Source of the DNA: Plastoroseomonas arctica | Lineage (GTDB): Bacteria; Pseudomonadota; Alphaproteobacteria; Acetobacterales; Acetobacteraceae | Assembly: GCF_018128965.1 (NCBI RefSeq) | Contig: NZ_JAAEDH010000024.1 | Coordinates: 1 to 64,000 of the forward strand | Direction: 5' to 3' | Length of the DNA: 64,000 nucleotides | Shown: piece by piece, positions 1-64,000 of the stretch | Position numbering within the stretch: position 1 is the first letter of the stretch | Layout: each line of letters starts with the position of its first letter | Made by a program: the position numbers and the translations under genes | Notes under the pieces: model-generated | The model's database searches: none | What the model was told of the DNA's origin: nothing | Seen by the model: the letters and a program-made list of their open reading frames with translations, nothing else

Positions 1-2793
1 ACCGGAGGCAGCGGCGAGCCCGGGGGGGGGCCGGGGTCCGCGCGCCGCACCGCGCAGGGCTTCGCCTTGGCCGCCGCGGCCTTCTCCGGCACGGCGGCGC
101 AGGAATCGCCGCTGGCCGCGCCGGGGCTGAACAGCCTGGCGACCAACCTCGACGGCAGCTCGCAATTCGGCGCACCACCCAGCGCCGACCAGCAGGTCGG
201 CGCGCAGGAGCCGCAGACGCCGGTCGTCGGCATGGAGGAACGGCGAAGCCTCTCGACCGGGCGGGTGCGGCGTATCAACCCCGAGTTCTCCGGCGCCCGC
301 ACGGCGGCCAATCCGACCGGGCGGCGCGCCGATGCCGGCACCCTCGCCGGCGGCGGCCCGGGCGGCGACATCCCTGCCGCGCGCTTCCGCAACCTGACGC
401 AGACCGCATTGCCGCAGGGCGCGGGCGCGTCCTTCTACGACGCGGTCGCGAATGTCTTCGTCGTCAACCTGCAGCTGCTCGGCACCGGTGGCGGCGACAG
501 CAACGTGCCACTGCAACCCAATCCGCAGAATACCGTGCGCTTCAGCGTCAGCGACACGGTAGCGCCCTCGGTCAGCCGCGACGTTCGCAATTTCGTCGTG
601 CGCGACACCACCAACGGCGAACTGCTGCGCGACGCCAACGGCCAGCCGCGGCGCTTCCGCTTCGAGGCGTCGAACGTCTTGGCCGATGTCGCGAACGGCC
701 AGTTGCTGCGCGACGCGCTGGGCAACCCGCTGGTGTTCGACTTCGCCGACAACGGCACGCGCACCAGCGACAGCCTCCGCGCCGTGCCGGTCACCGCCGC
801 ACACCGCGCGGGCTCAGTGCTCGAGGTTCCGACGCGGCCGCCCGGCGTGCGGACCGCGGCACCGCAGGGCGAGGTTTTCGCGCTCGCCGGCGGCAACGGC
901 CTCGCCGCGACGCGCGGCTCGCCGCTGCCCTCGGCGTCGGATCCCGTCGTCAACACCAACGCGACGGGCGGCCCAAATCCGGGAATCGTCCAGACGCGGG
1001 TTGAGCCAACCAGCACCTCGACGCCCGAGTTCGAGACGCGGATCACGACGGTCGCCCCGGGCGTGCAGCTCGTGTTCATCATCGACAAGGTCACCGAGGG
1101 TTCCGAGGCCATCACCCGCGAGCGCGGCATCCTGCCGGGCGAACGCTTCATCGTGGCCGGTGGCCAGCCGATCGCCACTCCCGCCGATGGCAGGCTGCCC
1201 GGCGCCGGCCCGGCCGGCCTCACGCCTGGCACGGTGGTGCGCTACGCGATCTCCGACGGGCTGAACCCGCTCGGTCCGGACGGCCAGCCCAACATCAACC
1301 GGCCCGGCGGCTGGCGCGCCGATGCCGGATCCACCATCGCCGCCCAGTTCTTGACGCCCGACGCGGCCTTCGGCCGGCCCCGCGCCTTCTCCACCTACAA
1401 CGCCTTCCGTCCGGAGGAGAGCTTCGTCCCCGAAGCCACGCGCGGCGACACCCACCTGCTGGTCGTCGCCGGCGAGGGCAACCGCCACCCCGCGATGCGC
1501 CTGGACCTTCAGGTGGCGCCGGACGGGCGGAGCAGCGCCGGCATCACGGTGGGCGGGCTACTCGTCCTGCCCGATGGCGGCGGCCTGGCGCTGAGTGCTG
1601 CGACGGTCGGCTCGGCCCGGCTCGGTCCCGGCGGCAGCCTGGCGGTCCGAGGCACCACCGGCTCCCTGGCCACCGCGGGCGACGCCTATTCCGGCCACCT
1701 GCTACCCAACACCGATCCGAGCATCGTCGCGGCCGGCGGCGGCGCGATCGGCCACTTCCTAGTGGGAGAAACCGATCCCCGGCTGGGCCGTCCCAACGCG
1801 CCGGCGGTGCGGCCGGGATCGGTGACGCCGGTCGGCGGTGGTGGGACGACGCCCTACGGCTTCACCCGGCTGGCCACCGGCGTCGGCCCCGTGGATGGGC
1901 CCGGCCGCACCGAGGACGGACGCACGCTGCAAGGTTTCGCCGCCGGCATCGCGGAGGTGCCGCTGGGCAATGGTCAGCTCGGTTACCATGCGGTGACCGG
2001 CGACGATCCGACCGCGGTCGCCGTCACACGCGGCGCCGGCGCCAGCGAGTTCGTCGCCTCGATCCGGACCGCGCCGGCGGCAGTGGGCGAGCTTGCCTCG
2101 GACCCGCTGGCGGCGCCGGCGGGCACCGGCGCCGCCACGCCGCGCACGCTGCGCTTCGGCGGGAACGGCCCGACCGGCGCACCCACCAGCGCCTTCGCCT
2201 CCGACGCGACCTTTGCCGCGGTAATCCCGGGACAGGCAGCGATGGCCAGCGTGGATGCGGACACCCGCGCCGGGATCGCCGGCGGCGGCGTAATGCCGCC
2301 GAGCAACGCCCATCTTGCCTGGGGGTTGTTCCTTGGGGACCTAGTCCCGCAGGCCGACGGTGCCAGCACGCGGGAGTATGTGGGCATGGGCTTCTGGGTC
2401 GCCGGGCGGCTGGTCGAACCATCCGTGCTATCCACCCTGACCGGCACGGCGAGCTATACCGGCGGCATGATCGGAACGGCGGTGGGGCCCGGCCGTGTGG
2501 CCACGGTGGTGGGAAACTTCCAGCAGAGCTGGGATTTCGCCCGTCGCGCAGGCGGCTTCAGCGCTCAGTTCGACGGCGCCGCCTACACGGCCGGCCTCGC
2601 GATGCCAGGTGGCTCCGCGGTGTTTGCCGGCAGCGGCACGACGGGCGACCGGACGCTGGCGGTGCGTGGCGGGTTCTTCAATGCCGGGCCGATCGCCAAT
2701 GGCACGCCCGGCGCGGTGGGCGGCGTATTTGGCATCCGCTCCACCGGTCCTTATGGCGCGAACGGGGTGTTTGTGGGGACCCCGCGCCCTTGA
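1..2793 (+). CDS. Large secreted or surface beta-rich protein, 5' end missing
   Basis: The reading frame is open from base 1, so the true start lies upstream and about 930 residues are visible. The protein is rich in Gly, Ala, Thr and Pro, appears to lack cysteine, and is predicted to be extracellular. Around residues 200-245 a short duplicated unit (NGELLRDANGQP / NGQLLRDALGNP) stands out. The last 200 residues are Gly-rich with alternating small and aromatic residues (WVAGRL, TGTASYTGG, FDGAAYTAGL). They resemble the C-terminal barrel-like domain seen on FecR-type and haemagglutinin-like surface proteins. The stop overlaps the start of the CHAT protease gene (TGATG), so the two are translationally coupled. 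That makes it a candidate substrate or partner of the protease. Function is inferred; no enzymatic motif is visible. Confidence 0.6.
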   Translation, partial: TGGSGEPGGGPGSARRTAQGFALAAAAFSGTAAQESPLAAPGLNSLATNLDGSSQFGAPPSADQQVGAQEPQTPVVGMEERRSLSTGRVRRINPEFSGARTAANPTGRRADAGTLAGGGPGGDIPAARFRNLTQTALPQGAGASFYDAVANVFVVNLQLLGTGGGDSNVPLQPNPQNTVRFSVSDTVAPSVSRDVRNFVVRDTTNGELLRDANGQPRRFRFEASNVLADVANGQLLRDALGNPLVFDFADNGTRTSDSLRAVPVTAAHRAGSVLEVPTRPPGVRTAAPQGEVFALAGGNGLAATRGSPLPSASDPVVNTNATGGPNPGIVQTRVEPTSTSTPEFETRITTVAPGVQLVFIIDKVTEGSEAITRERGILPGERFIVAGGQPIATPADGRLPGAGPAGLTPGTVVRYAISDGLNPLGPDGQPNINRPGGWRADAGSTIAAQFLTPDAAFGRPRAFSTYNAFRPEESFVPEATRGDTHLLVVAGEGNRHPAMRLDLQVAPDGRSSAGITVGGLLVLPDGGGLALSAATVGSARLGPGGSLAVRGTTGSLATAGDAYSGHLLPNTDPSIVAAGGGAIGHFLVGETDPRLGRPNAPAVRPGSVTPVGGGGTTPYGFTRLATGVGPVDGPGRTEDGRTLQGFAAGIAEVPLGNGQLGYHAVTGDDPTAVAVTRGAGASEFVASIRTAPAAVGELASDPLAAPAGTGAATPRTLRFGGNGPTGAPTSAFASDATFAAVIPGQAAMASVDADTRAGIAGGGVMPPSNAHLAWGLFLGDLVPQADGASTREYVGMGFWVAGRLVEPSVLSTLTGTASYTGGMIGTAVGPGRVATVVGNFQQSWDFARRAGGFSAQFDGAAYTAGLAMPGGSAVFAGSGTTGDRTLAVRGGFFNAGPIANGTPGAVGGVFGIRSTGPYGANGVFVGTPRP

Positions 2794-5700
2794 TGGAGAG
2801 GCCGGGCGAGACTCTGCAGGCGGCGAGATGCGGCTTACCCGCCGGGTGGAGCGGCCGCCGGCTTTCCTGGTGGAGGAGCATCCTGGGCCGGGCCGCTCTG
2901 CCGTGGCGCCTCGGTATCGCGCCCCTTACCTTGCGCGCGGCCTTGGTCGTACTGGTGCTTGGCGCAGCACCGGCCCCGGCCCAGTCGCCGCCCGACGCGG
3001 CGGCCGCCCTGGCAACAGCGCGCGCGACCGCCGCCGCAGGCGATCCCGCGGCCGCCGAGCGTTCGCTTTCCGACGTGTTCGCCCGCGCCGGCCAGCGCAT
3101 CGCGCCGCAGGACCTCGCCGTGCTGCGACTTGAGGCGGCGCGACTTGCTACCGATCCGGCCCGCGCAAGAGCGCATCTACACGAGGCGGAGCGCCTGCTG
3201 CCAGCCTTTCGGACGGAGCCAATTCTCGGTGCCAGGCTTCGCCGGGAACTCGCTCGCCTGCACGAGCAGCACGGTAGCTTCCCACGTGCCGAGCAGTTGC
3301 TGTCGCTGGCCCTTCCCGCCTTGGAGCGCGTCGACATTGCGGCGGCGGCCGACGCCGCTGGTGCCTTGGGGAGAGCGCGGCTCGAGCTTGTCCAGCTCGA
3401 CAGCGCCGCCGCGGCGTTCGAACGCAGCGTGGCCCTCCTGGCGTCGCTGCCGGGGAGCATGCCGAGAGACGAAGCGATCGTCGCAGCGCTCATAAACCTT
3501 TCGACCGCGTGGATCGAGGCGGGGAATATGTCCGCGGCGCGTGCTGCCGTGGGTCGGGCGCAATCCGCGGCGGAAGCGGCGCCGCTCATGCGGCGCCAGG
3601 TCGACTACGCGCGCGGCCATCTCCTGCTGCGTGACGGCAATCCGGCGGCCGCGGAGACTGTGCTCGTGCAGGCCGTCCAGGCTGCTGGTCCCGGCGATGT
3701 GGTTGCCGGCCATGCCCTGCTGTTGCTCACGACGTCACGCTTCGAGCGCGGCCGCTTGCCTGAAGCGGCCGAGGCAGGCTTGGCGGCTCTCGCCATCTAC
3801 GCGGCTTCGTTGGGGGAAGCGCATCCCGCCTATGCCAGAGTTCTGCATAGCCTCGGCAGCATCCATGCGGAACTTGGCGATCTGGTCGCCGCCGAGCGCT
3901 TCCTCTCACGCGCCGCAGGCATTCTGGAACACGCGCTCGGCCCGACATCGTCCCAGTTCCACTCAACCCAGCTTGAGCGCTCCTGGATCGCCGTGCAGAA
4001 CGGTCATCTTGACCTCGCGGAGCAGCGCGCACAGGCGGCTCTGAGAGCGTTCCGCGTTGCGCCGCCGCCCGACAGCCGTCTGCAAGGCTTGGCGTATGTC
4101 CTGCAAGGACTGGTTCAGGAAAAGAGGAGCCAGCTCGTACAGGCGACCGCATCCTACCGCTATGCGCAGGTACAGGTCGCCGCCGCGCGTGGCGTGAACT
4201 CCCCGGACCTTGGCTTTTCGCTGGTCCGACTGGGCCGCTTGCTGACCAGGACCGGCGAGTATGTCGAGGCGGCAGGGGCGCTGGAGCGTGCCATCGGCAT
4301 CTATGGCGGATTGGGTGACACCGGGACGGTACGCTACGCGGACGCCATCACCGCGCGCGCCGAGCTTCGCCTGAAAGCCGGTGACCGCAGCGGGTCTCTT
4401 GAAGATATCCGGCGTGGAATGGCCACGCTGCGGGGCCGCATCGCTGCTGTGGAGGATGCGGGGTCAGGATCCTCAGAAATGCAGCGCAGAGGCGCTCGGG
4501 AGATCTTTGGAGCGCAGGCGCGCATCCTTATCGACGTCCATGGTGCCGACGCGCCCGCGTCGTCCGAGGCGTTCTTGGCAACGCAGGAAGCCCTGACAAC
4601 GCGGGCAGGCGAGGCCTTGCGGCGTGCAGCCGGCCGTCGTGCCAGCGGAAGCGGCGACCTCGCCCGGCTCCTCAGGGAGCGGGAAGAAACACGAGACGCC
4701 TGGCGGCAAGCCAACGCCATCATTCTGGCCGCGGCCAATCGTGCCGGAGGTGCGCCCGCAGGCGAGATGAACCGCCTCATCGCCCATCGCGACGCACTGC
4801 GCGGTGCCATGACGACGCAGCACCGGGTGCTTGCCCGGCAGTTTCCCGACTATGCACGTTTCCTGGAGCAGCGCCCGGCCACACTGGCCGCGACGCAAGC
4901 CAGCCTGTCGGCCGACGAAGTTCTGCTGATGCCAGCCGTGTTCGCCGATTACGTCCTGCTTTGGACAATCACCCGCTCCTCCGCCAGGGCCGTCGTGATC
5001 GACGTCGCGCGGAGCTGGCTGATGCAGCAGGCACGTTTGCTGCGAGACGGCGTCGATCTCGCCCGCAATCCACCCGTTGAGTTCAGCATTCGCGCGGCAC
5101 GCGACCTTTATGACATCCTCATCCACCCGGCCCTCCGCGATCTGGAGCGGAGCATCGATCAGCTTCTGATCGTTCCCGATAGCCCATTCCAGTCGATGTC
5201 GCCGCACCTTCTGCTCGGACCTGGCAATCGCTGGCTGGTCCAGGATTTTGCCGTCACCGTGACGCCGTCGGTGGGCTCGCTGGTGGAGGCCAGGGCCGCA
5301 AACCGGACGTCGTCAACGGCACCAATGGCCTTCTTGGGCGTTGGCAATCCTCAGACGAGCCTTTACGCGACGCCTAGTCAGCTTGCCTCCCGAGGCTCAC
5401 ATCCCGACCTGCGCAACGCGTTGAGCAACCTGTCGCTGCTTCCAGGCTCGGCCGACGAGCTGCGCGCAATGGCCAGAACCTTTGGCGAGCCGCAGAGCAC
5501 CATCCTGCTAGAGGCTCAGGCAACGGAACGCGGGTTCATCGCGGCCATTCCCAGGCGGTTCCGCACCATCGCTTTCGCCACACACGCGCTCATGGCGGGC
5601 GAGTTGCCGCTGTTGACCGAGCCGGCCATCGTCCTGACCCCTGCAGACGAGGATATCCCCTACGAGGGCCTGCTGACCGCGTCCGACGTTGCCGCCCTAG

Positions 5701-6017
5701 AGCTCGATGCAGATTTGATCATCCTGTCGGCCTGCAACACAGCCGCGCCGGAGTCAGGTGCCTATGCGGACGCACTCTCTGGTCTTGCGCGCGCCTTCCT
5801 GCACGCGGGAGCGAGAAACCTCCTGGTGAGTCATTGGGCTGTCGACGATCGCGCGACCATCCAATTGACCACCTTGTTTGTTCAAGAGCTTCGCGCCTTA
5901 CCTGGACGCCCAATTGCAGGTGCGCTGCGTGCTGCAATTCTGACGATGATGAATGATCAGGCTCAAGTCTTTCGCCATCCCGCCTTTTGGGCACCGTTCA
6001 TTGTGGTCGGAAGCTAA
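2793..6017 (+). CDS. Secreted TPR-CHAT domain protease-like protein
   Basis: This is a 1074-residue protein. The N-terminus holds an Arg-rich stretch and then a hydrophobic segment ending in APAPAQ at about residue 65, consistent with a long signal peptide or membrane anchor. Residues 70-600 are helical TPR-like repeats (many A-x-x-x-L-x-x-A units with LGEAHPAYARVLHSLGSIHAELGD). The C-terminal 350 residues form a CHAT (caspase HetF associated with TPRs) domain. The likely catalytic His lies in FATHA (about 931) and the Cys in LSACNTA (about 980), followed by the typical LLVSHWAVDD motif. CHAT proteins are caspase-like cysteine peptidases often encoded beside their substrate. ATG at 2793 was chosen because it overlaps the upstream TGA. 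Substrate and trigger are unknown. Confidence 0.85.
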   Translation: MERPGETLQAARCGLPAGWSGRRLSWWRSILGRAALPWRLGIAPLTLRAALVVLVLGAAPAPAQSPPDAAAALATARATAAAGDPAAAERSLSDVFARAGQRIAPQDLAVLRLEAARLATDPARARAHLHEAERLLPAFRTEPILGARLRRELARLHEQHGSFPRAEQLLSLALPALERVDIAAAADAAGALGRARLELVQLDSAAAAFERSVALLASLPGSMPRDEAIVAALINLSTAWIEAGNMSAARAAVGRAQSAAEAAPLMRRQVDYARGHLLLRDGNPAAAETVLVQAVQAAGPGDVVAGHALLLLTTSRFERGRLPEAAEAGLAALAIYAASLGEAHPAYARVLHSLGSIHAELGDLVAAERFLSRAAGILEHALGPTSSQFHSTQLERSWIAVQNGHLDLAEQRAQAALRAFRVAPPPDSRLQGLAYVLQGLVQEKRSQLVQATASYRYAQVQVAAARGVNSPDLGFSLVRLGRLLTRTGEYVEAAGALERAIGIYGGLGDTGTVRYADAITARAELRLKAGDRSGSLEDIRRGMATLRGRIAAVEDAGSGSSEMQRRGAREIFGAQARILIDVHGADAPASSEAFLATQEALTTRAGEALRRAAGRRASGSGDLARLLREREETRDAWRQANAIILAAANRAGGAPAGEMNRLIAHRDALRGAMTTQHRVLARQFPDYARFLEQRPATLAATQASLSADEVLLMPAVFADYVLLWTITRSSARAVVIDVARSWLMQQARLLRDGVDLARNPPVEFSIRAARDLYDILIHPALRDLERSIDQLLIVPDSPFQSMSPHLLLGPGNRWLVQDFAVTVTPSVGSLVEARAANRTSSTAPMAFLGVGNPQTSLYATPSQLASRGSHPDLRNALSNLSLLPGSADELRAMARTFGEPQSTILLEAQATERGFIAAIPRRFRTIAFATHALMAGELPLLTEPAIVLTPADEDIPYEGLLTASDVAALELDADLIILSACNTAAPESGAYADALSGLARAFLHAGARNLLVSHWAVDDRATIQLTTLFVQELRALPGRPIAGALRAAILTMMNDQAQVFRHPAFWAPFIVVGS

Positions 6018-6675
6018 CTTCAAACAGGAGGCTGATCAGTAACCAGGAGGAGTCGCGGGCATCTGCGGCGCCTGATACACGAACATGATCTTCAGCCCAA
6101 GCGACCGTCAATTACGTACCATGAACCGCTACGGGATGTCCGGACGCGATCTCATCATTGCAGCAAGCTTTTGAGGGGAAGAAAGTCCCTGACGATTAGC
6201 GCGCAGAGTCCCTCGAGTTTCTCGCGTAAATCCGGGGCAAAGCTTCGGACAAGGGATCCTCAAAAACTATCCTCAAATCCCTGGGAAGCAGCCTCAAGGG
6301 CCGTTTGGATATATCGGATCGATCTCAAGCATGGTCGAGAAGGCTTTGCCGATCATTGCGGGATCGTAGCGCCCAAAGCCAATGCCAATGAGTGACGGTT
6401 CTTCCGACGATCAGCAGCTACCAGTTCCATTCGCAGAACGACTAAGCATGGATGCGGTTCGATGGAGGAGCGGCTGCGGGTGGCATCCGCCTAACCGCAC
6501 CCATACCCCGTTTCTTCGAAACTCGATTTTGCCGACGGAGAATCTAGTCGGCGGCAAGTTGCAGTTCAGTGATGATCTAATTTGCGGTCAGCCCGGCATT
6601 CGGAGTGGGATCGAACACGGATAGGGATTGCCTCTCGGGCAACCGTTCTTGCGACTGCGCCACACCACCGCACGA
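6018..6675. other. Gene-poor lower-GC stretch left of the integrase
   Basis: About 660 bases lie between the CHAT gene stop and the integrase stop. Base composition is visibly less GC-rich than the neighbours, with runs such as AATTACGTACC and CTCAAATCC. Only short open frames without a ribosome binding site or recognisable motif occur (for example 6171-6395 and 6382-6624). I cannot support a gene here. It fits non-coding debris at the inner side of an integrated element. Confidence 0.5.
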
Positions 6676-8010
6676 TTATTTCATATTGCCATCCGCACTA
6701 GCGCCCTCGCCGCATCGCAGGACATGCGCTCCCCAGGCTTCCAGCGCCGCCTTGCGCTCGGCAAGGAACTCGGCGCGTTGGTAGATTGCCGCCACGCCGC
6801 CAATGCTGCCGGTAACGTGGTTGAGCAGCCTGTCGGCAACATGTGGCGGGAAGCCTGCGCCGGCCAGCCAAGTAACCGCAGATCGGCGAAAGTCATGAAA
6901 TCGCCAACCTAACGCAATACAGTTGCCGCCTCTCTTGTGTTTTTTGGACCGCGGCGGAAGGTCTGCGGCAGCTTCCTGCGCCATCCCGGCATCGACTTTG
7001 GTCTTTGCTCGGCTGAACCCGCTCGGGGGGGTGGCGCCAGTCGTGCTGAAAACCAGCTCTTGCCCTTCCACGCGCCGCACCGCGCCAAGAAGCAAGCGGG
7101 CGGGCTGCGACAAGTGCACGACATGTGCCTTGGCATTCTTTGTCCGTGCAGACGGCACGGTCCATGTGGCGAGATCCAGGGCAAGTTCTGACCAGCGCAA
7201 GCCCGCCACTTCCTCGCGCCGTTGGGCGGTCAGTAGCAGCAGCTTCGTGATCGTTCCGAAGGGCTCGCCCAGGGTGCCAGCAGCGCGCCACACGGCACCG
7301 ATTTCCGTATCTGTCAGCACGCGGTCACGGGCAGGAGCGCCCCGCTCGATGCTCGGAAGTCCGGCAAATGGATTGAGCGTGAGGCGGCGGCGCTTGAGCG
7401 CCCAGCTATAGCATGCCCGGCCATAGGCCATTGTTCGTGCTGCCATTGGGGGGTGGCCCGCAGCCACCTGGCGATCAAGGATCGCCGTCACCGCCTCATG
7501 CGTGAGGGCAGCCGCAGGCTTTGCTAAATGGGCAGCGAACGCGTGACGCAGCGCCCTCTCGGCCTCCGTTGAGTAGCGCACACGACGGCTGGCAAGGTGC
7601 AGCTTCATCCAGTCATCGATGAGGCCTTCGAGCGTAAAGCGGGCAGTTTCTTTCGCAGCTGCTGCCGCAACGCGTGACGCTTCATCCGCTGCCTTCGCCG
7701 ACGCACGCTCGGCAGCCGGATTGATCCCTTGTGCGACTCGCCCCAAGCGAGCCTGTGCGGCGCCCCGTGCCTGCTCAAGCGTGATCGCCCCCCACAGTCC
7801 CAGCGGGACACGTTGCTTCCGCCCCGTCGCCTTGTCGGTCCACTGGACGAGAAAGACCCGCTCGATCCCGGCTGTCACCCCATCGCCCCGGGTTCGATAG
7901 GCTCGTACCCCAAGGCCTCGTGTGACGGTGTCGAAAGTCAGCCGATCTTTGGAGGAGCCTTCGGGCTTGAAGCTGTCAATGAAACGTTCGGTCAGCTTGG
8001 GCACCCGCAT
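6676..8010 (-). CDS. Tyrosine recombinase, P4-type integrase
   Basis: This 444-residue site-specific recombinase would insert and excise a genomic island at a tRNA gene. The N-terminal 90 residues match the arm-binding DUF4102 type (LTFDTVTRGLGVRAY, FLVQWTDKATGRKQRVPLG). A central SAM-like core-binding domain follows (TLEGLIDDWMKLH). The catalytic domain has the first Arg in LTAQRREEVAGLRW, the HxxR box in FHDFRRSAVTWLAG, the second His in LLNHVTGS and the nucleophile Tyr in AAIYQRAEF, so it looks intact. It is transcribed leftward, away from the tRNA-Thr fragment at 8175-8228. ATG at 8010 gives the full family N-terminus (MRVPKLTERF). Confidence 0.95.
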   Translation of the reverse strand: MRVPKLTERFIDSFKPEGSSKDRLTFDTVTRGLGVRAYRTRGDGVTAGIERVFLVQWTDKATGRKQRVPLGLWGAITLEQARGAAQARLGRVAQGINPAAERASAKAADEASRVAAAAAKETARFTLEGLIDDWMKLHLASRRVRYSTEAERALRHAFAAHLAKPAAALTHEAVTAILDRQVAAGHPPMAARTMAYGRACYSWALKRRRLTLNPFAGLPSIERGAPARDRVLTDTEIGAVWRAAGTLGEPFGTITKLLLLTAQRREEVAGLRWSELALDLATWTVPSARTKNAKAHVVHLSQPARLLLGAVRRVEGQELVFSTTGATPPSGFSRAKTKVDAGMAQEAAADLPPRSKKHKRGGNCIALGWRFHDFRRSAVTWLAGAGFPPHVADRLLNHVTGSIGGVAAIYQRAEFLAERKAALEAWGAHVLRCGEGASADGNMK

Positions 8011-8033
8011 AATCCTCTCGATTTCGAACCTCC

Positions 8034-8069
8034 AGCGGACCCGTAGCGGACCCGTTAGGCGGGTCCGCT
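8034..8069. promoter_or_regulatory. Triple AGCGGACCCG repeat at the integrase promoter
   Basis: The 10-mer AGCGGACCCG occurs at 8034-8043 and 8045-8054 in tandem. It occurs again inverted at 8060-8069, so the last two form a perfect 10 bp hairpin with loop TTAGG. The cluster begins 24 bases upstream of the integrase start and lies between integrase and the tRNA fragment. Likely roles are arm-type integrase sites, an excisionase or repressor operator, or an autoregulatory site. No T-run follows, so a terminator is less likely. Confidence 0.6.
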
Positions 8070-8174
8070 TTGGGTACTCATGGCGTCCCGCAGGAGCTGC
8101 TTACCTTTCGAAAGCCGAAAATAACAAGGATAATAGGAGGTTCTGGCGCAAGGTGCGTAGCTGCGCGCATTGAT

Positions 8175-8228
8175 CGCAACTGATTCGTAATCAGTAGGTC
8201 CGGGGTTCAATTCCCCGAGTCGGCACCA
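8175..8228 (+). other. 3' fragment of tRNA-Thr(CGT): putative island attachment site
   Basis: From 8175 the sequence reads as the 3' two-thirds of a tRNA. It has anticodon arm ACTGA-TTCGTAA-TCAGT with anticodon CGT, a variable loop, T arm CGGGG-TTCAATT-CCCCG, acceptor strand AGTCGGC, discriminator A and encoded CCA. The required 5' acceptor GCCGACT is absent upstream and the D arm is broken, so it cannot fold as a complete tRNA. Such 3' fragments arise when an element recombines into the 3' half of a tRNA gene. The adjacent integrase supports this. By geometry the restored intact tRNA-Thr should lie to the left, outside the window. Confidence 0.8.
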
Positions 8229-8314
8229 GTGCGCCATTGCCGCGCCGCGAAAGCCATTCACAACGCGCGCGCAACAACGCTAGTATAGCGACAATCCAAA
8301 CAGGCAAGTCGGCC

Positions 8315-8686
8315 ATGATCCCCATTACACTCCATGATCAGGTCATGGCGCGCGCCGCTGAGCCCGGCCCCACGCTGTCTTTCGCCGCAGGCGTGCCAAT
8401 CACCCTCGAAGACCTAATCCGCGAGCGGGTGACGCTGGAATGGGAGGACCGCGCGGATCAGGCCGCGGCCGCGGGGCGCCCACTGGTCCATTACCCCTAC
8501 GACGCTGCCCGCCACGGTCTAAGGACGCTGGAGGACGCCATCGCCCTCGCGCTGGACGGGTTCCACCGCAACGCGTTTTTCGTCACCGTCGATGACCGCC
8601 AGGTCACCGCGCTGGACGCCCCCATCACGCTGACGCCTGCGACGATGATCACCTTCATCCGGCTGGTGCCGCTGGTCAGCGGCTGA
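8315..8686 (+). CDS. Small hypothetical protein, possibly beta-grasp-like
   Basis: This 123-residue protein is of no family I recognise with confidence. The N-terminal half is acidic and helical (LEDLIRERVTLEWEDRADQ). The C-terminal half reads as alternating strands (AFFVTVDDRQVTALDAPITLTPATMITFIRLVPLVSG) and ends in Ser-Gly. The tail resembles the end of MoaD/ThiS-type beta-grasp proteins, which end in Gly-Gly, but only one Gly is present here, so sulphur-carrier function is doubtful. It is encoded 9 bases before the DUF4132 gene and is likely co-transcribed with it. ATG at 8315 was preferred to an upstream start that would run into the tRNA fragment. Confidence 0.55.
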   Translation: MIPITLHDQVMARAAEPGPTLSFAAGVPITLEDLIRERVTLEWEDRADQAAAAGRPLVHYPYDAARHGLRTLEDAIALALDGFHRNAFFVTVDDRQVTALDAPITLTPATMITFIRLVPLVSG

Positions 8687-8695
8687 ACCAGGGCG

Positions 8696-11600
8696 ATGAG
8701 CGACTTCCTGCGCAAGCTGTTCGGTCTCCAGCAGCCGATGCCCCCGGCACCTGCGCCGGAATCTTGGACCGCCGCCCAGTCAGCGTTCCGGACCCTCATC
8801 GACCAAGCCGCCGCCTGGCGCGCAGCTCAGCCCGCCTCGCGGCAGCCGGATCGGAGGCCTCAAAACAATGCTCCATATCCCTCTCCCCAATACAGGGTCC
8901 TTTACGAGGAAAGCATTGATGCGGCCGTGATCGCCTCGTCCGATGCACAGCGCCTGGACCTTCTGCGGTGCTGCGATCTTACCGTTTCCATCGATGCTCT
9001 GGTCAGCTTGTCCGAGTCTGAGCGCTTGGAATTGCTCCCCTATGATTCATTCCCCCACCCCAGCACGCACCTGTTGCGCAGTCTGGTATTCGAGGCACTT
9101 TGCAAGCATTTCTCCGATACCTGCCCGGAAGCGGCCGCCGCCTATTTCACCGCCCTATCCGGGCGGGAGCGGCATCAGGGCCGAGCAATTTCGGGATTTC
9201 ATCGGGTCTGCAGGACGATGGAGCGCGGCGATCCCGAGGCCTACGCCAATCATGCGCCGCTCAGGCGGGCCTGGGAGGTCTTTCGAGCCAATCAGCCGCA
9301 TGGGCTTCACGACAACGCGCTGGTCGCGGCTGAACTGGAAGCGCGAGCGTCCAGCCTCATTGGCATCGATCCGCCACGGGGTTTTCGAAATCCGGTCTCC
9401 GGCACGACCGGTCTGGTCTCAATCGAGGATTTTCAACTCATCCGTGCCTATGTCGAGGCGACAGAGAGTTTCGCGTCGGAAGCCAAGCAGTGGTGCGATA
9501 AGGCTCGTGCTGTCGATAACGCTTGCTTTCGCGACGCGGCACTACGGTGGACGATCGCCAATAGCGTGCAGGTACCGCTGTATCCAGACGGGTGCCTGGA
9601 CGATTTTCCCTTGTTTAGGGCGGTTCCGCTTCGCGCGGCAGCCAGCATTCGCCCATCCCCGCCAGCATGGATGCTGGAGGCCGCCGCGATCTATCGCCGT
9701 GCCGAAACTTCGGAGAGGGGTTGGGCTGAACCGTGCTTGGCCCATGCAGCCTGGTATCCACATTCAAGCTGGATTCACGTCTGGGTGGACCGTCCCTGGT
9801 TATTGGAAAGTCGCGCCCTCGCTGAGAAACTCCTCCCCAATCCCCCTTTCGATTGGGCTGATAAGGAAGTTGTCAAACACGAGGCCCTCAGGCGCTGCGC
9901 CGACGGAACCTTGATTGCCTTACTGTCAAAGGCCCGCTCGTCCACGCCGTCGAAAACATGGCTGAACGCTGCCTCGGCCTTGCTGGGTTCGGCCGAGTGC
10001 GCCTCTGTTGTTGCGACGTGTGCCGAGTGGATCAAGACGTTCAACACATCTCTTCTCCCAATTTCGGAGGCTGTTGCCTTTCGCTGCGTGCAGTACTATC
10101 GCGACTATGAGCGTCGTGCGCTGAAAGAGATCGCGTTGTTCGGGGGATCGACAGACGCCGCCATCGTCAATGCGGTCATGATCCGGAACCCGTTCTCGCG
10201 CCCCGCGCGATATGGACACGTTGACCCCAACCTTCTGTCCACCGAAAATGACACCATCCTGCGCGGCATCATCTGGCTGAAGTCGCTCGACGCATCCAGT
10301 GTCGAGTTCATTCTCGAAGTCGCTCTCGCCTCGCTGGTTCGCATCGTGCACCCCGAGGGCGGCTTCCAATACCGCTCGCTGATCGGCGTGAACGCCTGCA
10401 TCTGGGCGCTCGGCCGCATCGCGACGCCGGAGGCCGTTACCGCGCTCGGCCGCATCCGCCGCCGCGTCCGCGACGAGCGCATTTCCAAACTACTCGCCAA
10501 GGCCATGGCCGAGGCCGCTATCCAGGCCGGCCTCACCATCGAGGCGCTGGAGGAGATCGCCACCCCTAGCCATGGGCTGGATGCCGCCGGCACCATCACC
10601 CAAAACCTCGCCGGCGGGATCACCGCCACCCTCGCCATCACCAGCAGCACCGAAGCCGCCGTCACGCTGACCGGGCCGACCGGCAAGCCGCTCAAATCGA
10701 CACCGGTCGCGGTCAAGTCGGACGCGGACAGCGCCGCCACCCTCAAATCCCTCAAGGCGACCGCCACTGAAATCGCCCAGACGCTGCCCTCCCACCGCCT
10801 GCGTCTCGAGCGCAGCTGGATCACCGGCACCAGTTGGACCGGGCGCGAGTTCCGCGAACGCTACCTCGAACACCCGCTGCTCAACTGGCTCGCCGCACGT
10901 CTCGTCTGGCGGCTTGCGCCGGCCGATGGTGGCCCCGCCCGCACCCTTTTCCTCCGCGATGGCCAAACCCCCATCGCCGCCGATGACCGCTCGCTTCCGG
11001 CGATCGAGGAGGGCGACACCCTGACCTTCTGGCACCCACTGACACCCGCCGAGCCCGACGCGGTCACCGACTGGCGCGACTTCCTCATCCGCCACGGCAT
11101 CACCCAGCCGATCAAGCAGGCGCATCGCGAGACCTACCCCCTCACCCCGGCCGAGGCCGCCACCGGCACCTATTCCAACCGCTTCGCCGGCCACATCATC
11201 CGCCAGGCACAATCCAACGCGCTCGCGCGCTTGCGCGGCTGGTCCGCCCGATCGCGCATCTGGGCCGATGTGCGCAATGACGAGCCGACGCACATCAAGA
11301 TTCCCGCCCATGGGCTCGCCGCCGAATTCTGGACCGAGGGCGCCGGCGGCGATGACCCGGAGGTGACGGATGCCCAGGCCTATCTGTTCCTGAAGACCGA
11401 CCGAATCCGCTTCCGTCGCCTCGCCGATGCCGGCGATTGGCGCCGCGATGGCGGCCGCCACCTGACCCTGCAGGACGAGACCATCCCGGTCGCCGACATC
11501 CCGCCGGTGGTCTTTTCCGAGGTGATGCGCGACGCCGACCTCTTCGTGGGCGTCGCCTCCATCGGCCACGACCCGAACTGGCTGGACGCGGGCGCCCATG

Positions 11601-11998
11601 CCCATCATCCCGACCAGTGGCGGCGTCAGGCCGGGGATCGCTACTGGCAGGATTTCAACACCGGCGCTCTCAGCGAGAGCGCCCGGTCACGCCGCGAATT
11701 CCTGCAGATGCTGGTGCCGAAGCTCGCCATCGCGGCATGCTGCGCCTTCGATGACCGCCACCTGTTCGTCCAGGGCAAGCGCGCGCGCTATGCGATCCAT
11801 CTGGGCTCGGGGAATGTCTTCATCGAGCCCGAGCACCGCTATCTTTGCATCGTCCCCGACATGAAGTCAGGCGCGCCGAACATCTTGCTTCCGTTCGAGG
11901 GCGATCGCCTGCTGTCAGCCATCCTCTCGAAGGTCTTTCTTCTGGCCAATGACACGGCCATCAAGGATGCGGGGATCCTTGCGCAAATCGGGCGGTGA
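8696..11998 (+). CDS. DUF4132 domain-containing protein
   Basis: This 1100-residue cytoplasmic protein has no signal peptide. Residues 700-900 match the DUF4132 region (EEGDTLTFWHPL, then DWRDFLIRHGITQPIKQAHRETYPL and YSNRFAGHII). The C-terminus carries the segment that usually follows it (GALSESARSRREFLQMLVPKL, HLGSGNVFIEPEHRYLCIVPD). The family includes the C-terminal part of E. coli MolR/YehI-type proteins and has no established biochemical function. The N-terminal half (about residues 55-540) is not recognised. Its DNA is clearly less GC-rich than the part from about 10330 onward, suggesting a mosaic origin. A 9-base gap from the upstream small gene suggests a two-gene operon. Confidence 0.85.
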   Translation: MSDFLRKLFGLQQPMPPAPAPESWTAAQSAFRTLIDQAAAWRAAQPASRQPDRRPQNNAPYPSPQYRVLYEESIDAAVIASSDAQRLDLLRCCDLTVSIDALVSLSESERLELLPYDSFPHPSTHLLRSLVFEALCKHFSDTCPEAAAAYFTALSGRERHQGRAISGFHRVCRTMERGDPEAYANHAPLRRAWEVFRANQPHGLHDNALVAAELEARASSLIGIDPPRGFRNPVSGTTGLVSIEDFQLIRAYVEATESFASEAKQWCDKARAVDNACFRDAALRWTIANSVQVPLYPDGCLDDFPLFRAVPLRAAASIRPSPPAWMLEAAAIYRRAETSERGWAEPCLAHAAWYPHSSWIHVWVDRPWLLESRALAEKLLPNPPFDWADKEVVKHEALRRCADGTLIALLSKARSSTPSKTWLNAASALLGSAECASVVATCAEWIKTFNTSLLPISEAVAFRCVQYYRDYERRALKEIALFGGSTDAAIVNAVMIRNPFSRPARYGHVDPNLLSTENDTILRGIIWLKSLDASSVEFILEVALASLVRIVHPEGGFQYRSLIGVNACIWALGRIATPEAVTALGRIRRRVRDERISKLLAKAMAEAAIQAGLTIEALEEIATPSHGLDAAGTITQNLAGGITATLAITSSTEAAVTLTGPTGKPLKSTPVAVKSDADSAATLKSLKATATEIAQTLPSHRLRLERSWITGTSWTGREFRERYLEHPLLNWLAARLVWRLAPADGGPARTLFLRDGQTPIAADDRSLPAIEEGDTLTFWHPLTPAEPDAVTDWRDFLIRHGITQPIKQAHRETYPLTPAEAATGTYSNRFAGHIIRQAQSNALARLRGWSARSRIWADVRNDEPTHIKIPAHGLAAEFWTEGAGGDDPEVTDAQAYLFLKTDRIRFRRLADAGDWRRDGGRHLTLQDETIPVADIPPVVFSEVMRDADLFVGVASIGHDPNWLDAGAHAHHPDQWRRQAGDRYWQDFNTGALSESARSRREFLQMLVPKLAIAACCAFDDRHLFVQGKRARYAIHLGSGNVFIEPEHRYLCIVPDMKSGAPNILLPFEGDRLLSAILSKVFLLANDTAIKDAGILAQIGR

Positions 11999-12125
11999 GG
12001 AGGGGCGTCGCACCGTCCAATCCCCGCCCGTCCGAGCCATTCGATTCACGACCTCGGCCGGTGATCCCTCAATCGCGGCCTGACCTGCGGGCCTAGTGAG
12101 TTCTCACACCGTGCCGGCGCACCAC

Positions 12126-12752
12126 TCACCCCACGCGGATATCCACCTTCCTAAACCGCACCACCCCGCGGTCATTTACCGCACCCCCCGGCCCCGGAAC
12201 CCCCAGCCCGTGCTGCAACGCGATCCGCCCCGTCGCGAACTGCGCATTCCGCACGCCATCGGCCGTCTTCTGCCCGTTCAGCACCACAGTGAAGACATCG
12301 CCTGCCGCGGTGATCTCGTAGAGGTTCCATCGCCCGCTCGCCCGCGGCATGGGATCGACGGCGGCGACATCCACGATCGCGCCGGTGCCGTAGCGCTGCT
12401 CCGGCCGCTCATCCCAGATGTTCACCTCATAGGCATTCGCCGTGCCGATCGTCGTGGGGTTGGTGCAGCGGATGAAGATGCCGCTGTTGGCGGTGGTGTC
12501 CACGTAGAACTCGGCGCGCAGGTGGAAGTCGCGGTAGTCGCGCTGGGTCACCAGGAAGCCGTTGCCGCGGTCGGCGACGAAGGCGCCATCCTCCACCCGC
12601 CAGTTCGCATCGCCGACGCGGTCCCAGCCGGTGAAATCGCGGCCGTTGAACAAGGGCGTCAGGCCCTCGGCCTGGGCAAGCGCCCTGTTGCCCCCCGCGG
12701 CAAGCCCGGCCGTCGCGGCCAACAGCGGCACCAAGGTCCTACGTTTCATCAT
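12126..12752 (-). CDS. Secreted DUF1080 (3-keto-disaccharide hydrolase) family protein
   Basis: This 208-residue protein has a signal peptide (MMKRRTLVPLLAATAGLAAG, ending near RALAQA). The mature part is a single concanavalin-like beta-sandwich of the DUF1080 family. Typical motifs are LFNGRDFTGWDRVGD, WRVEDGAFVADRG, DFHLRAEFYVDTTANSGIF, AYEVNIWDE and GRIALQHG. Family members hydrolyse 3-keto-glycosides in the periplasm. Which sugar is used cannot be seen. It lies 88 bases downstream of a Bug-type receptor on the same strand, so the two may share a transcript. Confidence 0.85.
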   Translation of the reverse strand: MMKRRTLVPLLAATAGLAAGGNRALAQAEGLTPLFNGRDFTGWDRVGDANWRVEDGAFVADRGNGFLVTQRDYRDFHLRAEFYVDTTANSGIFIRCTNPTTIGTANAYEVNIWDERPEQRYGTGAIVDVAAVDPMPRASGRWNLYEITAAGDVFTVVLNGQKTADGVRNAQFATGRIALQHGLGVPGPGGAVNDRGVVRFRKVDIRVG

Positions 12753-12840
12753 GGCATTCCTCCCGATGTCTTCTTGTTGTCCAACCAGCCTACAGAGGTT
12801 GACCGGATCGGTTCAACGCCGGCCTGCCTTGCCGGCGCAC

Positions 12841-13803
12841 TCACTCCACCTCGATCCCCCCGGCCCGCGCGATCGCCGTGAAATCCGCCTGCTCCGCCCG
12901 CATGAAGGCCAGGCTCTCGCTCGGCGTCGTCACCCGCGGTGCCGCCCCCAGCTCCCGGATGCGCGCCACGATCATTTCCTCGCCCAGCACCTGGTTCACC
13001 GCCGCGTTCAGCCGGCCGATCACCTCCGCCGGTACCCCCTTGGGGGCCATGAAGGCGTACCAGGCGACGAATTCGCGCGGGTCCAGCCCCAGCTCCACCA
13101 TCGAGGGCACGTCGGGCAGCCGCGCCGACCGCTCCCGCGCCGTCACCGCCAGCGCCCGGAACCGGCCGCCCGCGATGTGCCCGTACCCGGCGCCGAGGCT
13201 GTCCAGCATGATCGGCACCTGCCCCGCGATCACGTCCATCTGAGCCTGCGGCGTGGAGCGGTACGGAACCGCGGGGATGACCAGCCCGTGCCGGCGCTTG
13301 AAATCCTCGACGACCAGGTGGTTGATGCTGCCCGAGCTCGGCAGCGCATAGCGCCATTGCTCCGGCGCGGCGCGGGCGGCGGCCATCAGCTCGGCCATGG
13401 TGTGGAACGGCACGCCAGGGTTCACCACCCACACCAGCGGCGAGGTCACGGCCACTGCCACGGCGGCGAGTTCCTCCACCGGGTTCAGCGGCATGTTGCG
13501 GTAGATGGCCGTGTTGATGGTCAGCGCACCGACATGGGCGAACATGATGGTGTGGCCATCGGCGGGGCTGCGCTGCACCTCCGCCATGCCGATATTGCCG
13601 TTCGCGCCGGGCCGGTTGTCCACCACCACCGGCTGGCCGAGGAGTTCCGCCAGGCGCGGGGCCATGATGCGGGCATAGGTGTCGTAGCCACCGGCGGCAC
13701 TCGGCACCACGCAGCGGATGGCGCGGCTGGGAAAGGCGCGGGTCTGGGCGGCGGCCGGCGCGGCGGCGAGCAGCCCAAGCGTGGCGCGACGGGTGAGGCC
13801 CAT
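12841..13803 (-). CDS. Bug/TctC-family periplasmic substrate-binding protein
   Basis: This 320-residue protein begins with a twin-arginine-like signal (MGLTRRATLGLLAAAPAAAQ). It carries the Bug fold signatures: RCVVPSAAGGYDTYARI near the N-terminus, QPVVVDNRPGANGNIG, and LPDVPSMVELG before the C-terminal lobe. Bug proteins bind carboxylates such as tricarboxylates, aromatic acids or amino acids for TctAB transporters, and often occur alone. No TctA or TctB gene is nearby, so its transporter and ligand are unknown. ATG at 13803 was chosen over a longer frame because it places the signal peptide at the N-terminus. It is divergent from the epoxide hydrolase gene. Confidence 0.92.
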   Translation of the reverse strand: MGLTRRATLGLLAAAPAAAQTRAFPSRAIRCVVPSAAGGYDTYARIMAPRLAELLGQPVVVDNRPGANGNIGMAEVQRSPADGHTIMFAHVGALTINTAIYRNMPLNPVEELAAVAVAVTSPLVWVVNPGVPFHTMAELMAAARAAPEQWRYALPSSGSINHLVVEDFKRRHGLVIPAVPYRSTPQAQMDVIAGQVPIMLDSLGAGYGHIAGGRFRALAVTARERSARLPDVPSMVELGLDPREFVAWYAFMAPKGVPAEVIGRLNAAVNQVLGEEMIVARIRELGAAPRVTTPSESLAFMRAEQADFTAIARAGGIEVE

Positions 13804-13931
13804 GATCGTTCCCTCTTGCTTTTTCCGCATCGAAGCAGGGATGCGGGGGCGAGGGAACCGGCGAATGCGCGCCGGCGCTTGACGCGGCACCCGGGCGGCG
13901 CTCGGCTGCGCGCCCGTCCCGGGAGGATCCC

Positions 13932-15116
13932 ATGACCCCGTTCCGCCTCGCCATTCCCGACGAAGCCCTGGCCGACCTCAGCACCCGCCTCGCGCTGACC
14001 CGCCTGCCGGACCAGGCGCCGGGCGCGCCCTGGGCCTATGGCACCGACGTCGCCTGTCTGGGCGACCTCATCGCGTATTGGCAGCACGGCTTCGACTGGC
14101 GCGCGCAGGAGGCGGCGCTCAATGCTTTTCCGCAATTCACGGTTCCCCTGCACGGCATCGACCTGCATGGCCTGCACGTGCCGGGGAAGGGGCCGAACCC
14201 GACGCCGCTGCTGCTGATGCATGGCTGGCCGGGCTCGGTGTTCGAGTTCCTCGACATCATCCCGCGCCTGACCGACCCCGCTGCCTTCGGTGGCGATCCG
14301 GCCGATGCCTTCACGGTCGTCGCACCCTCGCTGCCCGGCTATGGCCTGTCCTTCGCGCCGGGCCAGCCGCGCTTCGGCGTCGCCGAAATCGCGGATTGCC
14401 TGGCGGAGCTGATGACCAAGGTGCTCGGCTATCCGCGCTTCGCCGCCCAGGGGGGTGACTGGGGCGCCTCCATCGCCTCGAACCTCGGGGCGGTGCATGC
14501 GGAGACGCTGATCGGCATCCACATCAATCTTCTCGCGATGCGCCCGGACGTGCCGCCGCCGGCGAATCCCACCGCGGAGGAAGCGCGCTACGCCGCCGAG
14601 GTGGCCGAATGGCTGCGCGAGGAGGCCGGCTACCAGGCGATCCAGGGCACGCGCCCGCAGACGCTGGCCTTCGCGCTGACCGACAGCCCGGCCGGCCTCG
14701 CCGCCTGGATCGCCGAGAAATTCCATGCCTGGACGGACAATGACGGCGCCATCGAAAGCGCCGTGGACCGCGACCGGATGCTCGCGAACATCGCGCTGTA
14801 CTGGTTCACCGGCTGCATCGGCGCGTCCTTCTGGCCCTATTACGCGCGGCTGCACGGCGCCTGGCCGATCCCCGAGGGGCGCACCGTCGACGTGCCGATG
14901 GGTTATGCCGCCTTCCCGCGCGAAATCCGCCGCCCGCCGCGCAGCATTGCCGCGCGCAGCTACACCGACATCCGGCGCTGGACGGTCATGCCCAAGGGCG
15001 GGCATTTCGCCGCGATGGAGCAGCCCGCTGCCCTGGCCGCCGATATCGCGGCCTTCTTCCGGCCGCTGCGCGAGGCCGCTACGGCGCCAGGGACTGCGCC
15101 ACCGCGAGGGCCGTGA
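13932..15116 (+). CDS. Epoxide hydrolase family protein (EHN plus alpha/beta hydrolase)
   Basis: This 394-residue protein has the N-terminal epoxide hydrolase domain (FRLAIPDEALADLSTRLALTRLPD, residues 3-110). An alpha/beta hydrolase core follows. The oxyanion HGWPGS motif, the nucleophile Asp in GGDWGAS (about residue 176) and the catalytic His in PKGGHFAAMEQP (about 358) are all present. The predicted reaction is hydrolysis of an epoxide to a diol; the natural substrate is not evident. Its last 38 bases overlap, tail to tail, the end of maeB on the other strand. It shares an intergenic region of about 130 bases with the divergent Bug gene. Confidence 0.9.
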   Translation: MTPFRLAIPDEALADLSTRLALTRLPDQAPGAPWAYGTDVACLGDLIAYWQHGFDWRAQEAALNAFPQFTVPLHGIDLHGLHVPGKGPNPTPLLLMHGWPGSVFEFLDIIPRLTDPAAFGGDPADAFTVVAPSLPGYGLSFAPGQPRFGVAEIADCLAELMTKVLGYPRFAAQGGDWGASIASNLGAVHAETLIGIHINLLAMRPDVPPPANPTAEEARYAAEVAEWLREEAGYQAIQGTRPQTLAFALTDSPAGLAAWIAEKFHAWTDNDGAIESAVDRDRMLANIALYWFTGCIGASFWPYYARLHGAWPIPEGRTVDVPMGYAAFPREIRRPPRSIAARSYTDIRRWTVMPKGGHFAAMEQPAALAADIAAFFRPLREAATAPGTAPPRGP

Positions 15117-17349
15117 GGTTCACGATCCCCCGCGCCGTCACCGAGGGGACCAGCACATGGATGGGCTTGCGGGTGCCCAGCAGGATCGGGCCCACCTGCA
15201 GCCCGTCGGCGGCCGCCTTGAGCAGGTTGAAGGCGATGTTCGCGGCATCGACATTGGGCATCACCAGCAGGTTCGCGGCCCCCTCCAGCGTGCTGTCGGG
15301 CACCGCGCGGTCGCGGATCAGCGGGATCAGCGCGGCGTCGGCGTGCATCTCGCCATCGACCTCGAGCCCCGGCGCGACCTCGCGGATCAGGGCGAGGGCC
15401 TGGCGCATCCGCCGGGCGGAATCGGCCCCCGAGGCACCGAAGGAGGAATGCGACAGCAGCGCCACCTTCGGCACCACGCCGAAGCCGCGCACCTGTTCGG
15501 CAGCGAGCAGTGTCATCTCCGCGATCTGCGCCGGCGAGGGCTCCAGCACCAGGTGCGTGTCCACCACGAACAGCACGCCATTGGGCATGATGACGGCGGA
15601 GAGCGCGTAGCAGCGCCCGACCCCGTCGGCGCGCCCGATCACGTCATGCGCGTGGTGGAAATGGCCCATCCAGTCGCCGGTGCCGCCGCAGATGGCGGCA
15701 TCCGCATGCCCGGCTTCGAGCAGCAGGGCCGCGGCCACCGTGTGGCTTTCGCCGACCAGGCGGTCGGCGGCGTCGGGCGGGGTGCCGCGGCGGCCGACCT
15801 TGCCGCGATACAGCGCGCGCAACGGCGCGAAGATGCCCTCATCCGTCGCGGGGTCGATGATGCGGACGCTCTCGGCGAAATCCATGCGCAGGCCGAGGGA
15901 GAGCGCGCGCGCCTCGATCACCGCGCGGTCGCCGAGCAGGATGGGCTCGGCGATGCCCTCGTCGAGCACGGTCTGCACGGCGCGCAGGGTGCGTTCGTCC
16001 GCGCCTTCGGCATAGACCACGCGGCGAGGGTTCTTGCGCGCCGCCTCGATCACCGGGCGCATCAGGTTGCCCGAGCGGAAGACGAAGCGTTCGAGCTCGC
16101 CGTGATAGGCGGCGAAATCCTCGATCGGGCGCCGCGCGGCGCCGCTCGCCATCGCGGCGCGCGCGACGGCGGGGGCGATCTCCAGGATCAGCCGCGGGTC
16201 GAAGGGTTTGGGAATGATGTAGTCCGGGCCGAAGATCGGCGCCTGCCCGCCATAGGCGGCGGCGACGACCTCGGAGGCCTCGACGCGGGCGAGCTTGGCG
16301 ATGGCCTCCACGGCGGCGACCTTCATCGCCTCGTTGATCGAGGTCGCGCCCACATCCAGCGCACCGCGGAAGATGAAGGGGAAGCACAGGACATTATTGA
16401 CTTGGTTCGGATAGTCCGTCCGGCCCGTCGCCACGATCGCGTCGGGGCGCGCGGCGCGCACCGCCTCGGGCAGGATCTCGGGCTCGGGATTGGCGAGCGC
16501 CAGGACCAGCGGGCGCGGGGCCAGCAGGGCGAGCCATTCCGGCTTGAGGATGCGGGGTGCCGAGAGGCCGAGAAAGATGTCCGCGCCCGGCAGCGCGTCT
16601 TCGAGGGTGCGTTCGCTGGTCGCCCGCGCGTAGCGATCCTTCCACGGGTCCATCAGCTCGTTGCGGCCTTCGTAGACCACGCCCTTGATGTCGACGACGG
16701 TGACGTTCTCGCGCTTCAGCCCCATCGAACACAGCAGGTCGAGGCAGGCGAGCGCGGCCGCACCGCCGCCGGTGTTGACCAGCTTGACGTCTTCGAGCCG
16801 CTTGCCCTGCAGCAGCAGCCCGTTGCGGATGGCCGCGGCGACGATGATGGCGGTGCCGTGCTGGTCGTCATGGAAGACGGGGATCTTCATGCGTTCGCGG
16901 AGCGCCTTCTCCACGATGAAGCACTCGGGCGCCTTGATGTCCTCGAGGTTGATGGCGCCGAAGGAGGGCTCGAGCGCGGCGATGATGGTGATCAGCTTCT
17001 CGGGGTCGTTCTCGTCAATCTCGATGTCGATGGAATCGATGCCGGCGAATTTCTTGAAGAGCACCGCCTTGCCCTCCATCACGGGCTTGCTCGCCAGCGC
17101 GCCGATCGCACCCAGGCCGAGCACCGCGGTTCCGTTGGTGATGACGGCGACCATGTTCCCGCGCGAGGTGTAGTCATAGGCGCGGTCGGGGTCCTTCGCG
17201 ATTTCCTCGCAGGCGGCGGCGACGCCGGGGGAATAGGCGAGGCCGAGATCGCGCTGCGTGGCCATGCGCTTGGTCGGCTCGACGCTCAGCTTTCCCGGCC
17301 GCGGATAGCGGTGGTAGTCGAGCGCGGCCTTGCGGAAATCCTCGTCCAT
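15079..17349 (-). CDS. maeB: NADP-dependent malic enzyme with phosphotransacetylase-like domain
   Basis: This 756-residue cytoplasmic enzyme converts malate to pyruvate and CO2 with NADP. Residues 1-430 are the malic enzyme part: YHRYPRPGKLSVEPTKRM, then DLGLAYSPGVAAACEEIA, GLGAIGALASKPVMEGK, and FHDDQHGTAIIVAAAI. Residues 430-756 are the C-terminal phosphate acetyltransferase-like domain (RRVVYAEGADERTLRA), usual for MaeB and thought to be regulatory. The start is ATG 17349, preceded by AGAGAGGGA. A longer open frame upstream is the remains of an ATPase pseudogene, not part of MaeB. The gene converges with and slightly overlaps the epoxide hydrolase gene. Confidence 0.95.
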   Translation of the reverse strand: MDEDFRKAALDYHRYPRPGKLSVEPTKRMATQRDLGLAYSPGVAAACEEIAKDPDRAYDYTSRGNMVAVITNGTAVLGLGAIGALASKPVMEGKAVLFKKFAGIDSIDIEIDENDPEKLITIIAALEPSFGAINLEDIKAPECFIVEKALRERMKIPVFHDDQHGTAIIVAAAIRNGLLLQGKRLEDVKLVNTGGGAAALACLDLLCSMGLKRENVTVVDIKGVVYEGRNELMDPWKDRYARATSERTLEDALPGADIFLGLSAPRILKPEWLALLAPRPLVLALANPEPEILPEAVRAARPDAIVATGRTDYPNQVNNVLCFPFIFRGALDVGATSINEAMKVAAVEAIAKLARVEASEVVAAAYGGQAPIFGPDYIIPKPFDPRLILEIAPAVARAAMASGAARRPIEDFAAYHGELERFVFRSGNLMRPVIEAARKNPRRVVYAEGADERTLRAVQTVLDEGIAEPILLGDRAVIEARALSLGLRMDFAESVRIIDPATDEGIFAPLRALYRGKVGRRGTPPDAADRLVGESHTVAAALLLEAGHADAAICGGTGDWMGHFHHAHDVIGRADGVGRCYALSAVIMPNGVLFVVDTHLVLEPSPAQIAEMTLLAAEQVRGFGVVPKVALLSHSSFGASGADSARRMRQALALIREVAPGLEVDGEMHADAALIPLIRDRAVPDSTLEGAANLLVMPNVDAANIAFNLLKAAADGLQVGPILLGTRKPIHVLVPSVTARGIVNLTALAVAQSLAP

Positions 17350-17389
17350 GACGTCCCTCTCTCTCGCGGGCAGCATAAACGCCCCCGGC

Positions 17390-17891
17390 CAGGGCGCCAG
17401 GGATCCAGGGCGTGTGGCGGGTGATGATGAAGCCTTCCTCCGGCAAAGGTGGGGCGAAGTGGGCGTGAACTGGGCGAACTCGGCCTCAGTGACGGGGAAG
17501 GGATGCTCGGCCGCGGCGTTGAGGGTGCGCAGACGTTGGGCGAAGAGCGCGTCCGGTACGTCCAGCCAGTGCAGCTCATGCGCGGCGCCGGCGGCGTCGA
17601 TCAGGGATCGCATCCATGCCCGGCGCTTGAGCGTGTTCGCGTGAAAATCCAGGACGATTGAGAGGCCCTGGCGCAGGAACTCGACGAGATGCGGCTGCAT
17701 CGCCGCCGTCAGCCGCGCCGAGAGGCGTCCGTAATCCTCAGTGGTGCGAAGCTCTGGCCCGAACAGCGTCGCGGTCTAATGGTCTCGCTGACCAGCAGCG
17801 TTCCCGGTCGCGCTGCCAGTTGCGCGGCGAGCATGGACTTGCCGGAGGCGATCTTGCCGCACAGGAGATGGAGCGTCGTCGCGCCGGTCAT
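17390..17891 (-). pseudogene. Frameshifted AAA-type P-loop kinase/ATPase
   Basis: An ATPase gene starts at ATG 17891 with MTGATTLHLLCGKIASGKS, a clear Walker A. The frame breaks near 17785 after LLVSE. The expected continuation ATLFGPELRTTEDYGRLSAR is present in another frame and runs on through LVEFLRQGLSIVLDFHAN and LHWLDVPDALFAQRLRTLNA. A second break near 17465 separates EFAQFT from HFAPPLPEEGFIITRH. Each break looks like a single-base loss. In the frame expected at the first break a TAG also sits where such proteins usually have Trp, so two or three lesions have accumulated. Intact relatives are small stand-alone kinases of about 165 residues. It lies between maeB and tRNA-Leu; its end is approximate. 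Confidence 0.8.
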
Positions 17892-17934
17892 GCACAGCAC
17901 CCATATGCGGGGGATGATGACGCGGACACTGCCC

Positions 17935-18020
17935 TGGTGCGGCCAAGAAGATTCGAACTTCCACGGGGTTTCCCCCACCAGCACCTCAAGCTGGCGCGTC
18001 TACCATTCCGCCATGGCCGC
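17935..18020 (-). tRNA. tRNA-Leu(GAG)
   Basis: On the minus strand the sequence folds into a class II tRNA. The acceptor GCGGCCA pairs with TGGCCGC, the anticodon arm is CCAGC-TTGAGGT-GCTGG with anticodon GAG, the long variable arm is GTGGGGGAAACCCC-like, and the T loop is TTCGAAT. The CCA end is encoded. It is 28 bases from the divergent lipB start. Confidence 0.93.
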
Positions 18021-18048
18021 ATTCAGGGTAGGGGGGGGCGTATAGCCG

Positions 18049-18732
18049 ATGAACCTCGCCGCATCAACGCATCCCGCGCCGGTTTTTTCCCCCGCCCCGG
18101 AATGGGCGGTCGCGGAGGGCCGGCTTGGCTACCCCGAGGCAATCGCGCAGATGGAGGCGCATATCGCCGCCATGCGCGCCGGCACCGCCCGCGAGCGCGT
18201 CTGGCTGGTCGAACATGAGCCGCTCTACACCGGTGGGACCTCGGCGACCGAGGCGGGGCTGATCGATGCTCGCTTTCCCGCCCATCGCAGCGGGCGCGGC
18301 GGGCAATGGACCTATCACGGGCCGGGGCAGCGCACCGGCTATGTGATGCTGGACCTCGAGCGCGCGCATGGGCGCATCCCCGCGCGCGACATCCGCGCCT
18401 ATGTGCACGGGCTGGAGGATTGGCTGATCGGCGCGCTCGACCTGCTGGGCGTACGTGGGGAGCGGCGCGAGGGGCGCGTTGGCATCTGGGTGCAGGACCG
18501 CGCCCGGGGCGGCGAGGCGAAAATCGCCGCGATCGGCGTGCGCGTCACGCGATGGGTCTCCTGGCACGGCGTGGCGTTGAACGTGGACCCGGAGCTGTCC
18601 CACTTCGCCGGCATCATCCCTTGCGGCATCGCCGAGCACGGCGTGACCAGCCTGCACCACCAGGGTGTCATCGCGACGATGGAGGATGCCGACGCGGCGC
18701 TGATGGCCGCCTGGCCGAAGGTGTTCGGGTAG
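18049..18732 (+). CDS. lipB: Octanoyl-[acyl-carrier-protein]-protein octanoyltransferase
   Basis: LipB transfers octanoyl groups from ACP to lipoyl domains, the first step of lipoate synthesis in the cytoplasm. The 227-residue protein shows the family landmarks: EHEPLYTGG, then [23 protein letters not shown]. It has the catalytic Lys in [11 protein letters not shown] (about 158) and the acyl-accepting Cys in GIIPCGI (about 192). Length and start fit the family. It is divergent from tRNA-Leu and converges with the GNAT gene 5 bases downstream. No lipA is present in this window. Confidence 0.95.
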
Positions 18733-18737
18733 AGGCC

Positions 18738-19256
18738 CTACAGCACCTTGGCGAAGTGGAAGCGCCGGATGCCGCCGCCGATGGTCTTGTTGCTGGCCTG
18801 GTCCGCGACAACCTCGCGCGTGAGGGCGTACTCGGCGCGGCGGTAGAGCGCCACCGCGGCGGGCTGGAGCTCCGAGGTGCTCAGTTCCATCCGCGAGAAA
18901 CCACGGCGGCGGCATTCATCCTCGGCGAATTCGAGCATGGCCGAGGCGATGCCCGTGCGTCGCTCGGTGGGGCTGACATACATGCGTCGGAGCTCGAGGA
19001 AATGGTCGTCATGGGGTTCCAGCCCGAACATGCCGATGATGGCGCCGGCGCGCTCGGCGACCCAGAAGGCGCCGCCGTGTTCGGCGTAGTAGGCGGCGAC
19101 CCGGTCCATCTCCTCGACCAGGGACTGGTCGATGTAGGTCTCGAAGGCGTCGCGCATGTCGGGCGGCGCGAGCAGCCGGTTCACCGTGATGAACAGTTCG
19201 CGCACGGCATTCGCGTCCCTCTCCTCGAAGGACCGAATCGCCATCACTCCAGCCAT
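18738..19256 (-). CDS. GNAT family N-acetyltransferase
   Basis: This is a 172-residue single-domain acetyltransferase. The acetyl-CoA-binding motif A is seen in LELRRMYVSPTERRTGIASAMLEFAEDECRRRG, with the GNAT pattern R-x-x-G-I/A reading RRTGIA. The following ELSTSELQPAAVALYRRAEY is the usual motif B. The acceptor substrate cannot be told from sequence. ATG 19256 has GAAGG eight bases upstream; ATG 19244 is an alternative. It follows the EEP nuclease gene on the same strand but is separated by a terminator-like repeat. Confidence 0.85.
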   Translation of the reverse strand: MAGVMAIRSFEERDANAVRELFITVNRLLAPPDMRDAFETYIDQSLVEEMDRVAAYYAEHGGAFWVAERAGAIIGMFGLEPHDDHFLELRRMYVSPTERRTGIASAMLEFAEDECRRRGFSRMELSTSELQPAAVALYRRAEYALTREVVADQASNKTIGGGIRRFHFAKVL

Positions 19257-19300
19257 GCCATGAGCCTTCGTCCCCGCGGCCACGCCCGTCGCGCCTCGTT

Positions 19301-19348
19301 CCAGTCGCCAGAAATAAAAGATTGGGGGTCCGGGGGAAATTCCTTTCC
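19301..19348 (-). terminator. Terminator-like dispersed repeat after the EEP gene
   Basis: On the minus strand this reads GGAAAGGAATTTCC, then CCCGGACCCCC, then AATCTTTTATTTCTGG. It shares the CCCCC-GA-CCC-ATCTTTTATTT core with a copy at 29190-29235. A short stem (GGAAA/TTTCC) and a T-rich tail follow the EEP stop, so it may end that transcript. It is one member of a small repeat family also seen at 24041 and 29338. Confidence 0.5.
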
Positions 19349-19359
19349 GCCGTCTTCCT

Positions 19360-20469
19360 TCAAACCCCCAGATCCACCCAGATCCCCGCATGGTCGGAGG
19401 CCGCTTCCTCCGCCTTGGTGATCTCCGGCAGATGCGGGAACAGGGTCCCGTTCACCCCGCCCCAGACGCCGCGCCGCTCCACCCCCGCGCGCTCCACCTT
19501 CGCAAACAGGTCGGGTGAGAGGATGATGTAGTCGATCTTGTTGCCCTTGGTGCCGTTCGCGTAGGTGCCTGGGCGCCCGTCGCTCTCGAAGGCCGGGTGC
19601 TGGGAGACGTCGCGCAGCTTGCCGTCGCCCAGCAGCGGGGCGAGTTGCGCGCTATCCGGCGTGTCGTTCAGGTCGCCAAGGATGGTGACAAACTTCGCCC
19701 CGCTCGCGATTCGGGCCTCATAGATCGCGCGCGTGCGGGTGGCCTGCGCCTTTCGCTTCGCGTCGGAGGTGCCCTTGTCGCCGAAACCCTTGCTCTTGAA
19801 GTGGTTGATCAACACCCAAAGCGATTGTCCGGATGGCAGCACCACCTCGTATTCCGGGCAGTCGCGGCTGAAGATGGGGTTGCCGGCGGCGTCGCGGTCA
19901 TCGACGTGGCTGGTGACGGAGCGGATGGGGAAGCCCTCGCCGGTGCCGAGGCCGACATCGATGCCGCGGTCGTCATTGCCATCGACGAGCATGATGTGTG
20001 GGAACGGCGTGGTGCCGAGCATGGGCAGCATCGCCTCGGAAAAGCGCTTGAGCGAGGGGCGGTTCTCGGCCTCGACCACGGCGAGGATGTCGGGGGCGAT
20101 CAATGCGATCACGCGCGCGGTGTTCGCGATCGCGACCTGGTTCACCGGTTCGGTCTTGAGTTCGACCCAGCCGATCCAGTCCTCCGCGCCGGACGCGGTG
20201 ATGGTGAGCACGCCATCGACCTTCTTGCGCAGCTTGCCGCGGTTCTGGCGCAGGATGGCGAAGCGGCTGTCGTCGCCCTTGGCGAGGCCGAGGATCTCCA
20301 GCAGCGCCTCGATCCGGCGGATATTGGCGGCGGTGTAGACCGCCTTCTTGAACAGGATGTTGATTTCGGCCTGGGCCGAGAGGATCGGCTTGGCCTCCTG
20401 CGAACTGGGCAGGTTGAGCGCCTTGGCGCGTTCGAACAGGTTCTCGACATTGTAGGCCGCGAGCCGCAT
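19360..20469 (-). CDS. Endonuclease/exonuclease/phosphatase family protein
   Basis: This 369-residue protein of the EEP superfamily (metal-dependent phosphoesterases related to DNase I and exonuclease III) has no signal peptide. Key motifs run in order: MRLAAYNVENLF with the metal-site Asn, ILAVVEAENRPSL with the Glu, WVLINHFKSKG with the catalytic His, VTILGDLNDTPDS with the Asp-Asn pair, and EEAASDHAGIWVDL with the final Asp-His. All expected catalytic residues are present. Whether the target is DNA, RNA or a phospholipid is unknown. Confidence 0.88.
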   Translation of the reverse strand: MRLAAYNVENLFERAKALNLPSSQEAKPILSAQAEINILFKKAVYTAANIRRIEALLEILGLAKGDDSRFAILRQNRGKLRKKVDGVLTITASGAEDWIGWVELKTEPVNQVAIANTARVIALIAPDILAVVEAENRPSLKRFSEAMLPMLGTTPFPHIMLVDGNDDRGIDVGLGTGEGFPIRSVTSHVDDRDAAGNPIFSRDCPEYEVVLPSGQSLWVLINHFKSKGFGDKGTSDAKRKAQATRTRAIYEARIASGAKFVTILGDLNDTPDSAQLAPLLGDGKLRDVSQHPAFESDGRPGTYANGTKGNKIDYIILSPDLFAKVERAGVERRGVWGGVNGTLFPHLPEITKAEEAASDHAGIWVDLGV

Positions 20470-20548
20470 GGCACCCTCCCCGCCGCGATGGCGGGGAGAA
20501 GCCTAGGCGATCACGCGACCGCGCAACGATGTCCGTTTGGTGACGGGT

Positions 20549-21934
20549 TCAGCCGCGGTTGCGGTTGGGCGTGGGTGCAGCGTCGCGGAAATCGCCTTCG
20601 CGCCAGTTGCGATCGCGGCCCGGTGCCTGCGTCGCCTTCACCACGGGGCGGCGGCGGCTGTCGGTGCCGGCGGGCAGTGCAACAGGTTTGGCGGCCGGAC
20701 GCGGATTGCTCGCCTGCGGGCCACCGCGGCCCTGAGACTGGCCACCGCGTCCGGGCGGGCGCTGGCCACGGCGCTGCGGCTCGGGCGAGGGGACTTCGCG
20801 ACCGTTCGGGTCGCGGCGATCCTCGGAGGGCACCACCATGCGGATCAGCTTCTCGATGGCCTTGAGCTTGTCGCGGTCATCGATGCAGCACAGCGAGACG
20901 GCCGCGCCAGACGCACCGGCGCGCGCGGTGCGCCCGATCCGGTGGACATAGGTCTCGGGCACTTCGGGCAGGTCGTACTGGACGACGTGGGTGACACCAT
21001 CGACGTCGATGCCGCGCGCGGCGATGTCGGTTGCGACCATCACCGGCGCCTGGCCGGATTTGAACATGGCGAGCGCGCGTTCGCGGTTGTTCTGGCTCTT
21101 GTTGCCGTGGATCGCGCTCGCGTTGATGCCGTCGGCTTCGAGCTGCTTCACCACCTTGTCCGCGCCGTGCTTGGTGCGGGTGAAGACCAGGGCGCGGTTC
21201 ACGCCTTCGGACTTCAGCAGTTCGGTCAGGATCAGGCGCTTGCGGCCCTGCTCCACATGGATGACGCGCTGGGCGACCTTCTCCGCCGTGGTGGCCACGG
21301 GGGTGACGGCGACGCGCTCCGGCGTGATCAGCATCTCGGCGGCGAGCTTGCCGATCTCGGCGGGCATGGTCGCGGAGAAGAACAGCGTCTGGCGATCCTT
21401 GGGCGTCTGCGCGACCAGCTTGCGGATGGCCGGCAGGAAGCCGGCATCGAGCATCTGGTCGGCCTCGTCGAGAACCAGGATCTTCACGTGATCCAGGCGC
21501 GTGGTGCGGCTGGAGAGGTGGTCGAGCAGGCGGCCCGGCGTGGCCACCAGCACATCGACGCCGGCATGGAGCATGCGCTGCTGCGGCCCCATCGCTTGGC
21601 CGCCGAAGACGATGCCGACGGACAGGCCCATATGCCGGCCATAGGCCTTGAAGCTCGCCGCGATCTGGCTCGCGAGCTCGCGCGTCGGGCTGAGGATCAG
21701 CGCGCGGCAGCCGCCGCGCGGCGGGCGGCCGCCTTGTTCGGCCAGGCGGTGCAGGATCGGCAGCGCGAAGGCCGCCGTCTTGCCGGTGCCGGTCTGTGCG
21801 ATGCCGAGCAGATCGCGCCCGGTCAGCGCGATCGGGATCGCACGCGCCTGGATCGGGGTGGGGGTGGTGTAGCCTTCCTCGGTGAGCGCGCGGAGCAGGG
21901 GTTCGGCCAGGCCGAGTTCGTTGAAATTGGTCAA
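20549..21934 (-). CDS. DEAD-box ATP-dependent RNA helicase, RhlE type
   Basis: This 461-residue RNA helicase carries all conserved motifs: the Q motif (GYTTPTPIQARAIP), AQTGTGKT (Walker A), PTRELASQIA, TPGRLLDHL, DEAD, SATMP, and VATDIAARGIDVDGVTHVVQYDLP with HRIGRTARAG. The C-terminal 90 residues are Arg/Gly/Pro-rich (RRGQRPPGRGGQSQGRGG), typical of RNA-binding tails. The likely role is RNA remodelling, ribosome assembly or cold adaptation. Translation appears to start at TTG 21934, which gives the family N-terminus FNELGLAEPLLRAL; no ATG fits better. Confidence 0.92.
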   Translation of the reverse strand: MTNFNELGLAEPLLRALTEEGYTTPTPIQARAIPIALTGRDLLGIAQTGTGKTAAFALPILHRLAEQGGRPPRGGCRALILSPTRELASQIAASFKAYGRHMGLSVGIVFGGQAMGPQQRMLHAGVDVLVATPGRLLDHLSSRTTRLDHVKILVLDEADQMLDAGFLPAIRKLVAQTPKDRQTLFFSATMPAEIGKLAAEMLITPERVAVTPVATTAEKVAQRVIHVEQGRKRLILTELLKSEGVNRALVFTRTKHGADKVVKQLEADGINASAIHGNKSQNNRERALAMFKSGQAPVMVATDIAARGIDVDGVTHVVQYDLPEVPETYVHRIGRTARAGASGAAVSLCCIDDRDKLKAIEKLIRMVVPSEDRRDPNGREVPSPEPQRRGQRPPGRGGQSQGRGGPQASNPRPAAKPVALPAGTDSRRRPVVKATQAPGRDRNWREGDFRDAAPTPNRNRG

Positions 21935-22284
21935 GGTTCGGGTATCCAGATGCGTCGACGCACCGCATGGGATGCGCTCGGACGAGATTTCGGGGAGGAG
22001 GCCCCGCGTGTCGGGAGCGATTCCGCTGGGGTGGCCGCGCTATTCCCGGCCCGGGTACCGCACGGCCCGCCTTCTGGCGGGTTCCGGGGGCCGGTCACGC
22101 GGCCGGGGCGGCGCGTGGGCGCACAAGATCGCGCGCTGACAGGAGCTATGTGGCCGAGTTGGCGATCATTTGCAAGCAGACAATCCGTGACGCTCCAGGG
22201 ACAGCGGGCGGCTGCCGGTCACAGCCATGTTCGTGCTACTCTTAGACGCTTGACCCGATCGCCACGCTGCCGGAAGGATCGCGC
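21935..22284. other. Divergent intergenic region, helicase and caspase genes
   Basis: These 350 bases separate two divergent genes and must hold both promoters. Short open frames run through it but none has a family match or ribosome site. The caspase gene start is preceded by GGAAGGA. I see no clear -35/-10 pair, riboswitch or tRNA here. Confidence 0.4.
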
Positions 22285-24030
22285 ATGCGAACCCTGCTGA
22301 TCGCGCTTTGCCTGCTGCTCGCCGCGCCGCAATCCGCCCCTCTTGCCCAGGGCGGGCGGCGCGTGGCGCTCGTCGTCGGCATCGATGGCTATGCCAACGT
22401 GCAGACCCTGACCCGCGCGCGCAACGACGCCACCTCCATCGCGCGCCAGCTCACCGAGATCGGCTTCGAGGTCATCCTGCGCACCGATCCCGACCGGCGC
22501 GGCATCTCGACCGCGCTCGCGCAGTTCGAGGACCGGCTGCGCGGCGCCGAGGTGGGCATGTTCTTCTTCGCCGGCCACGGCGTGGAAATCCGCGGCACCA
22601 ATGTGCTGTTGCCGGCCGACATCCCGGCGACGCTGTCGGAATCGATCCTGCTGCGCGAGGGCTTCCTGCTCACCGACGTCGCCCAGGCGATGACCGAGAG
22701 CGGCGTGCGTTATTCCGCCCTGATCATCGATGCCTGCCGCGACAACCCGCTGCCGCGCCAGGCCGGGCGGAGCGTCGGCCGCACCCGCGGCCTCGGCCGC
22801 GTCGATGCACCGCAAGGCACCTACGTGGTCTATTCGGCCGGCATCGGCGAGGCCGCGCTCGACCGTCTGAGCGATACCGATCCCTCGCCCAACAGCGTGT
22901 TCACCCGATACCTGCTGCCTGCCCTTGCGCAGCCGGGGCTCAGCCTCGATGCCGCGGTGAAGCAGGTGCGCGACCAGGTGCGCACCGACGCCGCCTCGGT
23001 CCGGCACCAGCAGAACCCCGCCATCTACGACCAGGCGACGGGCGAGCTGTTTCTCATCCCGCAGGCGGCCGCACCGGCGCCCACCCCGCTGCCGCCCGCG
23101 CCGCCGGCGCAGGTCGCAGCACCGGACGGCACCGCGGCCGCCGAGCTGGTGTTCTGGCAATCGGTGCAGGGCACCGGCCGCCCTGCTGAGCTCGAAGCCT
23201 ATCTGGAGCGCTGGCCGGCGGGCGTCTTCGCCCCGATCGCGCGCGCCCGGCTCGCCGCCCTCGCGAGCCCCGCGCTGCCGCGATCGGTGCCGAGCGGCGG
23301 TCCGCTCGGGCGCGAGGCGATCATCCAGCTGCAGCGGCGGCTCGCGAGCCTCGGGCTCGACCCCGGGCCGGCCGACGGCACGCCGGGCCAGCGCACCCTG
23401 GCCGCGATCCGCGCGGCGCAATACGCCCTCGGCCTCACCGTCGATGGCGAGGCTTCGGACGCGCTGGTCACGCGGCTGGGCCAGCAGCCGGTGCCCGAGG
23501 CGCCGGATCTCGCGCGCGGTCTGGCCGCGCAGGCGCCGGCCGCCCTGCAGGAGCGCAATCCGGCCGAGGCGGTGCGGGTGCTGGAGGCAGCGGTGCGGCT
23601 CGCGCCACGCGACGGCGCGCTTTGGCTGATGCTGGGCGACGTCAATCGCCAGCGCGGCGCCAATGAACCCGCGCGGCGCGCCTATGTCGCCGCGCGCAAC
23701 GCCGGCGCGGGTGAAGCGGACGCCCGCATCGCGGCCCTGCCGACCGCGCGCGTCGAACCCGTGGCCAGCGCCGCCGTGCCCAACCCGGCCGTGCCTTCGC
23801 CGCCCGGGCGCTGCGGGGTGACCTTCGCCGGCACGCGGACGCAGGATGGGCTGACAGGGTTCAACTTCCGCAACAGCTGCCCGACCACCATGGCCTTCCG
23901 GGCGAATTGCCCGAGCGCGCCGACCTTGGCGCGCGGGGACATCACGATCGGGGCGAATACCTCGACGACGGTGTGGGCAGCGTCCCGCGGTGCGGCGGGG
24001 GCTTGCAGCGTCAACGCAAGGGCGCGGTGA
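22285..24030 (+). CDS. Secreted caspase-like (peptidase C14) protein with peptidoglycan-binding-like domain
   Basis: This 581-residue protein starts with a signal peptide (MRTLLIALCLLLAAPQSAPLAQ). Residues 28-255 are a caspase p20 domain with RVALVVGIDGYANV, catalytic His in FFAGHGVE (about 98) and catalytic Cys in IIDACRDNPLP (about 151). Residues 345-395 resemble a peptidoglycan-binding type 1 repeat (IIQLQRRLASLGLDPGPADGTPGQRTLAAIRAAQ). A TPR-like segment follows (DGALWLMLGDVNRQRGANEPARRAY), then a Cys-containing C-terminal domain. It belongs to the orthocaspase-like proteins common in alphaproteobacteria, probably periplasmic. Substrate unknown. Confidence 0.9.
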   Translation: MRTLLIALCLLLAAPQSAPLAQGGRRVALVVGIDGYANVQTLTRARNDATSIARQLTEIGFEVILRTDPDRRGISTALAQFEDRLRGAEVGMFFFAGHGVEIRGTNVLLPADIPATLSESILLREGFLLTDVAQAMTESGVRYSALIIDACRDNPLPRQAGRSVGRTRGLGRVDAPQGTYVVYSAGIGEAALDRLSDTDPSPNSVFTRYLLPALAQPGLSLDAAVKQVRDQVRTDAASVRHQQNPAIYDQATGELFLIPQAAAPAPTPLPPAPPAQVAAPDGTAAAELVFWQSVQGTGRPAELEAYLERWPAGVFAPIARARLAALASPALPRSVPSGGPLGREAIIQLQRRLASLGLDPGPADGTPGQRTLAAIRAAQYALGLTVDGEASDALVTRLGQQPVPEAPDLARGLAAQAPAALQERNPAEAVRVLEAAVRLAPRDGALWLMLGDVNRQRGANEPARRAYVAARNAGAGEADARIAALPTARVEPVASAAVPNPAVPSPPGRCGVTFAGTRTQDGLTGFNFRNSCPTTMAFRANCPSAPTLARGDITIGANTSTTVWAASRGAAGACSVNARAR

Positions 24031-24040
24031 CGAAAGACGG

Positions 24041-24072
24041 CTGGGGGAAATTCATGCCCCCGATTTCTTTTT

Positions 24073-24074
<2 letters not shown>
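24041..24074 (+). terminator. Terminator-like repeat between convergent genes
   Basis: GGGGG-AAATTCATG-CCCCC forms a G/C stem and is followed by GATTTCTTTTTTC, a good rho-independent layout for the caspase gene that stops at 24030. The sequence belongs to the same short repeat family as the copies at 19301, 29190 and 29338. Confidence 0.6.
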
Positions 24075-25732
<1,658 letters not shown>

Positions 25733-25852
25733 TCCGCGCGAGGCATTAATCTGGCGACGCGAGGCGGCGATTGCGGCAGGATGGCACGGCATACGATGTG
25801 CTTGGCCTGCGGAAGATCTGAAACGCATAGAGGGTTTTAGGGCAGGGTATCG

Positions 25853-26719
25853 GTGATCCGTCTCAGCATTCCGCTACGCCAGGCCCTCTCGCGCCTGACC
25901 CTGCCGCTGATGGTGGCGGCCGCCTTCGGCACCATGCTGCTGGGCAAGGCCGACACTGTGATAGCCGAACGCGCGCGCACTGCGCTGGCCGATGCGCTGG
26001 CCCCGCTCTACGCCGTGATGGCCGAGCCGCTGCGCGCCGTGCAGGACGGGCTGGACGAGGCGCGATCCCTGCTGCAGCTGCGCACCGACAATGCCCGCCT
26101 GCGCGAGGAGAATGAGCGTCTGCGCCGCTGGCACGCCGCGGCCCTGGCACTGGAGGCGGAGAACGTGATGCTGCGCCGGCAGACCAATTTCGTCCCCGAC
26201 AGCACGCCCAGCTTCAACACCGCCCGCGTGGTCGCCGATGGCGGCGGCACCTATGCCCGCGCCGTGCTTCTCGCCACGCTCCCCGGCCAGCCGGTGCGCA
26301 AGGGGCAGGTCGCACTCGATGAGCGCGGCCTGGTCGGGCGCGTCACCGAGGTCGGCTCCCGCTCCGCCCGCGTGCTGCTCGCCACCGATATGAACTCCCG
26401 CGTGCCGATCACGCTGGAGGGCTCGCGCGTGCGGGCGATGATGCTGGGGACCAATGGCGGTCGGCCGCGCATCGCGCATTGGCCGGAAGGCTCGGTCCCG
26501 CAGGAGGGTGAGCGCATCGTCACCTCCGCCGAGGCCGGGGCTTTCCCCGCCGGGCTGCCGGTGGGCGTGGTGCGCTTCTCGCCCTCCGGTGCGGCCGAGG
26601 TGGAGCTGTTCGCCCAGCTCGACCGTCTGGACATGGTGCGGCTGTTCGATTTCGGCCTGCGCGGCATCCTGCCGCCGGAATCCGTGGCGCGGCCCGAGCC
26701 GCGGCCGCAGCGGCGCTAG
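25853..26719 (+). CDS. mreC: Rod shape-determining protein MreC
   Basis: MreC links MreB to the PBP2-RodA synthase in the periplasm. The 288-residue protein has one N-terminal membrane segment (LTLPLMVAAAFGTMLLG), a coiled coil around residues 70-105 (LQLRTDNARLREENERLRRW) and the beta-rich MreC domain (ARVVADGGGTYARAVLLA, VGRVTEVGSRSARVLLATD). It starts with GTG at 25853, 120 bases after mreB, and ends 4 bases before mreD. Confidence 0.95.
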   Translation: MIRLSIPLRQALSRLTLPLMVAAAFGTMLLGKADTVIAERARTALADALAPLYAVMAEPLRAVQDGLDEARSLLQLRTDNARLREENERLRRWHAAALALEAENVMLRRQTNFVPDSTPSFNTARVVADGGGTYARAVLLATLPGQPVRKGQVALDERGLVGRVTEVGSRSARVLLATDMNSRVPITLEGSRVRAMMLGTNGGRPRIAHWPEGSVPQEGERIVTSAEAGAFPAGLPVGVVRFSPSGAAEVELFAQLDRLDMVRLFDFGLRGILPPESVARPEPRPQRR

Positions 26720-26723
26720 ACCC

Positions 26724-27281
26724 ATGGACAGGCCGCCAACGCGACCGCGGCCGGGCCGGCAGGAGCCGGCCCAGGGATTCTGGCGCTGGCTCGACGCCTT
26801 CTTCCGCGCCGCCCTGCCGCCGGTCGCGACCGCGCTGCTGCTGGTCTTCGTCGCGGCGTTTCGCGGCGCGCCGGCGCTGGTGCCCGCCGTGGTGCTGCCG
26901 GCGGTGTTCTTCTGGTCCATCTTCCGACCCCTCAGCATGTCGCCCGTGGCGGTGTTCGCGCTGGGGCTGCTGCAGGATCTGGTCACCTATGCGCCGATCG
27001 GCATCGGCATCCTGACCCTGCTCGCGGTGCATGGCCTCGCCTTCCGCTGGCGCCGGTCGCTCGCCGGGTGGAGCTTCCTCGCGGTGTGGGTGGTGTTCTG
27101 CGGCTTCGCGGCCGGGGCGGCGGGGCTGGGCTGGCTGCTGCACGCGCTGCTCGCGCTGAGCCTGCCGCCGCCCGAGCCGTCCGTGCAGTTCGCCCTGCTC
27201 GCCGCCGGGCTGTACCCGAGCCTCGCCTTCCTGATGACGCGGGCGCACCGCGCCATGCGGCAGGCGGAGCTCGAGGCGTGA
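26724..27281 (+). CDS. mreD: Rod shape-determining membrane protein MreD
   Basis: This 185-residue integral membrane protein has about five hydrophobic helices (for example VATALLLVFVAAF, ALVPAVVLPAVFFWSIF, SFLAVWVVFCGFAAGAAGLGW). It keeps the family motif FALGLLQDLVTYAPIGIG. Sequence identity in this family is low, so the call rests largely on position between mreC and mrdA. ATG 26724 is 4 bases after the mreC stop; the stop overlaps the mrdA GTG start. Confidence 0.92.
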   Translation: MDRPPTRPRPGRQEPAQGFWRWLDAFFRAALPPVATALLLVFVAAFRGAPALVPAVVLPAVFFWSIFRPLSMSPVAVFALGLLQDLVTYAPIGIGILTLLAVHGLAFRWRRSLAGWSFLAVWVVFCGFAAGAAGLGWLLHALLALSLPPPEPSVQFALLAAGLYPSLAFLMTRAHRAMRQAELEA

Positions 27282-29179
27282 GCCGCGACAGCCGCCCGCT
27301 GCGCCCGCTGGGTGGCGAGCGCACCGTGCGCAAGGAGGAAGAGCGCCGGCGCTCCGTGTTCAAGCGCCGCGCCTTCATCCTGGGCGGTGTGCAGCTCGGC
27401 GCCTTCGCCTTCCTCGCCTCCCGCCTGTACAAGCTGCAGGTCGAGCAGGGCGCGCGCTACGCCACGCTCGCCGAGGAGAACCGCATCTCCGCGCGCCTCA
27501 TCGCGCCGCCGCGCGGGCGCGTGCTCGATCGCAATGGCAAGACGGTGGCCGGCAACCGGCTGAACTGGCGCGTGCTGCTGGTCGCCGAGCAGAGCGCGGA
27601 TGTGAACGCCACGCTCGAAACCTTCACCCGCATCGTGCCGCTTGAAGCCCATGAGCGCGCGCGGATCGAGCGCGAGGTGCGCCGCCGACGCCGCTTCGTC
27701 CCCGTCATCGTGCGCGAGTTCCTGACGTGGGAGGAGATGGCGCGGATCGAGGTCAACGCGCCCGACCTGCCGGGGATCAGCGTCGATCTCGGCACCACGC
27801 GCCTGTACCCGGAGGCCGAGCACCTGGCCCATATCGTGGGCTATGTCGCACCGCCGGCCGAGGCCGATATCGGTGAGGATCCGCTGCTGGAGCTGCCCGG
27901 CATCCGCGTCGGCCGCGCCGGGGTCGAGCGCGCGCATGACCGGGTGCTGCGCGGCCGCGCGGGGTCCGTCCAGCTCGAGGTCAACGCCGTCGGCCGCGTC
28001 ATCCGCGAGCTCGACCGGCGCGAGGGCATCCCCGGCCAGGACGTGCAGATCAGCGTCGATTCCGACCTGCAGCGCGCGATCCGCGGGCGGATCGAGGAGG
28101 GCACCTCGGTGGTGCTGCTCGATGCCCGCAACGGCGAGGTGCTGGCCATGGCAAGTCAGCCCAGCTTCGACCCGAGCGTGTTCAACACCGGCGTGTCCGG
28201 CGCCCAGTGGCGGCAATGGACAGCGTCGCGCTCCACGCCCCTAATCAACAAGGCGACCAACGGGCTCTACGCCCCGGGGTCCACCTTCAAGATGGTCGTC
28301 GCACTCGCCGCGCTCGAGGCGCGCGTGGTCACGCCGGGAGAGCGGGTCAACTGCCCGGGCCACATGGACCTCGGTGAATCACGCTTCCATTGCCACAATC
28401 GCAACGGCCATGGCGGCCTCGACATGCGGCAGGGCATCAAGCTGTCCTGCGACGTCTATTTCTACGAGATGGCCAAGCGGCTCGGCATCGACCGCATCTC
28501 GGCGATGGCGCGGCGCTTCGGGCTCGGCGTCGACCTGGAGATCGAGATCCCCGGCGTCCGCCGCGGCATGTCGCCGACGCGGGCCTGGCGCGAGGCCCAG
28601 GGCCGGCCCTGGGCGCTGGGCGATACGGTCATCCATGGCATCGGCCAGGGGTTCTATCAGTTCACCCCGCTCTCGCTCGCGACCATGGCGGCCAGGCTCG
28701 CGACCGGGCGCGCGGTGCAGCCGCATCTGACGAAGCTGGTGGGTGGCCGCCCGGTGCGCGGCGCGCGGGCCGAGGACTGGCCCTCGCTCGGCATCCCCGA
28801 CCGCGACATGCGGCTGGTGCGCGACGCGATGTGGGCGGTGGTGAACGAGGAAGGTGGGACAGCGCGGATCGCGCGACTGCCGGCCGCACTCGGCGCCCAG
28901 GTCGCCGGCAAGACCGGGACCACACAGGTGCGCCGCGTCACCCGCGAACAGCGCGAACGCGGCTTCCGGGTCGAGACCATGCCGCGCGAATGGCGCCCGC
29001 ACGCGCTGTTCGTGGCCTTCGCGCCGCATGACAACCCGCTGTTCGCGGTCTCGGTCGTGGTCGAGCACGGGACCTCGGGCAGCATGGCGGCGGCGCCACT
29101 GGCGCGCGATGTGCTGGCGGAGGCGTTCCAGCGGCTGCGGCCGGGTGGGCCAGGGACGCAGCGAGTGGCCGGCGGATGA
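27278..29179 (+). CDS. mrdA: Penicillin-binding protein 2 (peptidoglycan transpeptidase)
   Basis: PBP2 is the class B transpeptidase of the elongasome. The 633-residue protein has a short basic cytoplasmic tail and one membrane segment (AFILGGVQLGAFAFLASRLY). The PBP dimerisation domain follows (RISARLIAPPRGRVLDRNG, GLVGRV-like pedestal). The transpeptidase domain has the active Ser in PGSTFKMVVAL (about 334), the second motif SCD in KLSCDVYFYEM and KTGTTQV (about 545). It starts with GTG 27278, overlapping the mreD stop (GTGA). A terminator-like repeat follows it. Confidence 0.97.
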   Translation: MSRDSRPLRPLGGERTVRKEEERRRSVFKRRAFILGGVQLGAFAFLASRLYKLQVEQGARYATLAEENRISARLIAPPRGRVLDRNGKTVAGNRLNWRVLLVAEQSADVNATLETFTRIVPLEAHERARIEREVRRRRRFVPVIVREFLTWEEMARIEVNAPDLPGISVDLGTTRLYPEAEHLAHIVGYVAPPAEADIGEDPLLELPGIRVGRAGVERAHDRVLRGRAGSVQLEVNAVGRVIRELDRREGIPGQDVQISVDSDLQRAIRGRIEEGTSVVLLDARNGEVLAMASQPSFDPSVFNTGVSGAQWRQWTASRSTPLINKATNGLYAPGSTFKMVVALAALEARVVTPGERVNCPGHMDLGESRFHCHNRNGHGGLDMRQGIKLSCDVYFYEMAKRLGIDRISAMARRFGLGVDLEIEIPGVRRGMSPTRAWREAQGRPWALGDTVIHGIGQGFYQFTPLSLATMAARLATGRAVQPHLTKLVGGRPVRGARAEDWPSLGIPDRDMRLVRDAMWAVVNEEGGTARIARLPAALGAQVAGKTGTTQVRRVTREQRERGFRVETMPREWRPHALFVAFAPHDNPLFAVSVVVEHGTSGSMAAAPLARDVLAEAFQRLRPGGPGTQRVAGG

Positions 29180-29189
29180 AAAAGCAAGA

Positions 29190-29235
29190 CCGGGGGAATG
29201 AATTCCCCCAGATCCCGATCTTTTATTTTTGGCTT
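29190..29235 (+). terminator. Terminator-like repeat after mrdA
   Basis: GGGGGAA-TGAA-TTCCCCC is a perfect 7 bp hairpin, followed by AGATCCCGATC and then TTTTATTTTTGG. It closely matches the repeat at 19301-19348 in the tail. Placed 11 bases past mrdA, it should stop or slow transcription before rodA. Confidence 0.6.
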
Positions 29236-29324
29236 TTTGGTACCCGCTGGCAGGTTGCTCGCGCTTGGCAAGGGAAGCTCGGACTGCGCGGCCGTCCCGT
29301 GGATAAAAACAAAAGAAAGTGGCG

Positions 29325-29362
29325 CGACGCAATGCGTCGCTGGGAGAAATTCATTTCCCCTA
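29325..29362 (+). repeat. Hairpin and partial repeat copy before rodA
   Basis: GCGACGC-AAT-GCGTCGC is a perfect 7 bp hairpin. It is followed directly by TGGGAGAAATTCATTTCCCC, a degenerate copy of the GGGGGAAATTCAT repeat. It ends 13 bases before the rodA ATG, so it could affect rodA translation as well as transcription. Confidence 0.45.
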
Positions 29363-29375
29363 TGCTTGTTCCCTC

Positions 29376-30521
29376 ATGATCCTCGAAAAACGTCTCCTCG
29401 CCCGCGACCGTGGCGTCGGCCTGCTCAACAAGTTCTGGCAGGTGCCGTGGTTATTCGTGCTGCTGGTCACCACCATCGCCGGCGTCGGCTACGTTGCGCT
29501 GTATTCCGCAGGCGGCGGCGCGCCGGAGCCCTATGCCTCCAAGCACGCGATCCGCTTCGGCTTCGGGCTGGTGCTGATGCTGTCGATCGCGATGATCGAC
29601 ATCAAGCTGATCGCGAAGCTGTCCTGGCTGGGCTACCTCGGCGGCATCGGGATGCTGGTGCTGGTGCTTCTGGTGGGCAATGTCGGCAAGGGTGCGCAGC
29701 GCTGGATCGACGTCGGGCCCATCCAGCTGCAGCCATCCGAGCTGATGAAGATCATGCTGGTCCTTGGGCTCGCCGCCTATTTCCATAGAGCGAGCTGGGA
29801 GCGGATGGGCAACATCCTGTTCCTGATCCCGGCCGGCATCATGATCCTGATCCCCGTTGGGCTGATCCTGAAGCAGCCAAACCTGGGCACCGCGCTCATC
29901 ACGGGGCTGGTGGGCACTGCGGTGCTGTGGGCGGCGGGAGTGCGGTGGTGGAAGTTCGCGGCCCTGGCGGTCTGCATCGGGATCGCGGCACCCATCGCCT
30001 ACGAGCATCTTCACGACTACCAGCGAGCGCGGATCACGACCTTCCTCGATCCCGAGAGCGATCCGCTCGGGGCAGGGTACAACATCATCCAGTCCAAGAT
30101 CGCACTCGGGTCGGGAGGGCTGTGGGGGAAGGGGTTCCTGCAGGGGACGCAGGGGCATTTGAACTTCCTTCCCGAGAAGCAGACCGACTTCATCTTCACC
30201 ATGCTGGCCGAGGAATTCGGCCTGGTGGGTGCGCTGTCGGTGCTGGCGCTGATGCTGATGGTGGTGGCCTTCTGCTTCATGGTGGCGTTCCGGTCTCGCC
30301 ATCAGTTCGGGCGGCTGCTGGCGATCGGGCTCGGGACCAATTTCTTCCTCTACGTCTTCGTGAACGTCGCGATGGTGACGGGATCCATTCCGGTGGGCGG
30401 CGTGCCGCTGCCGCTGATCTCGCATGGCGGGTCGGCGATGCTGACGACGATGCTGGGCTTCGGGCTGCTGCTCTCGGCGCATATCCACCGCGATGCGGAG
30501 CTTGGCGTCACCAAGGATTGA
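29376..30521 (+). CDS. rodA: Peptidoglycan glycosyltransferase RodA
   Basis: RodA is the SEDS-family glycan polymerase that works with PBP2. The 381-residue protein has about ten membrane segments. It keeps the SEDS motifs: QRWIDVGPIQLQPSELMKIMLV, LKQPNLGTALI, a large loop with DPLGAGYNIIQSKIALGSGGLWGKGF, FLPEKQTDFIFTMLAEEFGLVG with the essential Asp, and VGGVPLPLISHGGSAML. ATG 29376 starts the standard N-terminus. It is separated from mrdA by 196 bases holding two repeat hairpins, unlike the tight spacing elsewhere in the operon. Confidence 0.97.
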   Translation: MILEKRLLARDRGVGLLNKFWQVPWLFVLLVTTIAGVGYVALYSAGGGAPEPYASKHAIRFGFGLVLMLSIAMIDIKLIAKLSWLGYLGGIGMLVLVLLVGNVGKGAQRWIDVGPIQLQPSELMKIMLVLGLAAYFHRASWERMGNILFLIPAGIMILIPVGLILKQPNLGTALITGLVGTAVLWAAGVRWWKFAALAVCIGIAAPIAYEHLHDYQRARITTFLDPESDPLGAGYNIIQSKIALGSGGLWGKGFLQGTQGHLNFLPEKQTDFIFTMLAEEFGLVGALSVLALMLMVVAFCFMVAFRSRHQFGRLLAIGLGTNFFLYVFVNVAMVTGSIPVGGVPLPLISHGGSAMLTTMLGFGLLLSAHIHRDAELGVTKD

Positions 30522-30570
30522 AGGTTGGGGCTGGACAAAGCCGGCGCGGCGGGCCATTACGCCGCCCTCC

Positions 30571-30646
<76 letters not shown>

Positions 30647-30888
30647 TACCCGCAAGAAGTTTGTCTGCACTTCGCCCGCACCGCGGGAAGCTGCGCGGCG
30701 CGGTCCGCGCCATGCTGGTGCACGCCCGAAACTCTGCAAGCGGTTGGACGCCAACGTTGCTTCGCGGAGTGAAATCCCCGTCAGCACACTGAGCTGCGAA
30801 GAACTGTCCTTCACTCCCCGCGTTAACGTTCGTGGCCGGCATTGCCACGCCGGAACGCAACACGGCAGTGCAAGGTGAAGACCAGATC

Positions 30889-32604
30889 ATGGGCGCCACG
30901 AATACGCGGTCCCGAGCGAACAGCCACTCCCCACCATTCGAGCCGCCGCCTTCCGCCGCGGACGCGTTCCAGCACAACGGATGGAAACAGGCGCGGAGCT
31001 CGGTGCTGAAGGCCTTGGCGGAGGGTGGGCTCGTGATCCTCGCCGCGCCGCACGGTGCCGGCAAGACGCTGTTGCTTCAGGACCTTGAGCGCACGCTCCG
31101 GTCCGCTGGCGTTAAGGTCAGCCTTGAGGGAAGGGAGGCCGTCGCCACGTCGATCGCACCGGACGTCGTGCGCCTGGTGGATGACGCCGACCCGCTGGAC
31201 GAAGCCACGCTGTTCAGCCTTGCAATGCTGGGGAAAGCCACCGTGCTTGGCGTCCTTCCGCCTGCGGCGGACCGCATGGCGTTCCTGCCGGGACGGGTCT
31301 CGGTCACGCGGCTGGCGCCGCTCTCCCGCGCGGAGGTCGATGCCTTCGTCGCGGCTGGCCTTGCTGCGGCCGGCCTCTCGCCGGATGCGTTTGGCGTGGA
31401 GGCCATCGATTCACTGGCCGCCTTGTCGGAAGGCCTGCCGGGTCGATTGAACCTGCTGGGCCAGGCATCGCTGCTGCAGGCCCAACTGGACCAGGCGTCG
31501 CAGGTCCAGGCCGAGCATGTGATCCGCGCGGCCGAGATCTCGGCGCCCGGTGGCGCCACGCGTGGCCCCGCGGCCGCACGGCGCGTCGACCTCGTGCCTC
31601 TGCATTTCGCGGAGGGCATCCGCGAACCGCTCGCTGCCGCAGTGCCGCCGATGCGAAGACGGCGGCCGAGCTTCCTGGTCATGGGTGGTTTGGCCGCGGC
31701 CCTCGTCCTCGCCGTCGCCGCGGCGGCGTTACTGCCGCACGCGCGCTCTCGCGATGCAAGTACCGCAATTGTCGCGGAGGCAGGCAGCGGGACCAACGCC
31801 GCGCGCTGGATCGCCCGGCGACGTCCCGATCCAGAGACCGGGCGGATGCCTTGGGCGCCGCCGCCCGCCGCCGAGCGGACTGCGCCCACCGCGGTTGCGG
31901 ATATCGCCGCCCCACAAACTGCAGAGCGCGCGCCGGAGCCGGCCCCCGTCGCCGTGGCCGAAGCGTCCATCGCACCGGATCCGGGCGGCCCTTCCACGCC
32001 ACCATCCGCGACGATGGAGCCAGCGCCACCCACCGCCGATGCAAGCCGCTCTGCGCCAGCCGATCCACCAGCGCCGGCGCCATCCGAGCGCGACGCAGCG
32101 GTTGAGCCGGCGATCGGCAGCCCGTCTTCGGCGACCGTTCCGCCGGCGGCCACTGCCCCACCTGAAGTCGCCCCGACGCCGGCAGGACGCGGCGCGACGG
32201 TTGGACCGGTCATCGCCGCCCCTTCCGCGGCCGTGCGCGCGGAGCCGGAGCGGGCCATGGCCGGGACCTTCCGCGGCACCACCTTCAACGAGACGCTGGG
32301 GCGCCGCGGTGGACTGCAACTGGTGGTCACGCCGGTCGGCCGCGGCGAGGACGTGGTGGTGCGGTTCGATGCCTATCGCGGCCTCATCGGCCGCGGCCAG
32401 CTCGCCGGGCGCCTGACCCCGGCTGGCCGCCTCTCCGCGGCCGGTGTGCTCATGATGGGTCGCACCCCGTTCAAGGCCGAGATCAACGCGACCATCGCGG
32501 ATGGAACACTCAGCGGCACGGCGGTCTACGTGAGCGTTACCGAAACTGGCGTGCGGCCTACCAGCTCGAGCGGCACCTTCCGCCTCGCCCGCGACGAGCC
32601 CTGA
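30889..32604 (+). CDS. ExeA-like membrane ATPase with Ala/Pro-rich linker and C-terminal beta domain
   Basis: This is a 571-residue protein. Residues 25-225 resemble the AAA ATPase of ExeA/DamX-type proteins: Walker A APHGAGKTLLLQ, a Walker B-like VVRLVDDADPLDE, then sensor and lid segments ending ALSEGLPGRLNLLGQASLLQAQ. A membrane helix follows near 265-290 (FLVMGGLAAALVLAVAAAALL). A long Pro/Ala/Thr-rich linker then spans about 140 residues. The last 110 residues form a probable beta-barrel or lipocalin-like unit (GTFRGTTFNETLGRRGGLQLVVTPVG). The usual SPOR or peptidoglycan-binding domain is not seen. ATG 30889 is preferred over GTG 30832. Function is unknown; a cell-envelope role is likely. 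Confidence 0.65.
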   Translation: MGATNTRSRANSHSPPFEPPPSAADAFQHNGWKQARSSVLKALAEGGLVILAAPHGAGKTLLLQDLERTLRSAGVKVSLEGREAVATSIAPDVVRLVDDADPLDEATLFSLAMLGKATVLGVLPPAADRMAFLPGRVSVTRLAPLSRAEVDAFVAAGLAAAGLSPDAFGVEAIDSLAALSEGLPGRLNLLGQASLLQAQLDQASQVQAEHVIRAAEISAPGGATRGPAAARRVDLVPLHFAEGIREPLAAAVPPMRRRRPSFLVMGGLAAALVLAVAAAALLPHARSRDASTAIVAEAGSGTNAARWIARRRPDPETGRMPWAPPPAAERTAPTAVADIAAPQTAERAPEPAPVAVAEASIAPDPGGPSTPPSATMEPAPPTADASRSAPADPPAPAPSERDAAVEPAIGSPSSATVPPAATAPPEVAPTPAGRGATVGPVIAAPSAAVRAEPERAMAGTFRGTTFNETLGRRGGLQLVVTPVGRGEDVVVRFDAYRGLIGRGQLAGRLTPAGRLSAAGVLMMGRTPFKAEINATIADGTLSGTAVYVSVTETGVRPTSSSGTFRLARDEP

Positions 32605-32901
32605 CCGGGCACGCTACGAGTATGTTTGGGTCCGGAAGGCCGACGTCGTCTCAAGGTGCCGCGACGTCGGCGAGGCGTCGATTTTCTTCCAACATGATCG
32701 AGACGCTGAACAGCTTCCGCGACACGCTGGAGATGGTCGGGCCTTGGCTGGGCGTGACTGATGCGGTGTCCGGCGCGGTGGTGCTGGAGCTGCCGCAGAA
32801 GGGCTGATGCGTCGCGAGAGGGCGGCGAAAGGCTTCACAGCGTGAACGCCGCCGGCTAGAACCGTCACAGGAAAACGCCGGTCCTTTCACAGGACCTCGC
32901 C
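32605..32901. other. Intergenic region with a doubtful 37-codon frame
   Basis: Nearly 300 bases lie between the ExeA-like gene and the Bug receptor. A 37-codon frame from ATG 32694 to 32807 (MIETLNSFRDTLEMVGPWLG...) has protein-like composition but no ribosome site. It may be the tail of a lost gene. I see no RNA gene or terminator. Confidence 0.3.
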
Positions 32902-33870
32902 ATGCCGAAAATCCGTCGTCGCGCCCTGCTGGGCGCCGTGTCCGCCGTGACGCTCTCCTCCCCCGCGCTAGCCTTTCCTGACCGCACCCTGCGCATCATC
33001 TCGGGCTTCCCGCCCGGTGGGCTGAACGACATAATCGCGCGCGCCCTTGCGCAACCGCTCTCGGCGGAGCTGGGGCAGGCCGTCGTGGTCGAAAACCGTG
33101 GCGGCGCCGGCGGCAGCGTCGGTGCCACGGCGGCGGCGCGGTCCGCGCCCGATGGCCACGCGCTGTGGATGGGCATCGTCGATACCCAGGCCATCAACCC
33201 CTTCGCCTATCGCAATCTGCAATACGATCCGGACCGGGACTTCGCGCCGATCAGCATGGTCGGCCGCTTCCCCTTCGCGCTGATCGTGGGCCCCAGCCGG
33301 CCCGGCATCCAAAGCTTCCCGCAACTGATCGATGCGGCGCGCCCCGACCCCGAGGGCGTGACCTACGCCAGCTGGGGCGTGGCCAGCACGCCGCACCTCG
33401 CGATGGAGCGCATCCTCGCGCAGCAGGGCGTGCGCATGCTCCACGTGCCCTTCACCGGCCAGGCACCGGCCATGCAGGCCATCCTGGCCGGCCAGGTCGA
33501 CTGCTTCGCGCTGCCCGCGGGTGGCGCCGAGAGCCTGACGCGCGACGGCCGCAGCCGCGCCGTGGCCGTGCTGGCACCCGGCGAGGTGCCGCTATTCCCC
33601 GGCGTGCCCACGGTGAAGAGTTTTGGCGCGCCGCTGGAGAGTGGCCTGTGGAAGGCGATCTATGCCCCCGCGCGCACGCCCGCGCCGGTCATCGCGCAGC
33701 TCAACGCCGCCGTCCGCCGTGCCATGACCAACGCGGCCTTCATCGAGGTGGTGCGCCAGCAGGGTGCGGTGCCCGAGCCCAGCACGCCGGAATTCCTCGC
33801 GGCGTTCCAGCGCGATGAGCGCCGTGCGTGGGGCGATGTCGTGCGCTCCACCAATGCGCTTGTTGAATGA
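32902..33870 (+). CDS. Bug/TctC-family periplasmic substrate-binding protein
   Basis: This 322-residue receptor has signal peptide MPKIRRRALLGAVSAVTLSS ending in PALAF. Bug signatures are present: LRIISGFPPGGLNDIIARAL, QAVVVENRGGAGGSVGATAAA, and VPLFPGVPTVKSFGAP. The pocket segment has WMGIVDTQAINPFAYRNLQYD. The ligand is presumably a carboxylate but cannot be named. There are no TctAB genes nearby. A GST gene starts one base after its stop, so the two are coupled. An SDR gene lies downstream on the same strand. Confidence 0.9.
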   Translation: MPKIRRRALLGAVSAVTLSSPALAFPDRTLRIISGFPPGGLNDIIARALAQPLSAELGQAVVVENRGGAGGSVGATAAARSAPDGHALWMGIVDTQAINPFAYRNLQYDPDRDFAPISMVGRFPFALIVGPSRPGIQSFPQLIDAARPDPEGVTYASWGVASTPHLAMERILAQQGVRMLHVPFTGQAPAMQAILAGQVDCFALPAGGAESLTRDGRSRAVAVLAPGEVPLFPGVPTVKSFGAPLESGLWKAIYAPARTPAPVIAQLNAAVRRAMTNAAFIEVVRQQGAVPEPSTPEFLAAFQRDERRAWGDVVRSTNALVE

Positions 33871-33871
33871 C

Positions 33872-34498
33872 ATGTACGAGCTGATCAGCGCCACGCCGTC
33901 CCCCTATGCCCGCAAGGTGCGGATCGCGCTCATCGAGAAGGGCATCGCCTTCACGCTTCGCACCGAGGTGCCCTGGCACGCGGACACGGCGACGCCGGCC
34001 TACAACCCGCTGGAGAAGCTGCCCGTCCTGGTGCTGCCCGACGGGCAGGGCATCTACGAAAGCCGCTTCATCCTCGAATGGCTGGAGGTGCATTATCCGG
34101 ACCCGCCGCTGCTGCCGCGCGACCCTGTCCTCGCGTTGCAGGCGCGGCAGATCGAGGTTATCTGCGATGGCATCTGCGACGCGACGGTGCTGCTGTTCTT
34201 CGAGCGCCGGCGGGAGGCGCCGAGCGCGCCGTGGATGGCGCGCCAGCGCCGCAAGATCGATGGCGGGCTGTCCGCGCTCGAGCGCCTGGCGGGCCCGGGT
34301 TTCCTCGTGGACGACCGCTTCGGCCTGGCCGACATCTGCGTCGGCACGGTGCTGCGCTACCTGACGGTCCGCTACCCGGACCACCCGTGGCGCGACACGC
34401 ATTCTGGGCTGGTCGCGATGAGCGGGCGGCTGGAGACGCGGGCCAGCTTCGCGGCGAGCGTTCCGGTGCCGCAGTCCATCGTCGAGGCGGTCGTCTAG
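33872..34498 (+). CDS. Glutathione S-transferase family protein
   Basis: This 208-residue cytosolic protein has an N-terminal thioredoxin-like glutathione site. MYELISATPSPYARKVRIALIEKG carries the usual Ser/Pro pair, LEKLPVLVLPDG the cis-Pro, and YESRFILEWLE the Glu-Ser pair. The helical C-terminal domain includes GLADICVGTVLRYL. The substrate is unknown; such GSTs often act in detoxification or isomerisation within catabolic operons. ATG 33872 is one base after the Bug gene stop; ATG 33854 would overlap it. Confidence 0.88.
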   Translation: MYELISATPSPYARKVRIALIEKGIAFTLRTEVPWHADTATPAYNPLEKLPVLVLPDGQGIYESRFILEWLEVHYPDPPLLPRDPVLALQARQIEVICDGICDATVLLFFERRREAPSAPWMARQRRKIDGGLSALERLAGPGFLVDDRFGLADICVGTVLRYLTVRYPDHPWRDTHSGLVAMSGRLETRASFAASVPVPQSIVEAVV

Positions 34499-34648
34499 CC
34501 ACGACGCCGGCGGAGCCCATTGCGCACTTGGTGGCGGCATTGCCCGAATGCCTGCCGGCGAGGAAGCGTCCGACCCACACGGGCACCCGCTTGGCGTCGG
34601 TCGCCAACTGACACTACCCTTCACCGGCAAACTCTGACGGAACGCCCC

Positions 34649-35398
34649 ATGACCTTCGATTTTTCCGGCAAGCGCGTGCTCGTCGCCGGCGGCAGCCGCG
34701 GCATCGGCCTCGCCGTCGCGCAGGGGTTCGCCCGCGCCGGCGCCGACGTCGCCATCTGCGCCCGCAGCCAGGGCCCGCTCGACGCCGCGCAGGCAGAACT
34801 CGCGGGCTTCGGCCACAAGGCGATCGCTGCCTCGTGCGACCTCGGCGACGGTCCGGCCGTCCTGCGGTGGGTCGAGGATGCGGCCCAGGCCCTGGGTGGC
34901 GTCGACGTGCTGGTGAACAACGCCTCCGGCTTTGGTGCGACCGATACCGAGGAAGGCTGGGCCGCCGGCCTCTCGGTGGACGTCATGGCGACGGTGCGCG
35001 CGAGCCGCGTCGCCATTCCCCACCTTCGTGCGTCGAAGGGGAGCATCGTCAACGTCAGCTCCATTTCGGGCTTCCGCCCTTCCACGCGCACGCCGGCCTA
35101 TGCGGCGGTGAAGGCGCTGCTGATCAGCTACACGTCGAGCCAGGCGGCGATGCTCGCCAAGGATGGCGTGCGGGTGAATGCGGTGGCCCCGGGTTCGATC
35201 GAGTTCCCCGGCGGTTCGTGGGAGAAGCGGCGCCTCGCCGGCGAGCCGGTCTATGCGAACATCCTGGCCTCGATCCCGTTCGGCCGCCTCGGCACGCCCG
35301 AGGAAGTGGCCGACGTCGCTCTGTTCCTGGCCTCGCCGTTGGCGCGCTGGGTGACCGGGCAGACGATCATTGTCGATGGCGGCCAGATGCTGGGGTAG
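34649..35398 (+). CDS. Short-chain dehydrogenase/reductase
   Basis: This 249-residue NAD(P)-dependent oxidoreductase has a Rossmann start (KRVLVAGGSRGIGLAVAQGFARAGADVAICARS). The NNASG motif follows, then the catalytic Ser in IVNVSSISG, the Tyr-x-x-x-Lys in AYAAVKALL, and the C-terminal VDGGQML. An Arg after the nucleotide loop (CARS) suggests NADP preference. The substrate is unknown. It lies about 150 bases after the GST gene on the same strand and may belong to the same pathway. Confidence 0.92.
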   Translation: MTFDFSGKRVLVAGGSRGIGLAVAQGFARAGADVAICARSQGPLDAAQAELAGFGHKAIAASCDLGDGPAVLRWVEDAAQALGGVDVLVNNASGFGATDTEEGWAAGLSVDVMATVRASRVAIPHLRASKGSIVNVSSISGFRPSTRTPAYAAVKALLISYTSSQAAMLAKDGVRVNAVAPGSIEFPGGSWEKRRLAGEPVYANILASIPFGRLGTPEEVADVALFLASPLARWVTGQTIIVDGGQMLG

Positions 35399-35580
35399 GA
35401 CGAACGCCGAGCGGCGCGTCACGATCGGAGACAATGCGCACGGTAACGGGAAGGCGCGGGCGCTTGCCGCCAATGCTGCAGGGCTTAGACCATCCGGGCG
35501 GCTCGCCTGTCGCATCCCCGACGCGGCCTGCCGCGTAGCGAGAGTGGCCACATCGGCGACACGAGGAGCGCGCTCCGACC

Positions 35581-36441
35581 ATGCATCATTCGAGCCGGCT
35601 GCGGCACCTCATCGGGCTTGGCAAGGCGATCGGTCCGCTCGCCGCATTGCGGGTCTGGGGGCGGCGTGCCATGCGCCAGGCTGCCCCCGTGACAGCGCGC
35701 GCCGGCGGCCACCCGATCCGCATCCGGCCACTGGACAGCGATCCTTTCGTTGCCTCTCAGATCTTCGGCTGGAAGGATTACCAGCTCGATGCCGCCCTGC
35801 TCGCCGGCCTGCATGCGCTGGCGCGCCGCCAGCGCGCGCAAGGCCACCAGCCGCTGATCATCGATGCCGGCGCCAATGTCGGCTACTCGGCGCTTTACTT
35901 TGCCGCGATGTTTCCCGAGGCACTGGTCGTCGCGATCGAACCCGACGCGGTCACCTTCGCGGAATTACGCGCCAACGCCGCGCGCGAGCCGCGCATTCAT
36001 CCCGTCCACGGCGCGCTGTGGTCGCACGAGAACGGTGTCAATCTCGGTGGCGCGCCGGGCGATGGCTCCTGGTCGCGCCAGGTCGCCGATGGCGGCAGCG
36101 TGCCGTCGCGCCGGCTGGCGAGCCTGGTGGCGGCGGTGCCGGGCGGGTATCCGCTGATCGTGAAGCTCGACATCGAAGGCGCCGAGCGCACCGTGTTCGA
36201 ATCGGACGGCGCGGTCTTCGCCCAGGCGCCCTGCATAGTCATCGAGCCGCATGACTTCATGATCCCGGGCGGCGCCTGCCTCGCGCCGCTGTTCGCCGCG
36301 CTGGCCGGGCGCGCGATGGACACGCTGATCGCCGGCGAGAACCTGATTTTTTTCGACTCGAGCCTGGTGCGGCCGCCGCAGCAACCGTCTGGCCCGGCCG
36401 CGGCGCTTGAACGTCACGTTTACGCGGCGAGCGACGTCTAG
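35581..36441 (+). CDS. FkbM family methyltransferase
   Basis: This 286-residue SAM-dependent methyltransferase carries the FkbM pattern. The SAM loop is IIDAGANVGYSALYFA, the acidic residue is VVAIEPDAVTFAELRANA, and the C-terminal motif is LIVKLDIEGAERTVFESD. FkbM enzymes methylate hydroxyl groups on sugars, polyketides or surface glycans. No glycosyltransferase is adjacent, so the acceptor is unknown. The stop at 36441 overlaps the arfB stop by 4 bases on the other strand. Confidence 0.88.
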   Translation: MHHSSRLRHLIGLGKAIGPLAALRVWGRRAMRQAAPVTARAGGHPIRIRPLDSDPFVASQIFGWKDYQLDAALLAGLHALARRQRAQGHQPLIIDAGANVGYSALYFAAMFPEALVVAIEPDAVTFAELRANAAREPRIHPVHGALWSHENGVNLGGAPGDGSWSRQVADGGSVPSRRLASLVAAVPGGYPLIVKLDIEGAERTVFESDGAVFAQAPCIVIEPHDFMIPGGACLAPLFAALAGRAMDTLIAGENLIFFDSSLVRPPQQPSGPAAALERHVYAASDV

Positions 36442-36860
36442 TCGCCCTCGGGCGGCCTGCGCAGCGATTTGAGCGCGCCACGCAGCGTCTTCCCATCCAC
36501 GCGCCGGCGCACGGAGCCCTTGGTAGGCTTGGTCGGGCGCCGCGGCGGCGGCGGGGGGATCGCGGCCTCGCGGATCAGCGCGAGCAGGCGTTCCATCGCG
36601 TCCTCGCGGTTGCGGTCCTGGGTGCGGTGGCGCTGGGCGTTGATGACCAGCACGCCCTCCTTGGTCAGCCGCCGGCCGGCTAAGGTCGCAAGGCGCGCCT
36701 TCACTGCATCCGACAGCGCGGGCGAGGCGCGCACGTCGAAGCGCAGTTCGACGGCGGTCTCCACCTTGTTGACGTTCTGCCCGCCGGGGCCGGAGGCGCG
36801 GAGAAAGCGTTCCTCGATCTCCTTCGGGTCGAGCGCGATGCGCGGCGTCACCTGGATCAT
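36438..36860 (-). CDS. arfB: Alternative ribosome-rescue factor / peptidyl-tRNA hydrolase ArfB
   Basis: This 140-residue protein releases nascent chains from ribosomes stalled on non-stop mRNA. It has the class I release-factor GGQ motif at residues 26-28 (ASGPGGQNVNKVETAVELRFD). A basic C-terminal tail follows (RRPTKPTKGSVRRRVDGKTLRGALKSLRRP), which probes the empty mRNA channel. Length and tail fit ArfB (YaeJ) rather than RF2. Its ATG overlaps the eutC stop (ATGA), an unusual operon partner. Confidence 0.93.
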   Translation of the reverse strand: MIQVTPRIALDPKEIEERFLRASGPGGQNVNKVETAVELRFDVRASPALSDAVKARLATLAGRRLTKEGVLVINAQRHRTQDRNREDAMERLLALIREAAIPPPPPRRPTKPTKGSVRRRVDGKTLRGALKSLRRPPEGD

Positions 36861-37561
36861 GGCGTCAGCAAAGGCGAGGCGGGCTGCTCATCCTTCAGTG
36901 CGACGCCGGTCGCCCCCAGCGCGCGCGCCGCGCCGAGCAGCCACAGGATCTTGCCGGCCGCGTCGTCGGCGCCGAGGCCGCCGGGGCGAATGTTGGAGAT
37001 GCAGTTGCGCTCCGCATCCGTGCGCCCGATGCGCGGTGCCCAGGTGATGTAGGCACCGATGCTGTCGGTGGCCGAGAGCCCCGGCCGCTCGCCGATGAGC
37101 ACGATGACGGCGGCCGCGTCCAGCGCCTCGCCGATCGCGTCGCCCAGGGCCACGCGCGCCTGTTCGGCGATGACCAGCACGGGGTCGGAGAGGGCGGCGG
37201 CCAGGCGCGCGACCAGCGCCGGGGCGTGGCGCTGCACGCCCTCCGCGCAGAGGCCATCGGCGAGGATCAGCGCGATGCATCCGGGTCGCGGGACCAGCGC
37301 GTGGGGTTCGGCGAGGCGGCGCCCGAGATCGGGGCGGAGCAGGAACTCGCGCCGGTCGCGTGCCTGGCTGCGCACGCGCGTCGCGGGGAGGTCGCAGGCG
37401 GCGGCGAGGGCCTCGGCATCGAGTGCCGACCACACCGCGTCGCGCGCGCGGGCATGCGCCTCGGCGAAGTCGAGCTGTGCCGCGGTCGGCACCGCATGCC
37501 CCGCGCGGCCCAGCCCAACGCGGGCCGAGGTGAAGCGGCGGAGGTGGCCGACCTCGCTCAC
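36857..37561 (-). CDS. eutC: Ethanolamine ammonia-lyase small subunit
   Basis: EutC forms with EutB the adenosylcobalamin-dependent lyase that splits ethanolamine into acetaldehyde and ammonia. The 234-residue protein shows family motifs: RFTSARVGLGRAGHAVPTAAQLDF, then DRREFLLRPDLGRRL, CIALILADGLCAEGVQRHA, and ERPGLSATDSIGAYITWAPRIGRTDAERNCISNIRPGG in successive segments. GTG 37561 overlaps the eutB stop (GTGA) and gives the family N-terminus. No eutA reactivase, permease or microcompartment genes are in the window. Confidence 0.95.
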   Translation of the reverse strand: MSEVGHLRRFTSARVGLGRAGHAVPTAAQLDFAEAHARARDAVWSALDAEALAAACDLPATRVRSQARDRREFLLRPDLGRRLAEPHALVPRPGCIALILADGLCAEGVQRHAPALVARLAAALSDPVLVIAEQARVALGDAIGEALDAAAVIVLIGERPGLSATDSIGAYITWAPRIGRTDAERNCISNIRPGGLGADDAAGKILWLLGAARALGATGVALKDEQPASPLLTP

Positions 37562-38925
37562 GCCAAGCCGATCAGGGCTGGGGACATCCCGGCGGGAATC
37601 GCATCGCCTGCGCCGATGCCCATGCGCGCCATCCACGCGGCGAATTCCGGCGCCGGCGCCTTGCCGAGCAGCGCGCGCGCCTGCAACCCGTCATGAAAGG
37701 AGGTGCTTTGGTAGGCGAGCATCACGTCATCCGCCCCCGGCACGCCCATGATGTAGGTCACGCCCGCGACGCCGAGCAGGGTGAGCAGCGCATCCATGTC
37801 GTCCTGGTCGGCCTCGGCGTGGTTCGTGTAGCAGATGTCCACCCCCATCGGCAGGCCGAGCAGCTTGCCGCAGAAATGGTCCTCGATGCCGGCGCGGATG
37901 ATCTGCTTGCCGTCGAACAGGTATTCCGGGCCAATGAAGCCGACGACGGAATTGACCAGCAGCGGGGCGTAGGCGCGGGCGACGCCATAGGCGCGCGCCT
38001 CCAGCGTCTGCTGGTCCACGCCGTGATGAGCCTCGGCACTCAGCGCGCTGCCCTGGCCGGTTTCGAAATACATGACGTCGTGTCCGACTGTGCCGCGATT
38101 CAGCGACAACGCCGCATCCCGCGCTTCGCGAAGCAGTGCGAGTGTGACGCCGAAACCACGATTGGTTCCCTCCGTTCCGCCGATCGACTGAAACACCAGG
38201 TCCACCGGCGCGCCGCGCTCCATCGCGCGCAGCGTGGTGGTGACGTGGCTGAGCACGCAGCTCTGGGTGGGGATGGCGAAGCGCTCGCGCACCATGTCGA
38301 GCATCTCGAGCACGCGCATCACGCCCTCGACATTGTCGGTCGCGGGGTTCACGCCGATCACCGCGTCGCCCGCGCCCAGCAGCAGGCCATCGAGCAGCGA
38401 TGCCGCGATGCCGCGCGGGTCATCGGTGGGGTGGTTGGGTTGCAGGCGGATCGACAGCGTGCCCGGCAGCCCGATGGTGTTGCGGAAGCGCGTCACCACC
38501 CGGCATTTTTGTGCCACCGCCACCATGTCCGCGATGCGCATGATCTTGGAGACAGCGGCCACCATCTCTGGCGTCAGCCCCGGCGCCAGCTTCGTCAGCG
38601 TGGCACTGTCCGCGCCCTCGCCAAGCAGCCAGTCGCGAAAGCCGCCGACCGTCAGGTGCGAGACCTGCGCGAAGGCCGACGCGTCGTGGGAATCCAGGAT
38701 CAGCCGCGTGACGTCATCGGCCTCATAGGGCACCAGCGCTTCGTTGAGGAACACGCGCAACGGCAAATCCGCCAGCGCGCGCTGCGCCGCCACCCGCTCG
38801 GCAGCACTGCCCGCCGCCACACCCGCCAGCGCATCGCCCGAGCGCGCCGGCGTGGCGCGCGCCATCAGCGTCGCCAAATCCCCGAACACATACCGCGTGC
38901 CGCCAATGCCATGCGCCCAGGCCAT
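37558..38925 (-). CDS. eutB: Ethanolamine ammonia-lyase large subunit
   Basis: This 455-residue catalytic subunit is the usual EutB length. It has YVFGDLATLMARATP at the N-terminus, CRVVTRFRNTIGLPGTLS, the substrate region RLQPNHPTDDPRG, FQSIGGTEGTNRGFGV, YFETGQGSALSAEAHHGVDQ, and DICYTNHAEADQDDMDALL near the C-terminus. ATG 38925 is preceded by a G-rich ribosome site. It heads a three-gene minus-strand unit eutB-eutC-arfB, divergent from the ThDP enzyme genes 92 bases away. Ethanolamine probably serves as nitrogen or carbon source, with cobalamin required. Confidence 0.96.
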   Translation of the reverse strand: MAWAHGIGGTRYVFGDLATLMARATPARSGDALAGVAAGSAAERVAAQRALADLPLRVFLNEALVPYEADDVTRLILDSHDASAFAQVSHLTVGGFRDWLLGEGADSATLTKLAPGLTPEMVAAVSKIMRIADMVAVAQKCRVVTRFRNTIGLPGTLSIRLQPNHPTDDPRGIAASLLDGLLLGAGDAVIGVNPATDNVEGVMRVLEMLDMVRERFAIPTQSCVLSHVTTTLRAMERGAPVDLVFQSIGGTEGTNRGFGVTLALLREARDAALSLNRGTVGHDVMYFETGQGSALSAEAHHGVDQQTLEARAYGVARAYAPLLVNSVVGFIGPEYLFDGKQIIRAGIEDHFCGKLLGLPMGVDICYTNHAEADQDDMDALLTLLGVAGVTYIMGVPGADDVMLAYQSTSFHDGLQARALLGKAPAPEFAAWMARMGIGAGDAIPAGMSPALIGLA

Positions 38926-39017
38926 GCCGCCCCCTTTGCGCGCGCAGAATGCCCGACACCTCCGCGTCTTGCCAGCGCGCCGCACCCGGCCGATGCTCGC
39001 GCCCGAGCGAGGAAACC

Positions 39018-39569
39018 ATGCAGCAAGACACAATCGAACAACGCCCCGACGCCGCGGCCGACTGGCCCGACCAGATCTATGACCTGCTGAAACTCCACAA
39101 CATCCGCCAGGTCGCGCTGGTGCCCGATGCCGGCCATTCGCGCCTCATCAAGCGCTGCATCGCCGACAACACAATGAAGGTCGTCACACTCACCACCGAG
39201 GAGGAAGGTGTCGCCATGATGGCCGGCGCCTGGCTCGGTGGCGATCGCTCCGTGCTGCTCATGCAATCTTCCGGCGTGGGCAACTGCATCAACATGCTCA
39301 CACTCTCATCCATCCACCGCACGCCGATGCCGATGATCGTGACCATGCGGGGTGATTTCGGCGAGTTCAACCCGGCCCAGATCGCCATGGGCAACGCCAC
39401 GCAGGCCGTCCTTGAAGCCATGGGCACGCTGGTCAAGCGCGCCGACACGCCCGAGGACGTCGCCCCCACCGTCGACGCCACGCTGCGCATGGCCTTCAAC
39501 ACCTTCCGCCCGACCGCGACCCTGCTCGGCCAGCGCCTGCTCGGCGCGAAAACCTTCGGGAAGGACTGA
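39018..39569 (+). CDS. ThDP-dependent 2-oxoacid decarboxylase, alpha (PYR) subunit, sulfopyruvate/phosphonopyruvate type
   Basis: This 183-residue protein is the pyrimidine-binding half of a split ThDP decarboxylase. The conserved Glu lies in VVTLTTEEEGVAMMAGAWLGGDRSVLLMQSSGVGN, as in ComD and the N-terminal part of phosphonopyruvate decarboxylases. The PP half is the next gene, 6 bases on. The start ATG 39018 follows GAGGAAACC. Sulfopyruvate decarboxylase converts sulfopyruvate to sulfoacetaldehyde; phosphonopyruvate decarboxylase makes phosphonoacetaldehyde. Which keto acid is used here is inferred only from context. Confidence 0.75.
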   Translation: MQQDTIEQRPDAAADWPDQIYDLLKLHNIRQVALVPDAGHSRLIKRCIADNTMKVVTLTTEEEGVAMMAGAWLGGDRSVLLMQSSGVGNCINMLTLSSIHRTPMPMIVTMRGDFGEFNPAQIAMGNATQAVLEAMGTLVKRADTPEDVAPTVDATLRMAFNTFRPTATLLGQRLLGAKTFGKD

Positions 39570-39575
39570 GCCGCC

Positions 39576-40175
39576 ATGCTGACCAAATCCGGAAAACTCG
39601 ACCGACGCGCGCTGTGCACCGCCGTCCTCTCTGACCGCGGCGACATGCTCGTCATCGCCGGCCTCGGCGCCCCCGCCTGGGACATCACGGCCGTGGGCGA
39701 CTGCGCCGAAAACCTTCCCCTCTGGGGCGGCATGGGCGGCGCCGCCATGATGGGCCTCGGCCTGGCACTCGCGCAGCCCAGCCGCACCGTCCTCGTCATC
39801 ACCGGCGACGGCGAAATGCTCATGGGCCTCGGCGCACTCGCCACCATCGCCGTCTCCCGCACGCCCAACCTGTCCATCCTCGTCCAGGACAACGAACACT
39901 ACGGCGAAACCGGCATGCAGGAGACCGCCACCAAGCACGGCGTCGACCTGGTCGGCATGGCACGCGCCGCAGGCTTTCCCCACACCATGCTCGTCACCAC
40001 GCCCGACGAAATCCCCGCGCTGCGCGCGGCTATCCACGCCAAGAACGGCCCTCTCTTCGCCGTGGCCAAGATCGACGCCGGCACCCTGCCCCTCGTCCTG
40101 CCGCCCCGCGAAGGCGCCTACCTCCAAGCGCGGATGCGCGAGGCCGTGCTGGGCAAGGCGGCACACACGGCGTGA
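39576..40175 (+). CDS. ThDP-dependent 2-oxoacid decarboxylase, beta (PP) subunit
   Basis: This 199-residue diphosphate-binding subunit has the ThDP-Mg motif from GDGEMLMGLGALATIAV to LSILVQDNEHYGETG (the GDG...N pattern) and the preceding LPLWGGMGGAAMMGLGLALA. It pairs with the gene 6 bases upstream, matching ComE-type sulfopyruvate decarboxylase beta subunits in size. A long palindromic element begins just downstream, before a Bug receptor and a D-2-hydroxyacid dehydrogenase. Confidence 0.78.
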   Translation: MLTKSGKLDRRALCTAVLSDRGDMLVIAGLGAPAWDITAVGDCAENLPLWGGMGGAAMMGLGLALAQPSRTVLVITGDGEMLMGLGALATIAVSRTPNLSILVQDNEHYGETGMQETATKHGVDLVGMARAAGFPHTMLVTTPDEIPALRAAIHAKNGPLFAVAKIDAGTLPLVLPPREGAYLQARMREAVLGKAAHTA

Positions 40176-40182
40176 AGGCGAG

Positions 40183-40472
40183 GCAAGGAAGGCCAGGGGC
40201 GCTGCCCCTGGACCCCGCGAGGATCGTGTCGATCCTCGACCTCCCTTTGTTGGTTCTTGGATTGGGAAGGGTGTGACCATGGCTGATGGAGCGCCGGGTT
40301 CGGGAGGGGGGCGCAGCGCGCTTTCGGCATCAAGGGTGCTCCCATGATGCGCCCCCCTCCCGAACCCGGCATCAACCGCGAAGGCGCAAACCCCTTCCCC
40401 ACCCAGAGCCAACAAATGGAGGGGTCCGGGGATCGACACGATCCCCGGCGGGGTCTGGGGCAGCGCCCCAGC
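40183..40472. repeat. Long structured palindromic element, copy A
   Basis: This imperfect palindrome of about 290 bases has, in order: hairpin CCAGGGGC-GCT-GCCCCTGG (40193-40211), hairpin CGAGGATCG-TGT-CGATCCTCG (40218-40238), a TTGGTTCTTGG arm, and a perfect 22 bp inverted repeat (40293-40314 with 40349-40370). The mirror side has hairpins CCGGGGATCG-ACA-CGATCCCCGG and CTGGGGC-AGC-GCCCCAG. Copies B (52549) and C (59861) share the backbone but have different, still paired stems. The right half overlaps the 5' end of the downstream Bug gene. Confidence 0.85.
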
Positions 40473-41459
40473 CTTTCTCGCCGCGCGCTCATGGCGCTGT
40501 TCGCCGCGTCGCCGACCACCGCCCTCGCGCAGCCCTCCTGCCGGGTGTGTCGCGAGGGCGACTGGGTGGCGCAGCGGCCGATCCGGTTGGTCGTGCCGTA
40601 TGCGCCGGGGGGCAGCACGGATGTGACGGCGCGGCTGTTGGCCGAGGCGATCGGGGTGCGGCTGGGGCAGCCGATCGTGATCGAGAATCGCGCGGGTGCG
40701 GGCGGGAATATCGGGGCGGAGGTTGTGGCGCGGTCGGCGCCGGATGGGCATGCTTTGGTGTTCACGACGAGTTCGACGCATGGCGCGAACCCGGCGCTGT
40801 ATCGGCGGATGCCGTTCGATGCGATGCGGGATTTCGCCCCCGTATCGCAGGTGGCGTTCGTGCCGAATATCTTTGTGGTGCACCCCGGGGTGCCGGCGAA
40901 CACGCTGGCGGAGTTCATCGCCTTGGCGCGAGCGCGGCCGGGAGCGCTGAATTATGGGACGTCTGGGCCGGGGACGTCGCAGCACCTGGCGGCGGCGTTG
41001 TTCGCGGCGCGAGCGGGGATCGTGATGCAGCATGTGCCGTATCGGGGTGGGGCGCCGGCGGTAACGGATTTGCTCGGCGGCAAGTTCGAGATCATGGCGT
41101 CGCCGCTGGTCGAGGTGATCGAGCATATCCGCGCGGGGCGGTTGCGGCCGCTGGCGGTGACGACGGCGCGGCGCGCGGCGCTGGTTCCGGACGTGCCGAC
41201 GGTGGCGGAGACGCTGCCGGGCTATGAGGTGGCGCTGTGGAATGGCGTGCTGGCGCCGGCGGGCACGCCGGTCGATGCAGTGCGGCGGATTGCACAGGAG
41301 ATCCAGGCCGCACTGCGCACGCCGGAGCTGCGCGAGCGCCTGGCGCAGCAAGGCAGCGAGCCGGTCGGCAGCGGGCCCGAGGAATTCGCCAGTTTCATCG
41401 CCGCCGAGCTGCCCAAATGGGCCGAGCTCGTGCGCATTTCCGGCGCCAGCGCCGATTAG
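40416..41459 (+). CDS. Bug/TctC-family periplasmic substrate-binding protein
   Basis: The receptor core is clear: PIRLVVPYAPGGSTDVTARLLAEA, QPIVIENRAGAGGNIGAEVVA, and LVPDVPTVAETLPGYEVALWNG. The signal peptide is LSRRALMALFAASPTTALAQ. The start is uncertain. ATG 40491 would remove the Arg pair, and the frame only reaches other ATGs (40416, 40344) inside palindromic element A, so the element seems to supply the start. ATG 40416 is used here (347 residues). The hydroxyacid dehydrogenase gene follows 11 bases later, suggesting its ligand is the acid degraded by this cluster. No TctAB genes are adjacent. Confidence 0.82.
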   Translation: MEGSGDRHDPRRGLGQRPSLSRRALMALFAASPTTALAQPSCRVCREGDWVAQRPIRLVVPYAPGGSTDVTARLLAEAIGVRLGQPIVIENRAGAGGNIGAEVVARSAPDGHALVFTTSSTHGANPALYRRMPFDAMRDFAPVSQVAFVPNIFVVHPGVPANTLAEFIALARARPGALNYGTSGPGTSQHLAAALFAARAGIVMQHVPYRGGAPAVTDLLGGKFEIMASPLVEVIEHIRAGRLRPLAVTTARRAALVPDVPTVAETLPGYEVALWNGVLAPAGTPVDAVRRIAQEIQAALRTPELRERLAQQGSEPVGSGPEEFASFIAAELPKWAELVRISGASAD

Positions 41460-41470
41460 GGGTTTTGACC

Positions 41471-42445
41471 ATGCCGCATGTGTTGTGCCTCCGCGCCATC
41501 CATCCCGAAGCCATCCAGGCGATGCGCGATGGTGGCTGCACCGTGGAGATCCTCGAAGACCCGACGCCGGCTTCCATGGCCGAGGCGCTGCCGCGTGCGG
41601 AGGCGATCACCGTGCGGCTCACGCCCATCACGCGCGAGGTGATCGGGCGGGCGGGGAAATTGCAGATCGTGGCGCGCCATGGCGTGGGGTATGACGCCGT
41701 CGATGTGCCGGCGCTGACCGAGCGCGGCATTCCGCTCACCATCACGCCCGAGGCCAATGCGGTGAGCGTGGCCGAGCACGCGATGATGCTGATGCTCTCG
41801 ATCGCGCGGCGGGTGACCGGGTATGACGCGAACATGCGCAAGCCGATCTGGGGCACCACGCCGGCGCTGCCGACCATCGATCTTGCGGGGCGCACCCTGC
41901 TGATCGTGGGGTTCGGGCGCATCGGCAGCCGGGTCGCGAAGCGTGCGGCCGCCTTCGACATGCGCATCCTGGTGAGCGACCCCAAGGTGCCGCGCAACAC
42001 CATCCGCGGCCTGGGCTATGAGCCGGTGAAGGACATGGGCGAGGCGCTGGCGGCGGCGGACATCGTGACGCTGCATTGCCCCTCCAACGCCGAGACGCGG
42101 GACATGGTGAATGCGGAATTCCTCGCGAAGATGAAGCCTGGCGCATCCCTGGTGAACACCGCGCGCGGGACGCTGGTGGTGGAGGATGCGCTGGTCGCGG
42201 CGCTGAAATCCGGCCACATCGCGGCGGCAGGTCTCGACGTGTTCTATGAGGAGCCGGTGACCACGCAGCTCGCGCTCATGGGGCTGCCCAATGTGATCCT
42301 CACGCCGCATGCGGCGGCGGGCACCAAGGAATCCATGCGCCGGATGGCGCTGAGCTGCGCGGAGAGTATTCTGGCCCGCTTCTTCGGCACGCTCGATGCC
42401 GACAGCGTGGTGAACCCCGAGACCCTGCCGCGGAGCAACGCATGA
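41471..42445 (+). CDS. D-isomer-specific 2-hydroxyacid dehydrogenase
   Basis: This 324-residue NAD-dependent enzyme resembles D-3-phosphoglycerate dehydrogenase without regulatory domains. The NAD loop is LLIVGFGRIGSRVAKRAAAFDMRILVSDP. The catalytic Arg is in LVNTARGTLVVEDAL, the Glu in GLDVFYEEP and the His in VILTPHAAAGT. It would interconvert a 2-hydroxy acid and its keto acid. Beside a ComDE-like decarboxylase, an SlcC-like (S)-sulfolactate dehydrogenase role is possible but not proven. Its stop overlaps the MmgE/PrpD start (ATGA). Confidence 0.88.
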   Translation: MPHVLCLRAIHPEAIQAMRDGGCTVEILEDPTPASMAEALPRAEAITVRLTPITREVIGRAGKLQIVARHGVGYDAVDVPALTERGIPLTITPEANAVSVAEHAMMLMLSIARRVTGYDANMRKPIWGTTPALPTIDLAGRTLLIVGFGRIGSRVAKRAAAFDMRILVSDPKVPRNTIRGLGYEPVKDMGEALAAADIVTLHCPSNAETRDMVNAEFLAKMKPGASLVNTARGTLVVEDALVAALKSGHIAAAGLDVFYEEPVTTQLALMGLPNVILTPHAAAGTKESMRRMALSCAESILARFFGTLDADSVVNPETLPRSNA

Positions 42446-43812
42446 ACCCGCTTCTGATCCTCGCGGAACACGCCGCCAGCTGGCGCGATGGCCCGCTCTC
42501 GCCCGAGGTCGAGCATCACGCGCGCCGCGCGCTGGTGGATTGGTTCGCCAACACACTCTCCGGCGCCTCGCGCGCGCCGGCCACGCTGATGTCCGAAGCA
42601 CTCGCCGATGAGACGCGCGGCGGCGGCGGCGCCTTCTGCTATGTCAGCGGCAAGCGGGTGCCGGTGCGTCACGCCGCACTCATCAACGGCACGGCCAGCC
42701 ACACCGTCGAATTCGACGACATCTACCGCTACGCCGTCTATCACCCGGGATGCCCGACCATCGCGGCGGCCCTGGCCATGGCGCAGTCGCGTGGCGCGGA
42801 GATGCCGCAGCTGCTGCGCGCGATGGCGGGCGGGTATGAGGTCGGCTGCCGCATCGGTGTGGCCGTGCAGCCCAGCCATTACCGCTTCTGGCACACCACC
42901 GGCACGATCGGGAATTTCGGCGCCGCCGCGGCGGTCTCCATCCTCCTGAGATCGGATGCCGAGCACACGGCGCACGCTATTGCCACGGCTGCGACCATGG
43001 CGAGCGGCCTGCAGCAGGCCTTCCGCGGCGAGGGGATGAGCAAGCCGCTGCACCCCGGCCACGCGGCCGAAGCCGGCGCGATGGCCGCGATGATCGCCGC
43101 GCGCGGTGTCACCGGCGCCCTTGATGTTCTGCACGGCCCGGCGGGCTTCGCCGCGGCCACCAGCGAGGATACCGGCAAGTGGGAGAAGGCGCTGGCCGGC
43201 ATCGGGAAGCCCTTCGCGATCACCGACATGACGTTCAAGAATCACGGCTGCTGCGGGCATATCTTCGCGGCGTTGGATGCGGTGCGCGACCTCCAGCGCG
43301 AACACGGCTTTAATGCCGATGCCGTGCGCGCCATCGCCGTCGCCGGCTATCGCGCGACCAAGGACGTCTGCGACCGTCCCAGCGCGCGCACCGAGCAGGA
43401 TTGCCGCTTCTCCACCCAGTTCACCGTTGCCACCATGCTGCTCCATGGCGGCGTCCGCCTGTCCGCCTTCGCGCCGGAGCGCCTGGCCGACCCCGCGATC
43501 CGCGCGCTGATGCCGCGCATCACGGTCGCGATCGACCCCGAATGCGACGCCGCCTTCCCGAACGCACGCAGTGCCAAGGTCGCGATCACGCTCGCCGATG
43601 GCCGCGTGCTGGAGCGCCACCAGAAGACCCGCAAGGGTGATCCCGACGCGCCGCTCTCCGATGACGACCTGTCGGAGAAGTTCCTCGAGCTTACCGTGCC
43701 GGCGGTGGGCGAGATCGCGGCGCGCAAGCTGCTCGAGCAGCTTTGGACTGGCAGCGCGCTGCCCGGCGCGGTGCCGCTGCTGGGCTCGGAGACGCGCGCC
43801 GCGGCCGAGTGA
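42442..43812 (+). CDS. MmgE/PrpD family protein
   Basis: This 456-residue protein belongs to the 2-methylcitrate dehydratase-like superfamily, which also includes cis-aconitate decarboxylases. Features are LVDWFANTLSGASRAP, the conserved INGTASHTVEFDDIYRYAVYHPGCPTIAAAL (in two parts), FWHTTGTIGNFGAAAA, KPLHPGHAAEAGAMAAM and KNHGCCGHIFAALDAV. The His and Asp residues of the active site appear present. Its coupling to the hydroxyacid dehydrogenase suggests dehydration of a hydroxy acid in the same pathway. The substrate is not known. Confidence 0.88.
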   Translation: MNPLLILAEHAASWRDGPLSPEVEHHARRALVDWFANTLSGASRAPATLMSEALADETRGGGGAFCYVSGKRVPVRHAALINGTASHTVEFDDIYRYAVYHPGCPTIAAALAMAQSRGAEMPQLLRAMAGGYEVGCRIGVAVQPSHYRFWHTTGTIGNFGAAAAVSILLRSDAEHTAHAIATAATMASGLQQAFRGEGMSKPLHPGHAAEAGAMAAMIAARGVTGALDVLHGPAGFAAATSEDTGKWEKALAGIGKPFAITDMTFKNHGCCGHIFAALDAVRDLQREHGFNADAVRAIAVAGYRATKDVCDRPSARTEQDCRFSTQFTVATMLLHGGVRLSAFAPERLADPAIRALMPRITVAIDPECDAAFPNARSAKVAITLADGRVLERHQKTRKGDPDAPLSDDDLSEKFLELTVPAVGEIAARKLLEQLWTGSALPGAVPLLGSETRAAAE

Positions 43813-43840
43813 GGGTCGTAGTCTTCCTCTGGTCGCGGGC

Positions 43841-44620
43841 CTAAGCGTTTACGGCGATGCCGCCTTCACCCATCCCACCCGCGCCGCCGCGCAGCGCAAG
43901 GGCGAGGCGCGGATCATCAGTCGCGAAGCCCACGATCCCGAGTGCGAGCATGCGGCGGATTTGTGCCTCGTCATTGGCGCCCCAAGCGTTCACCGCGAGC
44001 CCGGCCTCGGCCAAATGCGCAACCAGCGCGACGTCGAGCGTCTCCGCGCTGAAGCCGATGTCGTGGAAACCATGCACGGCCGCGGTCGCAACCACCCCCT
44101 CGATGCCGATATCGCGCAGCGTGCGACGGTCCACCAGCCAGGACACGCCGTGCAGGCCGCCGGCTGCCAGCGCCTCGGCCATCGCTGGCGCCTGGAAGCC
44201 GATCAGCACGCTGCGGCCGCGCAGCCCAGCACCATCGATCACCGCGAGCGTCTTGGCCACGATCCCGGGATACGGATGCCCCGCGGCGTCGGTCTTGATC
44301 TCGATGCGCAGCCGCGGTCCGCCATCGCGATACAGCGCGGCGAGGTCGGCAAGTGCGGGGATGGTGCCCGCATCGGCGCCCTTGAGCGCGATGGCGCGCA
44401 GCGTCGCCATGCTATGCGCGGCGACCGGGCCTCGCGCCTCGCTCATCCGGTCGAGCGTCGCGTCATGGATGATCACAACCTCGCCATCGGCGGAGAGATG
44501 CACGTCGCATTCGGTCTCGTCGACAGCGAGGTCGCGGGAGCCGATGAAGGCCCTCAGGCTGTTTTCCGCCCAGAGCAGCGCGCCGCCACGATGGCTGATG
44601 ATGTCGGGTCGGTCCTGCAT
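43841..44620 (-). CDS. Glycerophosphodiester phosphodiesterase family protein
   Basis: This 259-residue GDPD-type TIM barrel hydrolyses glycerophosphodiesters to glycerol-3-phosphate and an alcohol. It has the first His in ISHRGGALLWAENSLRAF. The metal-binding Glu and Asp are in VDETECDVHLSADGEVVIIHD, including the second His, and the barrel Glu is in LRIEIKTD. No signal peptide is seen, so it is likely cytoplasmic. It stands alone on the minus strand between the hydroxyacid cluster and the DctP gene. Confidence 0.92.
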   Translation of the reverse strand: MQDRPDIISHRGGALLWAENSLRAFIGSRDLAVDETECDVHLSADGEVVIIHDATLDRMSEARGPVAAHSMATLRAIALKGADAGTIPALADLAALYRDGGPRLRIEIKTDAAGHPYPGIVAKTLAVIDGAGLRGRSVLIGFQAPAMAEALAAGGLHGVSWLVDRRTLRDIGIEGVVATAAVHGFHDIGFSAETLDVALVAHLAEAGLAVNAWGANDEAQIRRMLALGIVGFATDDPRLALALRGGAGGMGEGGIAVNA

Positions 44621-44732
44621 GCGTCGCCCTCTTTACCTGCTCTGTTGAAGGTCGTTTAAAGGATTGCGCGTAAAAGTTGCATTGCCCGGGTCGTTGCGGT
44701 GAATTACTCCCGCCAGGGAAGGGGGGTCCACG

Positions 44733-45788
44733 TTGGTCGATTCGAGATCCTGGTCGCTGCTGTTCCTGGCGCTCGCCCTTTTTGTGGCGCGGCCGGCGTT
44801 GGCGCAGCCTGATCCGATCCGCATCAAGATCGTGGGCGGCCTCGCCGATGTGCGGCAGTTCACCACCTTCGAGGAGCCGTTCTGGCGCGAGCGCATCCCC
44901 GCCGCGACCGGTGGGCGCGTGGTGGCAGAGATCTCCGCCTTCGACCGCAGCGGCATCCGCGGGCAGGAGGTGCTGCAGCTGATGCGCCTCGGCGTCGTGC
45001 CCTATGGCACCGCGCTGCTGGCACTGGCCGCGACCGAGGAGCCGGAGCTCAACGGCGCCGACCTCGTCGCGGTGAGCCCGGACATGCCGGCGCTCCGCCG
45101 CACCGTCGCGGCCTACCGGCCGCACCTGCGCGAGATCCTGGCCGAGCGCTACGGACTGGAGCTGCTGGCGATCTACACCTACTCCGCCCAGGTCCTGTTC
45201 TGCCGCAACCCCTTCACCGGACTGTCCGACCTGCGCGGCCGGCGCATCCGCACCTCCTCCGTGGGCATGTCCGAGGCGGTCGCGGCACTCGGCGCGGTGC
45301 CGGTGGTCACCCCCTTCGCCGAGCTGATGCCGGCGATGCGCAGCGGCCAAGTCGAATGTGCGGTGACTGGCACTCTGTCCGGCAATGGCATCGGGCTGCA
45401 CGAGGTGAGCACGCATGTGCACAGCCTCGCACTCACCTGGGGGCTGTCGATCTTTGCGGTCAACCAGGCGGCCTGGATGGGGATGCCGGAGGATCTGCGC
45501 GGCATCATCGCGCGCGAGATCGGCGTGCTGGAAGCGCGCATCTGGGACGCCGCCGCGGAGGAGACTGGCGATGGCCTCGCCTGCAACAGCGGCGCCACGC
45601 CGTGCCGGATGGGGCGGCGCGGCAGGATGACGCTGGTCCCGGTGAGCCCGGCGGACGAGGCGCTGCGCCGCCGCCTGCTGTCCGAGACGGTGCTGCCCGG
45701 CTGGGTGCGGCGCTGCGGCGTCGAATGCGTCGATGCCTGGAACCACACCATCGGCCCCGAGCTCGGGCTGATGGCGAGCCCGGAATAG
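44733..45788 (+). CDS. TRAP-type periplasmic receptor (DctP family), sensor-linked
   Basis: This 351-residue protein has a signal peptide (SWSLLFLALALFVARPALAQ). It has a DctP-like fold: FEEPFWRERIPAATGGRVVAE, YSAQVLFCRNPFTGLSDLRGRRIRTSS with the carboxylate-binding Arg, and AMRSGQVECAVTGTLSG. DctP receptors normally feed DctQM transporters, but none is present. The stop is followed at once by the ATG of a hybrid histidine kinase. It more likely acts as the ligand-binding partner of that sensor. Translation seems to begin at TTG 44733 after GGGAAGGGGGG. Confidence 0.85.
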   Translation: MVDSRSWSLLFLALALFVARPALAQPDPIRIKIVGGLADVRQFTTFEEPFWRERIPAATGGRVVAEISAFDRSGIRGQEVLQLMRLGVVPYGTALLALAATEEPELNGADLVAVSPDMPALRRTVAAYRPHLREILAERYGLELLAIYTYSAQVLFCRNPFTGLSDLRGRRIRTSSVGMSEAVAALGAVPVVTPFAELMPAMRSGQVECAVTGTLSGNGIGLHEVSTHVHSLALTWGLSIFAVNQAAWMGMPEDLRGIIAREIGVLEARIWDAAAEETGDGLACNSGATPCRMGRRGRMTLVPVSPADEALRRRLLSETVLPGWVRRCGVECVDAWNHTIGPELGLMASPE

Positions 45789-48644
45789 ATGCAGTACAGC
45801 GCCCGCCTGCTGCGTATCGGCATTATCCTGGCCGTCGGTGCGCTGCTGCTGGCCCAGCTGGTGGCGACCGCGGTGATGGTGGGTCAGGCGCGAGAAGCCC
45901 AGGACACCGCCGCGCGCGAGACGGTCGAGCGCGTCGCCAACGGCGTGGAGGCGTCGATCAACCGCGCCTTCGTGCAGGTCGATTCCATGCTCGCGGCGCT
46001 GCCCGCGGTGCTCGCGCCCTTCGCGCGCGACGGGCTGCTGGACGTCCCGACCGTGAACCGGCTGCTGCAGGAGCTGAACAACCAGAGCTTCACCTACCGC
46101 GACGTGCTGCTGTTGCAGTATGATGGCGTCCCCGTCGCGGCCGCGCTGCCGCTCTCCCGCCGTCGCCGGCTGCCGCCGCAGCTGCAGGAGGATTTCGCCC
46201 AGGTCGCCCAGCGCGCCGGTACGGTGTCGTTCGGCGGCCCGGTCAAGAACCCGCTCACCGGCGAATGGTCGCTGTATTTCGCCCGCAGCCTCAACATCCC
46301 TGGCCTCGGGCCGGTGCTCGGCGTGGCCGAGGTCCCGCTGCCGCTGGTCCAGACGCTGCTCGCGGTCGGCGGCGACCGTGCCGGGCTGCGTGTCACGCTC
46401 GAGACAGTCGAGGGCAAGCTGATGGCCTCGCTGCCGCTCGACGAGCTGCGGCTCGGTGAGGGCGTGGCGCAGGGCGCGCGTGCCTGGGCCGGGACCGAAC
46501 GCAGCGTCGCGGTGCTGCCCTCGCGCTTCGATGGCCACGACGTCTTCGCCCTGGTTCGGCCGACGCTCTATCCGGCGCTGGTGGTGGCCACGACCTTCGA
46601 CGTCGACGTGGCGCTGGCCGACTGGTACCGCGACCGGCGGCGAGCCTGGCTGGTCTCGGGCGCCTTCGGGGCGCTGCTCATCGCGATCGCGACGGCGCTC
46701 ACCATCGTGCAGAGCACGCGCGAGCGCGCCGAGAACGAGCGCGCCCGCGCCCGGCGCACGCTCGAAAGCGCGCTCGAATCGATGTCCGACGGCTTCGTCA
46801 TGTTCGACGCGCAGGACCGGCTGATTGCGTGCAACAGCCGCTACAAGGATTTCTACCGCGTCAGCGCGCCGCTGATCGTCCCCGGCGCGATCTTTGAGGA
46901 TATCCTGCGCGAGGGCGCGCGGCTCGGCCAGTACCCGCAGGCGGGCCCTGACATCGATGCCTTCGTGCGCCGTACCAAGGAGTTCCATCGCGGCGACAAG
47001 CCGCCGATGGAACGTCTGCTGCCCGATGGCCGCTGGGTGCTGATCACCGAGCGGCGCACCCCCGACGGCGGCACCGTGGGCATCCGCACCGAGATCACCG
47101 CCCTCAAAAGCGCGATGGCCGAGCTCGCCGCGGCACGCGACGCGGCCGCGGCGGCGGGGGCGGCGCGCATGGCCTTCCTCGCGCGCATGTCGCATGAGCT
47201 GCGCACGCCGCTGAACGGCATCCTGGGCTTCGCGCAAGTGCTGCTCGACGATCCGCGGCTGGCCGAGGACCAGCGCGACCACGTGCGCATCCTGCACAGC
47301 GCCGGCGGCCACCTGCTCGCCCTCGTCAACGGCCTGCTCGACCTGTCCAAGATCGAGGCCGGGCGGATGGAGCTGGCGCTGCGCCCGGTGCGGCTGCTGC
47401 ACCTGCTCGAAGGCTGCGTGGCGCTGCTGCGCACCGAGGCGGCGCGCAAATCCATCGCGCTGCGGATGGATTTCGACCCGGCGCTGCCGGCCGCGGTGAT
47501 GGTCGACCCGACGCGGCTGCGCCAGATGATCCTCAACCTGATGTCGAACGCGGTGAAGTTCACCCCGGCTGGCGGCGTGGTGACGCTCGCGGTGCGCCCG
47601 CTGCCCGAGGGCGAGCTGCGCTTCGAGGTGCGCGATACCGGCCCGGGGATCGCGCCCGACCAGCGCACGCGGCTGTTCCAGGATTTTGTGCAGCTCGCCG
47701 GCACCGGCGCCGACGAGGTGGAGGGCACCGGGCTGGGTCTCGCCATCACCGCGCGGCTCGCCGACATGATGGGGGGCCGCATTGGCTGCGACGGCGCGCC
47801 GGGCGAGGGCTCGGTGTTCTGGATCGAGATCCCGCTGCGCCAGGCGGAGACGCCCCCTCCGTCCGCGCTGCCTGCGCTGCCGCGCGCCACGGTGCGCGCG
47901 ATGCGCCTGCTGGTGGTCGACGACATCGCTGCCAACCGGGAGGTCGCGCGCGCGCTGCTGCGGGCCGACGGGCACAGTGTCGAGACCGCCTCGGACGGCG
48001 CCGAGGCGATCGAGCGGGTGGCCGCCGGCGGCATCGACGCGGTGCTGATGGATTTGCAGATGCCCGAGATGGACGGGCTGGAGGCGACGCGCCGGATCCG
48101 CGCGCTGCCGGCGCCGATGGGCGAGGTGCCGGTGCTGGCGGTCACCGCCTCCGCCCTGCCCGAGCAGATCGACGCGTGTCGCGCCGCGGGCATGGATGGC
48201 CATCTCGCCAAGCCGATCGTGCGCCACGCGCTGGCCGATGCGCTGGCCGAGCTTCGCGTCGCGGCCGCGCCCGACGCCGGCGAGGACCGCTCGGGGCTGC
48301 CGCTGCTGGACAAGGCGGTGCTGGACGGATTGCGCAAGGAGCTGGGCGAGACGGTCGCGGCAGACATCATCGCGGAGTTCCGCGCCGAGCTCGACGAGGT
48401 GCGCGCCCTGCTCGACGATACCGCGCTGGATGGCGAACAGGCGGCGCCGCGGCTGCGCCAGCTCGCGCATCGCGCGCTCGGTGCGGCGCGCAACCTCGGT
48501 GCCACGCGCCTTGCCGAGAAGGCGCTGGCGCTGGAGGTCGCGGCGCGCGATGGCGAGGCGGTCGTGCTGCTGCGGTTGATGGCGGTGACGGTCGCGGCGG
48601 AAACCGTGGCCCGCATCGAGGCGCAGCTCAGCCCGGCGCTGTGA
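45789..48644 (+). CDS. Hybrid sensor histidine kinase with receiver and HPt domains
   Basis: This 951-residue inner-membrane kinase has membrane segments at about 8-30 and 290-312 enclosing a periplasmic dCache-like sensor. A PAS-type domain follows near 330-440 (LESMSDGFVMFDAQDRLIACN). HisKA has its His in MSHELRTPLNG (about 467). The HATPase has LNLMSNAVKFT and GTGLGLAI. The receiver has the Asp in AVLMDLQMPEMDG (about 753), and a C-terminal HPt has its His in LAHRALGAARNLGA (about 893). All phosphorelay residues are present. The partner response regulator is not nearby. It directly follows the DctP receptor gene. Confidence 0.95.
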   Translation: MQYSARLLRIGIILAVGALLLAQLVATAVMVGQAREAQDTAARETVERVANGVEASINRAFVQVDSMLAALPAVLAPFARDGLLDVPTVNRLLQELNNQSFTYRDVLLLQYDGVPVAAALPLSRRRRLPPQLQEDFAQVAQRAGTVSFGGPVKNPLTGEWSLYFARSLNIPGLGPVLGVAEVPLPLVQTLLAVGGDRAGLRVTLETVEGKLMASLPLDELRLGEGVAQGARAWAGTERSVAVLPSRFDGHDVFALVRPTLYPALVVATTFDVDVALADWYRDRRRAWLVSGAFGALLIAIATALTIVQSTRERAENERARARRTLESALESMSDGFVMFDAQDRLIACNSRYKDFYRVSAPLIVPGAIFEDILREGARLGQYPQAGPDIDAFVRRTKEFHRGDKPPMERLLPDGRWVLITERRTPDGGTVGIRTEITALKSAMAELAAARDAAAAAGAARMAFLARMSHELRTPLNGILGFAQVLLDDPRLAEDQRDHVRILHSAGGHLLALVNGLLDLSKIEAGRMELALRPVRLLHLLEGCVALLRTEAARKSIALRMDFDPALPAAVMVDPTRLRQMILNLMSNAVKFTPAGGVVTLAVRPLPEGELRFEVRDTGPGIAPDQRTRLFQDFVQLAGTGADEVEGTGLGLAITARLADMMGGRIGCDGAPGEGSVFWIEIPLRQAETPPPSALPALPRATVRAMRLLVVDDIAANREVARALLRADGHSVETASDGAEAIERVAAGGIDAVLMDLQMPEMDGLEATRRIRALPAPMGEVPVLAVTASALPEQIDACRAAGMDGHLAKPIVRHALADALAELRVAAAPDAGEDRSGLPLLDKAVLDGLRKELGETVAADIIAEFRAELDEVRALLDDTALDGEQAAPRLRQLAHRALGAARNLGATRLAEKALALEVAARDGEAVVLLRLMAVTVAAETVARIEAQLSPAL

Positions 48645-48648
48645 TGCG

Positions 48649-49605
48649 TCAGGCGCGCAGTTCGGGCTGGTCCAGGAACCAACGGTAAGTCTCGGCGAGG
48701 CCCTGCTCAAAGTCGATCGCGGCCTTCCAGCCCAGCGCATTGATCCGCGCCGTGTCCATGCGCTTGAGCATGGTGCCGTCCGGCTTGGTGTGGTCCCACA
48801 GGATATCGCCGCCGAAGCCGGTCACGCGGGCCATGGCTTCGGCGAGGTCGCGGATGGAGATGTCGCTGCCCGTGCCGATATTGAGGTGCGGCGCATCCGA
48901 GTAGTGCCGCAGCAGGAAGACGCAGGCCTCGGCGAGGTCGTCGACATGGAGGAATTCGCGCCGCGGCGTGCCGGTGCCCCAGCAAGTGACGGAGGCATCG
49001 CCACGCGCGGTGGCCTCATGGAACCTGCGCATCATGCCGGGGATGACGTGGCTGCGCTCGGGGTGGAAATAGTCGTTCGGGCCGTAGAGGTTGGACGGCA
49101 TGGCGGAGATGAAATCGGCGCCGTGCTGCTTGCGGTAGGCCTGGCATAGCTTGATGCCGGCGATCTTCGCCACCGCGTACCACTCGTTGGTGGGCTCGAG
49201 CGGGCCGGTGAGCAGGCTGTCCTCCGGGATCGGCTGCGGCGCCTCGCGCGGGTAGATGCAGGAGCTGCCCAGGAACAGCAGTTTGGCCACGCCGACGCGC
49301 TGCGCGGCGTGGATCAGATTCGCCTCGATCATCAGGTTTTCGTAGAGGAACTCGGCCGGGTAGGTGTCGTTGGCGAGGATGCCGCCGACCTTGGCGGCGG
49401 CGACCACCACCACGTCCGGACGGTGCTCCGCCATCCAGTCCTCGACCGCGGCCTGGCGGATCAGGTCGAGCGTATCGCGCCCCGCCGTCATCACCTCGGC
49501 GCCTTCATGCGAGAGCCGGCGCACGCAGGCGGAACCCACCATGCCGCGATGCCCGGCGACGAAGACGCGGCGGCCTTCCAGCGCGAACTCAGCCACCCGA
49601 AGCAT
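48649..49605 (-). CDS. fcl: GDP-L-fucose synthase
   Basis: This 318-residue SDR enzyme converts GDP-4-keto-6-deoxy-mannose to GDP-L-fucose, a precursor of surface glycans. It has [20 protein letters not shown] (NADP loop), [22 protein letters not shown], the catalytic Ser in [16 protein letters not shown], the Tyr-x-x-x-Lys in [16 protein letters not shown], and the C-terminal [15 protein letters not shown]. The start at ATG 49605 overlaps the end of gmd by 17 bases. GTG 49599 is an alternative. Confidence 0.95.
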
Positions 49606-50689
49606 CCGCCAGCATGATGCCGACCGGCGTCTCGCCCGCCGGGCGGGCACCACGGAGTTCGGCCAGGTCATGGGCCACCATTTCGGCCACCATCTCCGGC
49701 AGCGTCACGGTGTGGCGCCAGCCGAGCTGGCGTTGCGCCTTGGCCGGGTTGCCGATCAGCAGGTCCACCTCGGTGGGACGGAAATAAGCCGGGTCGATGC
49801 GTACGAGTACGCGCCCGCTCTGCGTGCACACGCCACGCTCGGCGACCCCCGTGCCGTCCCATTCCAGCGTCACGCCCGTCTCGGCGAAGGCGCGCTCCAC
49901 AAAACTGCGCACCGTGTGCGTCTCGTTGGTGGCGAGCACGTAGTCGTCGGGCGTGTCCTGCTGGAGGATGCGCCACATGCCCTCGACGAAATCGCGCGCA
50001 TGGCCCCAGTCGCGCCGGGCGTCGAGATTGCCCAGGAACAGGCATTCCTGCTGGCCGAGCGCGATCGCGGCCGCCGCGCGGGTGATCTTACGGGTGACGA
50101 AGGTCTCGCCCCGGCGCGGGCTCTCATGGTTGAACAGGATGCCGTTCGAGGCGTGCATGCCATAGGCCTCGCGGTAATTCACCACGATCCAATAGGCGTA
50201 GAGCTTGGCCGCCGCGTAGGGGCTGCGCGGATAGAAAGGCGTGGTCTCGTCCTGCGGCACCGCCTGCACCTTGCCGTACAGCTCGCTGGTCGAGGCCTGG
50301 TAGAAGCGCGACTTCTGGGTGAGCCCGAGGATGCGGATCGCCTCGAGCAGGCGAAGCGTGCCGAGGCCATCCGAATTGCCGGTGTATTCGGGTGTCTCGA
50401 AGCTCACCTGCACATGGCTTTGCGCACCGAGATTGTAGATCTCGTCGGGCTGCGTCTCCTGCAGGATGCGGATGAGGTTCGTCGCGTCCGTGAGGTCGCC
50501 ATAGTGCAGGAACAGCCGCGCCGCCGGGTCGTGCGGGTCGGCGTAGAGATGGTCGATCCGCTGCGTGTTGAACGAGGAGGAGCGGCGCTTGATGCCGTGC
50601 ACGATGTAGCCCTTCGCGAGCAGCAGCTCCGCGAGGTAGGAGCCATCCTGGCCGGTGATGCCGGTGATCAGGGCAGTGCGTGCGCTCAC
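49589..50689 (-). CDS. gmd: GDP-mannose 4,6-dehydratase
   Basis: This 366-residue enzyme makes GDP-4-keto-6-deoxymannose from GDP-mannose. Motifs are [66 protein letters not shown] and the Tyr-x-x-x-Lys in [16 protein letters not shown] 50689 is preceded by AGGAGA at good spacing. It pairs with the overlapping fcl gene. No glycosyltransferases are adjacent. The pair divergently faces an alpha/beta hydrolase gene. Confidence 0.97.
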
Positions 50690-50831
50690 GATATTCTCCT
50701 TCGGGCCGGGCAGTATGCGCCCGCCGGAACCAATCCTCCGGCTAACATAGCAGAGAGTGGCGCGGAAGCCGTTGAGACCGCGTGGCCATGCCCCCTGGAC
50801 GCGGCGCGCCGGCCATGCGGCGATAGCGGAC

Positions 50832-51671
50832 ATGACCCAGACAGAACCCCTCCCCGAGCTCGCCGCCGGCGCGTCGCGCATGACCACTCCCTGCGGCGGC
50901 GTCGCCGACGGCCTGTGCTGGTATCGCTGGGGCCCGGATGCAGGCATTCCCGTGGTGCTGTTCCATGGCGGCTCTGGCTCCTGGCGGCATTGGGCGCGCA
51001 ACATCGCGGACCTTGCCGCTCGTCGCCCGGTGATCGCGCCGGACCTGCCGGGGCTGGGCACCTCGGCCATGCCCGACGATCCCGCCGGGCCGGAGGAAGC
51101 CGCCGCCGCGCTGCTAGCGGGCCTGCCGGGCATCGTGCAAGGTCGCTTCCACCTGGTGGGGTTTTCCTTCGGCGCGATGGTGTCTGGCCTGGTCGCGGCC
51201 GAAGCACCCGGCCTCGCCTCCCTGAGCCTCGTCGGGCCGGCAGCACTCGGCACGCCGCGCCAGCCCGTGCCGCTGGAAAAGCTGCGCGACAAGCAAGGCG
51301 AGGGCCGACGCGAAGCGCATCGCGCCAACCTCCGCGCGCTGATGCTGCACAACCCCGACACCATCGACGACACGGCCATCGGCATCCAGGAGTGGAACAC
51401 CATCCACGCACGCCTGCGCAGCCGCGGCTTCGCCACCTCGACCCGCCTGCGCGACGCGCTGCCGCGCATCGCCGCCCCCGTGCAGGCGATCTGGGGCGCG
51501 CGCGACCAGGTCGCCTACCCGGCCCTGGATGAACGCGTGGACGTGCTGCGCGCCGCCCGTCCCGACGCCACCATCACCCTCATCCCCGACACCGGCCATT
51601 GGGCCGCCTACGAGGCACCCGACGCCGTCAACGCGCTGCTTCAGACATTCATCGCGCGCCACGATCGATGA
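50832..51671 (+). CDS. Alpha/beta hydrolase
   Basis: This 279-residue hydrolase fold protein has the oxyanion motif [13 protein letters not shown], the nucleophile elbow [11 protein letters not shown] with Ser, a late Asp in [12 protein letters not shown] and the His in [11 protein letters not shown]. The substrate is unknown. It is translationally coupled (ATGA) to the EamA transporter gene downstream, which may export or import a related compound. ATG 50832 was chosen as the first Met of the conserved region. Confidence 0.88.
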
Positions 51672-52546
51672 CCGGAATCCCCGCCTCGGGCGGCGTCCTG
51701 GCCGGCATGGTCTGGATGGCGGTCGCCGGCATCCAGTTCAACATCCTCAACGCCTTCATGCGCGGCATCGCGATCGACCTCGGCGGCTTCGAGGCGCAAT
51801 TCCTGCGCTACTCCGCCGGCTTCGCCGTCATGCTGCCCTTCATCCTGCGCACCGGGCTGCCGCGCTGGCGCCCGCACAGCCTGCGCGGCCAGGCGTGGCG
51901 CGGCGTCGTCCACACCGCCGGCCTGCTGCTGTGGTTCTGGGCACTCCCGCACGTCCCGCTCGCCGAACTCACCGCCATCGGCTTCACCGGGCCGCTGTTC
52001 ATCATGGTCGGTGCCGTCATCTTCCTCGGCGAGCAGGTCATCCTCGCGCGCTGGATCGCGGCCGGCGTCGGCGCGCTGGGCGTGGCCATCGTCGTGGGCC
52101 CCGGCATGTCCACCGGCGGCGGCTTCTGGGGCCTCGTCATGCTCGCCTCCACGCCGCTGTTCGGCGCCTCCTTCCTCATCACCAAGGCACTCACCCGCTA
52201 CGACCGCCCCGAAGTCATCGTCGTGTGGCAAGCCATCACCGTCTCGCTCTTCACCCTGCCCTTCGCCATCCCCCACTGGACCTGGCCCACTGCCACCCAA
52301 TGGGGGATCGTCCTTGTCGCCGGCATCCTTGGCAGCAGCGGACATTACTGCCTCACCCAGGCCTTCCGCATCGCCGACATCTCCGCCACACAACCCATCA
52401 AATTCCTCGACCTGCTCTGGGCCTCCCTCCTCGGCTTCGCACTCTTCGGCGACATCCCCACCACCCCCACCCTGATCGGCGCCGCCCTGATCTTCGCGGC
52501 AACCTGGTGGCTGGCACGGGTCGAGGCGCGGAGGATGGGGAGGTAG
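51668..52546 (+). CDS. DMT superfamily (EamA) transporter
   Basis: This 292-residue protein has ten predicted membrane helices arranged as two EamA repeats. Motifs include LRYSAGFAVMLPFIL, LPHVPLAELTAIGFTGPLFIMVGAVIFLGE in the first repeat, and ISATQPIKFLDLLWASLLGFALFGDIPT in the second. EamA proteins are exporters or exchangers of amino acids, nucleosides or other small metabolites. The ATGA overlap with the hydrolase gene implies a shared function. A palindromic element follows. Confidence 0.92.
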   Translation: MTGIPASGGVLAGMVWMAVAGIQFNILNAFMRGIAIDLGGFEAQFLRYSAGFAVMLPFILRTGLPRWRPHSLRGQAWRGVVHTAGLLLWFWALPHVPLAELTAIGFTGPLFIMVGAVIFLGEQVILARWIAAGVGALGVAIVVGPGMSTGGGFWGLVMLASTPLFGASFLITKALTRYDRPEVIVVWQAITVSLFTLPFAIPHWTWPTATQWGIVLVAGILGSSGHYCLTQAFRIADISATQPIKFLDLLWASLLGFALFGDIPTTPTLIGAALIFAATWWLARVEARRMGR

Positions 52547-52548
52547 GG

Positions 52549-52853
52549 AAGCAAGGCGGGGGGCTCCGCCCCCTCGACCCCCGCCAGGAGCCTAGAGGCC
52601 CCTGGACCCGCTTTACTTGGTGCTGGTTCTGGGAGGTGGGCTCTGGACTTTTAGCAGGGCCTGTCATCGGGAGAGGGTGGCAGGCGCGCGCTCACAGAAC
52701 CAGAGCTCACCTCCGGCCACCCTCTCCCGATGACAGGCATCACCGCCAACGACCCAAAACCAACCCTCCCAAGACCTAGAACCAAATAATCCGGGTCGAG
52801 GGGCCTGCAGGCTCCTCGCGGGGTCCAGGGGCAGAGCCCCTGGCCTTGCTTGC
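52549..52853. repeat. Long structured palindromic element, copy B
   Basis: This second copy sits between two convergent genes and is inverted relative to copy C. It has the end motif GGGAAGCAAGGC, hairpin GGGGGC-TCC-GCCCCC, and a perfect 22 bp central inverted repeat (52660-52681 with 52716-52737). The mirrored hairpins are GAGGGGCC-TGCA-GGCTCCTC and CCAGGGGC-AGA-GCCCCTGG (52825-52843). The outer hairpin sequence matches copies A and C, while the second hairpin and central arms differ but stay paired. Confidence 0.85.
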
Positions 52854-54209
52854 CTACTTCTTCCAATCCCCCGCGCTCGGCCGTGCCAGCCCGAGGTTTT
52901 CGCGCAGCGTCATGCCGGCGTAGTCCTGGTGGTACAGCCCGCGGCGTTGCAGTTCGGGCACGACGAAGCGGGCGAAGTCTTCGAAGGCGCCGGGGCTGTG
53001 GGTGGCGACGAGGACGAAGCCGTCGCAGGCCTGGCTGGTGAACCATTCTTCCATCTGGTCGGCCACGTCGGTGGCGGTGCCGCAGAAGATGGGAAATTCG
53101 CGGATGGTGCCGCGCCCGGAGAAGTGGACGAAGTCGCGCACGGTGGGGTTGGGTTTGCCGCTCATGGCGACCACGCGTTCGCGGAATCCGGTCCAGGAAA
53201 TCTTCGCCAGTTCCGCATCGGTGAATTCGCTGTCGAGGTCCTTCGAGGCGAAGTCGAAATTGGTGACTTCAGAGAGCAGGACCAGCGCATCGATGGGTTT
53301 GGATAGTGCCAGGACCGCGTCGCGCTTGGCCTCGGCGATGGCACGGGTCTCGCCGACGCAGACATAGCAGGCCGGCGTGATGGTGACCTGGCCAGGGTCG
53401 CGGCCGGCCTCGCGCACGGCGGATTTGATGGCGGCGTATTGGCGGCGGCCGGTTTCGATGGTGGGGAAGATGACGAAGATGAGCTCGCCCCAGCGTCCGG
53501 CGAAGCGTTGGCCGCGGCCGCTCTGGCCGGCTTGGATGAGGACGGGGTGGCCTTGCGGAGAGCGGGGGACGGAAAGCGGGCCGCGGGAATGGAAGAATTT
53601 GCCGCGGTGGTTGAGTGCGTGGACCTTGCTGCTGTCGGCGAAGCGGCCGGTGGCCTTGTCGTTGAGGATGGCGCCGTCTTCCCATGAGTCCCACAGGCCC
53701 ATGACGACTTCGACGAATTCATCGGCACGGTCATAGCGCAGGTCGTGTCCGAGGTGTTCGGCGCGGCCGAAATTGGCGGCCTCGGAATCATTGAGCGAGG
53801 TGACGATGTTCCATGCGGCGCGGCCGCGCGTCATCAAGTCGAGTGTCGCGAACAGGCGCGCGACGTGGAAGGGCTCATAGTAGGTGGTGGAGTAGGTCGC
53901 ACCCAGGCCCAGCTTCGTGGTGGCGCACCCGATCGCGGTGAGGATGGAGATCGGGTCCATCTTGACCACGCGGATGCCGTTTTCCACGGCCTCGCGATGG
54001 TCGTGGCCGAAGATGTCGGGCATCGCCAGGCGGTCATCAAAGAAGGCGAGGTGGAACTTGCCATCTTCGAGCACGCGGCCGAGGCGCTGGAAGTAGTCGG
54101 GCGTCAGGTAGTCCGTCGCGGCGGCGGGGTGGCGCCAGGAGCCGGGCGCGATGGAGCAGTTTTGCGCCTGCAGAAAGCCGACCATCGCGATCTGGCGTGG
54201 GGCGGTCAT
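52854..54209 (-). CDS. LLM-class flavin-dependent monooxygenase, NtaA/SnaA/DszA family
   Basis: This 451-residue luciferase-like monooxygenase uses reduced FMN from a separate reductase. Family features are GSWRHPAAATDYLTPDYFQRLGRVLEDGKFHLAFFDD at the N-terminus, LGLGATYSTTYYEPFHVARLFATLD, RAAWNIVTSLND and PVLIQAGQSGRGQRFAG. Relatives oxidise nitrilotriacetate, EDTA, dibenzothiophene sulfone or N-heterocycles. No reductase gene is visible. It lies on the same strand downstream of rutD and may supply the ring-oxidising step that RutA provides in E. coli; this is inference. Confidence 0.9.
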   Translation of the reverse strand: MTAPRQIAMVGFLQAQNCSIAPGSWRHPAAATDYLTPDYFQRLGRVLEDGKFHLAFFDDRLAMPDIFGHDHREAVENGIRVVKMDPISILTAIGCATTKLGLGATYSTTYYEPFHVARLFATLDLMTRGRAAWNIVTSLNDSEAANFGRAEHLGHDLRYDRADEFVEVVMGLWDSWEDGAILNDKATGRFADSSKVHALNHRGKFFHSRGPLSVPRSPQGHPVLIQAGQSGRGQRFAGRWGELIFVIFPTIETGRRQYAAIKSAVREAGRDPGQVTITPACYVCVGETRAIAEAKRDAVLALSKPIDALVLLSEVTNFDFASKDLDSEFTDAELAKISWTGFRERVVAMSGKPNPTVRDFVHFSGRGTIREFPIFCGTATDVADQMEEWFTSQACDGFVLVATHSPGAFEDFARFVVPELQRRGLYHQDYAGMTLRENLGLARPSAGDWKK

Positions 54210-54273
54210 GGTGTTTCCTCGCTTTGTTGCGGCGAGGGTAGGCCATGATCGGCGAAGGCGGAAACCTGATGGC

Positions 54274-54417
54274 TCAGCGCGTCTCGACAGAGAGGGTGCG
54301 GCCGCCGACGCTGACTTCGACGCCGCTGCGATGGCGCTCCTGATAGAAATAGTAGCCGGCGGCGCCCGCGACCAGGCAGACGATGGCGACGGTGAGGATG
54401 ACGGCGTTGTTTCTCAT
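54274..54417 (-). CDS. Small single-pass membrane protein, 47 residues
   Basis: A short gene reads MRNNAVILTVAIVCLVAGAA, then GYYFYQERHRSGVEVSVGG, ending RTLSVETR. It has one N-terminal membrane helix and a short charged tail that would face the periplasm or cytoplasm. An AGG ribosome site lies just before ATG 54417. The composition is protein-like and third-position GC is high, so it looks real. It may be co-transcribed with the monooxygenase gene downstream. Function unknown. Confidence 0.6.
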   Translation of the reverse strand: MRNNAVILTVAIVCLVAGAAGYYFYQERHRSGVEVSVGGRTLSVETR

Positions 54418-54579
54418 GACCTGCGTTCCATTCCATGGAGCAGCCAAAAGGGGCGGGCTCTCGAAAGCGAGAACGTCTTGCGAGCGTTCCGGTTTCCCTA
54501 AATTCCGAAAGGTACGGTCGGTGATTGAGCAAGGAACAGCCTAGAGGTAGTTCGCTATTTGTTCTAGGTTCGTCGCACG

Positions 54580-54777
54580 ATGCCGGACGGACCTGCCCAC
54601 GCCACAACCACGCTGCCCTGGCTCGCCGCCGGGACGCAGGATGCGATGCGCGCCGCCTGGGTTGCGGCGCATCCCGACCGGGCTGAGGCGGCGGCGCGGG
54701 ACGTGGTCCTGGCGCGCCACCCGGCGCTGCCCTTCTCCCTGCTCGACGAGGCGGTGGAGTTGGTGACGCGGCGCTGA
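54580..54777 (+). CDS. Small hypothetical protein, 65 residues
   Basis: This is a short frame starting at ATG 54580: MPDGPAHATTTLPWLAAGTQ, followed by an Ala/Arg-rich helical part ending SLLDEAVELVTRR. It has a plausible hydrophobic/charged pattern but no recognised domain. It lies between the small membrane protein (opposite strand) and the end of rutD. It may be a real small alphaproteobacterial protein or chance. Confidence 0.4.
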   Translation: MPDGPAHATTTLPWLAAGTQDAMRAAWVAAHPDRAEAAARDVVLARHPALPFSLLDEAVELVTRR

Positions 54778-54874
54778 GGCTATTCCGATGGCTTATCCAT
54801 ATCCTCGCTGCTGTTGGCCGTCGTGCTGGGATTTGTGCAGGGCTAGCCGGGTTCGTCGGCGGGGCGAAGGCGCC

Positions 54875-55648
54875 TCAGCCGCCCCGCAGGAAGGACGCCA
54901 GCGCGGTGTTGAACGGCTCCGGATGCTCGACGGTGAAGGCGTGGCCACCGAAATTGGTGAGCCAGAGCTGCGCGTGCGGCAGACCCGCCGCAAGACGTTC
55001 GGAAGCGGTGTAGGGCACCAGCAGATCGTCGCGCGACGCGGCGACCAGCGTCGACGCAGTGATGCGCGGCAGGTCGGCCGTCGCGTCGAAGGCGCGCAGC
55101 GCGCCGATGCGACGCATCAGGTTTTCCGCACCCTGGAAGTGTGTGGTGCCATGCGCAATCTCGGTTGCGATCTTCTCGTGGTGGGCGGAGAGGTAGGGCG
55201 CGGTGTGCAGGAACAACGGTTGTGCCGCGACATAGGCGGCCGGCCCTTGCGTGTGCAGGATGCCGAGGCGGATGTCGAAGCAGCGTTCGGTGTGGCGGTC
55301 CACCTTGGCCCAGGCATTGACCAGAGCAAGCCGGCCCACGCGCGCGGGGTGGCGGCGCGCCATCTCCAGCGCGACCAGGCCGCCCAGCGCGTGGCCGAGG
55401 ATGTGGGCGCGTGTGGTGCCGCTGGCATCCATCACCGCGGCCGCGTCGTCGGCCATGTGCGCGATGGAGTAGGGCTCCGGCAACGCCTCGGCATTGCGGC
55501 CGGTACCGCGCTGGTCGAACAGCAGGATGCGGAACTGCGCGGCCAGCGCCTCCATCTGCGGCGCCCAGAAGGCCGCCGCGCCGCCGAGGCCGGCGGAGAG
55601 CAGCACGGTCTCCGCTGCGTCCGCCTTACCGGCGACCTCGAACTTCAC
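54875..55648 (-). CDS. rutD: Alpha/beta hydrolase RutD (aminoacrylate hydrolase)
   Basis: RutD speeds breakdown of 3-aminoacrylate to malonic semialdehyde in the Rut uracil pathway. The 257-residue protein matches E. coli RutD in order and spacing: [100 protein letters not shown] and NFGGHAF. GTG 55648 overlaps the rutC stop (GTGA). rutA and rutB are not in the window. Confidence 0.92.
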
Positions 55649-56031
55649 TTCGCGATATGTGCGATGGAGGCGATCTCGACGACCGCGCCCGGCTTCACCA
55701 GGCCGCACTGGATGCAGTAGCGCGCCGGCTTGTCACCCGGGAAATACGTCGCGTAGACAGCGTTGAGTGCTGCGTAGTGCGACCAGTCGGCCAGGAAGAT
55801 GTGGTTGAACACCACGTCGGCCATGGTGCCACCGGCGGCCTCGACGACGCCCTTGATCGTCTCGAGCACCACCCGCGTCTGCGCCGTGGCATCGCCGGGG
55901 TGGAGGACGTTGTTCTCCTTGTCGAAGGCGAGCGTGCCGGAGACGTAGAGGACCCCATCGGCGATCGCACCGGGCGAATAGGGCGCGAGCGGCTTGCCGG
56001 AACCGGCGGGGATGACGGGGGCGAAGGGCAT
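55645..56031 (-). CDS. rutC: RutC, RidA-family aminoacrylate deaminase
   Basis: This 128-residue RidA/YjgF-family trimeric deaminase is nearly collinear with E. coli Rut[57 protein letters not shown], then [20 protein letters not shown] with the conserved Arg, and the ending [10 protein letters not shown]. It reduces 3-aminoacrylate in pyrimidine ring catabolism. It lies 27 bases after the last ABC transporter gene and overlaps rutD, so transport and these two steps are one operon. Confidence 0.95.
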
Positions 56032-56058
56032 GGTGCGGGTCTCCGTTGATGGGCGATG

Positions 56059-57018
56059 CTACAGCGCGGCGCGCTTGGTGCCAGGCACAAGATGGCAGGC
56101 GACGGCGTGCCCCGTGGCCGCGATGCGCAAGGCGGGGGCATCCGTGCGGCAGCGTGGCTCCGCCAATGGGCAGCGCGGGTGGAAGGCGCAGCCGGAGGGC
56201 GGGACGGCGGGGTTGGGCGGCTCGCCGGGGGCGGCGGCCGCGATCTGGCCAAGGCGCGGGACGGAGGCGAGCAGCGCACGCGTATAGGGGTGCAGCGGTG
56301 CCCCCAGCACGGTGTTCGCCGGCCCCTGTTCGACGATGCGGCCGAGATACATCACGGCCACTTCCTCGCAGAGCAGCCGCACCACGGCAAGGTTGTGGCT
56401 GATGAACACCCAGGCGAGGCCGCGCGTGGCGCGGAGCGTCTCGAGGAATTCCAGGATCTGTGCCTGCACCGAGACGTCGAGCGCGGATGTGGGCTCGTCG
56501 AGCACCAGAAGTTCGGGTTCGGTGGCCAGCGCGCGAGCGATGCAGACGCGCTGCTTCTGGCCGCCCGAGAGCTCGTGCGGAAAGCGATTGAGAAATTCGG
56601 CGGTGAGGCCGACCTCGGCGAGCAGGGCGGCGACACGCGCGCGCAGCGCCGCACCGCGCGCGAGGTTCTGGATGATGAGCGGCTCGGCCACTGCGGCACC
56701 GGCGGTGAGGCGCGGGTCGAGTGCTGCGGAGGGGTTTTGATGGATGATCTGCATGCGCCGCCGCAGCGGCCGCAACGCGCGTTCCGGAATGCGCGTGATG
56801 TCGGTGCCGGCGAAGCTGATGCGGCCGGCGGTCGCAGGCGTGAGGCGCAGCAGCAGCCGCGCCAGGGTGGACTTGCCGCAGCCGCTCTCGCCCACCAGCC
56901 CCAGCGCAGCACCCGGCGTGAGGGCGAGATCGACATCGGCCACCGCCGTAACCGTGCGGCCTTGCTTCAGGGCATAGGTCTTGCCCAGGCCCTGGGCGAG
57001 GAGCAGTGGCGTGGTCAT
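56059..57018 (-). CDS. Dipeptide/oligopeptide-type ABC transporter ATP-binding protein (DppF-like)
   Basis: This 319-residue ATPase has Walker A GLVGESGCGKSTLARLLLRL, the Q-loop IIHQNPSAALDPRL, signature LSGGQKQRVCIARALA, Walker B LLVLDEPTSALD and switch His FISHNLAVVRLL. The C-terminal Cys-rich motif of oligopeptide ATPases is present (SGCAFHPRCPLAEPRC). ATG 57018 overlaps the upstream ATPase stop (ATGA). It is the fourth transporter gene in the operon. Confidence 0.94.
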   Translation of the reverse strand: MTTPLLLAQGLGKTYALKQGRTVTAVADVDLALTPGAALGLVGESGCGKSTLARLLLRLTPATAGRISFAGTDITRIPERALRPLRRRMQIIHQNPSAALDPRLTAGAAVAEPLIIQNLARGAALRARVAALLAEVGLTAEFLNRFPHELSGGQKQRVCIARALATEPELLVLDEPTSALDVSVQAQILEFLETLRATRGLAWVFISHNLAVVRLLCEEVAVMYLGRIVEQGPANTVLGAPLHPYTRALLASVPRLGQIAAAAPGEPPNPAVPPSGCAFHPRCPLAEPRCRTDAPALRIAATGHAVACHLVPGTKRAAL

Positions 57019-57992
57019 GCGTGGTGGCACGCCACGGTGTGCGCCGGGGCGAGCGCGCGCAGCGCCGGCTTCTCCACGCCACAGCGCGCCGTCGCGATCG
57101 CGCAGCGCGGATGGAAGCGGCATCCCGGCGGCGGGTTGCGCAGGCTTGGGATGGAACCGGGGATGCCGCGTGGCCGGTGTGCGGGGTTGTCGAGGTCCGG
57201 CAGCGCAGCCAGCAGGCCCTGCGTATAGGGGTGGCGCGGGGTGGCGAGCAGTGTGGCCGTGGGCGCGTCCTCCACCACCGTGCCGGCATACATCGCCGCG
57301 ACGCGCGCGCAGCTCGCCGCGATTACGCCGAGGTCGTGGCTGATGAGCATCAGCGTCAGCCCGCGCTGCGCCACAAGTGCTGCGATCAGTGCGAGAATTT
57401 GCGCCTGGACCGTTACGTCGAGCGCGGTGGTTGGCTCATCCGCCACGAGCAGCGTCGGCTCGCCCGCGAGCGCCATGGCGATGAGGACGCGCTGGCGCAT
57501 GCCGCCCGAAAGCTGGTGCGGCCGTGCATCCAGCAACCGCTCGGGTTCGGGCAATCCGACCGAGGCGAGCAGCGTGGCGGACCGTGCGTGCGCCTCGCGT
57601 GCCGAACGCCGCGGTGCATCCCCCGCGCTGTCTTGCCCGTGCAGCACATCGGCCATCTGCGTGCCGATGTTCAGCAGCGGGTTGAGGAAGGCGGCGGGGT
57701 CCTGGAACACCATCGCGATGCGCCGCCCGCGCAGCCGCCGCAGTGCGGCGTCCGGCATGGCCAGGATGTTCTCGCCCTCGAAGCGGATGGTGCCCGAGAC
57801 GACGCGCGCCGGCGGCGCCGGATTGAGCCGCAACAGGGATCGCGCGAGCACGGATTTGCCGCAGCCGGTTTCACCCACGATGCCCAGCGTTTCGCCGCGC
57901 GCCACGTCGAGCGTGATGCCGTCCAGCACATGCGCCGTGCCCTCGAACCCATCGAAGGCGAGGCGGTAGTCGTCAATCGAAAGCAGCGTCAT
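57015..57992 (-). CDS. Dipeptide/oligopeptide-type ABC transporter ATP-binding protein (DppD-like)
   Basis: This 325-residue ATPase has Walker A GIVGETGCGKSVLARSLLRL, the Q-loop MVFQDPAAFLNPLL, signature LSGGMRQRVLIAMALA, Walker B LLVADEPTTALD and switch LISHDLGVIA. It also has the C-terminal Cys motif PPGCRFHPRCAIATARC. It forms a heterodimer with the DppF-like ATPase. ATG 57992 overlaps the permease stop (ATGA). Confidence 0.94.
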   Translation of the reverse strand: MTLLSIDDYRLAFDGFEGTAHVLDGITLDVARGETLGIVGETGCGKSVLARSLLRLNPAPPARVVSGTIRFEGENILAMPDAALRRLRGRRIAMVFQDPAAFLNPLLNIGTQMADVLHGQDSAGDAPRRSAREAHARSATLLASVGLPEPERLLDARPHQLSGGMRQRVLIAMALAGEPTLLVADEPTTALDVTVQAQILALIAALVAQRGLTLMLISHDLGVIAASCARVAAMYAGTVVEDAPTATLLATPRHPYTQGLLAALPDLDNPAHRPRGIPGSIPSLRNPPPGCRFHPRCAIATARCGVEKPALRALAPAHTVACHHA

Positions 57993-58837
57993 CCGCGGTT
58001 GCTGCGCGGGTCGAGGATATCGCGCAACCCGTCGCCAAGCAGGTTGAAGCCCAGCACGCTCGCATAGATCAGCGCGCCGGGGCAGATCGCGTACCACCAC
58101 CAGTCGGGGAGGTAGCCGCGCGCGATGGAGATCATCGCGCCCCATTCCGGCGTCGGCGGCTTCGCCCCGAGGCCGAGGAAGCCGAGCGAGGCGATCGCGA
58201 GGATCGCCTGCCCGATATCCATGCTCATCTTCACGATGAGGGGCGAAAGGCTGTTCGGCAATACATGCCGCCACAGGATGCGCACCTGCGACGCCCCCGC
58301 CGCACGCGCCGCCTCGATGAAGGGTTCTTCGCGGATGGCCAGCGCCTTCGATTCCGCAATCCGCACATAGCCCGGCCACCACACCAGGATCAGCGCGATC
58401 ATCGCATTGCCGATCCCCGGCCCCAGCGCCGCAACCAGCGCGATCGCCAGCACCAGCCCTGGCACCGACAGGAACAGATCGGTCAGCCGCATTATCGCCT
58501 CGCGCAGACCGCCGCCCGCGGTGCCGGCGAGGATGCCCAGCGGCACGCCGATCAGCGCCGCGGCCAGCGGAATCGCAATCCCCACCAGCAGCGACAGCCG
58601 CGCGCCGATGATCACCCGCGTGAGGATGTCGTTCCCCACCTCATCGGTACCGAACCAATGTGCTGCGCTCGGCGGCTGCAGCTTGTTGGTGAGGTTGACC
58701 GCGCCCAGCACGTCATCCGGATAGGGCACGATGAACGGGCCGAGGAGCGCCAACGCGATGATCATCGCGACCAACGCCAGCCCAAGCATCGTCCCAAAGC
58801 TGCGGCGAACGAGATGCACCGCCAGGCGCGCGCGCAT
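57989..58837 (-). CDS. Dipeptide-type ABC transporter permease (DppC-like)
   Basis: This 282-residue inner-membrane permease has six helices. The N-terminal OppC-type cytoplasmic segment and first helix (LGLALVAMIIALALLGPF) precede the periplasmic DEVGNDILTRVIIGARLSLLVG. The EAA loop that contacts the ATPases reads EAARAAGASQVRILWRHVLPNSL. It starts 3 bases after the DppB-like stop. Confidence 0.94.
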   Translation of the reverse strand: MRARLAVHLVRRSFGTMLGLALVAMIIALALLGPFIVPYPDDVLGAVNLTNKLQPPSAAHWFGTDEVGNDILTRVIIGARLSLLVGIAIPLAAALIGVPLGILAGTAGGGLREAIMRLTDLFLSVPGLVLAIALVAALGPGIGNAMIALILVWWPGYVRIAESKALAIREEPFIEAARAAGASQVRILWRHVLPNSLSPLIVKMSMDIGQAILAIASLGFLGLGAKPPTPEWGAMISIARGYLPDWWWYAICPGALIYASVLGFNLLGDGLRDILDPRSNRG

Positions 58838-58840
58838 GCC

Positions 58841-59848
58841 TCAGGCTTCCCTGATGCGCGGGTCGAGCGCGCCGTAGAGCAGGTCCACCACCAGGTTCGC
58901 GATCATGAAGTTGAGGCCCACGATCAGCGTCACGCCCATCACCGGCTTGAAGTCGCCCGAGATCGCCGAGGACACCGCGTAGAGCCCGATCCCCGGCCAG
59001 TCGAATACCGTTTCCACCAGCACCGTGCTGCTCATCATCCAGCCCCAGCGCAGCCCGATGATCGCGAGCGTTGGCAGCATCGCATTCTTCAGCGCATGCA
59101 CCGTGACGATGCGCCATCGCGCGACGCCATGCGCCCGCGCCGCGGTGATGTGGTCCGCGCGCAACGCCTCCACCATCTCCGAGCGGTTCACGCGCAAGAT
59201 GGATGCAAGGCACGGCAGCGACAGAACAATCGCCGGCAGGATCAGATAGGACATCGCCTCGCCGAACAGCGCGCCATTCCCGCGCAGCAGCGAGTCCACC
59301 AACAGCAACCCGGTGACCGGTGCGGCAGGCTCGGTGAACACTGACAACCGCCCGCTCGTCGGCAACCATCCCAGGCTCGACGCAATCCCCAATTGCAACA
59401 GCAACCCGAACCAGAACGGCGGCAAGGCAATCCCCGACACGGCCAGAATGCGCGTCCCGTGATCCACCCAGCGATCCCGATACACCGCCGACAAAACGCC
59501 CAACGGAATGCCCAGCAGAATCCCGAGAGTCATCGCAACCAGGCAAAGCTCCAGCGTTGCGAAAAAATACCGTGCCAGATCCTGGCCCACCGGACGCCCC
59601 GTCGCGACCGAGCGGCCGAAATCCCCGCGCGCCAAGTCACCAACATACCGCAGGAACTGCTCATGCAACGGCCGGTCCAGCCCATACTCCCGCCGCGCCG
59701 CCTCGATCTGCGCGCGGCCGGCATCCGGCCCCGCCGCCAAGGCCGCGGGGTCAGACGGCGCCACGTTCGCGATGACGAAGGTCATGCAAATCAGGCCGAA
59801 CAACATCACCACGGCCAAGGCCGCACGCCGCACCAGGTAGCGGATCAT
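58841..59848 (-). CDS. Dipeptide-type ABC transporter permease (DppB-like)
   Basis: This 335-residue permease has the typical N-terminus (MIRYLVRRAALAVVMLFGLI), the periplasmic region YGLDRPLHEQFLRYVGDLARGDFGRSVATGRPV, and the EAA loop EALRADHITAARAHGVARWRIVTVHALKNAMLP. It is separated from the upstream binding-protein gene by about 310 bases occupied by palindromic element C, the only large gap in this operon. Confidence 0.95.
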   Translation of the reverse strand: MIRYLVRRAALAVVMLFGLICMTFVIANVAPSDPAALAAGPDAGRAQIEAARREYGLDRPLHEQFLRYVGDLARGDFGRSVATGRPVGQDLARYFFATLELCLVAMTLGILLGIPLGVLSAVYRDRWVDHGTRILAVSGIALPPFWFGLLLQLGIASSLGWLPTSGRLSVFTEPAAPVTGLLLVDSLLRGNGALFGEAMSYLILPAIVLSLPCLASILRVNRSEMVEALRADHITAARAHGVARWRIVTVHALKNAMLPTLAIIGLRWGWMMSSTVLVETVFDWPGIGLYAVSSAISGDFKPVMGVTLIVGLNFMIANLVVDLLYGALDPRIREA

Positions 59849-59860
59849 GGGGAGTGCGGG

Positions 59861-60155
59861 AGGGAAGCAAGGCCAGGGGCTCTGCCCCTGGACCCCGCGA
59901 GGATCGTGTCGATCCTCGACCTCCCTTTATTGGTTCTTGGATGGGTGAGGGCGTCTCGCCGGAGGCGAGGCGGGTTGGGGAGGGGGCGCCCGGAGTGCGC
60001 TACGGCGAAGCGAACGCCCTCGACGCGCCCCCTCCCCAACCCGCCCCATTCAGCAAGCACACCCCTCCCCAACCCAGAACCACAAAGGGAGGGGTCCGGG
60101 GATCGACACGATCCCCGGCGGAGGTTTGGAGGCGGAGCCTCCATGCTTGCTCCCT
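59861..60155. repeat. Long structured palindromic element, copy C
   Basis: This third copy lies inside the transporter operon. The end motif GGGAAGCAAGGCC leads into hairpin CCAGGGGC-TCT-GCCCCTGG (59873-59891), hairpin CGAGGATCG-TGT-CGATCCTCG (59898-59918) and a TTGGTTCTTGG arm. A perfect 21 bp inverted repeat follows (59969-59989 with 60025-60045). The mirrored hairpins are CCGGGGATCG-ACA-CGATCCCCGG (60096-60118) and TGGAGGC-GGA-GCCTCCA (60127-60143). The last stem differs in sequence from that of copy A yet remains paired. Confidence 0.87.
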
Positions 60156-60161
60156 CCCGCA

Positions 60162-61745
60162 TCACCCTTCGATCCACACCGGGTACAGGTCGATTTCGCC
60201 GGTGAAGCGGATCGGCGAGAATTCGAATCCTTTGACGTAATCGCGCATGGCCCAGGTGCGGTTGGCGATCATGCCGAAGAGTTCGGGTTGGTCGGCGACG
60301 ATCTGGCGTTGGATGTCGGCGTAAAGTGCGAGGCGCGCGGCTTCGTCGGTCATGCCGCGGGCTTGTCCGATCATGCGGGAGACGTCGGCGTTGTCGTAGT
60401 GGGACATGCCGTAATACAGGCCCCAGGAATCGCGGTGGTATTGGTAGGCGACGGTGTCGGGGTCGGTGCCCACGGGTGTGACGTAAATCGATGTCATGTG
60501 TGGTGCGGTATCAGGCTTGGAGCCGCGTGCGACCATGGTGGTCCAGGGCTGGCCTACGATGTTCACGCGGATGTTGAGCGGGCGGAGGCTGTCGAGCAGG
60601 GCGAGGCCGATGCGGCGCGGGTCTTCGAGGCCTTGGACGTGGACGTATTCCAGCTCGATGTTGCCATTGGGGAAGCGGGATTGGGCGAGGAAGCTGCGGG
60701 CCTTTTCCAGGTCTCGGCGCGGGATGCCGGGGACAGGGATGTGGCCGGCCATGCCTGGCGGGAAGGGGCTGTCCATCAGGCGCGCGCCGCCATTGTGGAT
60801 GGTGATCAGCGCGTCGTAGTCAAAGGCGAAGGCGATGGCGCGGCGGAGGTTGGCGTCCGCAGTCGGCCCTTCGGCGCAGTTGAACTTGATGCCGAAGCAG
60901 GTGAAGCCGGGATGGTCCTCGGGGCGGATGCCGGGCAGGCGCGCGAGCTGACCCATGTCGTCGGGGGAAAAGTTGGTGCCGATGTCGATCTCGCGCCGTT
61001 GGAGTGCCGCGCGGCGCGGCGCGGCTTCGCGCAGGATGCGGTAGATGATGCCGGAGAGGCGGTTGGCCTCGCCCATCGGCCAGCCTTTCCAGTAGTCGGG
61101 CACGGTATCCATGTGGATGAGCGTGTTGGCGTCGAAGCGGCGCAGCTTGAAGGGGCCGGAACCGGCTTCGTTTTCCGTGAGCCAGGCGCGGCCTTCGTCG
61201 TTGTTGACCGTGTTCGCGATGACCTGCTTCGGGTTCACGATGTACCACCACGGCACATAGCTCATGAAGGGCGCGAAGGGCCGTTCGAGGGTGAAGCGCA
61301 CGGTACGCGGATCCACCGCGACGATGCCTTCGGGTTTGAGGAAATCCTTCAGCATCCAGGCGATGCCGGCGTTCAGGCGCAGGCCGCGCGCGAAGGAATA
61401 GACGACGGCCTCCGCATCCACCGGATCGCCATTGTGGAATTTTGCTCGGGCGTCGAGGTGGAAGGTATAGGTGAGTCCATCGGCCGAAGCGTCGTAGCGC
61501 TCGGCAAGCCACGGGATGATGCGCGGCGGCGAGCCCACGTATTTCAGCAGCCCATCATAGACGGATTGCTGGATCATGCGCGTGGACCAGTCGTAGCGCA
61601 CATGCGGGTCGAGGTTCGGCACCGCCTGGTTGCCGGCGAAGACGAGCACCTTGCGGTTGCCGTCGCGCTCGAAAGACCAGGCGGCGGAAGGCAGCGCGGC
61701 GAGGGCTGCGGCGCCGTGGAGGATGCTGCGGCGTGTGGTCATCAT
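60162..61745 (-). CDS. ABC transporter substrate-binding protein, family 5
   Basis: This 527-residue periplasmic receptor for the Dpp-type transporter has a twin-arginine-like signal (TRRSILHGAAALAALPSAAW). The family 5 core includes NLDPHVRYDWSTRMIQQSVYDGLLKY, LTYTFHLDARAKFHNGDPVDAEAVVYSF and NLRRAIAFAFDYDALI. Family 5 receptors bind peptides, nickel, opines or other amides; the operon suggests a cyclic amide or pyrimidine-like ligand. ATG 61745 overlaps the stop of the upstream Hyu fusion gene (ATGA). Confidence 0.94.
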   Translation of the reverse strand: MMTTRRSILHGAAALAALPSAAWSFERDGNRKVLVFAGNQAVPNLDPHVRYDWSTRMIQQSVYDGLLKYVGSPPRIIPWLAERYDASADGLTYTFHLDARAKFHNGDPVDAEAVVYSFARGLRLNAGIAWMLKDFLKPEGIVAVDPRTVRFTLERPFAPFMSYVPWWYIVNPKQVIANTVNNDEGRAWLTENEAGSGPFKLRRFDANTLIHMDTVPDYWKGWPMGEANRLSGIIYRILREAAPRRAALQRREIDIGTNFSPDDMGQLARLPGIRPEDHPGFTCFGIKFNCAEGPTADANLRRAIAFAFDYDALITIHNGGARLMDSPFPPGMAGHIPVPGIPRRDLEKARSFLAQSRFPNGNIELEYVHVQGLEDPRRIGLALLDSLRPLNIRVNIVGQPWTTMVARGSKPDTAPHMTSIYVTPVGTDPDTVAYQYHRDSWGLYYGMSHYDNADVSRMIGQARGMTDEAARLALYADIQRQIVADQPELFGMIANRTWAMRDYVKGFEFSPIRFTGEIDLYPVWIEG

Positions 61746-64000
61746 TCGGCTCCCGTGGCGGGTTCGAGGGGCGCGCGGTGGCGCGCGGTGGCGATGGGGT
61801 CGATGCGGCCATCGGGGGTCAACACGCAGGCGTAATCGCGCATCGCACCTTCGCGCGTGATGTACCCGTCCTCGAGATCGGCGGCGATCGCGTCAAGGTC
61901 GCGCGCGGATGCGGGACCGAAGCCGGAGCCACCGGCGATCTGCGCCTCGATCACCGTGCTGGCGGCGGTGAGCGTGACCATCTCACCGGTGGTGACGTTG
62001 TGCGGCGTCGCGTCGGGACGATGCACAAGGCCATAGGCGGCACCACCTGGCGCGCCGCCGAACAGGCCTTCGACGGTGAGGCCATAGCCTTCGGGGAACA
62101 GGCCGATGGAGACGGGTTCGCCATCATCGAGCCGCCGCGCCTTCATGCGCTGGCCGAGGCCGCCGCGCATGGTGCCTGGGCCGCCGGTATCGGCGACCAG
62201 CGTCTTCTCCAGGATCAGCACCGGCATGCGCGATTCGAGCAATTCGACGGGCGTGTTGGCCGCGGACGTTGGAAACAGTAGCCCTGATTTTCCATCCTGC
62301 CGCTGCGAGGCGCCCTGGCCGCCGCCCATGAAGAAATGGTCCGACGCGACACGCCCAAAATTGTTGCGGCCGTAGAAGCCGAAGGCCTTCGGCATGCCGG
62401 TGAAGGCCTGCACCTTGTCGGGGATCGCCGGAGCCAGCGCGCGATAGAGGTTGGGCCCGATCCACCAGGAAATGCGCGTGCGATGCGCCACCGCCGCGGG
62501 CGGATCGCAGTTGAGCGCCGTATGCGGCGGTGCGCTGATCGCGAGTGGGGCGTAGCACCCCGCATTGCCGCGGATGGCGGGCGTGAGCATGCATTTCAGC
62601 GGGTAGCTGGAATGGCCCATCGTCACGTTCATGGTGCAGTTCACGCCGCCGCGCGGTTCCTCCGCCGGCGTGTCGAAGTGCTCGACATGGATGGTCTCGC
62701 CGGCCTTGTGGACGCGCAGCGAGAAGCGGCGGATTTCCTTGTGCGGCCGGCTTTCCAACGAGGATTCATAGACGCCATCCGGCACTGCCGCGATCGCCGC
62801 GCGCGTCGCCGCCTCGCTGCGCCCCTGCACCACGGCGGCGAGTGCGGCGAGGTCCGCCATGCCGTATTCGGTCATGAAGGCATCGAGCCTGCGCGCGCCC
62901 AGCGCGTTCGCGGTGATCATCGACTGCACGTCGCCTAGCACCTGGTCCGGGTTGCGGACATTGGCGTGGATCATGCGCAGCAGGGTCTTGTCCGGTAACC
63001 CGGCGGCGTAGAGTTTCTGCGGCGGAATCAGCAGCCCTTCGTCAAATAGTTCCGTCGCCGCAGTGGGGTCCTTCACGCCGCCGATATCGCTGACATGCCC
63101 GACCGTGCCCAACACTGCGACCAGGCGCCCCTGGTGGAACACCGGCGTCACCAGCGCGATGTCAAACAGGTGCCCCGCGCACAGCCACGGGTCGTTGGTG
63201 ACCAGCACGTCGCCTTCGCGCAGCGTCTCTGTCGGGAAGTGTTCGAGCAGCGCCTTCACGCAGCGGGTGAGGGTGAGGTTGAACAGCGGCATCGCGCGCG
63301 GCGAATGCGCCAGCGGATTGCCCTGCGGGTCCAGGATCTCGTTGGCAAAATCCTGGCTCTCCGAGATGATGAGCGAATAGGCGGTGCGGCACACCGTCTG
63401 CCACATCTCCTCGACGATGGAGATCAGGCGGGACCACATGATCTCGAGCCCGATCGGGTCGGCTTCGATGCGCGCCTTTGCGACGGCGAGCGTCATGCCC
63501 GGCGTGACCAGCGCCTCGGCCGCGCGGGCGGCGCCAACCTGGATGCGGAGGTTGCGTGCGGGGTCGATGGTGAGGCTGTCGTTTGGCCCGATGATGGTGG
63601 TTGCCTCGCGCTCCTCGATGATGGCGGGGCCGGGCAGGGTGGTGCCGACGGCGAGCGCGTAGCGGTCATAGACGGCGGTCTCATGCCAGGCGCCATCGAA
63701 ATACGCGCGTCGCCCACCCTTGCGCGCGGGGCCGGTGGTGTCGCCCGCGACGGCGCCGGAGATGGCGATCTCCGGCTCGGGTCCGGTGACGCGCACGCGC
63801 AGTGCGAGGAACTCGATCTCCGCGCCATCGACGACGCGGGTGTAGAGCGCGCGATAGGCCTCGGCGAAGGCATCCGCGAGCGCGGGCAGCGAGGCGGCGG
63901 CGAGTGCGCCCTCGGGCAGCGGCACCGCGATCTGGTGCAGCTGGCCCAGCAGCCGCATCTCGGCGCTGCGCGCGACGCGCATGTTGCCGGCCGCGACGCC
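61742..64000 (-). CDS. HyuA-HyuB fusion (hydantoinase/oxoprolinase family), 5' end missing
   Basis: The frame is open to the right edge (GVAAGNMRVARSAEMRLLGQ in the last codons), so the N-terminal HyuA part continues outside. Visible are the C-terminal end of HyuA (about 165 residues, ending TIIGPNDSLTIDPARNL). A complete HyuB domain follows: DPIGLEIMWSRLISIVEEMWQTVCRTA, SQDFANEILDPQGNPLAHS, DVLVTNDPWLCAGHLFDI and the Gly-rich end VIEAQIAGGSGFG. The single-chain form resembles 5-oxoprolinases: ATP-dependent opening of a lactam, hydantoin or similar ring. It appears to precede the transporter and rutCD genes in one operon. Confidence 0.9.
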   Translation of the reverse strand, partial: GVAAGNMRVARSAEMRLLGQLHQIAVPLPEGALAAASLPALADAFAEAYRALYTRVVDGAEIEFLALRVRVTGPEPEIAISGAVAGDTTGPARKGGRRAYFDGAWHETAVYDRYALAVGTTLPGPAIIEEREATTIIGPNDSLTIDPARNLRIQVGAARAAEALVTPGMTLAVAKARIEADPIGLEIMWSRLISIVEEMWQTVCRTAYSLIISESQDFANEILDPQGNPLAHSPRAMPLFNLTLTRCVKALLEHFPTETLREGDVLVTNDPWLCAGHLFDIALVTPVFHQGRLVAVLGTVGHVSDIGGVKDPTAATELFDEGLLIPPQKLYAAGLPDKTLLRMIHANVRNPDQVLGDVQSMITANALGARRLDAFMTEYGMADLAALAAVVQGRSEAATRAAIAAVPDGVYESSLESRPHKEIRRFSLRVHKAGETIHVEHFDTPAEEPRGGVNCTMNVTMGHSSYPLKCMLTPAIRGNAGCYAPLAISAPPHTALNCDPPAAVAHRTRISWWIGPNLYRALAPAIPDKVQAFTGMPKAFGFYGRNNFGRVASDHFFMGGGQGASQRQDGKSGLLFPTSAANTPVELLESRMPVLILEKTLVADTGGPGTMRGGLGQRMKARRLDDGEPVSIGLFPEGYGLTVEGLFGGAPGGAAYGLVHRPDATPHNVTTGEMVTLTAASTVIEAQIAGGSGFGPASARDLDAIAADLEDGYITREGAMRDYACVLTPDGRIDPIATARHRAPLEPATGAE

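Follow-up and report, generated by a model that had tools for sequence, protein, structure and literature searches.

On the forward strand of the window (the whole stretch of 64,000 nucleotides of Plastoroseomonas arctica DNA analysed here), two neighbouring open reading frames occupy positions 1–2793, open at the 5′ end, and the stretch that follows up to 6017 (Table 1). The first encodes a large exoprotein and is incomplete, because the window begins at base 1 of its contig (C24). The second encodes a TPR-CHAT protein. As the preliminary description had claimed, the stop codon of the first gene shares a base with an ATG of the second frame, and the two genes are closely spaced. The gene caller preferred a TTG at 2931, which would leave a gap of 137 bases and a shorter signal sequence. 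Mean codon log-odds in the CHAT frame were −0.135 over positions 2793–2930 vs 0.200, 0.092, and 0.001 in the next three 138-base stretches, which is weak evidence on the choice of start. The TGATG junction recurs in Roseomonas rubea (locus L113; stop at 5668–5670, ATG from 5670; gap of −1), and the gap is 7 bases at a second copy of the locus in the window genome (C4), 7 bases in Plastoroseomonas hellenica (G002), and 85 bases from the best-scored start in Pseudoroseomonas coralli (G186). Given these gaps and the TTG alternative, the tight spacing is real, whereas the overlapping ATG is only a candidate start of the window gene.

Table 1. Features of the exoprotein–CHAT gene pair in the window.
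Feature	Position	Strand	Remarks
Exoprotein gene, 3′ part (930 aa)	1..2793	+	5′ part lies off contig C24
C-terminal eight-stranded beta-barrel, Slam-cargo type	2419..2790	+	Residues 434–557 of modelled segment 1120–2790
TGATG junction	2791..2795	+	Exoprotein stop TGA 2791–2793 and ATG 2793–2795 of CHAT frame, one base common
Exported TPR-CHAT protease gene	2793..6017	+	1074 codons from ATG 2793, 1028 from TTG 2931; export predicted
TPR solenoid, residues ~69–704	2997..4904	+	Pfam TPR_12 and others; all helical in structure model
CHAT (caspase-like) domain, residues 768–1074	5094..6014	+	PF12770
Predicted catalytic His931	5583..5585	+	Motif ATHA
Predicted catalytic Cys981	5733..5735	+	Motif SACN

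The second protein matched PF12770 with 197.6 bits (E = 4e-58, cut-off 24) and three relatives did so with 185.8, 189.1, and 187.7 bits, which together with the TPR repeats bears out its earlier reading as a TPR-CHAT protein. Foldseek searches with its structure model returned mostly TPR solenoids; human separase was among the first matches, with low TM-scores and an rmsd near 30, and is therefore scarcely informative on the CHAT domain. Among 126 aligned CHAT domains, Cys981 occupies the single most conserved column, kept in 126/126, and the His931 column is kept in 125/126. The only other Cys of the window protein is residue 13, ahead of the signal-like core, and in C4, G002, and G186 the catalytic Cys is the only one in the CHAT chain. 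By its domain and His-Cys pair, the window protein appears to be a CHAT peptidase, with endopeptidase activity predicted. Given this conservation of the catalytic residues and the absence of other conserved Cys, it is quite unlikely that the protein, with catalysis secondary, serves as a TPR chaperone or tether and so keeps the exoprotein competent for export, even though the long solenoid and the close spacing of CHAT genes behind giant exoproteins would suit such a role.

Export of the CHAT protein is suggested by a hydrophobic signal-like core at approximately residues 49–58; such N-termini were called by eye and with simple rules of our own for hydrophobic stretches. We looked for a lipobox in the window protein and found none, and the motif was present in 0/4 Slam-type CHAT proteins tested. 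The preliminary proposal that both partners are exported agrees with signal-like N-termini on both, that of the exoprotein being read from relatives and from a piece on contig C12, as the window does not include that end. With this N-terminus and an intact dyad, the CHAT protein appears, as far as sequence allows, neither cytoplasmic nor catalytically dead. Its proposed distance from known defence types also held: three of the four CHAT proteins of this genome matched no PADLOC family at E ≤ 0.01, arguing against a known anti-phage defence protein, and the Csx29 model scored 9.8 bits on the window protein vs a cut-off of 300, and we dropped the reading as a CRISPR-linked TPR-CHAT protein (Craspase, type III-E).

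The exoprotein matched no Pfam family by sequence at E ≤ 1. Its structure model was poor outside the C-terminal barrel (mean pLDDT 38), while the barrel itself showed eight strands within residues 443–555 (local pLDDT ~47–88). The top PDB match of the barrel was the C-domain of NHBA (6cuj, E = 6.7e-7, TMt 0.71), followed by fHbp chimeras and TbpB (all, NHBA included, at E ≤ 0.001), and an equivalent barrel region adjoins Slam in other Alphaproteobacteria. No TPS domain was matched in the window gene, in the N-terminal part on C12, or in the whole C4 exoprotein, and the 930 residues in the window contain no Cys and neither the tail nor the Cys pair typical of TPS exoproteins (see below). We thus rejected a TPS exoprotein, the translocator being Slam, and assign the gene on sequence and model to the Slam (type 11) cargo type with a TbpB/NHBA-type barrel and predicted surface exposure.

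Four loci have Slam, exoprotein, and CHAT genes in contiguous order: C4, G002, G186, and R. rubea. A homologous exoprotein N-terminal part lies at the end of contig C12 (locus L018, 11774–12553) with a Slam gene ahead of it, and this contig end very likely holds the missing 5′ part of the window exoprotein and its Slam, which very likely makes the window (C12 plus C24) the fifth such locus. The full first gene and its upstream neighbours, whose recovery had been proposed, were thus found as an N-terminal part and a Slam gene on another contig, joined by elimination only. PF04575 (Slam, cut-off 22) was over its cut-off in four of the five loci (33.2 bits on C12, 22.3 in C4, 32.6 in G002, E = 9.3e-13 in G186); the fifth Slam, in R. 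rubea, scored 16.3 bits, below the cut-off, and is 55% identical to that of C12. A CHAT gene lies directly downstream in 5/5 loci found with a Slam-type exoprotein, although the exoproteins of the other loci are only 41–54% identical to that of the window. Elsewhere in Alphaproteobacteria, 0/20 loci with Slam-cargo-like barrels had CHAT, some with short flanks, and FecR was likewise absent. Given that these barrels do without CHAT, CHAT is not required for Slam export.

The Slam-linked pair is a small branch of a wider CHAT-exoprotein pairing. CHAT matches comprised 135 rows; as a single broken ORF accounted for two of them, these represent 134 places, and 125 places were examined. In a CHAT tree (quick search without bootstrap, 12 rows shorter than 850 aa after trimming excluded), Slam-linked CHATs formed one clade (SH-aLRT 100) and 101 TPS-type rows, from the same bacterial family, formed another, neighbouring clade (SH-aLRT 100), while eight longer, long-branch rows fell outside both. 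Partner type, Slam or TPS exoprotein, therefore follows protease type. A lipobox was found in 97/101 TPS-type CHATs, vs 17/101 and 4/101 when the same rule was applied to two other segments of those proteins. Directly upstream of CHAT, 93/101 rows had a long ORF, defined by a minimum of 350 aa, or of 200 aa where the ORF is open at the edge of the locus; 70 of these measured 1000 aa or more, 63 ran off the stretch, and one (L059) had a membrane-protein-like end and is probably no exoprotein. The pair is thus conserved elsewhere, as had been asked of it, in the five loci and in this larger clade. That genes with unrelated roles came to lie side by side by chance in a single lineage might be suspected from the rarity of the Slam-type exoprotein (3/249 genomes of the host family, Acetobacteraceae), but the pairing kept in all five divergent loci and the long ORFs ahead of related CHATs make this hardly believable.

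A TPS domain was present in 20/20 upstream proteins tested, and the scanned N-terminal parts (450 aa each) matched nothing else; of 22 upstream ORFs on the TPS side whose start had been called, the scan took in 20, omitting L059 and L106, both short. Two genes back from CHAT, 13/14 proteins tested were ShlB/FhaC and the remaining one was the Slam of G186 (14 of 16 ORFs, two Slams being omitted and tested separately). These N-termini bear on a possible signalling role, in which the CHAT protease would combine with a FecR-like N-domain into a sensor of the envelope, and cleavage, whether of the exoprotein or of some other protein, would transmit a signal instead of liberating an adhesin. The C12 piece does have a FecR-like N-terminal part (PF04773), and the cut of Csx30 by Csx29 relieves a sigma-factor inhibitor (PMC10028731). 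However, the PF04773 match (19.9 bits) is below its cut-off of 24 and the TPS branch matches the TPS domain only, and we consider signalling unlikely.

On the TPS side, exoproteins mostly end with a Cys pair and then a C-terminal tail of approximately LPNVAEEDY, while exoprotein ends differ in other families (last 1.5 kb upstream compared). With tail patterns chosen after inspection of the exoprotein ends, the strict pattern occurred in 67/93 of these ends vs 0/214 other genes, and a Cys pair near the end in 86/93 vs 0/214; the 214 control genes come only from the first 65 loci, where upstream ORFs had strict tails in 36/51 and Cys pairs in 48/51. A profile of the exoprotein end matched 123 places, with a gene that gave two rows counted once; the match reached the tail in 96 and stopped short of it in 27. 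CHAT lay within 4.5 kb in 85 of the tail-reaching places and was absent in 11; the places short of the tail divided into 11 with and 16 without CHAT. Eight of the 11 tailed places without CHAT were examined, the other three lying less than 2 kb from the contig start: L216, L220, and L222 hit the contig edge before CHAT could fit, and five (L215, L217, L218, L219, and L221) had no CHAT in the ~4 kb read behind the exoprotein. Among 12 of the 16 short places without CHAT, four were tail-like (L223, L225, L226, and L227), seven were not, and one was cut. The five tailed exoproteins rule out a tail exclusive to CHAT-adjacent genes. CHAT is present in 84/85 of the family genomes in which the end profile extends into the tail, and the link between tail and CHAT is thus tight at the genome level but not strictly local. 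The argument does not transfer to the window exoprotein, as it has neither tail nor Cys pair.

The predicted export of both proteins and the adjacency of their genes would also fit a CHAT protease that attacks foreign cells or the proteins of a host, the exoprotein serving it as carrier or adhesin. We regard this as very unlikely, given that the lipobox of TPS-type CHATs, which the Slam type lacks in the four tested, is expected to hold them on their own envelope, and that it is the exoprotein's own C-terminal tail that co-occurs with CHAT.

Instead, we lean towards the reading that the window genes are the end of a cluster of a Slam translocator, a Slam-type cargo exoprotein, and an exported TPR-CHAT endopeptidase that would cut the exoprotein in the envelope to mature or release it. 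Gene content and order (from the complete loci of relatives), their conservation, the Slam-cargo-like barrel, the signal-like N-termini, and the intact His-Cys pair can be read from the sequences and models, and from these we infer cleavage of the co-encoded exoprotein. The exoprotein would pass by Sec to the periplasm and then by Slam across the outer membrane, and the CHAT protein would be exported as a soluble envelope protein, whose TPR solenoid would hold the exoprotein for cleavage by the CHAT domain, perhaps within the linker that joins the FecR-like N-terminal part to the beta part, so that the exported part is matured or freed. Lipoprotein CHATs may do the equivalent job on TPS exoproteins, where the conserved tail after the Cys-pair knot would most likely be cut or gripped, freeing the adhesin or holding it at its TpsB pore.

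LapG belongs to a protease family other than CHAT. Its substrate is CdrA, a TPS adhesin whose periplasmic tail it cuts (PMC5422565), and it is alike as a periplasmic protease that releases a surface adhesin by cutting its retained C-terminal tail, whereas here the protease is encoded behind the exoprotein. Disulfide knots keep the C-terminus of TpsA fixed within TpsB, and the anchor of HMW1 and HxuA resembles the Cys pair near the C-terminus of our TPS exoproteins (PMC5422565); here, in most cases, the pair, whose disulfide is inferred, precedes a conserved tail and then the gene of a lipoprotein protease. In Neisseria, the lipid-anchored protease NalP releases two surface proteins that belong to the Slam-cargo group, NHBA and LbpB (PMC5472700, where a table enters NHBA as 'Slam?'), and the barrel of the window exoprotein is nearest to that of NHBA; NalP differs in being a subtilisin-like autotransporter and in releasing several autotransporters as well. 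Csx29 shares the TPR-CHAT architecture and a neighbour-encoded target, Csx30, which it cuts (PMC10028731), but acts in an RNA-activated CRISPR complex, and its model scored below cut-off here. HetF of cyanobacteria, a divisome component, is another CHAT-domain protein outside defence (PMC8406250). Type 11 secretion with TbpB-barrel cargo likewise has Slam adjoining barrel-ended cargo, and two T11SS surveys (PMC12282271 and PMC8406197), word-searched in their main text, contain neither CHAT nor FecR. In the literature that we searched, no paper combined the phrase 'CHAT domain' with either TPS or FecR.

The literature that we consulted on bacterial TPR-CHAT proteases largely concerns CRISPR complexes and cell death, whereas the conserved branch described here looks exported and linked to surface proteins. 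According to a review (PMC5422565), the genes of maturation proteases seem to lie outside TPS operons, and some of these proteases have yet to be identified; the TPS-CHAT loci, with pore, adhesin, and protease genes side by side, offer a testable counter-example. The short conserved tail is a candidate recognition site, and the pairing behind two secretion machines suggests that a protease is built in to trim surface proteins or release them. In our judgement, the case is evenly balanced that exported TPR-CHAT proteases, each encoded next to its target, serve as a general means of processing large exoproteins in Alphaproteobacteria across two unrelated outer-membrane routes (TPS and Slam), and that the TPS tail (~D-x-D-V-x-L-P-N-V-A-x-x-D-Y) after the Cys-pair knot would be a new kind of C-terminal signal, for processing or sorting, recognised by a dedicated caspase-like lipoprotein.

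The window genome (4.44 Mb) is divided into 51 contigs, and gene 1 is truncated because the window, bases 1-64000 of contig C24, begins at the contig start. No Pfam or NCBIfam match was found for the remaining 930 residues at E ≤ 1. It had been described earlier as joined to gene 2, the TPR-CHAT protease, by overlapping stop and start codons. The overlap itself stands, with TGA at 2791-2793 and ATG at 2793, and the same TGATG junction is present in the Roseomonas rubea pair, but the gene caller favoured TTG 2931 as the start, on weak codon evidence. The integrase and DUF4132+DUF7737 genes that follow the pair could be the edge of an integrated island.

Features of the window and of contigs C4 and C12 of the same genome
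Feature	Location	Strand	Description
Gene 1, exoprotein (3' part)	window 1-2793		930 residues; 5' end missing
Gene 2, TPR-CHAT protein	window, ends 6017		CHAT 197.6 bits; several TPR models
Tyrosine integrase	window 6676-8010	-	Phage_integrase, Arm-DNA-bind_3; ~0.66 kb past CHAT gene, opposite strand
DUF4132+DUF7737 protein	window 8696-11998	+	next after integrase
3-keto-disaccharide hydrolase, TctC receptor, epoxide hydrolase	window 12126-15116		ordinary metabolism
Slam-like ORF	C4 (L005) 3596-4999		
Exoprotein	C4 (L005) 5023-8631		
CHAT	C4 (L005) 8639-11725		
Inverted Slam fragment	C12 (L018) 9502-9840	-	68% identity to Slam N-terminus; ~0.5 kb ahead of intact C12 Slam

A complete second copy of the Slam-exoprotein-CHAT arrangement lies on contig C4 of the same genome, and the exoprotein there has at its start a signal-like sequence, together with a region weakly resembling FecR (12.8 bits, under the cut-off). 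Near the end of contig C12, a Slam (PF04575, 33.2 bits vs a cut-off of 22) is followed by a plausible ribosome site and then by another exoprotein, of which 260 N-terminal residues are present before the sequence stops within a GGASGGIGG repeat. When aligned to the C4 exoprotein, the C12 piece extends up to residue 239, and the window piece starts from about residue 342. Given that genome searches found two N-terminal parts (C4 and C12) and two C-terminal parts (C4 and C24), it is very likely, by elimination, that the exoprotein piece closing C12 continues in the one opening C24. The inverted fragment ahead of the C12 Slam is perhaps a duplication remnant.

The conservation of the pair, which the preliminary description had left to be surveyed, held in all five loci found. 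The exoprotein C-terminal part was detected at four places in 3 of 249 Acetobacteraceae genomes, with CHAT directly after each, and a scan of named genomes added R. rubea, with the same gene order; the other two named-genome matches, Pseudoroseomonas coralli and Plastoroseomonas hellenica (the latter from the genus of the window organism), correspond to two of those four places. Four of the five Slams passed the Pfam cut-off, while that of R. rubea fell under it (16.3 bits) but shares 55% identity with the C12 Slam.

The predicted structure of bases 1120-2790 was poor overall (mean pLDDT 38), with eight strands in its last part. Ten PDB matches reached E ≤ 0.001. They comprise the C-terminal domain of NHBA (6cuj at E 6.7e-7; 5o1r at TMt 0.77 and 0.81), fHbp:PorA chimeras, TbpB, and an entry whose title says only that it is a meningococcal vaccine target. 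Further down, at E 5.6e-3 and 9.2e-3 respectively, a haemophore and HpuA appeared among unrelated barrels. A review (PMC5472700) counts TbpB, fHbp, and HpuA as Slam cargo and enters NHBA as 'Slam?'. A four-row profile search placed the barrel part in 22 of 384 other alphaproteobacterial genomes, and 10 of the 20 barrel loci read had a Slam ORF. Together, the barrel matches and these Slam ORFs indicate that gene 1 is, as modelled, a Slam-type cargo. Given that our own profiles found neither CHAT nor the FecR-like N-terminal part in any of these 20 loci, some of them short-flanked, both look like additions of the window lineage as judged from sequence.

CHAT was present in 104 of 249 Acetobacteraceae genomes at E ≤ 1e-10, and 125 of 134 places were examined. 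The tree covered 114 proteins with a length of 850 aa or more, 113 of them from examined places and one from R. rubea. In it, the Slam-linked CHATs, five in all, formed one clade and 101 others a second (SH-aLRT 100 for both), with 8 long-branched rows outside. By our own rule, a lipobox was detected in 97 of the 101, followed by a C-x(1-3)-P motif in 87 of those, and in none of four Slam-type CHATs or the 8 outside rows; applied to two other segments of the same 101 proteins, the rule gave 17 and 4. Directly upstream of these 101 CHATs were a long ORF (93), a contig end (3), or something else (5). All 20 upstream N-terminal parts tested had a TPS domain, and 13 of 14 genes tested two positions back were ShlB/FhaC, the remaining one being the P. 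coralli Slam. The N-terminal stretch of lipoprotein-type CHATs, with invariant Cys 69, 110, and 129 (13 rows), was absent from Slam-type CHATs. Among the latter, the C4, P. hellenica, and P. coralli chains had the catalytic Cys as their single one, the window CHAT had one extra ahead of its signal-like core, and that of R. rubea had three in total. Across 126 aligned CHAT domains, Cys was conserved in all and His in 125, the exception being a broken ORF. With a mean pLDDT of 70 and poor quality across much of residues 836-1006, the CHAT model matched mainly TPR solenoids, with separase among the first matches but only loosely superposed.

Many TPS partners end in YRFN-x-C-x-I-x-S-V-N-C, a linker, and then approximately D-x-D-V-x-L-P-N-V-A-x-x-D-Y at the last residue. 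With patterns picked after viewing these same ends, the Cys pair was found in 86 and the strict tail in 67 of the 93 upstream ORFs; 214 other genes, drawn from the first 65 loci, had neither, and the loose tail occurred in 88/93 vs 24/214. The end profile matched in 97 of 249 genomes. CHAT was present in 92 of these, and 12 further genomes had CHAT and no such match (Fisher p 8e-48, with genomes counted as independent and relatedness ignored). Where the match reached the tail, CHAT was present in 84 of 85 genomes, the exception being G099, whose two contigs stop 124 and 809 bases past the stop codon, and CHAT lay within 4.5 kb of 85 of 96 such places. Counting against strict pairing, five tailed exoproteins had no CHAT in the following ~4 kb, and a tail-like end was also seen in four exoproteins that lack a neighboring CHAT. 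Two genomes carry a tailed TPS exoprotein on one contig and, not adjacent to it, a lipoprotein CHAT on another (L218 with L079 in G195, L217 with L059 in G175), possibly as unlinked pairs.

A review (PMC5422565) describes the C-termini of HMW1 and HxuA as periplasmic, or expected so, and locked in TpsB by a disulfide knot, CdrA as released by LapG cutting its periplasmic tail, and TPS maturation protease genes as apparently outside TPS operons. By analogy, a lipoprotein protease encoded beside a knot-and-tail exoprotein would fit this picture and, in the TPS branch, would cut or guard the tail. In the window pair, with a tail-less exoprotein and a non-lipoprotein protease, the equivalent cut may fall in the linker joining the FecR-like and beta parts, the least supported step of this proposal. 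Full-text searches, with most subscription journals outside their scope, returned no paper joining the CHAT domain with two-partner secretion, FecR, or hemagglutinin plus secretion, or two-partner secretion with caspase-like, an absence that does not prove novelty.

Across the wider class, a profile built from 13 lipoprotein CHATs matched 64 of 376 alphaproteobacterial genomes (own included) at E ≤ 1e-40. Among 29 loci inspected, a single-frame CHAT ORF was missing from 3. Within a 1.5 kb flank, 12 showed an ORF piece of 320 aa or more immediately upstream, and the strict tail occurred in no such piece. Some upstream ends in other families were alike within a group, with SNTGKDxLWRLDL in three loci (L238, L239, L241) and PGLEQQFPNLGRVW in L245 and L246, hinting that tail and protease may change together across alphaproteobacterial families.
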